From IMG/VR virus record IMGVR_UViG_3300050190_000178, positions 1 through 41,634 of that record: a stretch of 41,634 nucleotides of DNA; one strand, written 5' to 3'. Of this stretch, positions 1 through 41,634 are shown in pieces (positions within the stretch are counted from its first letter, which is position 1; each line of letters starts with the position of its first letter). The notes below the pieces were generated by a model. The model saw nothing but the letters and a program-made list of their open reading frames with translations, had not been told where the DNA came from and searched no databases. This DNA is from a virus. Both the position numbers and the translations under genes were made by a program.

Positions 1-119
1 TGGGGAATTCTCACCTGCAAAAACCGATCATGTATCATAAAATAGATCACCCACATTCCATTTATGGAATATACTAGGTGTTGAATATTAATTACCGAAA
101 TTTGTTCATTTCTACTTGA

Positions 120-794
120 CGTTCACATACGGTTGATGAAAAGGTATCAAGTAACATAAATGAGATTGATTCAGCATTTAATCGTTTCTTCGATAATTAT
201 TCTATTGAGAATCTAAGCGATGGAGAAAATGCATATTTAGGGTTTTATGCTTCATTATATGAACAGGTTTTTATGCTTACGCCTTCCAAGGAGAAGTATA
301 TTATTTTGTTAGATGAACCAGAGGCAAGGTTACACCCTGAGCTTGCAAGAAATTTTATTAATGAATTGATACTTTTTTTAAGTAATTTTAGTGAGCAAAA
401 CAAGAAATTTCAAGTTGTTATTTCAACACATTCCCCATTTATTTTATCTGACATTCAATCTAACAATATTATATATTTAGAAAAATATAGTGACGGATAT
501 TGTAAACCTATAAAACAAAAACTAAACACATTTGGGGCAAATATCCATACGCTTTTAAAAGATGGATTTTTTATGACATCCACCATGGGTGAATTTGCAA
601 CTAACAAAATAAAAGAAGTTATTTCATTGATTGATGAATATAATTCTGAAGACATAACTGAGAAACAAAAAAATGAGTGGTTATATATTATTAATTCCAT
701 TGGTGAACCGTTGATACAAAATAGAATTATGAAAATGTTATTTGATTGCACATTAAATGATTTCCTGCATATGGCAGCTAGTGGGCTACATTAA
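120..794 (+). pseudogene. AAA (AAA_21/OLD-like) ATPase, C-terminal remnant
   Basis: The frame is open from 120, just after a stop at 117-119, to 794; the first ATG is only at 273. It encodes the C-terminal half of an SMC/ABC-like ATPase of the kind found in OLD- or Septu-type defence proteins. Visible parts are a signature-like LSDGEN (about 219-233), the Walker B LLDEPEARLHPE and the H-loop STHSPF. The N-terminal half with the Walker A P-loop is absent from the bases upstream. The last residues (after LFDCTLNDF) look like an unrelated tail reached by recombination. A ten-residue-scale C-terminal helix typical of such proteins seems lost. I read it as a broken gene, truncated at the 5' end and probably at the 3' end. 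A partner nuclease is not visible. Confidence 0.6.
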
Positions 795-824
795 AATAGA
801 TTGATCACAATTTGCCCAGCTGAA

Positions 825-833
825 TGCTATAAT
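825..833 (+). promoter_or_regulatory. Extended -10 promoter ahead of hsdR
   Basis: TGCTATAAT is a perfect extended -10 box. No good -35 hexamer lies 17 bases upstream (TCACAA), which is usual for extended -10 promoters. It would drive hsdRMS after a leader of about 200 nt. The leader carries a 12-bp direct repeat, AATCAGAAATGG, at 999-1010 and 1027-1038. Confidence 0.4.
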
Positions 834-1049
834 AAGGTTTATATGGTAGATTAATATGGCTCAAGTGAAATGCCAAGACGTTGGAATACTTAAGATGCTT
901 TGCATTGAGTATGACTACATATATTTCAGTACTTTGCGAGAGTTATGTCAGAAGTAGGGATCAATCAATGGGCTGTCCAACAATGACTAATCTACTACAA
1001 TCAGAAATGGAATGGTTAATAATTCTAATCAGAAATGGTGGGGTTATAT

Positions 1050-3743
1050 TTGACTGATCAGAATAAAGAATTAGAGTGGAAAACTCGCAAAGAGAGAATA
1101 GACACAAAGCTTGTTTCACTTGGCTGGACGATTATTACCTACAAATCAATAATCGATAAAGCGAGCTTATTTAACCATGCTGTTTATGAGTATGAAACCG
1201 CTACCGGTCCTGCGGATTATGCACTTTTTGTTAACGGACAGCTCTTAGGTTTTATGGAAGCAAAAAAAGTATCTACTAATCCCCAAGAAGTGCTTGGTCA
1301 GTCAAAAAGATACTCAAGAGGCGCAGTCGATGGTGCTGGTAATTGGGACGGTTACAGAGTGCCCCTTCTCTACTCATCTAATGGGGAAAAAATATGGTTT
1401 TTAGATATTAGATATAGCAGGAATATTCGCAGAGAAATCTGTGATTATCATACCCCAGCAGCTATGAATGAGCTGTTTAATAGAGATTATCAAAAAGCAC
1501 TGAATAAATTAAGTGGCATTCCTATTAAGGAAAACAGCAAACTTCGGCCATATCAAGAGCAGGCGATTATTGATACAGAAAAGGCATTAATAAACAATAA
1601 ACGTCAAATGCTTATTGCAATGGCAACAGGTTCAGGGAAAACCTTCTTAACTGTTTCTCAAATATATCGCTTTCTGAAGTCTGGAACTGCAAAGAGGATA
1701 CTATTTTTGGTTGATCGGAAAGCACTTGCGGCACAGGCTGTAAGAACTTTTTCCTCCTTTGATACTCCTACAGGATTAAAATTTGATACTGAGTATGAGG
1801 TATATAGTCAAGCCTTCAGAAAAGAAGATTTTGGCGATGACGAGCCATTTAACTCAAAGGTGCTGCCAAATGAATATCTGACAAAGCCGGGAGTAGAACA
1901 CACCTTTGTCTATGTATGTACCATTCAAAGAATGGCTATGAACCTATATGGCAAAGATGCAATTTCAGCTGAAAGCATGGCCCTTGAGGGAAATATTTCT
2001 GATAGTAGCACCCTTGACATTCCAATTCATACTTTTGATATGATAATCGCTGACGAGTGTCACAGAGGCTACACATCAAAGGAAACTTCGACATGGCGTA
2101 ATGTACTCGAATATTTTGATGCTGTAAAGATCGGATTAACTGCAACTCCAGCCCCACATTCTCTAAGCTTATTCAATGAGGTTGTGTATAGGTACACAAC
2201 CGAACAAGCCATAGAAGAAGGCTACTTGGTTGAATATGAAGCTGTGAAAATTAAATCTGATGTAAAAATATACGGTGCGTTTTTGCGTGAAGGTGAGCAT
2301 GTAGGCCTGGTAGACAAAACAACAGGAAATGTTGTTCATGATGAGCTGGAAGACGAACGAGAATATTCATCATCTGAAATCGAAAGCAAGATAACTGCCC
2401 CTGACAGCAACAAAAAAATCATAAAAGAGCTTGCGAAATATGCTGCTAAGCATGAGGAAGAAACCGGACACTTTCCGAAAATGCTTATTTTTGCTGTGAA
2501 TGATTTACAACATGCTTCTCATGCTGACCAGGTGGTCAGAATTTGTCGTGAGGTTTTTAATCGTGGAGATGATTTTGTGGCAAAAATTACAGGAAGTCCA
2601 AGTGTTGACCGCCCACTTCAACGGATTAGGGAGTTTAGAAACCGCCCTAATCCAGCAATCGTGGTTACAGTTGACATGCTTTCCACAGGTGTTGATGTGC
2701 CTGCCATTGAATATATTGTATTTATGCGCCCAATTAAATCAAGAATATTATGGACACAGATGCTCGGGCGTGGCACTCGACTATGTCCAGAAATATATAA
2801 AACACATTTCACAATATTTGACTGTTTTGATGGTAGCTTGATTGAATATTTCAAGAACACTACTGAATTCACAATTGAGCCACCGCAGAAAGACGTTGTT
2901 TCGCTTGAACAGGTTATTGAAAACATCTATAAAAACAACGATAGAGAATACAACGCCAATGTTCTAGTTAAACGATTACGCCGCATTGAGAAGAACATGA
3001 GCGGCCAAGCTCGTGAAAAGTTTTCGCAATATATAGACGATGGTGATATTGGCAAATTAGCAGGAGAGCTAAAGAAAAAGATAATTAGTGATTTCACTGC
3101 AACAATGAAGCTATTGCGAGACAAAACATTTCAAGAGTTGCTTATTAACTATCCAAGAGGACAAAGTTCGTTTATAATCGGTTATGATGTTGTTGATAAT
3201 GTATCCTCCGAGTGGGTTTTTCACATTGGTGAGGAGTATGTTAAGCCCGAGGATTATCTTGTTTCTTTTGAACGATTTGTTAGAGAAAATCCAGAACAGA
3301 TTGATGCCATTGAGATTCTGTTGAAGAGACCAAAGGAGTGGAAGACCGACACGCTTAACGATCTCAGAAATATGCTTAAAAAGAATAAGTTTTTAGAAAC
3401 TGACCTGCAGAAAGCTTATCACATTGTTTATAGTAAAGCTCTTGCTGATATTATCTCCATTGTTAAGCACAGTGCAACACAGGAAGCGCCCATATACACA
3501 GCACAGGAGCGGGTTGAGCGTGTTATGCGTAAAATACTCAGTGAGCAAAACTTTACTCCAGAACAAATTAAGTGGCTAGAGTTAATTCGTGAGCATCTTG
3601 TTGAAAATCTAACCATTGATATTGAGGATTTTGAGCTAATGCCAGTTTTTACACGTCAAGGCGGCAAAGCAAAAGCACGCAAAATATTCAATGGTGATTT
3701 TGATAAGCTTATTATGGAGATTAATGAGCTTATTGCATCGTAA
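1050..3743 (+). CDS. hsdR: Type I restriction enzyme R subunit (HsdR)
   Basis: This is the translocase/endonuclease subunit of a type I restriction-modification enzyme. It cuts unmodified DNA after ATP-driven translocation as part of an HsdR2M2S1 complex. Counting from the ATG at 1035, the nuclease core is D61...E75-A-K77, Walker A is ATGSGKT at 197-203, DECH is at 340-343, LTATP follows, and the helicase motif VI is QMLGRGTRL. The C-terminal third fits the EcoEI-type R C-terminal domain. I chose the TTG at 1050 because GGTGGGG lies 7 bases before it, while the ATG at 1035 has no ribosome site; the other start adds 5 residues. At about 897 aa it is within the family range. It is 19 bp upstream of hsdM and looks intact. 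Confidence 0.95.
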   Translation: MTDQNKELEWKTRKERIDTKLVSLGWTIITYKSIIDKASLFNHAVYEYETATGPADYALFVNGQLLGFMEAKKVSTNPQEVLGQSKRYSRGAVDGAGNWDGYRVPLLYSSNGEKIWFLDIRYSRNIRREICDYHTPAAMNELFNRDYQKALNKLSGIPIKENSKLRPYQEQAIIDTEKALINNKRQMLIAMATGSGKTFLTVSQIYRFLKSGTAKRILFLVDRKALAAQAVRTFSSFDTPTGLKFDTEYEVYSQAFRKEDFGDDEPFNSKVLPNEYLTKPGVEHTFVYVCTIQRMAMNLYGKDAISAESMALEGNISDSSTLDIPIHTFDMIIADECHRGYTSKETSTWRNVLEYFDAVKIGLTATPAPHSLSLFNEVVYRYTTEQAIEEGYLVEYEAVKIKSDVKIYGAFLREGEHVGLVDKTTGNVVHDELEDEREYSSSEIESKITAPDSNKKIIKELAKYAAKHEEETGHFPKMLIFAVNDLQHASHADQVVRICREVFNRGDDFVAKITGSPSVDRPLQRIREFRNRPNPAIVVTVDMLSTGVDVPAIEYIVFMRPIKSRILWTQMLGRGTRLCPEIYKTHFTIFDCFDGSLIEYFKNTTEFTIEPPQKDVVSLEQVIENIYKNNDREYNANVLVKRLRRIEKNMSGQAREKFSQYIDDGDIGKLAGELKKKIISDFTATMKLLRDKTFQELLINYPRGQSSFIIGYDVVDNVSSEWVFHIGEEYVKPEDYLVSFERFVRENPEQIDAIEILLKRPKEWKTDTLNDLRNMLKKNKFLETDLQKAYHIVYSKALADIISIVKHSATQEAPIYTAQERVERVMRKILSEQNFTPEQIKWLELIREHLVENLTIDIEDFELMPVFTRQGGKAKARKIFNGDFDKLIMEINELIAS

Positions 3744-3762
3744 TTAGTAAAGGAGAAACTAA

Positions 3763-5211
3763 ATGTCTGATATAGTAAATACCCTGTGGGGGTTTTGTCA
3801 CACACTGAGACATGATGGTATGGATTATGGCGATTATATTGAACAACTTACCTATCTGCTGTTTCTAAAGATGTCAAATGAAAAAGAAATTGCAATCCCC
3901 TCTTACAAAATAACCGATGAAGCAGGGGAAATCACCGAGATCCCCTGCGATTGGGATACCCTGAAACCTAAAGCAGGCGGCGAGCTTTTAGAGCATTACA
4001 CCAATGTTTTAAATACCCTTAAAAAACAGCAAGGGATACTGGGCGATATTTTTAACGGAGCAATGCCACGCTTTAATAACCCCGTCAATCTAAAGCAGGT
4101 TATCAATATGATAGATAAGGAAGAATGGACAGCCATGGAGGTTGATGTCAAGGGTGCCGCCTTTGAAGGACTACTCGAAAAATCAGCCGCCGAGGGCAAA
4201 AAAGGTGCTGGGCAATTTTTCACACCTCGTGTACTTATCCAGTCTATTGCAAGGGTAATGAAGCCAGACCCAAGAGTATCAAAGGATTTCAAAATAAGTG
4301 ATCCTGCCTGTGGCACAGGTGGTTTTTTGATGTATGCCTATGAATGGTTAATAGATGAAACAGGCGGCGCACTGGATAGAGCCGATGTAAAAAAAATACA
4401 CTCCGCTACCTATTATGGACAAGACTTGGTTGCAAGACCTCGCAGGCTTGCTTTAATGAACTTATATCTTCATGGGCTTGATCCAAATATACATTTAGGT
4501 GATACCATATATGAGCCTGATCGTGGCGAACGGTTTGATTGCATTTTGACTAATCCCCCATTTGGATCAAAGGGCGCTTCTCAAGCACCAGTACGAGAGG
4601 ATTTCACCATAGAAACATCTAATAAGCAGCTAAACTTTTTACAACATGTTTTAACCACACTAAAGCGTGGCGGACGTGCGGCTGTTGTGTTGCCCGACAA
4701 CTGCTTGTTTGGGGATAAAGCAGGAGAGGTTTTCAAAATATTAATGCAGGATTGCAATGTACATACCGTTTTAAGGTTACCAAGAGGAACCTTTACTCCC
4801 TACAGCCAAGGAATTCAGGCAAATGTGGTATTCTTTCAAAAGGGATTGCCAACAGAAAATGTATGGATATATGACGGTCGCTCAAACGTGCCAGGCATAA
4901 CAAAAAAAGATAGACCTCTGACAAAAGAACATTTTGTAGAGTTTGAAAAATGTTATGGTAGAGATCCCAATGGTAGAAGTGAAAGAAAAAATTTAGGGGA
5001 AGAAGGGCGTTTTAGAAGTTTTCACATTAGTGAAATTAAAGAGCGTAACTATAAACTTGATATAACATGGCTTAAAGATGACAGCATTGAGGACCGTGAA
5101 AACCTACCCGAGCCGACCGAGCTCATTGCGGAAGCTATAAGAGAATTTGAAGGTATATTATGTGACATGAATGAGGTGTTTGCCCTGCTGGACGGTGATG
5201 GGGATGAGTGA
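3763..5211 (+). CDS. hsdM: Type I DNA methyltransferase M subunit (HsdM)
   Basis: This is the modification subunit, which transfers a methyl group from SAM to adenine N6 within the sequence chosen by HsdS. The 482 aa contain an N-terminal HsdM_N helical domain (about 1-140). The SAM-binding motif I is DPACGTGG (from residue 180) and the catalytic motif IV is NPPF (264-267). The FTPR motif typical of N6-adenine type I enzymes precedes motif I. A ribosome site, AAAGGAG, stands before the ATG. The stop codon overlaps the hsdS start in ATGAGTGA, which implies translational coupling. No lesion is visible. Confidence 0.96.
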   Translation: MSDIVNTLWGFCHTLRHDGMDYGDYIEQLTYLLFLKMSNEKEIAIPSYKITDEAGEITEIPCDWDTLKPKAGGELLEHYTNVLNTLKKQQGILGDIFNGAMPRFNNPVNLKQVINMIDKEEWTAMEVDVKGAAFEGLLEKSAAEGKKGAGQFFTPRVLIQSIARVMKPDPRVSKDFKISDPACGTGGFLMYAYEWLIDETGGALDRADVKKIHSATYYGQDLVARPRRLALMNLYLHGLDPNIHLGDTIYEPDRGERFDCILTNPPFGSKGASQAPVREDFTIETSNKQLNFLQHVLTTLKRGGRAAVVLPDNCLFGDKAGEVFKILMQDCNVHTVLRLPRGTFTPYSQGIQANVVFFQKGLPTENVWIYDGRSNVPGITKKDRPLTKEHFVEFEKCYGRDPNGRSERKNLGEEGRFRSFHISEIKERNYKLDITWLKDDSIEDRENLPEPTELIAEAIREFEGILCDMNEVFALLDGDGDE

Positions 5212-6586
5212 GTTACCCAAGGGGTGGAGTGAAATATCTCTGGATAAGGTTTTACTTAGCTATGAATCGGGCTCACGGCCTAAAGGCGGAGTGAGAGGAA
5301 TTCCTGATGGAGTTCCAAGTATAGGTGGCGAGCATTTAACTTATTCAGGTGGATTCAATTTTTCTAATATCAAATATGTTCCACTTGAATTTGCAAACCA
5401 CATGAGCAAAGGTAAAATTCAGCTTCATGACATTTTAATAGTAAAAGACGGAGCAACAACTGGGAAAACAGCCTTTGTTGACAAGGACTTTCCCTTTGAT
5501 TTTGCTTTTGTCAATGAACATGTTTTCGTATGTCGAGTTAATGAAAAGCATGATGTTAAATATATTTTTCATTATTTATTTAGCTATGAAGGTCAACAAA
5601 GAATATTAGAGAACTTTCAAGGATCCGCGCAAGGTGGTATCAACAAATCCTTTGCGAGTGGGACATCTATTCCCCTCCCCCCAACACTTGAGGAGCAAAA
5701 GAGAATTGTGGAGCGGTTAGATCTGCTACTTGGCAAAATAAGTAAGACTAAGAAGCAATTGGACAAAATCCCCGCAATATTAAAGCAGTTTCGTCAAAGT
5801 GTTCTGTCTTCTGCCTGTTCGGGTCGGCTGACTGCTGATTGGCGTGATGAACATGAGTGCAGAAACTCACAAGAATTAATAAAAGAAATTTCAATAAAGA
5901 GATTAAATAGTTATAAAAAAATAAAATCAATAGACATTGGCATTGATTATATTAAAAAAATAGAATGTGAATTGCCTGATAATTGGTGCTGGACGGCTTT
6001 ATCAAATTATTCAACTTGTTCAAGAGGTCGTTTTTCAATCAGGCCAAGAAATGACCCAAGATATTTTAATGGAAAATATCCTTTTATTCAAATCGGTAAT
6101 TTGCCAAAAGAAGGAGGTTATGTTAATAATCATACACAAACATTAAATGAAATGGGGCTAGGTGTAAGCAAAATGTTTTCAAAAGGGACTGTTGTAATAG
6201 CAATAGTTGGTGCTACTATCGCTAACACAGGCATTCTGTCATATGACATGTGTTTTCCTGATAGCTTAGTTGGGATTGAAACGGGCACGGAAGCTGGAAA
6301 TAAATATGTTGAATACTATTTACGGAGCGTAAAAGAAGATATTAGACAAGTATCATATGCTGGTGGTGGTCAGCCAAATATCAAGCTCGAAACGCTTGAA
6401 CCATACCCCATTCCTCTTCCCCCAATTCCCGAACAAGAAGAAATTGTCCGCCGAATTGATCAACTGTTTACATGGGTAGACAAGATTGAACAGCGATATA
6501 AAAACGCCAAAGATCTGCTGGCACGAGGAGAAAAAGTGATCTACGCAAAGGCTTTTCGTGGAGAACTCGTGATGCAAGAAGAATAG
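5204..6586 (+). CDS. hsdS: Type I specificity subunit (HsdS)
   Basis: HsdS is the DNA-recognition subunit that sets the bipartite target of the RM enzyme. The 460-aa protein shows the usual two-fold plan. TRD1 covers about 1-165. A central conserved helix region begins PPTLEEQKRIVERLDLL and continues through KQFRQSVLSSACSGRLT. TRD2 covers about 235-400. A distal conserved region contains PIPEQEEIVRRIDQLF and ends KAFRGELV. I start it at the ATG at 5204, overlapping the hsdM stop and preceded by GATGGGG; the same frame extends upstream to 5171 without a ribosome site. The target sequence cannot be read from the protein. Both TRDs appear full length. Confidence 0.95.
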   Translation: MSELPKGWSEISLDKVLLSYESGSRPKGGVRGIPDGVPSIGGEHLTYSGGFNFSNIKYVPLEFANHMSKGKIQLHDILIVKDGATTGKTAFVDKDFPFDFAFVNEHVFVCRVNEKHDVKYIFHYLFSYEGQQRILENFQGSAQGGINKSFASGTSIPLPPTLEEQKRIVERLDLLLGKISKTKKQLDKIPAILKQFRQSVLSSACSGRLTADWRDEHECRNSQELIKEISIKRLNSYKKIKSIDIGIDYIKKIECELPDNWCWTALSNYSTCSRGRFSIRPRNDPRYFNGKYPFIQIGNLPKEGGYVNNHTQTLNEMGLGVSKMFSKGTVVIAIVGATIANTGILSYDMCFPDSLVGIETGTEAGNKYVEYYLRSVKEDIRQVSYAGGGQPNIKLETLEPYPIPLPPIPEQEEIVRRIDQLFTWVDKIEQRYKNAKDLLARGEKVIYAKAFRGELVMQEE

Positions 6587-6600
6587 TGACAAACATCTAA

Positions 6601-6726
6601 TCAGCAAAAGGATGGACTAAGGAACTTAGCCTTGTTAGTTGGAATGATAAAGAACCAAAGTATGACATTCCTAAATAACCCGCTTTGATCATTCCCAGAT
6701 TAGGGAAGGGTGTAACGGCTTGGTAA
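6601..6726 (+). pseudogene. YdbC/PC4-like ssDNA-binding protein, decayed fragment
   Basis: Immediately after a stop at 6598-6600 one frame reads SAKGWTKELSLVSWN and then DKEPKYDI, the core signature of YdbC-family (PC4-like) ssDNA-binding proteins. An in-frame TAA at 6676-6678 interrupts it. The same frame then continues RLGKGVTAW to a second TAA at 6724-6726, matching the family's MGKGVT segment at about the right distance. The N-terminal strand region and the C-terminal helix are missing. This is a dead remnant left between the RM operon and the next gene. I recognise the family from motif memory, not from a search. Confidence 0.6.
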
Positions 6727-6802
6727 AGAAGCCCTGGGGTAGTTAAGGGATGTGCTGTGTGGGTTGACAAATCTATGAAATTAAATTTGAAAGGCGATTC
6801 AC

Positions 6803-7573
6803 ATGAGGCTTACTAGAATTATTAAGAATAAATTATTGATTGAACTAGATTCAAAAAGACTGTCAAGGGGTGAAGTAAAAGGGTTTTCCTCTAATTTTAT
6901 TAGAAATTTTTATAGAAGTTATGCTCTGTTCATTTTTATAAGAGATAACTGTAAAGATGATGAGTTAAGAGGGATGGGATTATCGCAGCATGTTATTTCA
7001 TTGGTTAGTATTTGCGAAACATTTCTAAGAGATGTATTTTCATTTATTGTAAGAATTGATGCCAGATTTAAAGAAAACATTATAACTACGTACAGTTTAA
7101 AAATGAAAAATCCAATTTCTAATGTAGTAATCGAAATTGATGATATTTTAAGTGAATATTTCAATTTTCAAGACATTAGGGATATTGAATATGCCTTTAA
7201 ACCAATGATTATTGAGGAAGAATTCTTCGATAATATTGGAAATTTTGTATTGCCATTTTACAATCACCAAAAAGATGAGATAGGAAAATTTTGTCTAAAT
7301 ATTTCAATAGACAATTGGAAAGAGTTATTCAATGAAATAATACAAGAAAGGCACAAAATCACTCATGATGCAAACTATATAACACAATTGGACATCAATC
7401 TTATTGAAAGGTATCAAAAAGTTATGTTTTACTTTCCACAAGTATTTACCTTTTGGATTAGCGGCAAATATAACCTACCTTATTTTGCAATGCATATAGA
7501 AGGTAAAGGAAGTATTCCGTATATATTAAGATTAGAAGATCTTTCTGAGGATTGGGAGCTAGTTGAGGAGTAA
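6803..7573 (+). CDS. HEPN-like protein, candidate RNase
   Basis: This 256-aa protein is mostly helical and soluble, with no signal peptide. Near the C-terminal third it has QERHKITHDANY, which gives R183-x4-H188. R-x4-6-H is the catalytic signature of HEPN-superfamily RNases, common effectors in antiviral and toxin-antitoxin modules. The preceding helices (about 30-80) contain a second conserved-looking block, SICETFLRDVF, as in RiboL-PSP-HEPN/MAE-type families. No adjacent MNT nucleotidyltransferase antitoxin is visible. The gene stands alone between the YdbC remnant and small genes. Base composition is strongly A+T-rich like the rest of the island. The RNase role is an inference from one motif. 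Confidence 0.55.
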   Translation: MRLTRIIKNKLLIELDSKRLSRGEVKGFSSNFIRNFYRSYALFIFIRDNCKDDELRGMGLSQHVISLVSICETFLRDVFSFIVRIDARFKENIITTYSLKMKNPISNVVIEIDDILSEYFNFQDIRDIEYAFKPMIIEEEFFDNIGNFVLPFYNHQKDEIGKFCLNISIDNWKELFNEIIQERHKITHDANYITQLDINLIERYQKVMFYFPQVFTFWISGKYNLPYFAMHIEGKGSIPYILRLEDLSEDWELVEE

Positions 7574-7690
7574 AGGAATTAGGAATAATGGAGGGTGTAC
7601 GCAGAAACCCGTAATTCCTGTAGTTGGGTAAAAATGATTTATGCTGAAACAGCAAAGTAGGGGACGGATGAAAATAAAGAGGTGATCATA

Positions 7691-7909
7691 ATGTACATAG
7701 CTTTCCCAGCAGATTCAAAGGTCAAAGCTCGATTAGAAGCGGTTTGCAAATCGCTTAATATATCCCTCGAAGAGTGGTTTGAGACGGCTTTGATAGAATC
7801 AGAGCATGATGTTTTAACCAGTTTTCTGAGCAACAATTCCAAAGATCAATCAACATGGATGTGGGATGCTAACCTTCGTCGATTTGTTCGAAGTAGTGAC
7901 GTTGAATAA
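7691..7909 (+). CDS. Small protein of unknown function
   Basis: The product has 72 aa, starting MYIAFPADSKVKARLEAVCK. The ATG at 7691 is chosen because AAGAGGTGAT sits 6-7 bases before it; an in-frame GTG at 7682 lies inside that ribosome site. The N-terminal half (a beta strand, then two amphipathic helices) resembles the size and plan of ribbon-helix-helix or CopG-like proteins, but I see no diagnostic residues. The tail is rich in W and R (MWDANLRRFV). It abuts the next gene with no gap, so the two are probably co-transcribed. Confidence 0.55.
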   Translation: MYIAFPADSKVKARLEAVCKSLNISLEEWFETALIESEHDVLTSFLSNNSKDQSTWMWDANLRRFVRSSDVE

Positions 7910-8257
7910 GTGCCATTGACTGGGGGTAATACTCTGAAAAAAGTATATAAGCTACTGTTACTTTTCTGCATATTAAACATCGTGGATTATTCCACTACCA
8001 TGTTAGCAATAAGCCATGGGGCAGTGGAAGGCAATCCAATAGCAGATTATTTTGTCGGCAATAATGCGCTTCATTATTTCAAATTGATTGGAGTGGCCTT
8101 AGTTTGTATCTATCTAATTCATGTCGCAAAGAGGAATATTAAGAACCAGTTGAGCGTGATTAGGGTGCTGTGGTTGACCAATTTGGTATTTAGTTTCATA
8201 GTGGTTTCTAACGTGGTTATGTATTTTATTCAGAAATATGATTTTGCACTGAGGTAA
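7910..8257 (+). CDS. DUF5658 membrane protein
   Basis: The product is up to 115 aa with three hydrophobic segments (about 12-32, 53-70 and 84-105). The sequence NIVDYSTTMLAISHGAVEGNP has the D...T..A...G..E.NP pattern of the DUF5658 family, small integral membrane proteins of unknown function. The GTG at 7910 directly after the previous stop has no ribosome site. A CTG at 7934 in the same frame is preceded by TGGGGGT at a good distance and would give LKKVYKLLLLF as the start. The true start is therefore uncertain. A strong terminator follows at 8281. Confidence 0.65.
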   Translation: MPLTGGNTLKKVYKLLLLFCILNIVDYSTTMLAISHGAVEGNPIADYFVGNNALHYFKLIGVALVCIYLIHVAKRNIKNQLSVIRVLWLTNLVFSFIVVSNVVMYFIQKYDFALR

Positions 8258-8280
8258 AAGATATATACAATTTGATCACC

Positions 8281-8312
8281 CCCTACACTATTGTGGTGTA
8301 GGGATCTTTTTT
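8281..8312 (+). terminator. Rho-independent terminator
   Basis: A perfect 8-bp stem, CCCTACAC/GTGTAGGG (8281-8288 and 8296-8303), with a 7-nt loop is followed by ATCTTTTTT. It closes the transcript of the DUF5658 gene. Confidence 0.85.
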
Positions 8313-8798
8313 GACCTCAATCACCTTTTTCGCCAAGGATTATAAGACTATAGAAAAGTTTACTGAGCCTTTAAAAAGAGCCCTCAGCATTATGCTACCC
8401 CGTTCTCTTTAGAGGTGTAAAAACAGGTAATAATTGTTATATGTAGTCATTTTAATGGAGAATTGGCAGACAAATTGACATTCTGTGCATGATTCCCTTA
8501 AGGCTTATTTGATAATTCCCCATCATTTAACCTAATACCTAGAAATGTAAATAAAATGCTAGTAGGACATAGCGGTTTATTCGCGGTACTACTGGAACGG
8601 GTGTGTGGGTTATGAAGCAGAAGGGTGCAGTTCCAGTAGTACCAACAACAGATCCATCGATGCTGTAACAAGACATAGTTCTCCAGCCGGAGGCTGATCC
8701 TGTTCAGCAATCGGCATAAATAGACATAGACTCCATGTGGATGGGACTTTTTTGTGTTCCAGTGGAGATAACTATAATTGAGCGACAAACGGCGATTT
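8313..8798. other. About 480 bp without a convincing gene; 14-bp perfect inverted repeat
   Basis: No frame carries a gene with a ribosome site on either strand. The main structure is a perfect inverted repeat, GGTACTACTGGAAC at 8585-8598 and its complement at 8630-8643, with a 31-nt loop. A short GCG...CGC hairpin precedes it. CTCCA/TGGAG arms flank a T6 run near 8730-8765. On the minus strand a 45-codon frame begins MSCYSIDGSVVGTTGT, but it spans the palindrome and has no ribosome site. The stretch could be a structured RNA or the remains of an element. Confidence 0.4.
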
Positions 8799-8826
8799 TC
8801 GACATGTTTATGACGTTCAGTATGAT
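8799..8826 (+). promoter_or_regulatory. Sigma-A-like promoter of the three-gene cassette
   Basis: TCGACA (8799-8804) and TATGAT (8821-8826) are separated by 16 bp, each one base from consensus. The cassette's first ATG lies 40 bp downstream of the -10 with the ribosome site CGAGGTG. Confidence 0.55.
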
Positions 8827-8865
8827 ATAGTTTAAACGAGACGAGCTCAGAAACGAGGTGCAGTC

Positions 8866-9897
8866 ATGTCTGAGTACCACATTCCTCCTAAAACTATAAG
8901 ACAATTGGCTAAAACAAAAAAGATTAAAGTCAATGGAAGACTTTTTACCGAAATAATTGATGATCTAATAATTAGTGGTTGTACAAAAGAAGTGAACCAC
9001 TTAGAAAAAGAATATAGGTTTGCAGGAAATGTAAGCGCACTCACAATTTGCAAGCCAGATATGCCATTTCCTGATTTGTCCAAAACGCCAGAAAAATTTG
9101 TTTCTGGATTAATAAGTAGAGGCGTTATGCGTGCAGATCAGGTAGGGACTATGTGGAATCCTCCCCTTCAAAGAGCTATACAAATATGTGGATTAATTCA
9201 AGATGGATCGGATATTTTTATTAGAATGGTGGAGGAAAAACCCAACGTCAGACAAAATGGCTATCAAACTGTTCAGGGATCATATGCTCATCTTACTTCT
9301 GCTGTGGTGCATTTTATTGATGGAGTAGTTGAGCTTAGATGTGCTTATTCCTATCGAAAGGATTACTTGAACTTTATAAAAAATATTCTAGGATATGCGG
9401 ATGATAGCCAATGTGAATGGAAATGGTTAACAAGTATTACCAAGGAACAAGCCAAGAGAATATCTGAATTATTACAGGCACAGTTAACCTCAACTAAAAT
9501 ATCAATTCCCAGCTCAGTCGGGAGTCTAAGACTCAACGCAGGTGATGGTGTTGATCTCAGAAACGACCCTATCTTTTGTGGTATAATAAATTCCATTAGT
9601 ACCAACCTAAGAATACCTACTGATGATATAATGGATGAAATATGTAGTTTTCGTTATGAGGATCCAATAACTTCAATAGGATTGGATGTTGTCATTGAAA
9701 TTAATATTACCAAAGGCGGGTTTAAATTCAAATCTTCGATAACTGAAAGTGTAATAGATTTGATCTTAGACGCATTTATTAAAGTATATATGGAATCATT
9801 AAGAGAACAGGGAAATGGAGAAAATGCCGAAGTTAATACTGCTCAAAATGAGGTCGCGGCTATGGCTGAAGTTGGCGATCTATGCCTAAGTGTCTAG
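8866..9897 (+). CDS. Unknown protein, first gene of three-gene cassette
   Basis: The 343-aa soluble protein matches no family I can name. The N-terminus (about 1-60) is basic and helical (IPPKTIRQLAKTKKIKVNGR), possibly nucleic-acid binding. The middle contains WNPPLQRAIQICGLIQDG and a strand-rich part; about 240-310 reads like an alpha/beta domain, and the last 30 residues are low-complexity. It has no transmembrane segment and no Walker, HEPN or PD-(D/E)XK signature that I can see. It has its own promoter and a good ribosome site. The two following genes lie on the same strand within short gaps and a terminator closes the set, so I infer one operon. A role in defence is suggested only by the neighbourhood. 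Confidence 0.6.
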   Translation: MSEYHIPPKTIRQLAKTKKIKVNGRLFTEIIDDLIISGCTKEVNHLEKEYRFAGNVSALTICKPDMPFPDLSKTPEKFVSGLISRGVMRADQVGTMWNPPLQRAIQICGLIQDGSDIFIRMVEEKPNVRQNGYQTVQGSYAHLTSAVVHFIDGVVELRCAYSYRKDYLNFIKNILGYADDSQCEWKWLTSITKEQAKRISELLQAQLTSTKISIPSSVGSLRLNAGDGVDLRNDPIFCGIINSISTNLRIPTDDIMDEICSFRYEDPITSIGLDVVIEINITKGGFKFKSSITESVIDLILDAFIKVYMESLREQGNGENAEVNTAQNEVAAMAEVGDLCLSV

Positions 9898-9934
9898 ATG
9901 CTTTCGGTGTAAAATTTTAAGCGAGGTGATTAAG

Positions 9935-10306
9935 ATGCTGCCAAATATGTATGAAATAGAAGATGTATTATTATCGTGGGCAGCGAATGTTTCTCGGATT
10001 GACAACTTTACGGTAAGCAATGTTCTAAATGCAATTGGCTTAGCTAACATATACTACAAAGATGTATTACAATATTTGATGAGCAAAAAGGGAACTGTGC
10101 TCATACCTAGAAAAATGTTACTATGCTCATCAAATGATAAAGGATCAGTATTTCCCTTAGAGGAAGAGTTAGATGGAGAGGACTCATTCACATGCAAAAT
10201 ATGCGGGGAAGAGTACTACCCTACGGCGGATAACCTGATGATCGTATTTGAATTTGAGGACGGATTTCGTGAATACGCTAAAAAAAAAATCTCGATAGTA
10301 GCCTAA
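9935..10306 (+). CDS. Small Cys-containing protein, second gene of cassette
   Basis: The product is 123 aa from the ATG at 9935, which has GAGGTGAT 5 bases upstream; the frame is open back to a GTG at 9890 without a ribosome site. The first 75 residues are helical (EIEDVLLSWAANVSRIDNF). A CKICGEEYYP knuckle follows and could bind metal with residues further on, though only one CxxC pair is seen. The gene ends ...YAKKKISIVA. The three Lys codons lie in a run of ten A (10280-10289), and the -1 frame then stays open through the whole of the third gene. Function unknown. Confidence 0.6.
   Translation: MLPNMYEIEDVLLSWAANVSRIDNFTVSNVLNAIGLANIYYKDVLQYLMSKKGTVLIPRKMLLCSSNDKGSVFPLEEELDGEDSFTCKICGEEYYPTADNLMIVFEFEDGFREYAKKKISIVA
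10280..10289 (+). other. A10 run, possible -1 frameshift or transcriptional slippage site
   Basis: Ten consecutive A form the codons AAA AAA AAA A in gene 2 of the cassette. Slipping back one base continues as AAT CTC GAT and so on in the frame of the third gene, which has no stop from 10282 to its end. The joined product would be about 265 aa: zinc-knuckle region, linker, coiled coil, membrane helix. Eight or eleven A would fuse the two reading frames outright. Confidence 0.45.
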
Positions 10307-10395
10307 GGCAATATAGTGCCCCAACTTCCAGCCAAGGGGAGCCAACAGTATTTGATCTTCTGAGCAGAGGACTTATTGTAGAAAAAGGCGGGGTG

Positions 10396-10731
10396 GTGAA
10401 TCTGACAGTGGAAAATAGGATTATTAATGGTAGTTTTAATCAATCGAACTTAGAAAAGGGTATAGCTATCCAGAGTGATAATGCGGTTCAATGTTTTGGA
10501 GAAAATCAAGAAGAATTCGAAAAAATATTTAGTGAACTCAAAACTGAAATCGAACAAATCAAAGATAAAGGTTCAAGAGAGCAAGCGGCGTATCTTGCCG
10601 AAGATTTAAAAGAATCATACAAGAATAACGATAAAACTAAAGTGAAAAAAGTTTTTGGTTTAATGACAAACATTCTTGGAATCGTTGGTGCAATGGCTTC
10701 CCTCGCATCGCTTTTTGGAATAGTGATTTGA
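10396..10731 (+). CDS. Small protein with coiled coil and C-terminal membrane helix
   Basis: The product is 111 aa from the second of two tandem GTG codons (10393 and 10396), behind a modest AAAGGCGGGG site. The N-terminus, NLTVENRIINGSFNQSN, is polar and strand-like. Residues about 45-85 are strongly charged and helical. The last 25 residues (FGLMTNILGIVGAMASLAS to the end) form one hydrophobic helix. The layout is that of a tail-anchored, possibly pore-forming or membrane-tethered effector, which is inference. The same frame is open upstream to 10282 (PTVFDLLSRGLIVEKGG), so the gene may normally be translated as the C-terminal part of a longer protein joined to gene 2. Confidence 0.55.
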   Translation: MNLTVENRIINGSFNQSNLEKGIAIQSDNAVQCFGENQEEFEKIFSELKTEIEQIKDKGSREQAAYLAEDLKESYKNNDKTKVKKVFGLMTNILGIVGAMASLASLFGIVI

Positions 10732-10751
10732 CAGATAAGAAAAATTAATTA

Positions 10752-10784
10752 TGGCTCTCATCGGAAACGGTGGGGCTTTTTTTA
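10752..10784 (+). terminator. Terminator of the three-gene cassette
   Basis: GGCTCTCATCG, a GAAA loop and CGGTGGGGC pair with several G-U contacts and one bulge, followed by seven T. It lies about 20 bp after the third gene. Confidence 0.7.
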
Positions 10785-10912
10785 TTTCATGGGTCAGGTT
10801 TCCCCTTACTTCGCAGGAATATTGTGAGATGATTAGGTGATCGTGAGTTAATAGTGGGTTCATTAAATTAAATTTTATAAAAACCAAATATTATTTGTAT
10901 GGAGGAATAAGG

Positions 10913-12787
10913 ATGAAGGAGAATTTGCCTCAAAGACTAGAAACTTATGATCAAGAGGAAGAAAGTATTGATAAGTTTAGAAATATGGTACCAAAGGATA
11001 AGTTCTTAATTAGAAATGAAACAGGAGGAGATTATGGTATTGATCTGATATTAGAACTAAGAAAAGAGAAGCGTCTGGTAACTAATTTTAGAACTCATAT
11101 ACAGATGAAAAGTGTATTTAATGCTATAAGAAACGTAGATGGAAGCTTCAGTTTTCCAGTATCAATAACGACTTTGAATTATTTAATGAATCAACCCAAT
11201 TCCATTTTTGTAATATACCTTGTAAGTGAAAATACTTTCCTTTGGGATTGGGTTGTGAATATTTGTAGATATTGCGTAGGCACGGATATTGATATTATGA
11301 GCACACAACAACAAACTATTAGTTATAGATTCACTTTAGAATTATCAAAAGAGGCGTTCAACGCTATATATCTTAAAATCAATGATTTCGGGAAAATAAC
11401 AAGAAAGCTATCAGAATATCTAGATCCTTTAAAAGAACATGACAAAATCATTAATTCATTACTAGAATATTCTAAATATGAAAATGAACAGATTTTTGGT
11501 GATGGATACAATTTATTAAACAAACCTAATGAAAAAATAAAATCAGCTCAAGATTATATTAAAGACCATAATTATAAAAAAGCACTTGAGATATTTATTC
11601 CATTAGCAAGCATATATGAAACAGAATATATGTTAATTACTTGTGCTATGCTATCAGAAGAAATGAATAAGCATTCTATGGCTATAGACTACTGTAATAA
11701 GTTATTAAAAATAAATTTAGAATGCTTCGATGCTTATTTTATAAAGGGAACCTGCTTAGGAAAAAAGAGCAAATATAGTCAAGCAATAAAGAACCTAGAA
11801 AAAGCCTCAAAAATAAAAGCTACCATAGAGGTATTCCATAATTTGGGATATGTGTACCTCGTAAAGGGAGAAAGAAGTGCTGCAATTGATCAGTTCAATA
11901 AGTGCATAAAGATAGATAATGATAATTTGGGAGCACATTTGAATATTGCAATAGCTTATTTCGATGGGCTCCTAAATGAAAAAGCACTCTATCATATAAA
12001 TGAAGCTGTTAGAATTGATCCTAAATGCCATCAAGCATTAAGTGTAAAAGGTGAGATTTTAAGGTATTTAGGAGATTTAGATGATGCTCTCATATGTTTT
12101 AGTGAATGTTTAAAGATTGATTATAAAAATGACCAGGCTTTATTTGGTGCAGGCCTAAGTTTTATTGAGAATAAGAACATTAAGGAAGGTGTAATTTATT
12201 TAAGCAAATGGTTAAAAAATAATAAAAAAAGATTGTTTAACAATTTGAAGGGCAAAATACTGATTATCGACATTGGATGGGAAAGAACTATGAGTTTACT
12301 ATTCGAATTGGCTGATTCAAATACAGTTAATTTATTTCTGAATAATAATGAAGTAATTTCACTAAAACTTCCTAGCGATCAGGATTATATTTTTATTGGT
12401 TGTATTCCCATTAGAAATGGAAATACAAGTTGTTTATTTCCATTTCTGGGTAAGGTTTATGGAAATAATGATGATTTTCAAGAAACAATTCAAGAGATTC
12501 AAAAAAGAGTTGAATTAATTAATTTTATTGACCCCAAAAGATTTGTAACATTCAGTAATGATATCTCAGTTTATATTGAAGAAAAAAAATCTTCTGTGTA
12601 TATAGAATTGCAATTTAAAGATTATCGAATCTCTGGGTTAACTGATACCAAGTCACATGGATATTATGAGTTTGTAGAAAAATATGAAAAATATAACGAC
12701 ATACAGATAAATATTTGCAATAATAAAATGCAGGAAGAGATTATTATAAGTGGAATTAAAAATGTGAAACTTAAAAAGTTAAGTTAA
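10913..12787 (+). CDS. DUF4365-like nuclease domain with TPR repeats
   Basis: The product is 624 aa from the ATG at 10913, preceded by GGAGGAATAAGG; a TTG at 10895 in frame is unlikely. Residues about 10-150 resemble DUF4365, a PD-(D/E)XK-type domain, with GGDYGIDLILEL (D44) and QMKS (Q64-x-K66). A run of tetratricopeptide repeats fills about 200-430, with repeated patterns such as AIDQFNKCIKID and ALICFSECLKID. The last 190 residues are an unrecognised strand-rich domain. I infer an intracellular nuclease with protein-sensing repeats; DUF4365 proteins are frequent in defence islands. The gene has no visible partner and is A+T-rich like its neighbours. Confidence 0.65.
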   Translation: MKENLPQRLETYDQEEESIDKFRNMVPKDKFLIRNETGGDYGIDLILELRKEKRLVTNFRTHIQMKSVFNAIRNVDGSFSFPVSITTLNYLMNQPNSIFVIYLVSENTFLWDWVVNICRYCVGTDIDIMSTQQQTISYRFTLELSKEAFNAIYLKINDFGKITRKLSEYLDPLKEHDKIINSLLEYSKYENEQIFGDGYNLLNKPNEKIKSAQDYIKDHNYKKALEIFIPLASIYETEYMLITCAMLSEEMNKHSMAIDYCNKLLKINLECFDAYFIKGTCLGKKSKYSQAIKNLEKASKIKATIEVFHNLGYVYLVKGERSAAIDQFNKCIKIDNDNLGAHLNIAIAYFDGLLNEKALYHINEAVRIDPKCHQALSVKGEILRYLGDLDDALICFSECLKIDYKNDQALFGAGLSFIENKNIKEGVIYLSKWLKNNKKRLFNNLKGKILIIDIGWERTMSLLFELADSNTVNLFLNNNEVISLKLPSDQDYIFIGCIPIRNGNTSCLFPFLGKVYGNNDDFQETIQEIQKRVELINFIDPKRFVTFSNDISVYIEEKKSSVYIELQFKDYRISGLTDTKSHGYYEFVEKYEKYNDIQINICNNKMQEEIIISGIKNVKLKKLS

Positions 12788-13017
12788 TCAGTAGAAAATC
12801 GGTTCTGGATTTTAGAGATTCATGAAGTTTGCAGATAGAGGAAAAGGCCATTGCCAAAACCGCTGCAAGAAAAGCTCTCTTACAGAGCAGAATAGTAGAC
12901 ATCATGAACTCTTGTTTTGTAAAAGGGGCCACAACACCATGAAAACCCAAATGATCTATTCATTTTCGGTACACTTATGACTCTAATCGAAACGCTAAGA
13001 ATCCTTTTATTTTCTAG

Positions 13018-13046
13018 TTGACAGATCCTAGCTAAACTAGTAATTT
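13018..13046 (+). promoter_or_regulatory. Possible sigma-A promoter
   Basis: TTGACA (13018-13023), a 17-bp spacer and TAATTT (13041-13046). No complete gene follows; it could serve the structured region at 13295-13428 or be a relic. Confidence 0.3.
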
Positions 13047-13205
13047 AGTTCTAAGGAAATAAATTGTGTTCTCAAACTCGAAGGCGAAACAGTCAAAATC
13101 GAGCAGATAATACCAACGGCCGAAGAGAAGCTAGCTGGCAACAGAATGATACTCTTTCGATGCCAGGGTCAGATTGACGGAGTCCTTAAGCCATTCGAGA
13201 TTTAA
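13044..13205 (+). pseudogene. Orphan 3' end of an unknown gene
   Basis: A frame open from 13044 to a TAA at 13203-13205 reads VLKLEGETVKIEQIIPTAEE and then ...MILFRCQGQIDGVLKPFEI, with codon use like real coding DNA. It has no start codon with a ribosome site. It looks like the C-terminal end of a gene whose front was lost. I do not recognise the family. Confidence 0.3.
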
Positions 13206-13500
13206 ATGAATACCTGTAAATTGTTTCCGTGGAATAAGATGAAAATGGAGAGAGTTAAGCTCTCCCTACTTCGTTTATTCATATATTTATGGGTGAATCC
13301 TACCGCCACCAATAAACCAGTCCAAACGCACCCGGCGGCTTTGAATGAATGTTGCTGGATTCGGTATCTAAGGTGAGGTGCGATTATGCACTAGAAATAG
13401 GCTCAGCAGTTAAATACTACTGAGCCTATTTTCGTTGCATGGGCACCGAGCTGTCTCATCCAACTGTCAAAATGTTGTTGGATTTGGTGTCCAGCATTTC
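13206..13500 (+). other. Gene-free stretch with nested inverted repeats (possible structured RNA)
   Basis: GAATCC (13295-13300) pairs with GGATTC (13357-13362). Inside it CCGCC (13303-13307) pairs with GGCGG (13334-13338), a nested stem. A ribosome-site-like AAGGTGAGGTG then precedes an ATG-CAC-TAG minimal frame near 13388, followed by the terminator at 13398. A separate GGAGAG/CTCTCC hairpin lies at 13247-13265. Confidence 0.35.
13398..13436 (+). terminator. Rho-independent terminator
   Basis: TAGGCTCAG (13398-13406) pairs with CTGAGCCTA (13420-13428). The inner AGT/ACT extends it past one mismatch. TTTTCGTT follows. Confidence 0.75.
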
Positions 13501-13504
13501 CGCT

Positions 13505-13534
13505 AAAAACCCGCTATCAAACTAGCGGGTTTTT
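13505..13534. terminator. Bidirectional terminator at the prophage edge
   Basis: AAAAACCCGCTA (13505-13516) is perfectly complementary to TAGCGGGTTTTT (13523-13534) with a 6-nt loop. It ends the leftward repressor operon and also has a T run on the plus strand. Confidence 0.85.
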
Positions 13535-13539
13535 GTTTT

Positions 13540-13971
13540 TTAAGGTAACGGGTGTCCATCATGGGGGAAGTACGGGTACATGGACTCCACCATACCTATT
13601 AAAAAAATAAGAAGCGTACTGATCAAAAGTATGGCCGTTATGACCCGTAATTTTTTAAGCTGCAAGGACTTTTTACGAAATATCTTAAGAACTAAGTAGC
13701 CGATGAAAACTTCGACCGTCTCGACAACACTTTTAGGGTTCGAAGCAAGTCCCAAGACACCCGATTTTTCAACCCACATGATGGCGACATCCTTAGGGAG
13801 CTTGTCATCACGATAAACTTCCATGTAAAACTTACCCACGAGCCAGAGTAAGATCAAGGCTCCAAAAATTACGCCGTCAAAAAAATCAAAGCAATCTTTA
13901 ATTCTTATCGCAGTATTATACCCAAAGGTACGTTCCAAAAATTGCATAATACCAGATAATAGAAATTCCAT
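13540..13971 (-). CDS. Membrane protein paired with the repressor
   Basis: The product is 143 aa with two or three hydrophobic helices (about 32-50, a weaker one near 84-97, and 109-128) and a charged cytoplasmic-looking stretch between (RKKSLQLKKLR). I do not recognise the family. Its ATG shares one base with the stop of the upstream XRE gene (TAATG), so the two are translationally coupled. Lysogeny-module membrane proteins can act in superinfection exclusion or in holding a regulator at the membrane; either is a guess here. Confidence 0.6.
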   Translation of the reverse strand: MEFLLSGIMQFLERTFGYNTAIRIKDCFDFFDGVIFGALILLWLVGKFYMEVYRDDKLPKDVAIMWVEKSGVLGLASNPKSVVETVEVFIGYLVLKIFRKKSLQLKKLRVITAILLISTLLIFLIGMVESMYPYFPHDGHPLP

Positions 13972-14399
13972 TATGATTCTCCTCCATCTTTTTCTTGTGC
14001 CAACTTTTCAGAAAACCTTAGATAGGTTTTATAAATCTCATCGTACAACTCTTCTTTTTTTTCATCGGTCAACCTAGTATTTCTGCTGATCTCCCTTAAA
14101 GTCCGTTGAAGAGTAGCGTTATTAATAATCTCATCTTTAGCGAGCGTCGGATTTTTTCCCCATAACTTAAACAACTCGTCTTCGTCGATCTCGTAAAATT
14201 CGGCTAAAACCCCCATGAATCGGTCAGAGGGCATTTTCCCACGCTCTATATCCGACAGATAGGATGTGGATACCCCGAGCCGTTTGCAAACTGTTGCTAA
14301 GGTTCGTTTGCCACGAAACTGTTTAAGATACTGTCCAGCGTCAAATTGCCTGAGCAATTGAATTCTTTCGGGATTCTCAAGGTTGGGCTTTATATCCAT
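13971..14399 (-). CDS. XRE-family transcriptional regulator (candidate CI-like repressor)
   Basis: The product is 142 aa from the ATG at 14399, which has GGAGGAAAT directly before it; the longer frame to 14546 lacks a ribosome site. An HTH_XRE domain covers about 20-80, with TLATVCKRLGVSTSYLSDIERGK as positioning and recognition helices. The rest is helical and may serve dimerisation (LTDEKKEELYDEIYKTYL). It lacks the LexA-like S24 peptidase domain, so it would not be cleaved in an SOS response by itself. It faces the rightward early genes across a short divergent region, the usual place for a prophage repressor. Confidence 0.8.
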   Translation of the reverse strand: MDIKPNLENPERIQLLRQFDAGQYLKQFRGKRTLATVCKRLGVSTSYLSDIERGKMPSDRFMGVLAEFYEIDEDELFKLWGKNPTLAKDEIINNATLQRTLREISRNTRLTDEKKEELYDEIYKTYLRFSEKLAQEKDGGES

Positions 14400-14606
14400 A
14401 ATTTCCTCCAATATACTACATAATTCGGACAAGTTTAAGTGTATTATCAATTTATAGACCAGTAAGGCGGAAGGATATTTCAACCTATAATTAAATCCGG
14501 CGGACACTTTTAAGGCTGATATTATCTTGTGCCTATTTAGAGACATAAATACCCGAAAGTAGGTGAAAATTTATGCAATTATGTTAGCAATCCATATCGG
14601 GGCCCG
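14400..14606. promoter_or_regulatory. Divergent control region between repressor and early genes
   Basis: This A+T-rich spacer must hold the leftward repressor promoter and the rightward early promoter. I could not single out convincing -35/-10 pairs or operator repeats. The leftward ribosome site GGAGGAAAT lies at 14402-14410. Confidence 0.35.
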
Positions 14607-14711
14607 GTGGAACGTAACACAGATAGAGTAAAGATACTGCCGATTGTGTATGCCCAGGAAGTTCCTATAGTGGTATCTGATGTATCCTGCAAATTTGGTA
14701 AAAATTCTTAA
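14607..14711 (+). pseudogene. Short frame in phase with the Com-like gene, ended by TAA
   Basis: From a GTG at 14607 the frame reads MERNTDRVKILPIVYAQEVP and ends SCKFGKNS at a TAA (14709-14711). The same frame then continues DWLEQNPRFFIM straight into the zinc-finger gene. It may be the N-terminal half of one protein of about 98 aa split by a nonsense codon, or a separate small gene. No good ribosome site precedes it. Confidence 0.35.
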
Positions 14712-14762
14712 GATTGGTTAGAGCAAAATCCTCGATTCTTCATTATGGGAGGAAAGAATTAT

Positions 14763-14900
14763 GTGATGCCAAAACAAATTAAATGTCCCATTTGCAATAA
14801 ACGCTTACTTGATATACAGCGAAAATCAACTGGCATAATAGCTATAAAATGCACAAACTGCAAGCAGATTGCATATATCGAACTAAATAGTTACACCTAA
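14763..14900 (+). CDS. Com-like small zinc-finger protein
   Basis: The product is 44-45 aa, starting at GTG 14763 or ATG 14766 behind GGGAGGAAAG. It has the C-x2-C...C-x2-C layout of phage Com-type proteins: CPIC at 7-10 and CTNC at 29-32 (counting from the ATG). Mu Com is a zinc-binding translational activator of the mom gene, and many Firmicutes phages carry Com-like proteins of unknown target. Here it is the first small early gene after the repressor. The in-phase upstream frame suggests the gene was once longer. A strong terminator follows. Confidence 0.6.
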   Translation: MMPKQIKCPICNKRLLDIQRKSTGIIAIKCTNCKQIAYIELNSYT

Positions 14901-14936
14901 TTATACCGAGCAAGAGGAGTTTGAAGAACTACCTAA

Positions 14937-14983
14937 TAGCCGGATAATTGCCAAGAAATTGGCGGTTATCCGGCTATTTTTTT
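14937..14983 (+). terminator. Rho-independent terminator
   Basis: TAGCCGGATAA (14937-14947) pairs perfectly with TTATCCGGCTA (14966-14976). TTGCC/GGCGG extends the stem inward, and seven T follow. Confidence 0.9.
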
Positions 14984-15011
14984 ATGCAAAAAAACGATAG
15001 GGGGTAAGGAA

Positions 15012-15416
15012 ATGGGTTATTTTATCATGTTACCCAGCGGTATTAAAGTGCCAGTTACTGAGGAAGTTCATGAGGCATATTACGAACAGGAGCGGCGTGA
15101 GAAATATCACAAGAGGATGAAGAAAAGGCTTCACAAATCTTATGACGAACTATCTGAGACCGCGCATCCCGCTGAAGAACAACTTTGTGCACCGCCGGCC
15201 AGTACTGAGGAGCTTGCCGAACGTGAGATGACGCTGGAAATCTTGCTATCTGCGTTAGATAAGCTTACGGCTAATGAAATGAAATTGCTGGTAGAACTAT
15301 ATGCCAAAGGAAAAAGTGAACGAGACTATGCGAAGAGCGTCGGTGTGTCAAAAACAACAGTGCTTCTCCGAAGGGGAAAAACCTTAAGGAAAATACGAAA
15401 ATTGATTGATGGATAG
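15012..15416 (+). CDS. Sigma-70 region 4-like phage regulator
   Basis: The product is 134 aa. The N-terminal half is charged (RREKYHKRMKKRLHK). The C-terminal half has a helix-turn-helix typical of sigma region 4: LLSALDKLTANEMKLLVELY followed by SERDYAKSVGVSKTTVLLRR. No region 2 is present, so it cannot be a full sigma factor. Such proteins in phages and integrative elements act as DNA-binding regulators. AGGGGGTAAGG precedes the ATG. It is isolated by the terminator upstream and a gene-poor stretch of about 245 bp downstream; the latter has a CCATAGC/GCTATGG hairpin at 15485-15508. Confidence 0.7.
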   Translation: MGYFIMLPSGIKVPVTEEVHEAYYEQERREKYHKRMKKRLHKSYDELSETAHPAEEQLCAPPASTEELAEREMTLEILLSALDKLTANEMKLLVELYAKGKSERDYAKSVGVSKTTVLLRRGKTLRKIRKLIDG

Positions 15417-15661
15417 AACTGGGAATAAATCAATAAATGGCTAAAATTACTAAATTACTTTTTAGAAAACTGCGTACTTCTATGCCATAGCTTGTGAGAG
15501 GGCTATGGTGAAGAATTTCATCATGGAAAAAGGTGGGTTTCCGAAGGAGCGAAAATAAGAAAGCTGGTAAATATGGAATAACTTACAGCTGACCACTTGG
15601 CGTTTTCAACACCTTAAGTAATGAGAGGACTTTTTTCTCAAACAAACTGGAGGTGAGGATT

Positions 15662-15805
15662 TTGGACAAAAAAGAGATCGAAAAAGAACTCAAAGAGACT
15701 CGTGAGAAGATGGCAGGTGTTTTAACGGCCATCAGTGTGGTTTCAAAAGATTTAGCAAAAAGACTGGTAGAAATTGAACGAAGGAACGGTGGAACATGCA
15801 ATTAA
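15662..15805 (+). CDS. 47-residue coiled-coil protein
   Basis: A short gene starts at TTG behind GGAGGTGAGGA. Its product begins MDKKEIEKELKETREKMAGV, is almost entirely charged amphipathic helix, and ends RRNGGTCN. Its 3' end overlaps the start of the next HTH gene by 10 bases, so the pair is coupled. Function unknown; the size and place fit small phage anti-repressor or accessory proteins, which is only a guess. Confidence 0.55.
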   Translation: MDKKEIEKELKETREKMAGVLTAISVVSKDLAKRLVEIERRNGGTCN

Positions 15806-16008
15806 ACAAGGCAACAATAACCTCTCTCACACAGCAACGAGGAATCACCCAAAACGAACTTGCACACCTGATTAATGTTGGTCGTGGCTCATTATCAAAT
15901 GCCCTATCAGGAAGGCGGCATGCTGGGCGTAAGCTCCTAGCCGGGCTGCTCAGATTATTTCCCAATGAAAGCGTAGCGAGTTTAACTGAAGGGGGCGAAT
16001 CTAATTAA
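15796..16008 (+). CDS. Small XRE/Cro-like DNA-binding protein
   Basis: The 70-aa protein consists almost wholly of an HTH_XRE domain. ITSLTQQRGITQNELAHLIN supplies helices 1-2 and VGRGSLSNALSGRRH the recognition helix. It probably binds early-phage operators as a Cro-like regulator. It overlaps the previous gene, and its stop overlaps the unusual start of the next frame. Confidence 0.75.
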   Translation: MQLNKATITSLTQQRGITQNELAHLINVGRGSLSNALSGRRHAGRKLLAGLLRLFPNESVASLTEGGESN

Positions 16009-16339
16009 ATTAGTCTATATATGTTCGCCACTTCGAGGTGACATCGAAAGGAACATCAGTCGAGCAAATGGTTACTGCCGATTTGCAGTAAAGCAGGGAG
16101 TTATTCCAATTTCGCCTCATACGATCTTTGTTCAGTTTCTAGACGAAAATATCTTAGAAGAACGCGAGTTAGGCATGAAAATGGGTCTGGATCTTATGTA
16201 TCGATGTGCTGAAATCTGGGTTTTTGGCTCAAGTATATCTAAAGGAATGCAAGCCGAAATAGAAGCAGCAGAGCGACTAGGTATCCCAATTCAATACTTC
16301 AGCGACCGATGCGAAAGGAGAGAAAACCAACATGAGTGA
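16004..16339 (+). CDS. DUF4406-type (nucleoside deoxyribosyltransferase-like) protein, likely ATT start
   Basis: The frame reads (I/M)KLVYICSPLRGDIERNI..., the usual N-terminus of DUF4406-type phage proteins, and later AEIWVFGSSISKGMQAEIEA. The GM..EI motif carries the glutamate that is catalytic in nucleoside 2-deoxyribosyltransferases. The length is 111 aa, normal for the group. No ATG, GTG or TTG exists at the expected place. An ATT at 16004-16006 stands 9 bases after AGGGGG, exactly where homologues begin MKLVYICSP; a CTG at 15986 is the alternative. Its end overlaps the next gene by 8 bases. Either it uses a rare ATT start or the start codon is mutated. Confidence 0.65.
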   Translation: MKLVYICSPLRGDIERNISRANGYCRFAVKQGVIPISPHTIFVQFLDENILEERELGMKMGLDLMYRCAEIWVFGSSISKGMQAEIEAAERLGIPIQYFSDRCERRENQHE

Positions 16340-16697
16340 ACTTAAAATCACAATAAAATACGTTGAGGATTTAATCGCGGCACTGATAAGGCTGGCGGAG
16401 GCTTTGGAAAACAAGCAAAGAGCTATTCAGGTCACAGCAGCCAAACCTAACGAGGTATGTGATACCCAGGAGGAAGAACCAACCATCGCATCAGACCAAC
16501 CCGGAGAAATCAAGGGACCCGAAACAGTGGAGAAACCCGTAACGCTTGAGCAAGTTCGAGCGGTACTCACAGCCAAATCACAGGAGGGCAAAAAAGCGGC
16601 AATCCAGGGACTTTTCAAGCGGTATGATGCAAACAAGCTAACCTCTGTGGATCCCGCAAGGTACGGGGAATTGTTAAAGGACGCAGAGGAACTTTAA
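16332..16697 (+). CDS. Phage protein of unknown function, upstream of DUF2800 gene
   Basis: The 121-aa acidic protein has an N-terminal helix (YVEDLIAALIRLAEALENKQ), a low-complexity Glu/Pro-rich middle (about 40-75) and a C-terminal helical domain (VTLEQVRAVLTAKSQEGKKA). The C-terminal part resembles domains that accompany recombination or ssDNA-annealing genes in Clostridia phages, but I cannot name the family. Its stop overlaps the ATG of the DUF2800 gene by one base, implying co-translation. Confidence 0.65.
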   Translation: MSELKITIKYVEDLIAALIRLAEALENKQRAIQVTAAKPNEVCDTQEEEPTIASDQPGEIKGPETVEKPVTLEQVRAVLTAKSQEGKKAAIQGLFKRYDANKLTSVDPARYGELLKDAEEL

Positions 16698-17836
16698 TGG
16701 CGGATCATGCAAAACTGTCAGCATCAAGCTCACACAGATGGTTGAATTGCTGCCCCTCGGTTCGATTAGAGGAAACGTTTGAAAACAAAACCAGCACCTT
16801 TGCGGAGGAAGGTACTGCTGCACACGCAATGTCTGAGCATAAGCTCCGCAAGTTTCTTAAGATCAAAACTAAAAAACCAAAGAGTAAGTATGACTCTAAG
16901 GAGCTAGAGTTCTACACAGATGCTTATGTAGGCTATGCCTGTGAACTGATAGCTGAGGCCAAAACAAGGTCAAGTGATCCACTAGCACTTGTTGAACAGC
17001 GGCTGGACTACTCACATTACGCCCAGGATGGATTCGGAACTGGCGACCTCGTTATTGTTTCCGACGGCATTCTCGATGTTGTGGATCTTAAATTTGGCAA
17101 AGGGGTTAGGGTGTCGGCTGAACACAATACCCAAATGATGCTTTATGCGCTAGGAGCACTGAATATATTTGACCTCTTGTATGACATCGAAACGGTACGA
17201 ATGACAATCTGCCAGCCCAGACTTGACAGTATATCTACCTTTGAGCTATCAGTGGACGAGCTTATAAAGTGGGCAGAGACGGAGTTAAAACCTAAGGCAG
17301 AGCTTGCATTTAAGGGTGAAGGCGACTATGTCTCTGGTGAACATTGCCGATTTTGCGGGGCAAGGAGTCAATGCAGAGAGCGGGCCAATACCAATTTAGA
17401 ACTCGACCAATTGGACTTTAAACTACCTGCCCTGCTTACTGAGAACGAGATGGCCAGTGTTTTGGCACAAGCAAATGAGCTCAAAGTTTGGGCCAAGGAT
17501 GTCTGGGAGTATGCAGAAAAGGAAGCTATAAACGGTAAGAAGTGGCCGGGCTACAAACTGATCGAGGGGACAAGCCGACGAAAATATACGGATGAAGCCA
17601 AGATTGCAGAGCAAGTGTTGGCGACTGGCGACTACGACGAAACGCAGATATATACCAAGAATCTTCTCGGCATAACGGCTATGACACAGCTCCTTGGCAA
17701 GCAGCAGTTTAGGAAACTACTGGGAGGCTTATGTATTGCACCTCCGGGCAAACCCTCGCTAGTGGTTGAGTCGGACAAGCATGATGAGTGGAATCCACTC
17801 GATTCAGCGAGGAGTGATTTTGCAGATGCCATTTAA
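16697..17836 (+). CDS. DUF2800 family protein (Cas4/RecB-like nuclease)
   Basis: The product is 379 aa. It begins MADHAKLSASSSHRWLNCCP, the typical opening of DUF2800 proteins in Firmicutes phages. The family belongs with the PD-(D/E)XK RecB/Cas4-like exonucleases. DVVDLKFGKGVRV supplies the D...K pair, and clustered cysteines (HCRFCGARSQCRE) near residue 220 could bind an Fe-S cluster as in Cas4. Together with the next gene it probably processes ends and binds single strands in phage recombination. The start follows directly from the previous gene. Confidence 0.85.
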   Translation: MADHAKLSASSSHRWLNCCPSVRLEETFENKTSTFAEEGTAAHAMSEHKLRKFLKIKTKKPKSKYDSKELEFYTDAYVGYACELIAEAKTRSSDPLALVEQRLDYSHYAQDGFGTGDLVIVSDGILDVVDLKFGKGVRVSAEHNTQMMLYALGALNIFDLLYDIETVRMTICQPRLDSISTFELSVDELIKWAETELKPKAELAFKGEGDYVSGEHCRFCGARSQCRERANTNLELDQLDFKLPALLTENEMASVLAQANELKVWAKDVWEYAEKEAINGKKWPGYKLIEGTSRRKYTDEAKIAEQVLATGDYDETQIYTKNLLGITAMTQLLGKQQFRKLLGGLCIAPPGKPSLVVESDKHDEWNPLDSARSDFADAI

Positions 17837-17941
17837 TACGGAGCGTTTGCAACTATGTAGCAAGAGGAACGGGTTAGAGGTTATAGGAAATTCAAAGACC
17901 TCAGCCCGCTCGTAATAAAATCATAAAGGGGTAGTAAAAAA

Positions 17942-18487
17942 ATGGCGAACGAAACAACTAAGGTCATCACTGGCAAAGTAAGATTCTCATTTTGTAACAT
18001 ATGGGCACCGAAGAGCATTAATGGGGGAGACGAAAAATACTCAGTCAGCCTCGTAATCTCTAAGACGGATCAAGAAACCCTTGCCACAATAAACGGGGCT
18101 ATCAAAGAAGCTGAAAAGGTAGGAATTGCAAAGCATGGGGCAAAGTTCATAAGCGGTGCTGGCTTTAAACGGCCCCTCCGAGATGGAGATATTGACCGCT
18201 CTGATGACGAAAACTATGAAAACTGTTATTTTGTGAACGCCAACAGTGCAACAAAACCTAACATCGTGGACAAAAACGTCCAGCCCATCCTTGATAGCAC
18301 GGAAGTCTACAGCGGCTGCTATGGGAGGGCTAGCATTACTTTTTATCCCTTCAACACCAATGGCAATAGGGGTATCGCATGCGGCCTACAGAACCTGCAA
18401 AAGCTAGCTGACGGAGAACCACTCGGCGGACGCAGCAGAGCTGAGGATGATTTTGAAGCCTATGATGATGACGACTTCTTGTCGTGA
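17942..18487 (+). CDS. DUF2815 family ssDNA-binding-like protein
   Basis: The product is 181 aa with a strand-rich N-terminus (TGKVRFSFCNIWAPKSINGG) and an acidic C-terminal tail ending AYDDDDFLS. The acidic tail is like that of SSB proteins that contact replication partners. DUF2815 proteins occur beside DUF2800 and family A polymerase genes in Firmicutes phages and are thought to bind ssDNA. AAAGGGG lies before the ATG. The stop overlaps the polymerase GTG start (GTGA). Confidence 0.85.
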   Translation: MANETTKVITGKVRFSFCNIWAPKSINGGDEKYSVSLVISKTDQETLATINGAIKEAEKVGIAKHGAKFISGAGFKRPLRDGDIDRSDDENYENCYFVNANSATKPNIVDKNVQPILDSTEVYSGCYGRASITFYPFNTNGNRGIACGLQNLQKLADGEPLGGRSRAEDDFEAYDDDDFLS

Positions 18488-20430
18488 AAACTCTAGGCAT
18501 CGATATCGAAACATTTTCCAGTGTGGAATTAAAGAAAGCAGGGGTGTACGCGTACACCTCTGCCCCCGACTTTGAAATCCTATTGTTCGCTTATGCCTTT
18601 GATGATGCTCCAATCGAGATTGTTGATCTTGCGAGTGGCCAACAGCTGCCAACCGAAATACTAAAGGCTTTAACCGATGAGAGCCTAATTAAGACCGCCT
18701 TTAACGCTAATTTTGAACGAATTTGTTTATCGGTATATCTCAAACAAGCACTCACACCCAGTGCCTGGCGCTGCACAGCGGTACAGGCGGCAGAGTTAGG
18801 GCTTCCACTCCATCTGGCCGGGGTTGCTAAGGTTCTGGAATTAGAAGAGCAGAAAATGGGGGAGGGCATGGCACTGATCCGGTACTTCTCCATACCATGT
18901 AAGCCCACTAAAGTAAATGGTGGTAGAACAAGAAATCTTCCAGTTCACGCACCAGAGAAGTGGGCAACGTTTAAGGTCTATTGCAAGAGGGACGTTGAAG
19001 TGGAACAGTCCATAAGAAAGAAGCTTAAGAAGTATCCTATATCTGACAACGAACAAATACTTTGGGTGCTCGATCAACAGATCAATGATCGAGGGATATT
19101 GGTGGATACAGAACTTGTGAAAAACGCCATCCGGTGTGATAAACGTTACAGAACGTGCATCTTCAATGAAGCTAAAGAACTGACGGGGCTGGACAATCCC
19201 AATAGTGTGGCCCAGCTCAAAGAATGGCTATTAGGTAACGGGCTTGAGGTGGAGAGCTTATCCAAAAAGGTCGTGGCTGACTTAGCGAGTGTCACGGAAG
19301 GCGCGATCCAAAGGTTACTTCAACTGCGGCAAGAAATGGCTAAAACGTCCATCCGAAAATATGACGCGATTCAAAGAGCCCTCTGCCCGGACAACCATGT
19401 GCGTGGACTATTGCAGTTTTACGGTGCGAATCGGACCGGGCGATGGTCTGGAAGATTAATACAAATCCATAATTTACCTAAAAACTACCTTCCGGACTTG
19501 GAACTGGCTAGGGGCATTGTGAAGGCAGGAAACTTTGACCTTTTAGAAATGCTCTATGAAAGTGTGCCAGGTGTGCTTTCTGAACTCATCAGAACAGCCT
19601 TTGTTCCTCCAAAGGGTCAACGAATTATCGTAGCGGACTTTTCAGCCATTGAAGCGCGAGTGATCGCCTGGCTTGCAGGGGAAAAATGGGTCATAGAAAC
19701 CTTTAAAGGCCACGGGAAGATTTATGAGATGACAGCAAGCAGGATGTTCAGCACACCTTTTGAGCGGATTATAAAAGGAAATCCGGAGTATGAAATGCGA
19801 GCCAAGGGTAAGGTAGCAACTTTGGCTTGTGGCTATCAAGGCGGGGTCAACGCACTTGTAGCAATGGGGGCCTTAGATATGGACCTTCAGGAAGAAGAGC
19901 TGGCCGGGCTGGTAAAAGCGTGGAGGCAGGCAAATAGCAATATCGTCAAATACTGGTATGCCGTTGAAAATGCTGCAAAGAAAGCAGTCAGTAAAAGACA
20001 GCCCTCTGCATTGGGTAATGTGAAATTTCATGTTGAAAGCGGAATCCTATTTATTACCCTGCCATCAGGGCGAAAGCTCTCCTACATCAAGCCCAAAATG
20101 GAGCTTAATAAATTCGGCCGTGAGGCTATCTCCTACGAGGGCATCGGTGAGAATAGACAATGGTGCCGCATGAGTACCTATGGGGGTAAGCTTGTGGAGA
20201 ATATTACCCAAGCTGTAGCTCGCGATTGTCTTGCCGATGCCATGCTACGGGTCGATAAGGCTGGTTACAAGATCGCAACGCATATACATGACGAGTTGGT
20301 TATCATCGCGCCCGTGGGCAGGGGATCACTCAAAGAAGTGTGCGACATAATGGGCCAGCCGATAAGTTGGGCGGAGGGCTTACCATTACGAGCAGCCGGA
20401 TTTGAAGCTCAGTTTTATAAAAAGGACTAG
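18484..20430 (+). CDS. Phage family A DNA polymerase
   Basis: The 648-aa replicative polymerase has a 3'-5' exonuclease domain (DIETF with D7 and E9) followed by a Pol I-type palm. Motif A is ADFSAIEAR near 384-392, motif B is RAKGKVATLACGYQGG and motif C is HIHDEL with H602-D603-E604. No 5'-nuclease domain is present, as usual for phage enzymes. It starts at a GTG overlapping the DUF2815 stop. It probably works with the helicase-primase encoded next. All catalytic residues are present. Confidence 0.93.
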   Translation: MKTLGIDIETFSSVELKKAGVYAYTSAPDFEILLFAYAFDDAPIEIVDLASGQQLPTEILKALTDESLIKTAFNANFERICLSVYLKQALTPSAWRCTAVQAAELGLPLHLAGVAKVLELEEQKMGEGMALIRYFSIPCKPTKVNGGRTRNLPVHAPEKWATFKVYCKRDVEVEQSIRKKLKKYPISDNEQILWVLDQQINDRGILVDTELVKNAIRCDKRYRTCIFNEAKELTGLDNPNSVAQLKEWLLGNGLEVESLSKKVVADLASVTEGAIQRLLQLRQEMAKTSIRKYDAIQRALCPDNHVRGLLQFYGANRTGRWSGRLIQIHNLPKNYLPDLELARGIVKAGNFDLLEMLYESVPGVLSELIRTAFVPPKGQRIIVADFSAIEARVIAWLAGEKWVIETFKGHGKIYEMTASRMFSTPFERIIKGNPEYEMRAKGKVATLACGYQGGVNALVAMGALDMDLQEEELAGLVKAWRQANSNIVKYWYAVENAAKKAVSKRQPSALGNVKFHVESGILFITLPSGRKLSYIKPKMELNKFGREAISYEGIGENRQWCRMSTYGGKLVENITQAVARDCLADAMLRVDKAGYKIATHIHDELVIIAPVGRGSLKEVCDIMGQPISWAEGLPLRAAGFEAQFYKKD

Positions 20431-20448
20431 GGAGGTTCGTTAAAAAGT

Positions 20449-22797
20449 ATGGATCAATTAGAGCATGATGGGCCTATTGCCATAGCCACGGGCAATTCAC
20501 GAAAAGAGAAGAAATGGACCAACAAAGAGTTGCAGTGGTCTCAGTTTTTAGAAACAGTTGAAGTCACACAGAAAACTTCGGAAACCCAGGAAGAGTACCG
20601 AAAAATGAACAAAAGCCAACAAGATGACCGCAAAGACGTGGGAGGTTTCGTCGGTGGCAAGCTAAAGAGCGGTCGACGTAAAAATGGCTTTGTGGAGTAC
20701 CGTTCTTTGCTTACGCTAGACATGGACTATGCCCAGCCTGACGTTTGGGATGAGATTTTCATGCTTTATGATTATGCTTGTTGCATTTATTCCACTCATA
20801 AGCACACGCCGGAGAAACCAAGGCTCAGGCTTGTTATCCCACTGGCGAGGGTGGTATCGGCTGAGGAATACACAGCCATCGCTCGTAAGGTAGCATGCGA
20901 CCTTGGCATCGAAATGTTCGATGATACGACGTATTCAGCTGCTAGGCTCATGTACTGGCCCTCAACATCCACGGGTGGAAAGTATGTGTTCGAACACATT
21001 GACGGACCCTGGATGAACCCTGATGAAGTCTTGGGAAGCTACGAGGACTGGAAGGATGCTTCAAGCTGGCCGGTATCATCCAGACAGCAAAGTGTTATCA
21101 AAAAGTCAGCGGAGAAACAGACCGACCCCACAACCAAAACTGGCTTAATTGGAGCCTTTTGCCGCACGTATTCTATAATCGAAGCACTGGAAACGTTCCT
21201 CGGAGACGTATATTCCCCCTGTGATATAGAAGGACGGTATACCTTCCTTGGTGGCTCCACTTCTGGCGGATTGATACTATACGACAATGACACGTTTGCC
21301 TTCTCACACCATGGGACAGATCCCATCAGTGGCAAGTTAGTAAACGCCTTCGACTTGGTACGCGTCCATAAGTTTGGTGCTCAGGATGAAGGAGTAGAAG
21401 AGAATACACCTCCGAGCAAGCGACCCTCATATAAAGCCATGCAGGATTTCGTTGTCGATGATGTATTGGTTCAGGAGACATTAAACCTAGAACGAATGGC
21501 AGCAATCGAGGCTGATTTTGGTGGCGAAAACGTTGATTCTAAGCGACTCTTCTTTAAAGACGATAAATTCATATCAGCGTATATGGCAGAGTGGTTTTTG
21601 AAGGGGCATGGGGCTTTTATAATGAACGACGACCTGTATATTTACGAAAACGGCGTTTATATAAGGGACGAAAGGGTGTTTCATAAAGAGGCGACGGCGG
21701 CACTTGAGTCAGAGTTTACAATGTCGCGGCTGCGAGAAGCCCTAGCCTATATTAAAAATACAGTTTTCAGGGTAACCCCGGAAGATGCGATGAATACAGG
21801 AAGTTGGTTAAACCTGCTGAATGGGCTGCTCAATTTAGAAACCTTAGAGCTAAAACCCCATACGCCGGAGTTAAAAAGCATTGTCCAACTTTCGGCGGCC
21901 TATGATCCGGAAGCGGATTGTTCAGAGATTGATGTGTTCTTAAAAGCGGTTGTTCCTGCCGATGCCATAATGGTTGTAGAAGAGTATGTCGGGTATTGCC
22001 TTATTCCCACAATGCGTTATGAAAAGTCACTCGTGCTTCACGGCGAAGGAGGAAATGGCAAGGGGACACTTATAGCCGTGATCATCGCCATGCTAGGGGA
22101 TAAGAACGTCGCGAATGTATCTTTCCAGTCCTTAACAGAGAACCGCTTTTCGACAGCACAACTTTTCGGTAAAATGGCGAATCTTCACGCTGATATTCCG
22201 AATAAAACGATTGAAAACACAGCCCAATTTAAGGAGGTCACCTCTGGGGATATGATCCAAGCTGAGGAGAAACACAAAAATCCGTTTAGTTTCAGAAACC
22301 GTGCCAAGCTGATTTACAGTGCCAATGAGCCCCCCACGAGTAAGGACAACACGGAGGGCTTCCATCGTAAACTACTGATTATCCCCTTTCCCACCAAGTT
22401 CACGAATAGGAAATTGCGACAGAGCCTATTTACACCTGAAGGGCTATCCGGATTACTGCTGCGAGCCCTTCAAGGGATGCAACGCCTGAAAAAGCAGGGA
22501 AAATTTACAGAGTCAGAAACAGTCACAGCGAGCTTGCTTGAATACCGTAATAAAAGCGACACAGCGGCCCACTTCTTGGATGAAAACTGTAGCTTTAACG
22601 AAGGAGAAATGACAGGGAAACAAGACATCTACGATGCCTACCGGAACTTTTGTAGTCAGTGGGGAAATCATCCACTCAGTCAAGGGAAATTCAATACAAG
22701 GTTGCAAGCGATCCATCCAGAGATCGTTGAATACCGAAAAACTGGGCAGAGAAGATGGCGTGGTATAAAACTAGAAGTTGGCGATTTCTTAAATTAG
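20449..22797 (+). CDS. Phage primase-helicase (VapE/D5 type)
   Basis: The 782-aa protein combines an N-terminal primase-like part with a C-terminal SF3 helicase. The N-terminal part (about 1-330) includes the LTLDMDYAQPDVWDEI and YSTHKHTPEKPRLRLV motifs seen in such primases. The helicase has Walker A GEGGNGKGT (532-540), an acidic strand LHADIPN and the sensor-like LIYSANEPP. A D5_N/VirE-type domain precedes the Walker motif, and the C-terminus is a winged-helix-like tail. It is the replisome helicase-primase of the phage. GGGAGG lies upstream of the ATG. It is 18 bp after the polymerase and followed by a gene-free stretch. Confidence 0.92.
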   Translation: MDQLEHDGPIAIATGNSRKEKKWTNKELQWSQFLETVEVTQKTSETQEEYRKMNKSQQDDRKDVGGFVGGKLKSGRRKNGFVEYRSLLTLDMDYAQPDVWDEIFMLYDYACCIYSTHKHTPEKPRLRLVIPLARVVSAEEYTAIARKVACDLGIEMFDDTTYSAARLMYWPSTSTGGKYVFEHIDGPWMNPDEVLGSYEDWKDASSWPVSSRQQSVIKKSAEKQTDPTTKTGLIGAFCRTYSIIEALETFLGDVYSPCDIEGRYTFLGGSTSGGLILYDNDTFAFSHHGTDPISGKLVNAFDLVRVHKFGAQDEGVEENTPPSKRPSYKAMQDFVVDDVLVQETLNLERMAAIEADFGGENVDSKRLFFKDDKFISAYMAEWFLKGHGAFIMNDDLYIYENGVYIRDERVFHKEATAALESEFTMSRLREALAYIKNTVFRVTPEDAMNTGSWLNLLNGLLNLETLELKPHTPELKSIVQLSAAYDPEADCSEIDVFLKAVVPADAIMVVEEYVGYCLIPTMRYEKSLVLHGEGGNGKGTLIAVIIAMLGDKNVANVSFQSLTENRFSTAQLFGKMANLHADIPNKTIENTAQFKEVTSGDMIQAEEKHKNPFSFRNRAKLIYSANEPPTSKDNTEGFHRKLLIIPFPTKFTNRKLRQSLFTPEGLSGLLLRALQGMQRLKKQGKFTESETVTASLLEYRNKSDTAAHFLDENCSFNEGEMTGKQDIYDAYRNFCSQWGNHPLSQGKFNTRLQAIHPEIVEYRKTGQRRWRGIKLEVGDFLN

Positions 22798-23129
22798 GTA
22801 GACGGGCGAAAAGTAAAAATGGTGAGGTGGACAGGTTGACGGGAAAAATCAACATTGCAAGAAATACCGGGTATTAGGGATTATCGACGGGTGGTAGTCG
22901 GGGTTGATGACGTGTTAAACCTGCATGGCTGTAAGCGATAGACGAGTTTACCATATATTTATTATTAACTAGTGTATATAGGATATAGGGGCATACATGC
23001 ACATACGTATACACACCTGCACACGCCTACACCCATGTATATATAAGTAGGGCACAAAAAGCCGTCATCCCCGGTTTTCCTTCTATAGTAAAAGTCGGTC
23101 TGTACAAAAAAGAGGAAGGGTGAAGCACA
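22798..23129 (+). other. Gene-free stretch with bulged inverted repeat and alternating purine-pyrimidine tract (possible origin)
   Basis: No real gene is seen. CGGGGTTGATGACG (22899-22912) is complementary, with a 2-base bulge, to the CGTCATCCCCG at 23063-23073. It would close a loop of about 150 nt. Inside lies a mostly alternating purine-pyrimidine run rich in CA/TA steps (about 22990-23046). Phage origins often lie beside the primase gene, so this is the best candidate in the window. Confidence 0.35.
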
Positions 23130-23357
23130 ATGAGTTTTTATGATTGGTGCATCAAACGATATTTAGGCAAGGATTCAGCTGCAGGAGATTTGGCAGGAGA
23201 TATGAAGCGGTCAACGGATTTCCCTAAAAGCGCAACGGACAAGGAGATCCTTGAAAGCTATCTGCGTTCAAAGCATGCATGTAGTGATGCGTTACGTTCA
23301 TTCAGGGCAGTTTTTAGGGGGTATAAAAAAGAATGCGAGAACGCCAAATTGAAATAA
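23130..23357 (+). CDS. YozE-like SAM-domain protein
   Basis: The 75-aa protein has the pattern of the YozE_SAM_like family: MSFYDWCIKRYLG, GDLAGDMKRSTDFPK, EILESYLRS and a final F..YK. It is a small all-helical domain of unknown role found in Bacillota chromosomes and phages. AGAGGAAGGG lies before the ATG. Its end overlaps the start of the VRR-NUC gene by 25 bases. No catalytic residues are expected. Confidence 0.75.
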   Translation: MSFYDWCIKRYLGKDSAAGDLAGDMKRSTDFPKSATDKEILESYLRSKHACSDALRSFRAVFRGYKKECENAKLK

Positions 23358-23716
23358 AACTAAGGGATGCAGTCAAGGTCAAAGGTGGTCTGGCATTAAA
23401 GTTTGTCTCGCCAGGGATGGTAGGAGTGCCAGACAGAATTATACTCGTTCCCGATGGTCGGGTGTATTTCGTAGAGTTAAAGGCTCCAGGCAAAAGTCTA
23501 TTACTCAAGCAATTGAAAATGGCGGCAGCTCTTAAGAGGCTTGGGCATAAGGTTTGGATCATTGACAGCCTGGAAAAAGTAAAGGAGTTTGTGGATGAAA
23601 TATGTTCCCCACGAATATCAAACGTATGCGGCAAATCTAGTCTTGGACAAGCCCATCTGCGGATGCTTTTTGGGCCTGGGAATGGGAAAAACAGTGTTAA
23701 CCCTGACCGCCATTGA
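23333..23716 (+). CDS. VRR-NUC domain nuclease
   Basis: The product is 127 aa. The first 95 residues form a complete VRR-NUC (PD-(D/E)XK) domain with E7, GVPDRIIL (D34) and VYFVELKAPG (E48-L-K50). Stand-alone VRR-NUC proteins are structure-specific nucleases, probably resolving branched DNA in phage replication or packaging. The last 40 residues overlap the SNF2 gene in another frame and look dispensable. GGGGG lies about 12 bases before the ATG. Confidence 0.9.
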   Translation: MRERQIEIKLRDAVKVKGGLALKFVSPGMVGVPDRIILVPDGRVYFVELKAPGKSLLLKQLKMAAALKRLGHKVWIIDSLEKVKEFVDEICSPRISNVCGKSSLGQAHLRMLFGPGNGKNSVNPDRH

Positions 23717-24992
23717 CGAACTTCTTCATGACAGGTTTGAAGTTAGCCGAGTGCTCGTCATAGCACCGCTGAGAGTAGCCGAGGACACTTGGAGCAAAGA
23801 GTGCCAAAAATGGGATCACTTGAAGCACTTACGAATGGCGAAGGTACTGGGGCCTGAAAAGAAGCGGATCGAGGCTTTGAAATTAAAAGTTGGCCTGTAT
23901 ATCATCAACCGTGAGAACACGGAGTGGTTAGTTGAACGCTATGGGAAGAACTGGCCCTTCGACATGGTGGTGATCGACGAGTTATCCAGCTTCAAGTCAG
24001 CTAAGGCCAATCGATTTAAAGCCTTGCGCAAAGTCCGGCCCTTCGTAGATCGAATCGTGGGATTGACGGCAACACCCGCTCCCAATGGACTCATGGGCCT
24101 GTGGTCACAGATGTATTTGCTGGACAGAGGGGAACGATTAGGCAAAACCATGGGTGGTTATAAGGACAGGTACTTTATACCGGATAAACGAAACCAAACG
24201 GTCATCTTCAGTTACAAACTAAAGCCAGAAGCTGAGAAAGCCATTTATGAAAAAATATCGGATATCTGCGTGAGTATGAAGGCTTGTGATTATTTACAGA
24301 TGCCTGAGAGGATTGACAATTATGTTCACGTAGAAATGTCACCGAAAGAAGAGGCTTTGTACAAGCAACTCGAACGAGACATGCTGCTGCCCTTTGTCGA
24401 GGGGGATATCGATGCAGTAAACGCTGCGGCACTATCCAACAAACTGCTGCAAATGGCAAACGGTGCGGTCTACGATGAGTTCGGCGAAGTACGGCAAATA
24501 CACCGACGCAAACTTGATGCTTTGGAGGATTTGTGGGAAGGGGCGAATGGTAAACCCATCCTAGTGTTTTATGCCTACAAGCACGATAAGACCAAGCTTT
24601 ATGAATTCTTCAAGGCCCGGAAAATTAATCCGAGAGAGCTGAGCACATCACAAGATATTACGGACTGGAACGATGGTAAACTTGAGGTCGTCCTTGCACA
24701 CCCGGCTTCGACAGGACATGGTTTAAATCTACAGGCGGGTGGGAACATCATCATCTGGTTTGGGCTCACTTGGAGTTTGGAGCTCTACCTTCAAGCCAAT
24801 GGGCGATTATACCGTCAGGGTCAAAATGAAACCGTCATTGTGCACCATATAGTTACCAGTGGAACAATTGATGAACAAGTTATAGCAGCACTGAGTCGAA
24901 AAGAAGTCGGGCAAATGGCACTGATCGATGCGGTGAAAGCGAGGATCGAAAATGAAAGCAATGATAGCATCCCTCCTAATCGACGAACTTGA
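23595..24992 (+). CDS. SNF2-type DNA helicase/translocase
   Basis: The product is 465 aa from the ATG at 23595 (AAAGGAG 8 bases upstream; a GTG at 23589 is less likely). It is a superfamily 2 ATPase with a Q-like motif HEYQ, Walker A GLGMGKT (27-33) and a DELS motif II (128-131). LTATPAPNG is motif III, followed by a C-terminal RecA lobe with HGLNLQAGG and the motif VI-like ANGRLYRQGQ. It is shorter than cellular SNF2 proteins, as usual in phages. It overlaps the VRR-NUC gene by 122 bases and the next gene by 41, a tight operon. It likely remodels replication or recombination intermediates. Confidence 0.93.
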   Translation: MKYVPHEYQTYAANLVLDKPICGCFLGLGMGKTVLTLTAIDELLHDRFEVSRVLVIAPLRVAEDTWSKECQKWDHLKHLRMAKVLGPEKKRIEALKLKVGLYIINRENTEWLVERYGKNWPFDMVVIDELSSFKSAKANRFKALRKVRPFVDRIVGLTATPAPNGLMGLWSQMYLLDRGERLGKTMGGYKDRYFIPDKRNQTVIFSYKLKPEAEKAIYEKISDICVSMKACDYLQMPERIDNYVHVEMSPKEEALYKQLERDMLLPFVEGDIDAVNAAALSNKLLQMANGAVYDEFGEVRQIHRRKLDALEDLWEGANGKPILVFYAYKHDKTKLYEFFKARKINPRELSTSQDITDWNDGKLEVVLAHPASTGHGLNLQAGGNIIIWFGLTWSLELYLQANGRLYRQGQNETVIVHHIVTSGTIDEQVIAALSRKEVGQMALIDAVKARIENESNDSIPPNRRT

Positions 24993-25329
24993 GCGAGCTA
25001 ACAGACTCCATGGAATAAACTTTACATCACCACACGAAGGATACGCGGTGCTTTTGGAAGAACTGGACGAGTTTTGGGATGAGGTTAAGAAAAAACATCC
25101 TAGCAAAGACCGGATGCACGAAGAGGCTATCCAAGTAGGAGCCATGGTAATGAAATTTATTATGTCGATGAATAGTTGGACAAGCATAGATGTGTGCAGG
25201 CGCTGCTTGTTTGTAGTAATGACTGCTGCCGAACGCCATGAACAGGAAAGTGATCCCTGCGAGACGTGCAACAGTGATTTATGTAATTGGAGGCAGGCAG
25301 AAGATAAAAAGACTGACATCAGGAGGTGA
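24952..25329 (+). CDS. Phage protein with MazG-like helical motif
   Basis: The 125-aa helical protein carries EELDEFWDEVKKK followed by HEEAIQVGAMVMKFI. The spaced acidic residues resemble the metal-binding E-E-x-x-E...E-x-x-D pattern of MazG-like NTP pyrophosphohydrolases. The C-terminal 45 residues hold paired cysteines (CETCNSDLC). If the resemblance is real it would trim dNTP pools during replication. The 5' end overlaps the SNF2 gene. The assignment rests on a loose motif. Confidence 0.5.
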   Translation: MKAMIASLLIDELERANRLHGINFTSPHEGYAVLLEELDEFWDEVKKKHPSKDRMHEEAIQVGAMVMKFIMSMNSWTSIDVCRRCLFVVMTAAERHEQESDPCETCNSDLCNWRQAEDKKTDIRR

Positions 25330-25335
25330 GACAGA

Positions 25336-25815
25336 ATGGATACGAAAGAGCACGTAGAGCATTTACTCAAGGATTATCATGAAATAAAAAGAAGCCTGGA
25401 CAGATTGAATTTTGAGATTGAGACATTTCGAGGGCTGGGTTATGCAGAGGTTATTACTGCGTTAACATTCACCAATCCAGAAGGCGAGCTTGTTCAAACC
25501 AGTGGCGTCTCTGATAAAACATCGAGGATTGCCCTTATATACCGTGAGTCTACAGATAAGCTGAATTTTGATCATGTAAAAGCTTTGGTAATGAAGTACA
25601 ACACACAGAAACGAGAAATGGACATGCTGGATTACTGTATTACTCTGTTGGAGCCTAGGATGTCTGGGATTATAACGGATATGTTTATTATGGGGCTTTC
25701 GTGGAAGGAGCTTCGTAGCAAACATTGTGTATCACATACTATGATAGGGAATTATCGTAAAAAAGGTATCCTAGAACTAGAAAGACTTTATGATGTGGGG
25801 AAGTTAGTTATTTAA
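25336..25815 (+). CDS. DUF1492/ArpU-like late transcription regulator
   Basis: The product is 159 aa. Two long helices come first (HLLKDYHEIKRSLDRLNFEI and YNTQKREMDMLDYCITLLE). A sigma region 4-like HTH ends the protein: MGLSWKELRSKHCVSHTMIG and YRKKGILEL. Proteins of this shape sit at the end of the early operon of Firmicutes phages and act as activators of late genes. GGAGGTGAGA precedes the ATG. The long leader before the late genes (25816-26059) would be its natural target. Confidence 0.7.
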   Translation: MDTKEHVEHLLKDYHEIKRSLDRLNFEIETFRGLGYAEVITALTFTNPEGELVQTSGVSDKTSRIALIYRESTDKLNFDHVKALVMKYNTQKREMDMLDYCITLLEPRMSGIITDMFIMGLSWKELRSKHCVSHTMIGNYRKKGILELERLYDVGKLVI

Positions 25816-25831
25816 CAACTGGCTTCCGCTC

Positions 25832-25866
25832 ATGGTGAACAAAGTGTGGACTAATGGTGAACAAAG
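25832..25866 (+). repeat. 13-bp direct repeat ahead of the late genes
   Basis: ATGGTGAACAAAG occurs at 25832-25844 and again at 25854-25866, a 22-bp period or about two helical turns. The spacing and place suggest binding sites for the late regulator encoded just upstream. Confidence 0.45.
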
Positions 25867-25923
25867 AGTTGATTGAAAGTGGATTCTTACCCATGGTATA
25901 GTAAAGATGCGGAAAGTATATAG

Positions 25924-25956
25924 AGGCTCTTGGACAGCTCGTCCAGGGGCCTTTTT
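25924..25956 (+). terminator. Hairpin terminator between early and late genes
   Basis: AGGCTCTTGGAC (25924-25935) pairs with GTCCAGGGGCCT (25941-25952) with three G-U contacts and a 5-nt loop. TTTT follows. Confidence 0.7.
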
Positions 25957-26059
25957 GCACTGCTCGTACTTTTTATATAGCAACCTTCTGGTCGCATTCT
26001 TTTTAAAACACGGCTGCCATTAATGGCGGCCTATATTCATATAAAGGCAGGGATGAATT

Positions 26060-26245
26060 ATGGTACGGTGCGTTTTATTTGCACCCGTTGAAGCAGGATG
26101 GGCAAAAGTCTGTACTAACTGTAAACGTTGGGACGGAAAGCGGTGCAAAGAAAAACAACTGCTACGGGAAATGTACGAAGACTCAGAAGAATTTAAAACC
26201 TATGACCAAATGATGAGAGGCAACGAGGGGATATGCAACATTTGA
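26060..26245 (+). CDS. Small Cys-rich phage protein
   Basis: The 61-aa protein has CTNCKRWDGKRC near residue 18, a C-x2-C-x6-C layout with one more Cys at position 4 and one near the end. It could bind zinc. Similar short proteins sit just before HNH/terminase genes in Firmicutes phages; I cannot name the family. GCAGGGATG precedes the ATG loosely. Confidence 0.5.
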   Translation: MVRCVLFAPVEAGWAKVCTNCKRWDGKRCKEKQLLREMYEDSEEFKTYDQMMRGNEGICNI

Positions 26246-26289
26246 CAGACCTATATGACTGCAGGGACTGGCGCAAGAAACGTATATAG
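26233..26289 (+). CDS. 18-residue frame, MQHLTDLYDCRDWRKKRI
   Basis: A short frame overlaps the previous stop, with CGAGGGG 3-9 bases upstream. It has a good ribosome site but is very short. It may be the truncated start of a once longer small gene, or a coupling peptide for the HNH gene. Confidence 0.3.
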   Translation: MQHLTDLYDCRDWRKKRI

Positions 26290-26307
26290 CGGAAAGGTGA
26301 TGTGCTG

Positions 26308-26664
26308 ATGCCAACCAAACCGAAGCGTCCATGCTCTCACGCAGATTGTCCTGAATTAACCTCCGAGCAATATTGCGACAAGCATCAAAAACAAGTGACA
26401 AAGGAATACGATCACAGACGTGGTTCGGCTGCGAGTCGCGGATATGGCTCTAGGTGGGTTAAGGCGCGTAAACGTTATCTGATAGAGCATCCACTCTGTG
26501 TGGCGTGCGAACGAGAAGATAAACTTACGCCAGCAAATACGGTTGATCATATCAAGCCCCACAAAGGGGATCAAGCGTTGTTCTGGGACGAGAGCAATTG
26601 GCAAAGCCTTTGCAAATCATGTCATGATACAAAGACTGCCCGTGAGGATGGACGCTGGGGATAA
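26308..26664 (+). CDS. HNH endonuclease of the packaging module
   Basis: The product is 118 aa from the ATG at 26308 (AAAGGTGAT 6 bases upstream). It has a complete HNH motif: D80-H81, N98 and H106. Zinc-binding pairs C64/C67 and C102/C105 flank it. In HK97-like phages an HNH nuclease next to the small terminase is needed for terminase cutting at cos. It lies directly upstream of the probable cos region and terS, as expected. A further Cys/His cluster at 9-24 (CSHADC...YCDKH) may hold a second zinc. Confidence 0.92.
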   Translation: MPTKPKRPCSHADCPELTSEQYCDKHQKQVTKEYDHRRGSAASRGYGSRWVKARKRYLIEHPLCVACEREDKLTPANTVDHIKPHKGDQALFWDESNWQSLCKSCHDTKTAREDGRWG

Positions 26665-26735
26665 CTGGTGGATAAGTTTAAATATAGGTGGATAACTAGG
26701 GTGGGGGCGGTCTAAATACCTCCAACCTTACCAAA
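26656..26735 (+). other. Probable cos region (terminase binding repeats and G-rich cut site)
   Basis: GATAACT or GATAAGT follows GG at three places: TGGGGATAACT (from 26656), GGTGGATAAGT (26667) and GGTGGATAACT (26687). These are spaced 11 and 20 bp, so on one helix face. GGGTGGGGGCGGTC follows about 13 bp on, a G-rich stretch like the ends of HNH-encoding cos phages. Its place between the HNH gene and terS fits. Confidence 0.45.
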
Positions 26736-26824
26736 AGGGACCGGATGAAGGGTCACGCGTGAGATTTCGCAGGTTCAAGAAAGGGTATAGGCAAGTTTCA
26801 AGTTGATATAGACGAGGTGAGATC

Positions 26825-27367
26825 ATGGCAAACGGACACGGGGGTGCTCGTGTCGGTGCGGGCGGTAAGAAAAAACCCATTGCCGAGAAGATTCTTGAAG
26901 GCAACCCCGGAAAAAGGAAACTGACCATTGTGGAATTTGATGGCGTTACTAATTTAACAGGACAGGAGATGCCGCCGCCAAGAGACTATCTTTCGGCAAA
27001 CCAGAAGGGCGGTAAAGACTCCTATGCCGTAGAAATATATGAGAAAACCTGGGATTGGCTAAAGGAACGCAAGTGTGCGCACCTGCTCAATCCTCAGCTA
27101 TTAGAACAATATGCCATGGCGGTGTCACGCTGGATTCAGTGCGAAGAGAGTATCACCGAATTCGGATTTCTGGCTAGGCATCCAACCACTGGAAACGCCA
27201 TGCCTTCGCCCTTTGTTGCCATGTCGCAGAGCTTTATGAAGCAGGCAAACAGCATTTGGTATCAGATTTACCAAGTGGTGCAGGACAACAGCACTCAAAA
27301 TTATGCAGGAGCGAATCCTCACGAGGATGCGATGGAACATTTACTTACAGCAAGAAAGAGTCGATAA
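26825..27367 (+). CDS. terS: Terminase small subunit (P27 family)
   Basis: The 180-aa protein opens with a basic, Gly-rich segment (HGGARVGAGGKKKP) and KILEGNPGKRKL, then has a helical body, the usual build of P27-type small terminases. It binds the cos/pac site and regulates the large subunit. GACGAGGTGAGA precedes the ATG. In most phages terL follows directly, but here about 3.1 kb with three other genes lies between. Confidence 0.88.
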   Translation: MANGHGGARVGAGGKKKPIAEKILEGNPGKRKLTIVEFDGVTNLTGQEMPPPRDYLSANQKGGKDSYAVEIYEKTWDWLKERKCAHLLNPQLLEQYAMAVSRWIQCEESITEFGFLARHPTTGNAMPSPFVAMSQSFMKQANSIWYQIYQVVQDNSTQNYAGANPHEDAMEHLLTARKSR

Positions 27368-27503
27368 AAAAACAACCCGGTGTTGCTTCACGTTGGCTTG
27401 TGTGGGGATGGCGTTTAAGAGCAGGGTAAGTGTTCGGAGTGAATGGCGGATCGGGCTCACAGGCGAAAATACCAGAATCTACTTTACGGATTATACCTTT
27501 AGA

Positions 27504-27527
27504 CACGCTTTATCAGGCGTGTTTTCA
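27504..27527 (+). promoter_or_regulatory. Leader hairpin before the methyltransferase gene
   Basis: ACACGC (27504-27509) pairs with GCGTGT (27518-27523) and is followed by TTTCATT. It stands 20 bp before the start codon and could be a weak terminator or attenuator, or could shape access to the ribosome site GGGAGGG. Confidence 0.45.
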
Positions 27528-27543
27528 TTATGGGAGGGAAACA

Positions 27544-28803
27544 ATGGACATCCAGAAAATACCCACCAATCAATTAAAGGCGGCAAACTATAATCCCCGT
27601 AAAGACCTAAAGCCCGGTGATGCGGACTATGAAAAGCTTCGTAAAAGTATGGAGGAATTCGGTTATGTCGAGCCGGTCATCTGGAACAAGCAAACCGGTA
27701 ACATCGTAGGTGGGCATCAAAGATATAAAATTTTGACTGAGTTGGGTGCAAAGGAAATAGACTGCGTGGTTGTGGATATGGACGAGCAGCGTGAGAAAGC
27801 TTTGAATATCGCGCTCAACAAAGTATCAGGTGAATGGGACATGCCGCTTCTCACGGACTTGTTAAAAGATCTCGGCAACAATGGCTTCGATGTTTCTATA
27901 ACGGGTTTTGACGCAGCGGAGATTGATGAGTTGTTTGGGGATGACGACGCTGGCTCTAAAGATGTCATAGAGGATGACTTTGACACAGATAAAGCTCTAG
28001 CGGAAATTGAAACCCCGATAAGTCAGCGAGGCGATATTTGGTTGCTTGGCAAGCATCGTTTAATGTGTGGGGACAGCACTTCTCTAGATGAGGTCAAGGT
28101 ACTAATGGATGGGCAGAAAGCCCGGCAGGTCTTTACAGACCCGCCGTGGAACGTCGACTACGGTGGGAGTAACCATCCAAGCTGGAAACCGGGTCGTCAA
28201 ATTCTCAATGACAAGATGAGCACAGAAGATTTCAAGGATTTCATGCTGAAAGTATTCACTACTATGAGCGCAGTTAGTGAACCTGGATGTATGACATATG
28301 TGGTAATGAGTGCCCAAGAATGGGGAAGCCTCATGAATGTTATGAGCCAAGCTGGTTATCATTGGTCAAGTACGATTATATGGAGTAAGGACTCGCTAGT
28401 ACTATCCAGAAAGGACTATCATACAAAATTCGAGCCTCTTTGGTATGGTTGGCTTGAAGGGAACAGTAGACTTTGCCCTTTGGCGGATAGAAAGCAAAGC
28501 GACGTGTGGGACATCCCCAGGCCAAAGCGCAGCCCGGATCACCCTACGACGAAACCGATCGAACTGGTGGCAAGGACCATCGTCAATTCTAGCCATAAGG
28601 GTGACTTGGTACTGGACCTGTTTGGCGGATCAGGTACAACAATTCTCGCCGCAGAGCAAACTGAAAGAGTCTGCCACATGATGGAGCTCGACGAAAAATA
28701 CGCTGACGTTATTGTGAAGAGATACATTGAAAACACTGGTAGTGATACTGGTGTTTTTTTAATTCGAAACGGTGAAAAGGTGTCCTACCAAGAGACACAT
28801 TAA
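27544..28803 (+). CDS. Phage DNA methyltransferase with N-terminal ParB domain
   Basis: The product is 419 aa from the ATG at 27544 (GGGAGGG 5-11 bases upstream). A ParB/Srx-like N-terminal domain covers about 1-110, with NPRKD and GGHQRYKIL. A beta-class N6/N4 amino-methyltransferase follows: catalytic DPPW (199-202) precedes the SAM motif FGGSGTT (360-366). The order motif IV, target domain, motif I defines the beta class. It probably modifies phage DNA against host restriction, perhaps including the type I system at the left of this window. The ParB-like domain may give DNA binding or nuclease activity; that is known only for some relatives. It sits unusually between terS and terL. Confidence 0.9.
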   Translation: MDIQKIPTNQLKAANYNPRKDLKPGDADYEKLRKSMEEFGYVEPVIWNKQTGNIVGGHQRYKILTELGAKEIDCVVVDMDEQREKALNIALNKVSGEWDMPLLTDLLKDLGNNGFDVSITGFDAAEIDELFGDDDAGSKDVIEDDFDTDKALAEIETPISQRGDIWLLGKHRLMCGDSTSLDEVKVLMDGQKARQVFTDPPWNVDYGGSNHPSWKPGRQILNDKMSTEDFKDFMLKVFTTMSAVSEPGCMTYVVMSAQEWGSLMNVMSQAGYHWSSTIIWSKDSLVLSRKDYHTKFEPLWYGWLEGNSRLCPLADRKQSDVWDIPRPKRSPDHPTTKPIELVARTIVNSSHKGDLVLDLFGGSGTTILAAEQTERVCHMMELDEKYADVIVKRYIENTGSDTGVFLIRNGEKVSYQETH

Positions 28804-28825
28804 AGTCTTGACTTTCCCGGCGCAC

Positions 28826-28840
28826 AGAGTGATGAATGTG
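28826..28840 (+). repeat. Leader repeat, copy 1
   Basis: AGAGTGATGAATGTG in the gap after the methyltransferase gene matches 14 of 15 bases at 30366-30380 (AGAGTGATTAATGTG). Both copies follow GCGC or GCGT by a few bases and lie 25-40 bp before a strong ribosome site. Copy 1 is followed by a CCCC/GGGG hairpin. Confidence 0.45.
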
Positions 28841-28880
28841 TACACCCCCGAAGGGGTAAAAGGGAAGGCAGGAATACACC

Positions 28881-29699
28881 ATGGAAAACGATAACATAAG
28901 ATTCACCTTCAAAGTAACAGGCTTAGAACGAAAACAAGTAGCGGTAGTTATTGCAGACACAATTGGAGAACAAGTTATTTACGCAGGAGTGCCGAGTTTC
29001 AACTACATTGCCGGAGGCTGGACAATTGATAAACAGGGTATTGTTACAACGACAGAAACCGGATTCAAAGATGAGCATGTGACTCTACGGATGGTGCTAG
29101 ATGCATTGAAAATAGCAGGGGCTTCAACCGAGGGGAATTTGACCGTGAGCATTCCAATGACAGGACATACAGGAAACAGCCTTCGAAACCTTGCAAATCT
29201 TATTTGGAGCAAGCAAACACTTATACAAAAAGCTCTGGCCCGGTATGAAGCTATCCTCCCAGCTAGTCTTGTTACCGCGATCAACGCAGTACCCATTGAT
29301 ACGCTGGAGGAGTTTGTCAGCGTCGTAAACAACGCTATCGAAGCCGGGCAGATTGAAGGGGATAGCGATTTGGACATTGACTTGGTAGATAAGAGCATTT
29401 CCTTTAGCTTTTTTAACGCCAGTCTGGATGCCGAAGAGGTCCACGCTTTCGGGATACTTTGCTTCCAGCTAAACGAGCAGGCAAAGAAACAAAAGTTTAG
29501 TTCAACCAAGCAGAAGGAAGCGACCAATGACCGTTACGCCTTCCGCTGCTTTCTCTTGAAGCTTGGCTTCATCGGAACGGAATATAAAGCCACGCGCAAG
29601 ATCCTCCTTAGCAAACTGGACGGAAACGCTGCCTACCGCACGATTGAAGCCCAACAAGCCGCCGAAGCCAAACGCACACAGGCGGAGGTAATATCATAA
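28881..29699 (+). CDS. Conserved Firmicutes phage protein (often labelled virulence-related)
   Basis: The product is 272 aa. It opens MENDNIRFTFKVTGLERKQV, and GVPSFNYIAGGWTIDKQGIV matches a protein widespread between terminase genes in Clostridia phages. Databases often label it virulence-related, although no function is known. A strand-rich first part (1-95) is followed by helical segments. The last 70 residues are basic and end in an Ala/Glu-rich coiled tail. It overlaps the DUF2958 gene by one base. No motif points to an activity. Confidence 0.65.
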   Translation: MENDNIRFTFKVTGLERKQVAVVIADTIGEQVIYAGVPSFNYIAGGWTIDKQGIVTTTETGFKDEHVTLRMVLDALKIAGASTEGNLTVSIPMTGHTGNSLRNLANLIWSKQTLIQKALARYEAILPASLVTAINAVPIDTLEEFVSVVNNAIEAGQIEGDSDLDIDLVDKSISFSFFNASLDAEEVHAFGILCFQLNEQAKKQKFSSTKQKEATNDRYAFRCFLLKLGFIGTEYKATRKILLSKLDGNAAYRTIEAQQAAEAKRTQAEVIS

Positions 29700-30298
29700 T
29701 GAAACTTCTTACCAAAGCCATCGAGCACACGATCCCAGCACTTTACAGCACCGAGGAAGTCAAAACCCAGGATAAAACAATCGTCTGCAAATTCTTTGCC
29801 TTGGGGAGTGACTGGACTTGGTATGTGGTCGAGGGGGGACGCCAAGAAAATGGTAATTACCTTTTCTTCGGACTGGTCATAGGCTTCGAGAAAGAATGGG
29901 GCTACTTTACGCTTGAGGAACTGCTAACTGTCAAATGGCACGGCATTCCAGGCATTGAGAGGGACCTATACTTCAAAGCGGTAACAGTTGGGGAGTGCAG
30001 GGAATTAAACCCGAAGGCGCGTGATCGGCATTATGCAGACCCTGCACAAATCACAACCGGGGGTGAAGGGCTAATGAAGAACGAATTCTTATCCCAGGAG
30101 AAATGTTCAAGATGTGGCGGCGCGTTAGGTGCTCGGACGATGTCGCGGATGAATGAGGACGTATTATGTATGGACTGCGTTGAACTAGAGAAGGCACACC
30201 CTCGCTACCAGGAAGCGTCGGAAGCCGAACTGGAGCAAGTGAAAGCCGGAAATTATAATTACTTAGGACTGTTTACTGGGAAACGGTATCCCTTTTAA
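29699..30298 (+). CDS. DUF2958 protein with C-terminal zinc ribbon
   Basis: The product is 199 aa. The first 105 residues follow the DUF2958 pattern: MKLLTKAIEHTIPALYSTEE, then CKFFALGSDWTWYVVEGG, WGYFTLEEL and GIERDLYFK. The family is common on phages and plasmids and has no known function. A second part holds CSRCGGALGA and CMDC, a C-x2-C...C-x2-C zinc ribbon absent from many shorter members. It is coupled to the previous gene by a one-base overlap. Confidence 0.8.
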   Translation: MKLLTKAIEHTIPALYSTEEVKTQDKTIVCKFFALGSDWTWYVVEGGRQENGNYLFFGLVIGFEKEWGYFTLEELLTVKWHGIPGIERDLYFKAVTVGECRELNPKARDRHYADPAQITTGGEGLMKNEFLSQEKCSRCGGALGARTMSRMNEDVLCMDCVELEKAHPRYQEASEAELEQVKAGNYNYLGLFTGKRYPF

Positions 30299-30320
30299 TG
30301 AAGGAGCAACTGATAAATAA

Positions 30321-30348
30321 GGGAGCCTTCGCAAGAGGCTCCTTTCGC
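30321..30348 (+). terminator. Hairpin after DUF2958 gene
   Basis: GGAGCC (30322-30327) pairs with GGCTCC (30337-30342) and is followed by TTTCG. It is a modest terminator in the middle of the late operon. Confidence 0.55.
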
Positions 30349-30365
30349 TGTTTCCCTGTGCGTTT

Positions 30366-30380
30366 AGAGTGATTAATGTG
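30366..30380 (+). repeat. Leader repeat, copy 2
   Basis: AGAGTGATTAATGTG, the partner of 28826-28840. It lies 16 bp ahead of the very strong ribosome site AGGAGGTGAAG of the next short frame. Confidence 0.45.
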
Positions 30381-30411
30381 CTACCTGAAAAAGCACAGGA
30401 GGTGAAGACAA

Positions 30412-30468
30412 ATGGCTAAACGGATAAAAAGTTATAAGGGGCTTCTCATAATTAAAGAGCCGGGGTGA
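30412..30468 (+). CDS. 18-residue frame, MAKRIKSYKGLLIIKEPG
   Basis: A short frame behind the strong site AGGAGGTGAAG ends 4 bases before the TTG of terL. The sequence resembles the N-terminus of small basic phage proteins, so it may be truncated, or it may be a leader that couples ribosomes into terL. Confidence 0.4.
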   Translation: MAKRIKSYKGLLIIKEPG

Positions 30469-30472
30469 GATT

Positions 30473-32074
30473 TTGGCTAGAAAAAACGTTAAAGCCTTTA
30501 CTCCAACCCGGTTCATGCTTACGACCTCACATTATGTTAAAACCAAAGCGGATTATGCCATCGCGTTTATTGAAAACCTTAGGCATACCAAAGGAGAGTG
30601 GCATAACAAACCGTTTGTACTACTCGATTGGCAAATAGAAATCATTCGTAACATTTTTGGCGTGGTAAAGGAAGACGGGAACCGTCAGTTTAATACGGCG
30701 TATGTTGAGATTGCTAAAAAGCAAGGCAAGACAGAACTTGGGGCGGCGATCGCCCTTTTTATGCTGGTGGCGGATGATGAGTATGGGGCAGAAATCTACA
30801 GTTGTGCAGCAGATCGAGCACAAGCTAGTTTAATTTATATGGTGGCTGTGGATATGATTGGTCTGTGTCCAGCACTTCAAAAACGGTTAAAGATCGTGGG
30901 GTCACAGAAGCGGATTGTCTTTCCAGAGAGGAATTCGTTTTACCAGGTTCTTTCAAGTGAAGCATTTTCTAAACACGGAATCAATCCACACGCTGTACTT
31001 TATGACGAACTTCATGTGGCAAATCGAGAAATGGCCAGAGTCATGCTTCAAGGTGCTTCGGATGCGAGACGACAGCCGTTAAATTTTCTGATCACTACCG
31101 CAGGCAACGATATACACAGTATCGGTTTCGAGATTCATCAGAAAGCGGTTGATATATTAGAAGGTAGAAAAACTGACAAGACCTTTTACCCCACCATCTA
31201 CGCAGCGAGTGAAACCGACGACTGGACAAAGCCGGAAACTTGGCGGAAGGCTAATCCAAGCATGGGGATTACCGTTGCTGAAGATAAGATGACTATTGCA
31301 TGTGAGAATGCTAGACAAAACCCCGCCGAGGAAAACTCCTTTAAGCAATTACGACTCTGCATTTGGGTGAAGCAATCAATACGGTGGATGCCTATGGAAG
31401 CATGGGACAAATGTGCATTTCCAGTTGACTTTGAAAGGTTAAAAGGACGCGAGTGTTATGCCGGACTTGACCTCTCAAGTACGACTGATATTACAGCCTT
31501 TGTCCTGGTATTCCCACCAAACGACGAAGACGAGAAATATCAAGTTGTGCCATTCTTTTGGATACCTAAAGTCAATATGGACAAGCGAGTGCTACGGGAT
31601 CACGTACCGTACGATACTTGGGAGCAGCAAGATTTTATTAAAACAACAGAAGGTAATGTCGTCCACTACGGATTTATTGAAACCTTCATTGAACAACTTG
31701 GAGTTAACTATAATATCCGAGAGATTGCCTTTGACCGCTGGGGCGCGGTACAGATGTCCCAGAACTTAGAGGGTCTGGGCTTCACCGTGGTGCCGTTCGG
31801 GCAAGGATTCAAGGATATGTCTCCTTCAACGAAGGAACTGATGAGGCTGACAATGGATGAGAAAATAGCCCATAGTGGCAATCCGGCATTACGCTGGATG
31901 ATGGATAACATCTATGTCAGAACAGACCCCGCGGGCAATATCAAACCAGACAAAGAAAAAAGCACCGAACGAATCGACGGTGCTGTAGCCTTAATTATGG
32001 CCCTGGACAGAGCACTTCGTCATCAGAATGACGGAGGAGGCGTGTATAACGAGAGGGGCATGAGAAGCCTTTAG
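30473..32074 (+). CDS. terL: Terminase large subunit
   Basis: The 533-aa packaging motor is of the Terminase_1 type. The ATPase has Walker A-like KKQGKTE (about 83-89) and Walker B LYDELH (D177/E178 region). The nuclease begins at GLDLSSTTDITAFV (D333) and ends with ERIDGAVALIMALDR. Its start is a TTG, with GGGGTGAGA just upstream overlapping the previous short frame. It works with TerS and the HNH nuclease at cos. It is complete. A terminator follows, and the portal gene lies a full 3.2 kb further on because of leftward cargo. Confidence 0.94.
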   Translation: MARKNVKAFTPTRFMLTTSHYVKTKADYAIAFIENLRHTKGEWHNKPFVLLDWQIEIIRNIFGVVKEDGNRQFNTAYVEIAKKQGKTELGAAIALFMLVADDEYGAEIYSCAADRAQASLIYMVAVDMIGLCPALQKRLKIVGSQKRIVFPERNSFYQVLSSEAFSKHGINPHAVLYDELHVANREMARVMLQGASDARRQPLNFLITTAGNDIHSIGFEIHQKAVDILEGRKTDKTFYPTIYAASETDDWTKPETWRKANPSMGITVAEDKMTIACENARQNPAEENSFKQLRLCIWVKQSIRWMPMEAWDKCAFPVDFERLKGRECYAGLDLSSTTDITAFVLVFPPNDEDEKYQVVPFFWIPKVNMDKRVLRDHVPYDTWEQQDFIKTTEGNVVHYGFIETFIEQLGVNYNIREIAFDRWGAVQMSQNLEGLGFTVVPFGQGFKDMSPSTKELMRLTMDEKIAHSGNPALRWMMDNIYVRTDPAGNIKPDKEKSTERIDGAVALIMALDRALRHQNDGGGVYNERGMRSL

Positions 32075-32134
32075 ATAAAAGCACTTTAGATGGGGTGGTT
32101 ACTCGGACTTTGAGTCTAAGCAACCAATATTTGA

Positions 32135-32192
32135 AAAGCTAAGCTCCCTTAGCTTTGTTACACAAAGGCCGGGGGGCTTAGCTTTATTTTAG
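32135..32192. terminator. Two-way terminator between terL and the sigma gene
   Basis: AAAGCTAAGCTCCC (from 32135) pairs with GGGGGGCTTAGCTTT (32171-32185), followed by ATTTTAGC. Because of its symmetry it can stop both the rightward terL transcript and the leftward sigma-fusion transcript. Confidence 0.75.
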
Positions 32193-32193
32193 C

Positions 32194-33924
32194 TTATTGT
32201 TCCTGTGTTAGTTCCCCTAATAATTTCAATAATTGGTTCTTATTTATTGGGCCACCACAAGAAAATGATATACCCTTGTATTCCCAAAATATGCTTATAG
32301 AAGTCCCCATATTGTAGAATACTCCTTCCACCTTATCAGAGTTAAATCCGAATTTTACGGTTTCTTGTGTGAAGTCAGAGAGAGCAGAGATAACCTTACC
32401 ATCTTGGCTTCCTCCTTGAGATAGTATAAACTTCGGGAATTGTTCTCCTACTACGGTATAAAGGCTGTTTAATATCCCGCCGTTCTCGTCATTCATAACC
32501 CATTGATAGCTAGTTTTATAACTTGAATTTGCCAGAGTATATGGAGCATAGCCCAGCAATTGGGTTGCTTTCTCAAATGTTGTTTCTTTGGGAAGTGCTA
32601 TACTCGGACGTTCATCGATTGTTACATCATGGGGAAGGTTTAGTTCAAACATTGAATCGTTTAATTCTTGATTTATTCTCAGTTCCCTCACTTCTCTACG
32701 ATTAACAATATTTCCCTTGATATTATAATATTCGGTTACAATAGGCATCCAAGTATCCTTATCCATCCAGAGATGGGTACTCATTTCGCCTAATTCGGCA
32801 ACCTTCTCCGTAAACTGTATATGAAGGGTTGGTCGCCCTTTCATGTATTCAGTATCAAGAACCCGGCTACTTTTATTCTCCGTCATCCGCTTGAGGGAAT
32901 CAACATAATTAAAGTTCATCCGTTCCTTATATTCTTTACTCAACGTTACTTTCGTTGCCTTTTTAGTTTCTGTAGCCCAACTTATGACGTAATTATGCTT
33001 AGCACAGATGACAATTGAACCCCCAGCCGGAACATCATACTCCATTCTGTAACAGTCAGGATTTTTAAACCAATTATGGGTGGTAGTAGTCTTTGAAGTT
33101 CCATTTTCAAAGCTGGTTTCATCAACGATGATCTCATAATCCTTAATTTTTTCTTGTATAGATTGGACCTTTTGCTTTATATCTTCAGCTGTAAGAGTGA
33201 TTCTACCCGTTAGAGAATGCAATAACGTAAGGAATTTCTTGTGCTTTTCAAGATCCGCCATCCACTCAGGATTTTGATCTAATTCACTCTCAAAAGCAAC
33301 TCTTTCAGGATGATCCATGGTTCCCTCTAGATAATTATAAGCTCTATCACTTAGTGTTAATTGATTTTGAATCATATTCCCTCGCTCCTTTTGTATTAAT
33401 GAGAAGTTTTCAAGCATTTCTTGCAACTTAGTCCTTGCCCTAAAAAGTCGAGACTTAACGGTACCTAAAGGAAGTCCATAATCAGTGGCTACTTTTTTTA
33501 AGTCATTTCCTCTAACATCGACATCCAGGAGAATTTGCTGTTGTTTTAACGGAAGGGTTTGAATTGCCTGAGCCAGTTCTACTTTGAGGACAACATAATC
33601 TTCAATGGCGAGAGCCTTTTCTCTTAACATCTGAGGTTCTATGCAAGAGATTTCCCTGCGTTTTAACCGAAGTATCAAGTATATCTCGTTCGTGAGAATT
33701 CTTTGCCACCAGCCAAAGAAAGCTTGATCATCTTGTAAATTAGCCAGATTCTTATAGAGTTTAATCATGGCGTTTTGGACAGCATCTTGAGCTAAGTCGC
33801 CATCTCTCAATAAAGAATACGCCTTATTCCGAGCGTTAGGATATAGCTCCTTGAGCAAACATTCCCAGGCCTCTGTATTTCCACGCTTTGCCTTACTGAT
33901 TAGTTCCGTACTAATCTCTACCAT
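32194..33924 (-). CDS. ECF sigma factor fused to anti-sigma-like and LolA/DUF4367-like domains
   Basis: The product is 576 aa. Residues 1-170 are an ECF sigma factor: region 2 (AQDAVQNAMIKLYKNLANL, FFGWWQRIL) and region 4 (LPLKQQQILLDVDVRGNDL, then LPLGTVKSRLFRARTKL). A segment at about 182-235 looks like an anti-sigma zinc domain (YNYLEGTMDHPERVAFESEL), but the usual CPEC is NPEW, so zinc is not bound there. The rest resembles the lipoprotein-carrier-like and DUF4367 domains of membrane anti-sigma factors. No transmembrane helix is visible, so the chain would be cytosolic. GGGGGTGA precedes the ATG. Its partners, signal and regulon are unknown. It lies antisense inside the phage late operon. 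Confidence 0.75.
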   Translation of the reverse strand: MVEISTELISKAKRGNTEAWECLLKELYPNARNKAYSLLRDGDLAQDAVQNAMIKLYKNLANLQDDQAFFGWWQRILTNEIYLILRLKRREISCIEPQMLREKALAIEDYVVLKVELAQAIQTLPLKQQQILLDVDVRGNDLKKVATDYGLPLGTVKSRLFRARTKLQEMLENFSLIQKERGNMIQNQLTLSDRAYNYLEGTMDHPERVAFESELDQNPEWMADLEKHKKFLTLLHSLTGRITLTAEDIKQKVQSIQEKIKDYEIIVDETSFENGTSKTTTTHNWFKNPDCYRMEYDVPAGGSIVICAKHNYVISWATETKKATKVTLSKEYKERMNFNYVDSLKRMTENKSSRVLDTEYMKGRPTLHIQFTEKVAELGEMSTHLWMDKDTWMPIVTEYYNIKGNIVNRREVRELRINQELNDSMFELNLPHDVTIDERPSIALPKETTFEKATQLLGYAPYTLANSSYKTSYQWVMNDENGGILNSLYTVVGEQFPKFILSQGGSQDGKVISALSDFTQETVKFGFNSDKVEGVFYNMGTSISIFWEYKGISFSCGGPINKNQLLKLLGELTQEQ

Positions 33925-34029
33925 TCTTCACCCCCTATTATCAAAATCCTTACCCGTTTATCATTTGAACGTTCACTATATAGATTCCAATTGCGTATAA
34001 AAAGTTCCATTATTATATGCGATTTTAAT
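33925..34029 (-). promoter_or_regulatory. Possible ECF-type promoter of the sigma-fusion gene
   Basis: On the minus strand, TGGAAC (34009-34004) has the -35 core GGAAC of ECF promoters, with TATATA about 19 bp downstream. A perfect palindrome, TGAACGTTCA, lies at 33966-33975 in the leader. Autoregulation is plausible but the -10 element does not match a clear consensus. Confidence 0.3.
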
Positions 34030-34040
34030 AGCACCAGCGT

Positions 34041-34050
34041 CCTTGATAGA
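34041..34050 (+). repeat. Target site duplication, left copy
   Basis: CCTTGATAGA abuts the left terminal repeat. An identical copy abuts the right end at 34495-34504. Confidence 0.85.
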
Positions 34051-34494
34051 TAAGGGGTTCCATTTTGGAGTTGAAACCTTAAATTAGCAGCAGAAATCGC
34101 AAAGGTTTTAGCGTATTTTCAACACTTCGAAAAGCACATTTTCGGCATATAAGTAATATAGCGCAATAGAAGGTCGCCCATTACAAAAATCGTTGATGGG
34201 TGGCCTTCTAGCGTGTTAGCATAGCAGCTACGGTAAAGGATAATTTCAAAAATCAGCACAAAATCAGCATTTTTTCAGCAAGCAAAATAGCATATCATTA
34301 GCATCGTATATTTAAAATAAATAATTAATTATTTTGCTAATGGCGTGCTGAATATATGCTGAAATATTGCTGTTTTCATAACTGACCCGCTTGTACCAAG
34401 GGTTATAGGAGAGATAGACTGGATAATTATTTGCTGTTTTTATGTTAAAAAGGGGTACTATTTTGGTCTTTCAACTCCAAAATGGAACCCCTTA
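34051..34494. mobile_element. 444-bp miniature inverted-repeat element (MITE-like)
   Basis: The perfect 26-bp terminal inverted repeats lie at 34051-34076 (beginning TAAGGGGTTCCATTTTGG) and 34469-34494. They are bounded by the 10-bp duplication CCTTGATAGA on both sides. No gene fits inside, so it is non-autonomous. The interior holds a strong hairpin (34167-34210: TAGAAGG...CCTTCTA, 15-bp stem with G-U pairs) and an inverted pair CATTAGCA (34296-34303)/TGCTAATG (34335-34342). A degenerate extra copy of the terminal repeat is at 34450-34466. It is very A+T-rich in the middle. The parent transposon is not in the window; a 10-bp duplication suits some IS4-like DDE families, which is only a suggestion. 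Confidence 0.88.
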
Positions 34495-34504
34495 CCTTGA
34501 TAGA
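34495..34504 (+). repeat. Target site duplication, right copy
   Basis: CCTTGATAGA, identical to 34041-34050, lies directly outside the right terminal repeat. Confidence 0.85.
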
Positions 34505-34560
34505 ATGCTGGTGCTTTACGTAACATCACTTATATGTCCCAAAAAGGAATTTATCTCTGT

Positions 34561-34755
34561 TTAACTGTCAAGTTTAAATAATTCATCTACCGTAGTGTTT
34601 AGTAGTTTAGCAAGTTTCATGGCTAATTCCAGCGTAGGGCTATACTTTCCATTTTCAACTGCATTAATCGTTTGCCTTGTAACGCCAAGCGTAATTGCTA
34701 TATCTTCCTGTCTAAATCCAAGTTGTTTTCTTAATGTTCTAATATTATTTTTCAT
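34561..34755 (-). CDS. XRE-family regulator of a cargo pair (YgzD-like)
   Basis: The 64-aa protein is a bare HTH_XRE domain: MKNNIRTLRKQLGFRQEDIA, then VTRQTINAVENGKYSPTLEL, then LLNTTVDELFKLD. It is of the short YgzD-like type that is often paired with a small membrane protein of unknown role. It overlaps the end of that gene by 11 bases, so translation is coupled. It probably represses its own promoter through the two matching sites at 35066-35130. The pair is unrelated to phage morphogenesis and looks like carried cargo. Confidence 0.85.
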   Translation of the reverse strand: MKNNIRTLRKQLGFRQEDIAITLGVTRQTINAVENGKYSPTLELAMKLAKLLNTTVDELFKLDS

Positions 34756-34960
34756 CTTTCCCGAGTTTCCATGTCAAAATAGATTGAATTACAACAAGAA
34801 CAAGAAATTGTGTTATGAAAAGAAAAAATTCTAATCCCAAAGGTTTTTTCTGAATGTAATCATAGATAATCCAAATCACTAAAAATACATTTATATATGC
34901 CCAAGCCCCTTTTATCGCTTTCAAACTAAGGCTCATTTCCATTTCGTCCATTTTGTGCAT
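34745..34960 (-). CDS. Small two-helix membrane protein of the XRE pair
   Basis: The product is 71 aa from the ATG at 34960 (GAGGGGGT 6-8 bases upstream); the longer frame to 35101 has no ribosome site. Two hydrophobic helices (about 20-36 and 43-62) are joined by a short charged turn (DYIQKKP). The family is not recognised. Small membrane proteins of this size commonly precede YgzD-like regulators. It is the first gene of the leftward pair, with its promoter at 35090-35117. Confidence 0.65.
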   Translation of the reverse strand: MHKMDEMEMSLSLKAIKGAWAYINVFLVIWIIYDYIQKKPLGLEFFLFITQFLVLVVIQSILTWKLGKDEK

Positions 34961-35065
34961 ACTCAACCCCCTCAGATAAATTATAAAAGTAACTTCCCGA
35001 CGACTAAAATAACGATACAAAATAATAAAGCAAACAAAATTGTTTTCATAAAACCACCCCTTGCA

Positions 35066-35130
35066 ATGTCTAAAGTGTTTTACATTGTTATCATAACACA
35101 TATGAAAAAAATGTAAAATACTTTAGACAT
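35066..35130 (-). promoter_or_regulatory. Promoter between two matching operators
   Basis: ATGTCTAAAGTGTTTTACAT (35066-35085) and its inverted copy at 35111-35130 match at 19 of 20 positions. Each contains TAAA-N4-TTTA dyad symmetry. Between and over them lies a leftward sigma-A promoter: -35 TTTACA (35117-35112), 16-bp spacer, -10 TATGAT (35095-35090). One operator covers the -35 and the other lies over the early transcribed region, a classic self-repression layout for the XRE protein. Confidence 0.75.
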
Positions 35131-35155
35131 TTATTTACGGCTTCATTAAAAAGAT

Positions 35156-35183
35156 AGCACCAGTGTCATGTGAACTGCTGGTG
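35156..35183. repeat. Second copy of the intergenic hairpin
   Basis: AGCACCAG (35156-35163) and CTGGTG (35178-35183) form a hairpin. The surrounding bases (AGCACCAGTGTC, then GCTGGTG and later TTTACAT) resemble 34030-34042 plus 34507-34525. The XRE pair is therefore flanked by degenerate direct repeats. Confidence 0.55.
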
Positions 35184-35289
35184 TTACTTTACATAGTGCT
35201 GCTTATGGGGCGATTCAATTGAAGAATAGCTAAACTGAGCACCTGAAAGGGTGCTTTTTCCATACCCGAAAACAAGGAGGTGATAATAT

Positions 35290-36558
35290 TTGAAATTCTT
35301 CCAACGCGCTAAATTCTTCTTCGGACAAGGCTTCGATGACTACATTCAACGCTTCTTAAATGGCGACGACGTATCAGGCTTAGACTATCCAGGCCAAATG
35401 GATTCTAGAGCAGCCATGAAATACACGGCTGTTTTTGCTTGTGTAAGGGTCCTTGCAGAGGCCTTGGCTGGTACACCCGTGATGCTTTATCGAAAGAAGG
35501 AGAATGGAGATCGCGAAACCAGAAACGACCTAGCCATCTATGACATTCTTCATAACCAACCCAACGAGGAAATGTCCCCGTTCAATTTCAAAGAAACCTG
35601 TATGGTTTCTCTAAACCTTGGCGGTAACTCCGTCAGTCAAAAACTGGTCAACAAATACGGTGATCTCGTGGGGCTATATCCTTACGAGTGGTCGAAGGTA
35701 ACCATCACCCGAGACCTCGCCACAAATAGGCTAGTCTACAAGATTCGAGATGGAACGAAACAACTCGAGTTATCAAGAGATCAGGTTTTCCACGTCGCCG
35801 GACTCAGTATGGACGGTGTTGTAGGGCTTTCCCCAATTGAATATGTCTCTTCAGCCATTCGCTTGGGATTATCCTATGAACGCTTTGGCATCAACTTCTA
35901 TAAAAACGGGGCCAATTCGTCGGGGGTGATTGAGTATCCCGGTGCTCTCGCAGATACAGCGTATGAACGATTGAAAAAGGACTTTGCCAAAAGTTATCAG
36001 GGACTAGCGAATACAGGGAAGCCCATCATCTTAGAAGGCGGCGCAAAGTTTAGTCAATTATCGATTAAGCCAGCGGATGCTCAACTGATAGAGAACAAAA
36101 AGTTTCAGTTGGAAGATGTTGCACGGATTTACCGCGTGCCCCTGCACCTGATACAAAATCTTGACGGAGCTACTTTTTCAAATATTGAGCAGCAGAGCTT
36201 GGAATTCGTCATGTACACCATGCTGCCCTGGTTTAAGCGGTGGGAAGAGAACATCAATATGCAGCTCTTAACACCGCTGGAACGCAGGGCTGGATTTTAT
36301 ATTGAGTTTAAAATCGACAGCCTTTTGAGAGGGGACGTTCTAAGTCGTGCCACTTCTTATGCGCAAGGCAGACAGTGGGGTTGGTTATCGGTCAATGACA
36401 TTCGGAAGCTGGAAAACATGACACCGATAGCCAATGGGGATATTTACATGCAGCCGTTGAATTTTACAGAAGCTGGACAAGCCCCATCCACAGCGGACTC
36501 TGTTTCGCCGAATGGCCTGGCTGAAGACACCTACAAAATGATCAATGAGAGGAGGTGA
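35290..36558 (+). CDS. Portal protein (HK97 family)
   Basis: The 422-aa protein is the dodecameric head vertex for DNA entry and exit. Typical portal features are AAMKYTAVFACVRVLAEALA near residue 40, NLGGNSVSQKL, the stretch FHVAGLSMDGVVGLSPIEY and IYRVPLHLIQNLDGATFSNI. It begins at a TTG behind AAGGAGGTGATAA. It is followed within a few bases by the head protease, and the three head genes form one operon. Length is normal. Confidence 0.95.
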   Translation: MKFFQRAKFFFGQGFDDYIQRFLNGDDVSGLDYPGQMDSRAAMKYTAVFACVRVLAEALAGTPVMLYRKKENGDRETRNDLAIYDILHNQPNEEMSPFNFKETCMVSLNLGGNSVSQKLVNKYGDLVGLYPYEWSKVTITRDLATNRLVYKIRDGTKQLELSRDQVFHVAGLSMDGVVGLSPIEYVSSAIRLGLSYERFGINFYKNGANSSGVIEYPGALADTAYERLKKDFAKSYQGLANTGKPIILEGGAKFSQLSIKPADAQLIENKKFQLEDVARIYRVPLHLIQNLDGATFSNIEQQSLEFVMYTMLPWFKRWEENINMQLLTPLERRAGFYIEFKIDSLLRGDVLSRATSYAQGRQWGWLSVNDIRKLENMTPIANGDIYMQPLNFTEAGQAPSTADSVSPNGLAEDTYKMINERR

Positions 36559-36562
36559 GACA

Positions 36563-37558
36563 TTGAAAAAGAAGTTTTGGGAATTTAGGGCAAATAAAAA
36601 GGCTCCCTCTGAAGGGGAGCTTTTGCTGTACGGAGACATTTCAAGTTCGACTTGGTATGGGGATGAAATAACGCCCTCAGATTTTGCCCAGGATTTAAAG
36701 GGACTGGGTGACATCTCCGTCCTCAACATCTACATTAACAGCGGCGGCGGGGATGTTTTCGCGGGACAAGCCATCTACTCTATGCTCAAACGCCATACAG
36801 CTCAGAAAAACGTATATATCGATGGCCTAGCCGCCAGTATTGCCTCAGTGATCGCCATGGCTGGCGACACGATTTATATGCCGAAAAATGCCATGCTGAT
36901 GATCCACAAAGCCTGGACCATGGCCATCGGTAATGCCCATGATCTAAGGAAACTCGCAGATGACATGGACAAAATTGACGAAAGTATCCTTTCAACCTAC
37001 CAAGCGAAAACAGGCCTTGAGGCAGAGCAGATCATGGAAATGGTGAATGCTGAAACCTGGATGACTGCTGAAGAGGCCGTGGCCTTGGGCTTTGCCGATG
37101 TGATCGAAGGGACTAAGCAGATCGCAGCCTCGATGAACAAGGATTACCTGACCATGAACGGTTTGTCCTTTAATCTGGGCAGATTCCGTAACCCGCCGAA
37201 ACAAGCCTTGGTCAGTTCAGAAGCAGAGCCTTTGGTCAACGAGCCGCCCAAAGAACAGCCCAAGGAACAACCCAGCAACAAAGCAGTGGTAAGCGTCGTC
37301 GCTGAACCACTGCTTAATAATTTGCCCGAGATTCAAAATGCAGGCCGAACAATATCATCCGCCAACGAAGCACTCATTCAGCAAGCGATGGATTGTTTGA
37401 CTGAAGTCCTTGCTCAACTGGATAACGGAGATAGTGGGGACGACGGTATGGGGACGAGTAACGATGAAACAGCTGACGATGACATTGGCCAGCCGGGGAT
37501 TGTCCTATATCAAGCGCAATTAAATTTAAACAGGAGGCGATTAGTTCATGGATTTTAA
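36563..37558 (+). CDS. ClpP-like head maturation protease
   Basis: The product is 331 aa from the TTG at 36563 (GGAGGTGAGA just upstream, overlapping the portal stop); the frame reaches 36545. The ClpP fold covers residues about 20-210: GGGDVFAGQAI, the nucleophile S92 in GLAASIASVIAMAG and H115 in MLMIHKAWT, with an Asp near 186 (GFADVIEG) completing the triad. It would cut the capsid protein's N-terminal scaffold. The C-terminal 120 residues are Pro/Glu-rich and acidic, a linker-like tail longer than in many relatives. It overlaps the capsid gene by 11 bases. Confidence 0.94.
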   Translation: MKKKFWEFRANKKAPSEGELLLYGDISSSTWYGDEITPSDFAQDLKGLGDISVLNIYINSGGGDVFAGQAIYSMLKRHTAQKNVYIDGLAASIASVIAMAGDTIYMPKNAMLMIHKAWTMAIGNAHDLRKLADDMDKIDESILSTYQAKTGLEAEQIMEMVNAETWMTAEEAVALGFADVIEGTKQIAASMNKDYLTMNGLSFNLGRFRNPPKQALVSSEAEPLVNEPPKEQPKEQPSNKAVVSVVAEPLLNNLPEIQNAGRTISSANEALIQQAMDCLTEVLAQLDNGDSGDDGMGTSNDETADDDIGQPGIVLYQAQLNLNRRRLVHGF

Positions 37559-38822
37559 AGCATTACTTAGACAGAAACTAGACGCGCAGCAAGCACTCTT
37601 AAATACAGCCATGGCACTTGGGAAAGGATTTAGCGCCGAGCAACAAGTCGATTTCGATGCGCTGCAAGTGGAAATAGTCAATCTGGAAAACACGATCAAG
37701 GCGGCTATGGACTTGGAAGCGCGTCAAAAAGATGTCTCTAATCCAGTCAACCTTCCGTTGTACGCTGAACCCAAGGCCAAAATAGAGAGATTCTCCAATT
37801 TTGGCGAACAACTGCGCGCCGTGATTGAAGCAGCTAAGCCCGGGGGTTCTATCGACAACAGATTATCCATTAAAGCGGCTACGGGATTAAATGAAAATGT
37901 GGGCAGCGACGGTGGGTTCCTAGTCGACGACGACTTCACCAAGGAGATTCTTAAACGGGCTTATGACACAGGAGTATTGGCTAGCCGTTGTAACAAAGTA
38001 CCCCTGAGCACTAACGCAACGGGCCTTAAAATCAATGCCATCGATGAGAGTAACCGCGCGAACGGTTCACGGTGGGGCGGCATTCAGGCTTACTGGGAAG
38101 GTGAGGCTGATGCACTGACCGGAAGCAAACCTAAATTTCGTCAGATGGAACTCAACCTCCATAAATTAACGGGCCTTTGTTATGCAACGGATGAACTTCT
38201 GTTAGACTCTACCGCCTTGGAAGCCGTGATCAGTCAAGGTTTCGCGGAAGAGTTCGGGTTCAAGCTAGACGACGCCATTCTAAACGGAACGGGTGCGGGT
38301 ATGCCTTTAGGTATTTTGAATGGCAAGGCATTAGTGCAGGTTCCCAAAGTAGTAGGTCAAGCAGCAGGTACCATCAACATTCAAAACATCGTGGGTATGT
38401 GGTCACGCTGCTGGGGACGCTCCCGCCAAAACGCGGTCTGGTATATTAACCAAGACATCGAACCCCAGCTCTATACCATGTCACTGGCTGTGGGCACAGG
38501 CGGACTCCCCGTATATATGCCAGCAGGCGGAGTTTCTGGATCACCTTATAGTACGTTGTTTGGCAGACCTGTCGTTCCCTTGGAGCAATGCCCCACTCTC
38601 GGCACGTCGGGGGACATCCTATTGGGCGATTTGTCTCAATATCTGATCATTGACAAAGGTGGAATTAACGCAGCATCGTCAATCCACGTGCGCTTCCTGT
38701 ATGACGAGAATTGTTTCAGATTCATTTATAGGGTTGACGGACAACCCGTTTGGAATAATGCACTGACTCCGTTTAAGGGGTCCAATACCCTGAGTCCGTT
38801 TGTCGCTACGGCAACCCGGTAA
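37548..38822 (+). CDS. Major capsid protein (HK97 fold)
   Basis: The 424-aa precursor has an N-terminal helical delta/scaffold domain (about 1-95), likely removed by the protease. The HK97-fold body begins around GLNENVGSDGGFLVDDDF. Family-typical pieces are LDDAILNGTGAGMPLGILNG and the late SSIHVRFLYDENCFRFIYRV. CAGGAGGCGA stands before the ATG. It forms the icosahedral shell and is complete. Confidence 0.95.
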   Translation: MDFKALLRQKLDAQQALLNTAMALGKGFSAEQQVDFDALQVEIVNLENTIKAAMDLEARQKDVSNPVNLPLYAEPKAKIERFSNFGEQLRAVIEAAKPGGSIDNRLSIKAATGLNENVGSDGGFLVDDDFTKEILKRAYDTGVLASRCNKVPLSTNATGLKINAIDESNRANGSRWGGIQAYWEGEADALTGSKPKFRQMELNLHKLTGLCYATDELLLDSTALEAVISQGFAEEFGFKLDDAILNGTGAGMPLGILNGKALVQVPKVVGQAAGTINIQNIVGMWSRCWGRSRQNAVWYINQDIEPQLYTMSLAVGTGGLPVYMPAGGVSGSPYSTLFGRPVVPLEQCPTLGTSGDILLGDLSQYLIIDKGGINAASSIHVRFLYDENCFRFIYRVDGQPVWNNALTPFKGSNTLSPFVATATR

Positions 38823-38850
38823 AAATTCGATGTAATGGAGGTATAAAACT

Positions 38851-39327
38851 ATGTGTCAAATTCCAGAAAAGGATAAACCCGTCGAGGCGATTACCCCGCA
38901 AGTCGGTGGTGCAATTACCGGAGCCTATGTATCCCTACGGGATGCCGAGATGTGTTTTGTGTTAGTTAGCATTAACCAAGCTAATGCCGCCAATGTAGCC
39001 ATAACGATAGAGCAAGCCACAGATGTAGAAGGCAGTGGCAGTAAAGCCATCACTAACGTCATTCAAATTTGGGCAGATCAAGATTGCGCTACTACCGATG
39101 CCCTGGTTCGACAGACAGATGCAGTCTCCTTCACCACCTCGGCTGCACTCAAACAAAAACTAGTGGTCTTTCAAATTAACCCCTCTCACTTGGATGTGAA
39201 CAACGGATTCGATTGCATTACGGTAAAAACCGCGGCCTCTGATGTGACCAATATTACGGCAGCACAGTATATATTAGGCGATTTGCGTTATGGTGGATCG
39301 ACTCCACCTAGTGAAATCATCGATTAA
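38851..39327 (+). CDS. Probable head-associated structural protein
   Basis: The 158-aa strand-rich protein has repeated Ala/Thr/Val segments (ANVAITIEQATDVEGSGS) and no membrane helix. Its position directly after the capsid gene and before the connector genes suggests a decoration or stabilising protein. I do not recognise the family by sequence. GGAGG lies 9 bases before the ATG. Confidence 0.6.
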   Translation: MCQIPEKDKPVEAITPQVGGAITGAYVSLRDAEMCFVLVSINQANAANVAITIEQATDVEGSGSKAITNVIQIWADQDCATTDALVRQTDAVSFTTSAALKQKLVVFQINPSHLDVNNGFDCITVKTAASDVTNITAAQYILGDLRYGGSTPPSEIID

Positions 39328-39332
39328 GAAGG

Positions 39333-39354
39333 AGACGTATTGTCGTCTTTTTTT
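39333..39354 (+). terminator. Small hairpin with T run inside the head operon
   Basis: AGACG (39333-39337) and CGTCT (39344-39348) are followed by TTTTTTCC. The short 5-bp stem suggests partial termination that would lower tail gene expression relative to capsid. Confidence 0.5.
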
Positions 39355-39372
39355 CCGTGAAAGGGGGGTGTC

Positions 39373-39966
39373 ATGAACTTAGTCTTAACCACATCACCCG
39401 CCAATGAACCCCTGCAAGTTCAGGATGTAAAGACCTATCTCAGAGTCGACGATGTGACCGATACTTCCGAGGATGACTACTTGAGTGCCTTAATTACAGC
39501 AGCTCGGGAGTATTGTGAAGCGTTTCAAAACCGCGCCTACATCACTCAAACTTGGCAAATGAGCTTTGACCACTGGCCAAGTCGAGTGATTGAACTACCG
39601 AGAGGGAACTTGCAAACCGTCGACCAAGTCACTTATAAGAACTCCGCCGGGATCGTGACAACACTAACCGTAACCCAACAATATGTTGTCAGCACCCGTG
39701 GCGTATTGGGTCGCTTATCTCCGCCCTATGCACAGCCATGGCCTCCGTTCGTACCGTTCCCGCTGGATGCGGTCGTGATTGAGTTTTCGTGTGGTTACGG
39801 TGATACCGCAGAAACTGTCCCTCAAAAGGTAAAGCAAGCCATGAAACTCCTCATCAGTCACTGGTATGAGAACCGGACGCCCTTAAGTGACACAGGCCAA
39901 GCACCAGGGGAGATAGCGTTTGCAGTGTCAGCGCTCCTATGGATGGACAGAATACCGCCAGTGTAA
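39373..39966 (+). CDS. Head-tail connector protein (gp6/phiE125 gp8-like)
   Basis: The 197-aa protein has a helical N-terminus, with LQVQDVKTYLRVDDVTD and LISAAREYCE-like text (ALITAAREYCEAFQNRAYI) typical of gp6-like connectors that form the ring under the portal. The middle part (WPSRVIELPRGNLQTVDQVT, then IEFSCGYGDTAETVP) matches the longer phiE125 gp8-type subfamily. GGGGGGTG precedes the ATG. It is followed by the head-tail stopper gene. Confidence 0.85.
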   Translation: MNLVLTTSPANEPLQVQDVKTYLRVDDVTDTSEDDYLSALITAAREYCEAFQNRAYITQTWQMSFDHWPSRVIELPRGNLQTVDQVTYKNSAGIVTTLTVTQQYVVSTRGVLGRLSPPYAQPWPPFVPFPLDAVVIEFSCGYGDTAETVPQKVKQAMKLLISHWYENRTPLSDTGQAPGEIAFAVSALLWMDRIPPV

Positions 39967-39978
39967 AGGGGGGCTGCT

Positions 39979-40317
39979 ATGAATCCGGGGGATTTAAGAC
40001 ATAAAATCATCATTCAATATAACGCTGCCCTTGACCAGACGGATGATAACGGTAACCCACTGGAAGATTGGCAAACGCTCATCACCACCTATGCTAAAAG
40101 AACCGGGCTAAAAGGGAAATTGTTTTATCAGGCTGCAGCAGCACAAGCCGAGACGGATATTTTGTTTACTGTCCGTTACCGCGATGGTATCAAAGCAGGT
40201 ATGAACGTTATCCATGGCACAGATTCGTTTGAGGTAAAGGTACCGCCAATTGATCCGACAGGTCGTAGGCGCTGGCTTGAAATCCATACAAGGCAGGTGT
40301 TGCAAAATGGCGGCTGA
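39979..40317 (+). CDS. Head-tail adaptor/stopper (SPP1 gp16-like)
   Basis: The 112-aa protein opens MNPGDLRHKIIIQYNAALDQ, then has DWQTLITTYAKRTGLKG and a final strand region RWLEIHTRQV, the normal pattern of the phage head-tail joining family that plugs the connector after packaging. GGGGGG precedes the ATG. Its end overlaps the next gene by 11 bases. Confidence 0.9.
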   Translation: MNPGDLRHKIIIQYNAALDQTDDNGNPLEDWQTLITTYAKRTGLKGKLFYQAAAAQAETDILFTVRYRDGIKAGMNVIHGTDSFEVKVPPIDPTGRRRWLEIHTRQVLQNGG

Positions 40318-40693
40318 GATGGAGCTTCAGGGACTTGATGAACTCTTAAACCAGCTTAAGGAAGTCAGTTATAAGGCAAGCCGGGTCGAGAATCAGGCGC
40401 TCAAAGCGGCTGGTGAACCCATTGCCGATGAAATGAAGAGTCTCGTCAAGGTGAGTTCGATCACCCACCTCCACATCCGGGATGACATCCAAGTATCCGG
40501 TGTTAAAACGAAAAATGGCGTTAAATATCTTGAAATTGGTCCCGGCAAAGCCACGAACTGGAGAGCTAAATTCCTGGAATGGGGTACAAGTAAGATGCAA
40601 GCTCAGCCCTTCGTTCAACCAGCCTATGAACACCGACGAAAAGAGGCTGAAGAATCGATGATACAGACGATTGCGAAGTCCTTGGGATTATGA
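40307..40693 (+). CDS. HK97 gp10-like tail/neck protein
   Basis: The product is 128 aa from the ATG at 40307; ATG 40319 is possible and the frame extends to 40250 without a site. MELQGLDELLNQLKEV, LKAAGEPIADEMKSLV and KFLEWGTSKMQAQPFVQPAY are hallmarks of the HK97-gp10_like family, tail-completion proteins at the head-tail junction. The stop overlaps the next start (ATGA). Confidence 0.9.
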   Translation: MAAEMELQGLDELLNQLKEVSYKASRVENQALKAAGEPIADEMKSLVKVSSITHLHIRDDIQVSGVKTKNGVKYLEIGPGKATNWRAKFLEWGTSKMQAQPFVQPAYEHRRKEAEESMIQTIAKSLGL

Positions 40694-41010
40694 TTAATAG
40701 CATCCTAGTGAAAGCTCTCAAACCACTGGGCGTTCCGGTATCCTGGCAAACGTATTCAGGGACCGCTTCGACATACATTACCTTCTTCTGCTATAACGAA
40801 CAGGGTGAGGCTTGGGCAGAAAACGAGGAAATAGCCACGGGCTATTATGTGCAAGTGGATTTGTGGTCAAAAGGCGACGACTCATCACTCGTTGATCAAA
40901 TTAAATCGACGTTAGAATTAGAAGGCTTCAAACGAACAACAGCGCTGGACCTGTATGAATCTGAGACTCAGATTTATCACAAGGCCCTGCGCTTTTCTTA
41001 TGTAATTTAA
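40690..41010 (+). CDS. Tail completion/terminator protein
   Basis: The 106-aa protein begins MINSILVKALKPLGVPVSWQ. ITFFCYNEQGEAWAENEEIA, YYVQVDLWSKGD and a closing beta strand match the minor tail/tail-terminator proteins found between gp10-like and major tail genes. It is translationally coupled by ATGA to the previous gene. Confidence 0.8.
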   Translation: MINSILVKALKPLGVPVSWQTYSGTASTYITFFCYNEQGEAWAENEEIATGYYVQVDLWSKGDDSSLVDQIKSTLELEGFKRTTALDLYESETQIYHKALRFSYVI

Positions 41011-41029
41011 GTTGAAAGGAATTCATTAA

Positions 41030-41634
41030 ATGCCGATTGTAGGAATTGAAAAATTATATGTAGCAATACAAACAAAAGACAATCTAACCGGATTAACTTA
41101 CAACCCACCTAACTATTACGACGGAGTAAAAACCTTACTTATTAAACCTAAACAAAACACAGAGAAATTGTATGCCGAAAATATGCTATGGGACCAGGCA
41201 ACAACTCTGGACAGCGTAGACATCGAAGCAGACCTCGCGGATTTATCCAGCGCACAAAGAGTCGAACTGCTCGGTCAGACGAACGCAGCAGTCGGCGGAG
41301 TTTATGCTTCAGGAGCAGATATCGCACCTTATGTCGCCTTACTCTATAAGGCAACCCTACGAGAAGGCGCAAAAAGATACGGAGTAATCTACAAGGGAGC
41401 CTTCCAAATACCCGACGACCTCATCGAAGGGCAAGAAGGAAAGGTCAAATTCCAACCACCAAAAGTCGTAGCAATTTTTCAACCGACTAAGTACAACGGA
41501 ATGTGGGAGTACCATGTTGATACAACCGATCCGAACTGCCCGACAGAGATTGATTCCACTTGGTTTAATGCCGTAACAATCCCAGCAATAGATCTAATCC
41601 CACCAACCGTTGTTACCCTTCCTGCTGACGCAGC
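41030..41634 (+). CDS. Major tail protein (phi13-like), runs off the window
   Basis: From the ATG at 41030 (GAAAGGA upstream) the frame is open to the window end, giving 201 residues. It starts MPIVGIEKLYVAIQTKDNLT and continues YDGVKTLLIKPKQNTEKLYA, then ADIAPYVALLYKATLREGAK and GVIYKGAFQIPDD, matching phi13-type major tail proteins. The last visible part, PPTVVTLPADA, may begin an added Ig-like domain. The gene is cut by the window edge, not by mutation. Confidence 0.9.
   Translation, partial: MPIVGIEKLYVAIQTKDNLTGLTYNPPNYYDGVKTLLIKPKQNTEKLYAENMLWDQATTLDSVDIEADLADLSSAQRVELLGQTNAAVGGVYASGADIAPYVALLYKATLREGAKRYGVIYKGAFQIPDDLIEGQEGKVKFQPPKVVAIFQPTKYNGMWEYHVDTTDPNCPTEIDSTWFNAVTIPAIDLIPPTVVTLPADA

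Follow-up and report, generated by a model that had tools for sequence, protein, structure and literature searches.

A transposase-less 444-bp element in a phage record, its probable relationship to Tn7491 and the preference of related elements for hairpin axes

Terminator hairpins are a described target of transposons. IS1272 and TnSha1, both of the IS1182 family, insert into such hairpins and leave no duplication (PMC4923244, PMC5678879). The SPRITE repeats of pneumococci likewise are small repeats which resemble terminators at gene ends; hairpin-loop targeting is not described in the available part of that account (PMC3049150). The nearest named relative of the element reported here is Tn7491, the dfrG transposon, whose ends and 9-bp target duplication have already been published (PMC10763498). 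That paper, citing Bertsch 2013, states that the transposon was first seen inside Tn6198, and it mentions neither terminators and hairpins nor a family. A literature search, with most subscription journals outside its scope and thus weak as evidence, found nothing on hairpin targeting, inward terminators or a family for Tn7491. One member of its transposase family is the 'insertion element protein' encoded next to dfrG on plasmids of staphylococci and enterococci (PMC8638950); the element there is Tn7491 itself.

Here, we compare with these systems a 444-bp element in the window, i.e., the complete IMG/VR virus record IMGVR_UViG_3300050190_000178 of 41,634 nucleotides, which carries terminase, portal, protease and capsid genes. 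The new observation is a preference for insertion on hairpin axes. Taken as a whole, the element is very probably a Tn7491-related mini-element, mobilised by a transposase acting in trans, inserted by cutting at a hairpin axis and equipped with a terminator of its own.

The element in the phage window and its same-ended sisters

The features of the element and its surroundings are collected in Table 1. As the initial annotation had it, the 26-bp ends are perfect inverted copies (0 mismatches), an exact 10-bp duplication abuts both of them, no open reading frame of at least 60 aa lies within the 444 bp, and the internal hairpin is visible directly in the sequence. The degenerate third copy of the end reported there is present (34449-34474, 7/26 mismatches), but the stretch from 34450 to 34466 is in fact the 3' arm of a terminator-like hairpin. 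The label MITE was apt in so far as the element is short and non-coding, has terminal inverted repeats and a target duplication, and shares its ends with an autonomous element. A strict multi-copy family is unsupported, since no second near-identical copy was found in the record or among the loci fetched.

Table 1. Features of the 444-bp element and its target site, in window coordinates
Feature	Position	Strand	Remark
Non-autonomous transposon, probably a MITE-like internal-deletion derivative (444 bp)	34051..34494
Left terminal inverted repeat TAAGGGGTTCCATTTTGGAGTTGAAA	34051..34076	+	Found without mismatch in Desulfosporosinus genomes
Right terminal inverted repeat, perfect copy	34469..34494	-
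Target duplication CCTTGATAGA (10 bp), left copy	34041..34050		Repeat search
Target duplication CCTTGATAGA (10 bp), right copy	34495..34504		Repeat search
Internal hairpin AGAAGGTCGCCCAT..ATGGGTGGCCTTCT	34167..34210		Readable in the sequence; not followed by a T tract
Right 242 bp of the element	34253..34494	+	74% identity to the right end of L009 (2898-3137)
Inward intrinsic-terminator-like hairpin (right end and degenerate third copy)	34450..34493	-	-16.0 kcal/mol
Target hairpin, 5' arm AGCACCAGCGT	34030..34040
Target hairpin, 3' arm ATGCTGGTGCT	34505..34515		Directly downstream of minus-strand operon 35101-34561
HTH_3 regulator gene	34561..34755	-	Its downstream hairpin is split by the insertion
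118-aa ORF preceding the HTH gene	34745..35101	-	No Pfam match

Over its first 62-70 bp, the element shares 82-87% identity with several left ends of the family. Together with the similarity of the right 242 bp to locus L009 (Table 1), this suggests, as the best reading, an internal-deletion derivative rather than one copy of a MITE present in high numbers. The segment 34077-34260 has 0 matches in 30 Desulfosporosinus genomes, and the element has no transposase of about 650-670 aa of its own. DNA searches of phages and plasmids with the element or its surroundings returned low-complexity matches only, and the exact end pattern does not occur in the viral contigs searched.

In Desulfosporosinus and related genomes, elements bounded by identical ends differ widely in what they contain, and each is flanked by a 10-bp duplication of its own. 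These sister copies harbour cargo genes, and most of them lack a transposase. The duplications are exact in L009 from D. nitroreducens (1846 bp, nitroreductase and MarR genes, ACTTATAGAA), L039 (1954 bp, TACAGAAGTA), L046 (831 bp, CCTTAAAGAC) and L050 (4399 bp, AbiEi/AbiEii and a truncated transposase, TGTTGATCAC), and match in 9/10 bases in L041 (3514 bp, TetR and PEP-synthase-like genes). Since the same paired 26-bp ends and 10-bp duplications recur in independent genomes, the observation is far beyond chance. By ends and duplication, autonomous and non-autonomous copies together belong to one family. As to cargo, the toxin-antitoxin pair AbiEi/AbiEii occupies 10619-12167 of L050, and a PemK/MazF-like gene is found at 7190-7900 of L162.

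The 18-bp core of the end was found in 10 genome contigs, 8 of which belong to Desulfosporosinus or to an unplaced Bacillota MAG. The 2 alphaproteobacterial matches lack the remaining end sequence and look like chance. On either side of the insertion, the DNA shows about 90% identity to genomes of Desulfosporosinus, and viral-contig relatives of the flanking phage proteins were not found. The host of the phage is probably Desulfosporosinus or a close relative.

Transposase-bearing relatives

The parent, given as unknown in the initial annotation, can be identified by type: it is a relative of Tn7491, with the best match in genome G165. This genome has two identical copies of 6576 bp (L163, L164) with a transposase of about 670 aa and a 97-aa ORF. 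Their ends (TAAGGGGTTCGATTTTGAAGTTGAAA) are 24/26 identical to those of the window element and their 10-bp duplications are GGGTATAGAG and TTAGTTATTT; one copy sits in a terminator-like target. They differ from the window element in being autonomous, in their length and in carrying cargo. Four further copies in G165 have the same ends and exact 10-bp duplications and lack a transposase (2076 bp, found twice, 3712 bp and 6330 bp, the last apparently with an IS66-like insert). Movement in trans is the simplest reading of these four copies, and their pairing with the autonomous copies is the best evidence here that a transposase encoded elsewhere may act on such ends. The earlier suggestion that the window element moved in this way thus gains support from same-ended copies with other contents and their own 10-bp duplications. 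One of the 2076-bp copies (L184, 1558-3633) apparently interrupts an HD-GYP-like gene at a CCCC..GGGG hairpin; L182 has the same length, lies in a different place and has another 10-bp duplication.

The transposase family, with proteins of about 650 aa, was reached starting from the truncated L050 transposase. The L050 fragment shows 57% identity to the G165 protein and 42-44% to other Bacillota proteins, and a tree groups L050 and G165 with a support of 97/100. An intact transposase of the TAAGGGG type was not found in Desulfosporosinus itself, the L050 copy being truncated. No significant Pfam match was obtained for the family. Of interest for a possible DDE triad in an RNase H-like fold, residues D282, D332, D375, D428 and E582 are invariant in the alignment. 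Single-sequence structure prediction gave a pLDDT of 31, too low for a fold assignment, and a profile search of solved structures returned chance zinc fingers only. An IS4-type transposase near L049 was an earlier candidate for the parent; it was abandoned, since the elements with matching ends (L050, L163) contain a different transposase.

Tn7491 shares with the window family a homologous transposase and a small companion ORF, and its ends (TAAGTAGTTCAGTTTTGGAGTACAAAA) have the core TTC..TTTTGGAGT in common with the window ends. Like the window element, it is inserted in terminator hairpin loops with a short exact duplication, and on its right side the end sequence pairs with a degenerate inverted copy to give a predicted inward terminator (-23.7 kcal/mol). 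Unlike the window element, it is autonomous, carries dfrG and mostly makes a 9-bp duplication. End type and duplication length go together: duplications of 10 bp accompany TAAGGGG ends, and those of 9 bp accompany ends of the TAACGGG or TAAGTAG type; one copy of Tn7491 has 10 bp. We rate the 444-bp element a non-autonomous member of a Tn7491-related family.

Outside the Bacillota, distant homologues of the transposase (about 22-25% identity, 521-614 aa) are encoded on proteobacterial plasmids of Pseudomonas, Polaromonas, Acidovorax and Rhizobium (L109, L110, L111, L112). At least two of these loci have perfect ends and 9-10-bp duplications, one of them in a terminator-like hairpin. Tn7491 was also observed in a prophage-like viral contig beside capsid and tail genes (L135, 165-3440), with the 9-bp duplication CTATTCGAT.

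Hairpins at the target sites and inside the element ends

The 10 bp of the duplication coincide exactly with the loop of the hairpin AGCACCAGCGT-CCTTGATAGA-ATGCTGGTGCT, which the initial annotation had overlooked. When folded with one copy of the duplication, the axis of this hairpin has an offset of 0.0 from the duplication centre and the MFE is -21.1. The hairpin belongs to a family of about 35 bp that is dispersed in Desulfosporosinus (AGCACCAGC..GCTGGTGCT). An orthologous or exact empty site for the window insertion was not found; paralogous copies of the split hairpin with a single loop are present in other genomes. A second relative of the dispersed hairpin lies in the window at 35156-35185, beyond the 118-aa ORF, such that the pair of HTH gene and 118-aa ORF is bracketed by similar hairpins.

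For 27 insertions, the flanks were joined with one copy of the duplication and then folded. A hairpin was counted if it had at least 8 bp, an MFE of -12 or below and a centre within 1 base of the duplication centre. The base-pair count of RNAfold alone proved a poor measure, as 27-32% of the controls pass, and energy and centring were therefore added. Compared with 9500 intergenic positions from the same loci, of which 2.1% have a centred hairpin, 17 of the 27 insertions do so (p 2.8e-22, taking sites as independent); within 4 bases of the centre, the count rises to 19/27. Many of the centred hairpins are intrinsic terminators. Weak hairpins were seen at L050, L119, L124, L135, L163, L164 and L182, and in L184, where a gene is interrupted, the hairpin is off-centre. 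About one third of the sites thus does not fit, and hairpin targeting is a statistical preference for the axis, not a rule. Copies of Tn7491 at different plasmid sites are located in hairpin loops with A and T tracts, e.g., AAAAAGAGCGGAT-CTTTTATAG-ATTCGCTCTTTTTT, and an element-free plasmid (L117) represents the empty site with a single copy of the duplicated 9-bp loop.

In L088, L046 and L041, the target hairpin is built at least partly from end sequences of the family itself, which would explain nested arrays. In L088, two family ends form a hairpin, and the autonomous copy (391-3687) is nested in its loop. Junctions of the form right end, 10 bp, left end occur in L041 (4011-4072), L048 (7986-8047) and L049 (1612-1673). 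When 2 mismatches were allowed, this junction pattern was found at background level, with similar forward and control counts.

On the minus strand, the right end of the window element folds with the degenerate third copy into the hairpin AAGGGGTTCCATTTTGG-AGTTGAAAGA-CCAAAATAGTACCCCTT-TTT, with a T tract at 34451-34447. This putative terminator faces the minus-strand phage HTH operon. It was not flagged by a simple, stricter consensus scan, as its loop is longer than the limit of 8 nt used there, and the left end of the element has no inward terminator. In 13 elements with 26 ends, we searched for predicted inward terminators with an energy of -14 or below within 160 bp of the end. They are enriched: of 364 control windows, taken mainly from non-coding DNA, 8.8% contain one, as opposed to 17/26 element ends (p 1.6e-12). 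Both ends carry one in the autonomous copies L163, L088, L162, L107 and L094, and neither end does in L113. Outward hairpins are enriched as well (10/26 ends), so that the direction is only partly specific.

Proposed mechanism and competing explanations

A transposase of about 650-670 aa characterises the family, together with a small companion ORF and TAA(G/C)GGGTTC..TTTTGGAG-type ends. We suggest that the transposase, supplied in trans, would make a staggered cut of 9-10 bp, symmetrical about the axis of a DNA hairpin that is usually an intrinsic terminator. By such a cut, the loop would turn into the target duplication and the stem would be split. The enzyme may recognise a cruciform extruded from the DNA, a hairpin that forms in single strands at replication, or simply the two-fold symmetry of the duplex. 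The insertion would disable the target terminator, but most elements would bring along terminators of their own, close to the ends and reading inward. For the window element, the right end paired with the degenerate third copy would stop transcripts from the HTH operon 35101-34561. With the broken stop signal replaced, we propose that the element is nearly neutral to the neighbouring genes. We lean slightly towards a further-reaching view, namely that a separate family, with Tn7491 as the only named member found, recognises terminator hairpins by their two-fold symmetry or by their extruded form, cuts on the axis, substitutes its own inward terminators and has spread in trans via many transposase-less derivatives, both miniature and cargo-bearing. 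It would be a lineage specialised for life in transcription stop signals that leaves host operons undisturbed.

Most sites lie in intergenic DNA, downstream of genes, and several have no hairpin, as would be expected from an ordinary MITE of an IS that tolerates intergenic DNA and inserts at random, with terminator loops left over by selection against other sites. We consider this improbable, since centred hairpins amount to 2.1% in intergenic controls of the same loci versus 17/27, and selection at the gene level would not place the hairpin axis within 1 base of the duplication centre. The nested arrays could also point to a cassette-like, site-specific recombination, in which the junctions of right end, 10 bp and left end serve as palindromic attachment sites. 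Such junctions in L041, L048 and L049 and the position of L088 within a hairpin of two family ends would suit it, but the 10 bp are the same on both sides of an element and different between sites, which fits staggered cutting and not the exchange of a fixed core, and a conserved tyrosine or serine recombinase was not seen in the elements. This explanation is very improbable.

Membership in the IS1595 family is unlikely. That family makes an 8-bp target duplication, rather than the 9-10 bp found here, where the ends start with TAA and the protein has about 650 aa. The transposase has a weak zinc-ribbon/HTH likeness to both IS1 and IS1595, but the NCBIfam zinc-ribbon matches stay far below the cut-offs (22.9-28.4 bits against 100 for the IS1 model), no match to an IS1595-type DDE domain was obtained in Pfam or NCBIfam, the protein is 2-3 times as long and the ends are different. 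In favour of IS1595, resistance papers list ISSsu9 in this family (PMC11366657), and one of them gives this name to the dfrG element (PMC8343405). In function, IS1272/TnSha1 comes closest, as the same kind of target, the terminator hairpin, is used (PMC4923244, PMC5678879). An inverted-repeat-replacing transposition of that type is nevertheless hardly conceivable here: those elements delete or replace the stem-loop, whereas the loop is duplicated and both stem arms are kept in our case, 27 sites show 9-10-bp duplications (one with 9/10), and the transposase is unrelated by profile search.

Cutting on the hairpin axis, as preferred here, would provide a target rule for a transposon by which trimethoprim resistance spreads in staphylococci, enterococci and Listeria, and would give a reason why its insertions are tolerated. 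With terminator loops as near-neutral landing sites, the locations of cargo genes and miniature copies should be predictable from this rule. Members of the Tn7491 family also occur in Bacillota from the environment and in the prophages of these bacteria, and proteobacterial plasmids carry distant relatives. The target preference also raises the question of a transposase that would read a DNA hairpin as target and yet, unlike IS1272, make a normal duplication.

A separate observation concerns the phage genes next to the insertion. Between the prophage terminase and portal genes, a 576-aa ORF (32194-33924, minus strand) carries sigma-70 regions 2 and 4 and is ECF-like. Relatives of it were not found in viral contigs; its C-terminal part shows a weak similarity to LolA/DUF4367.
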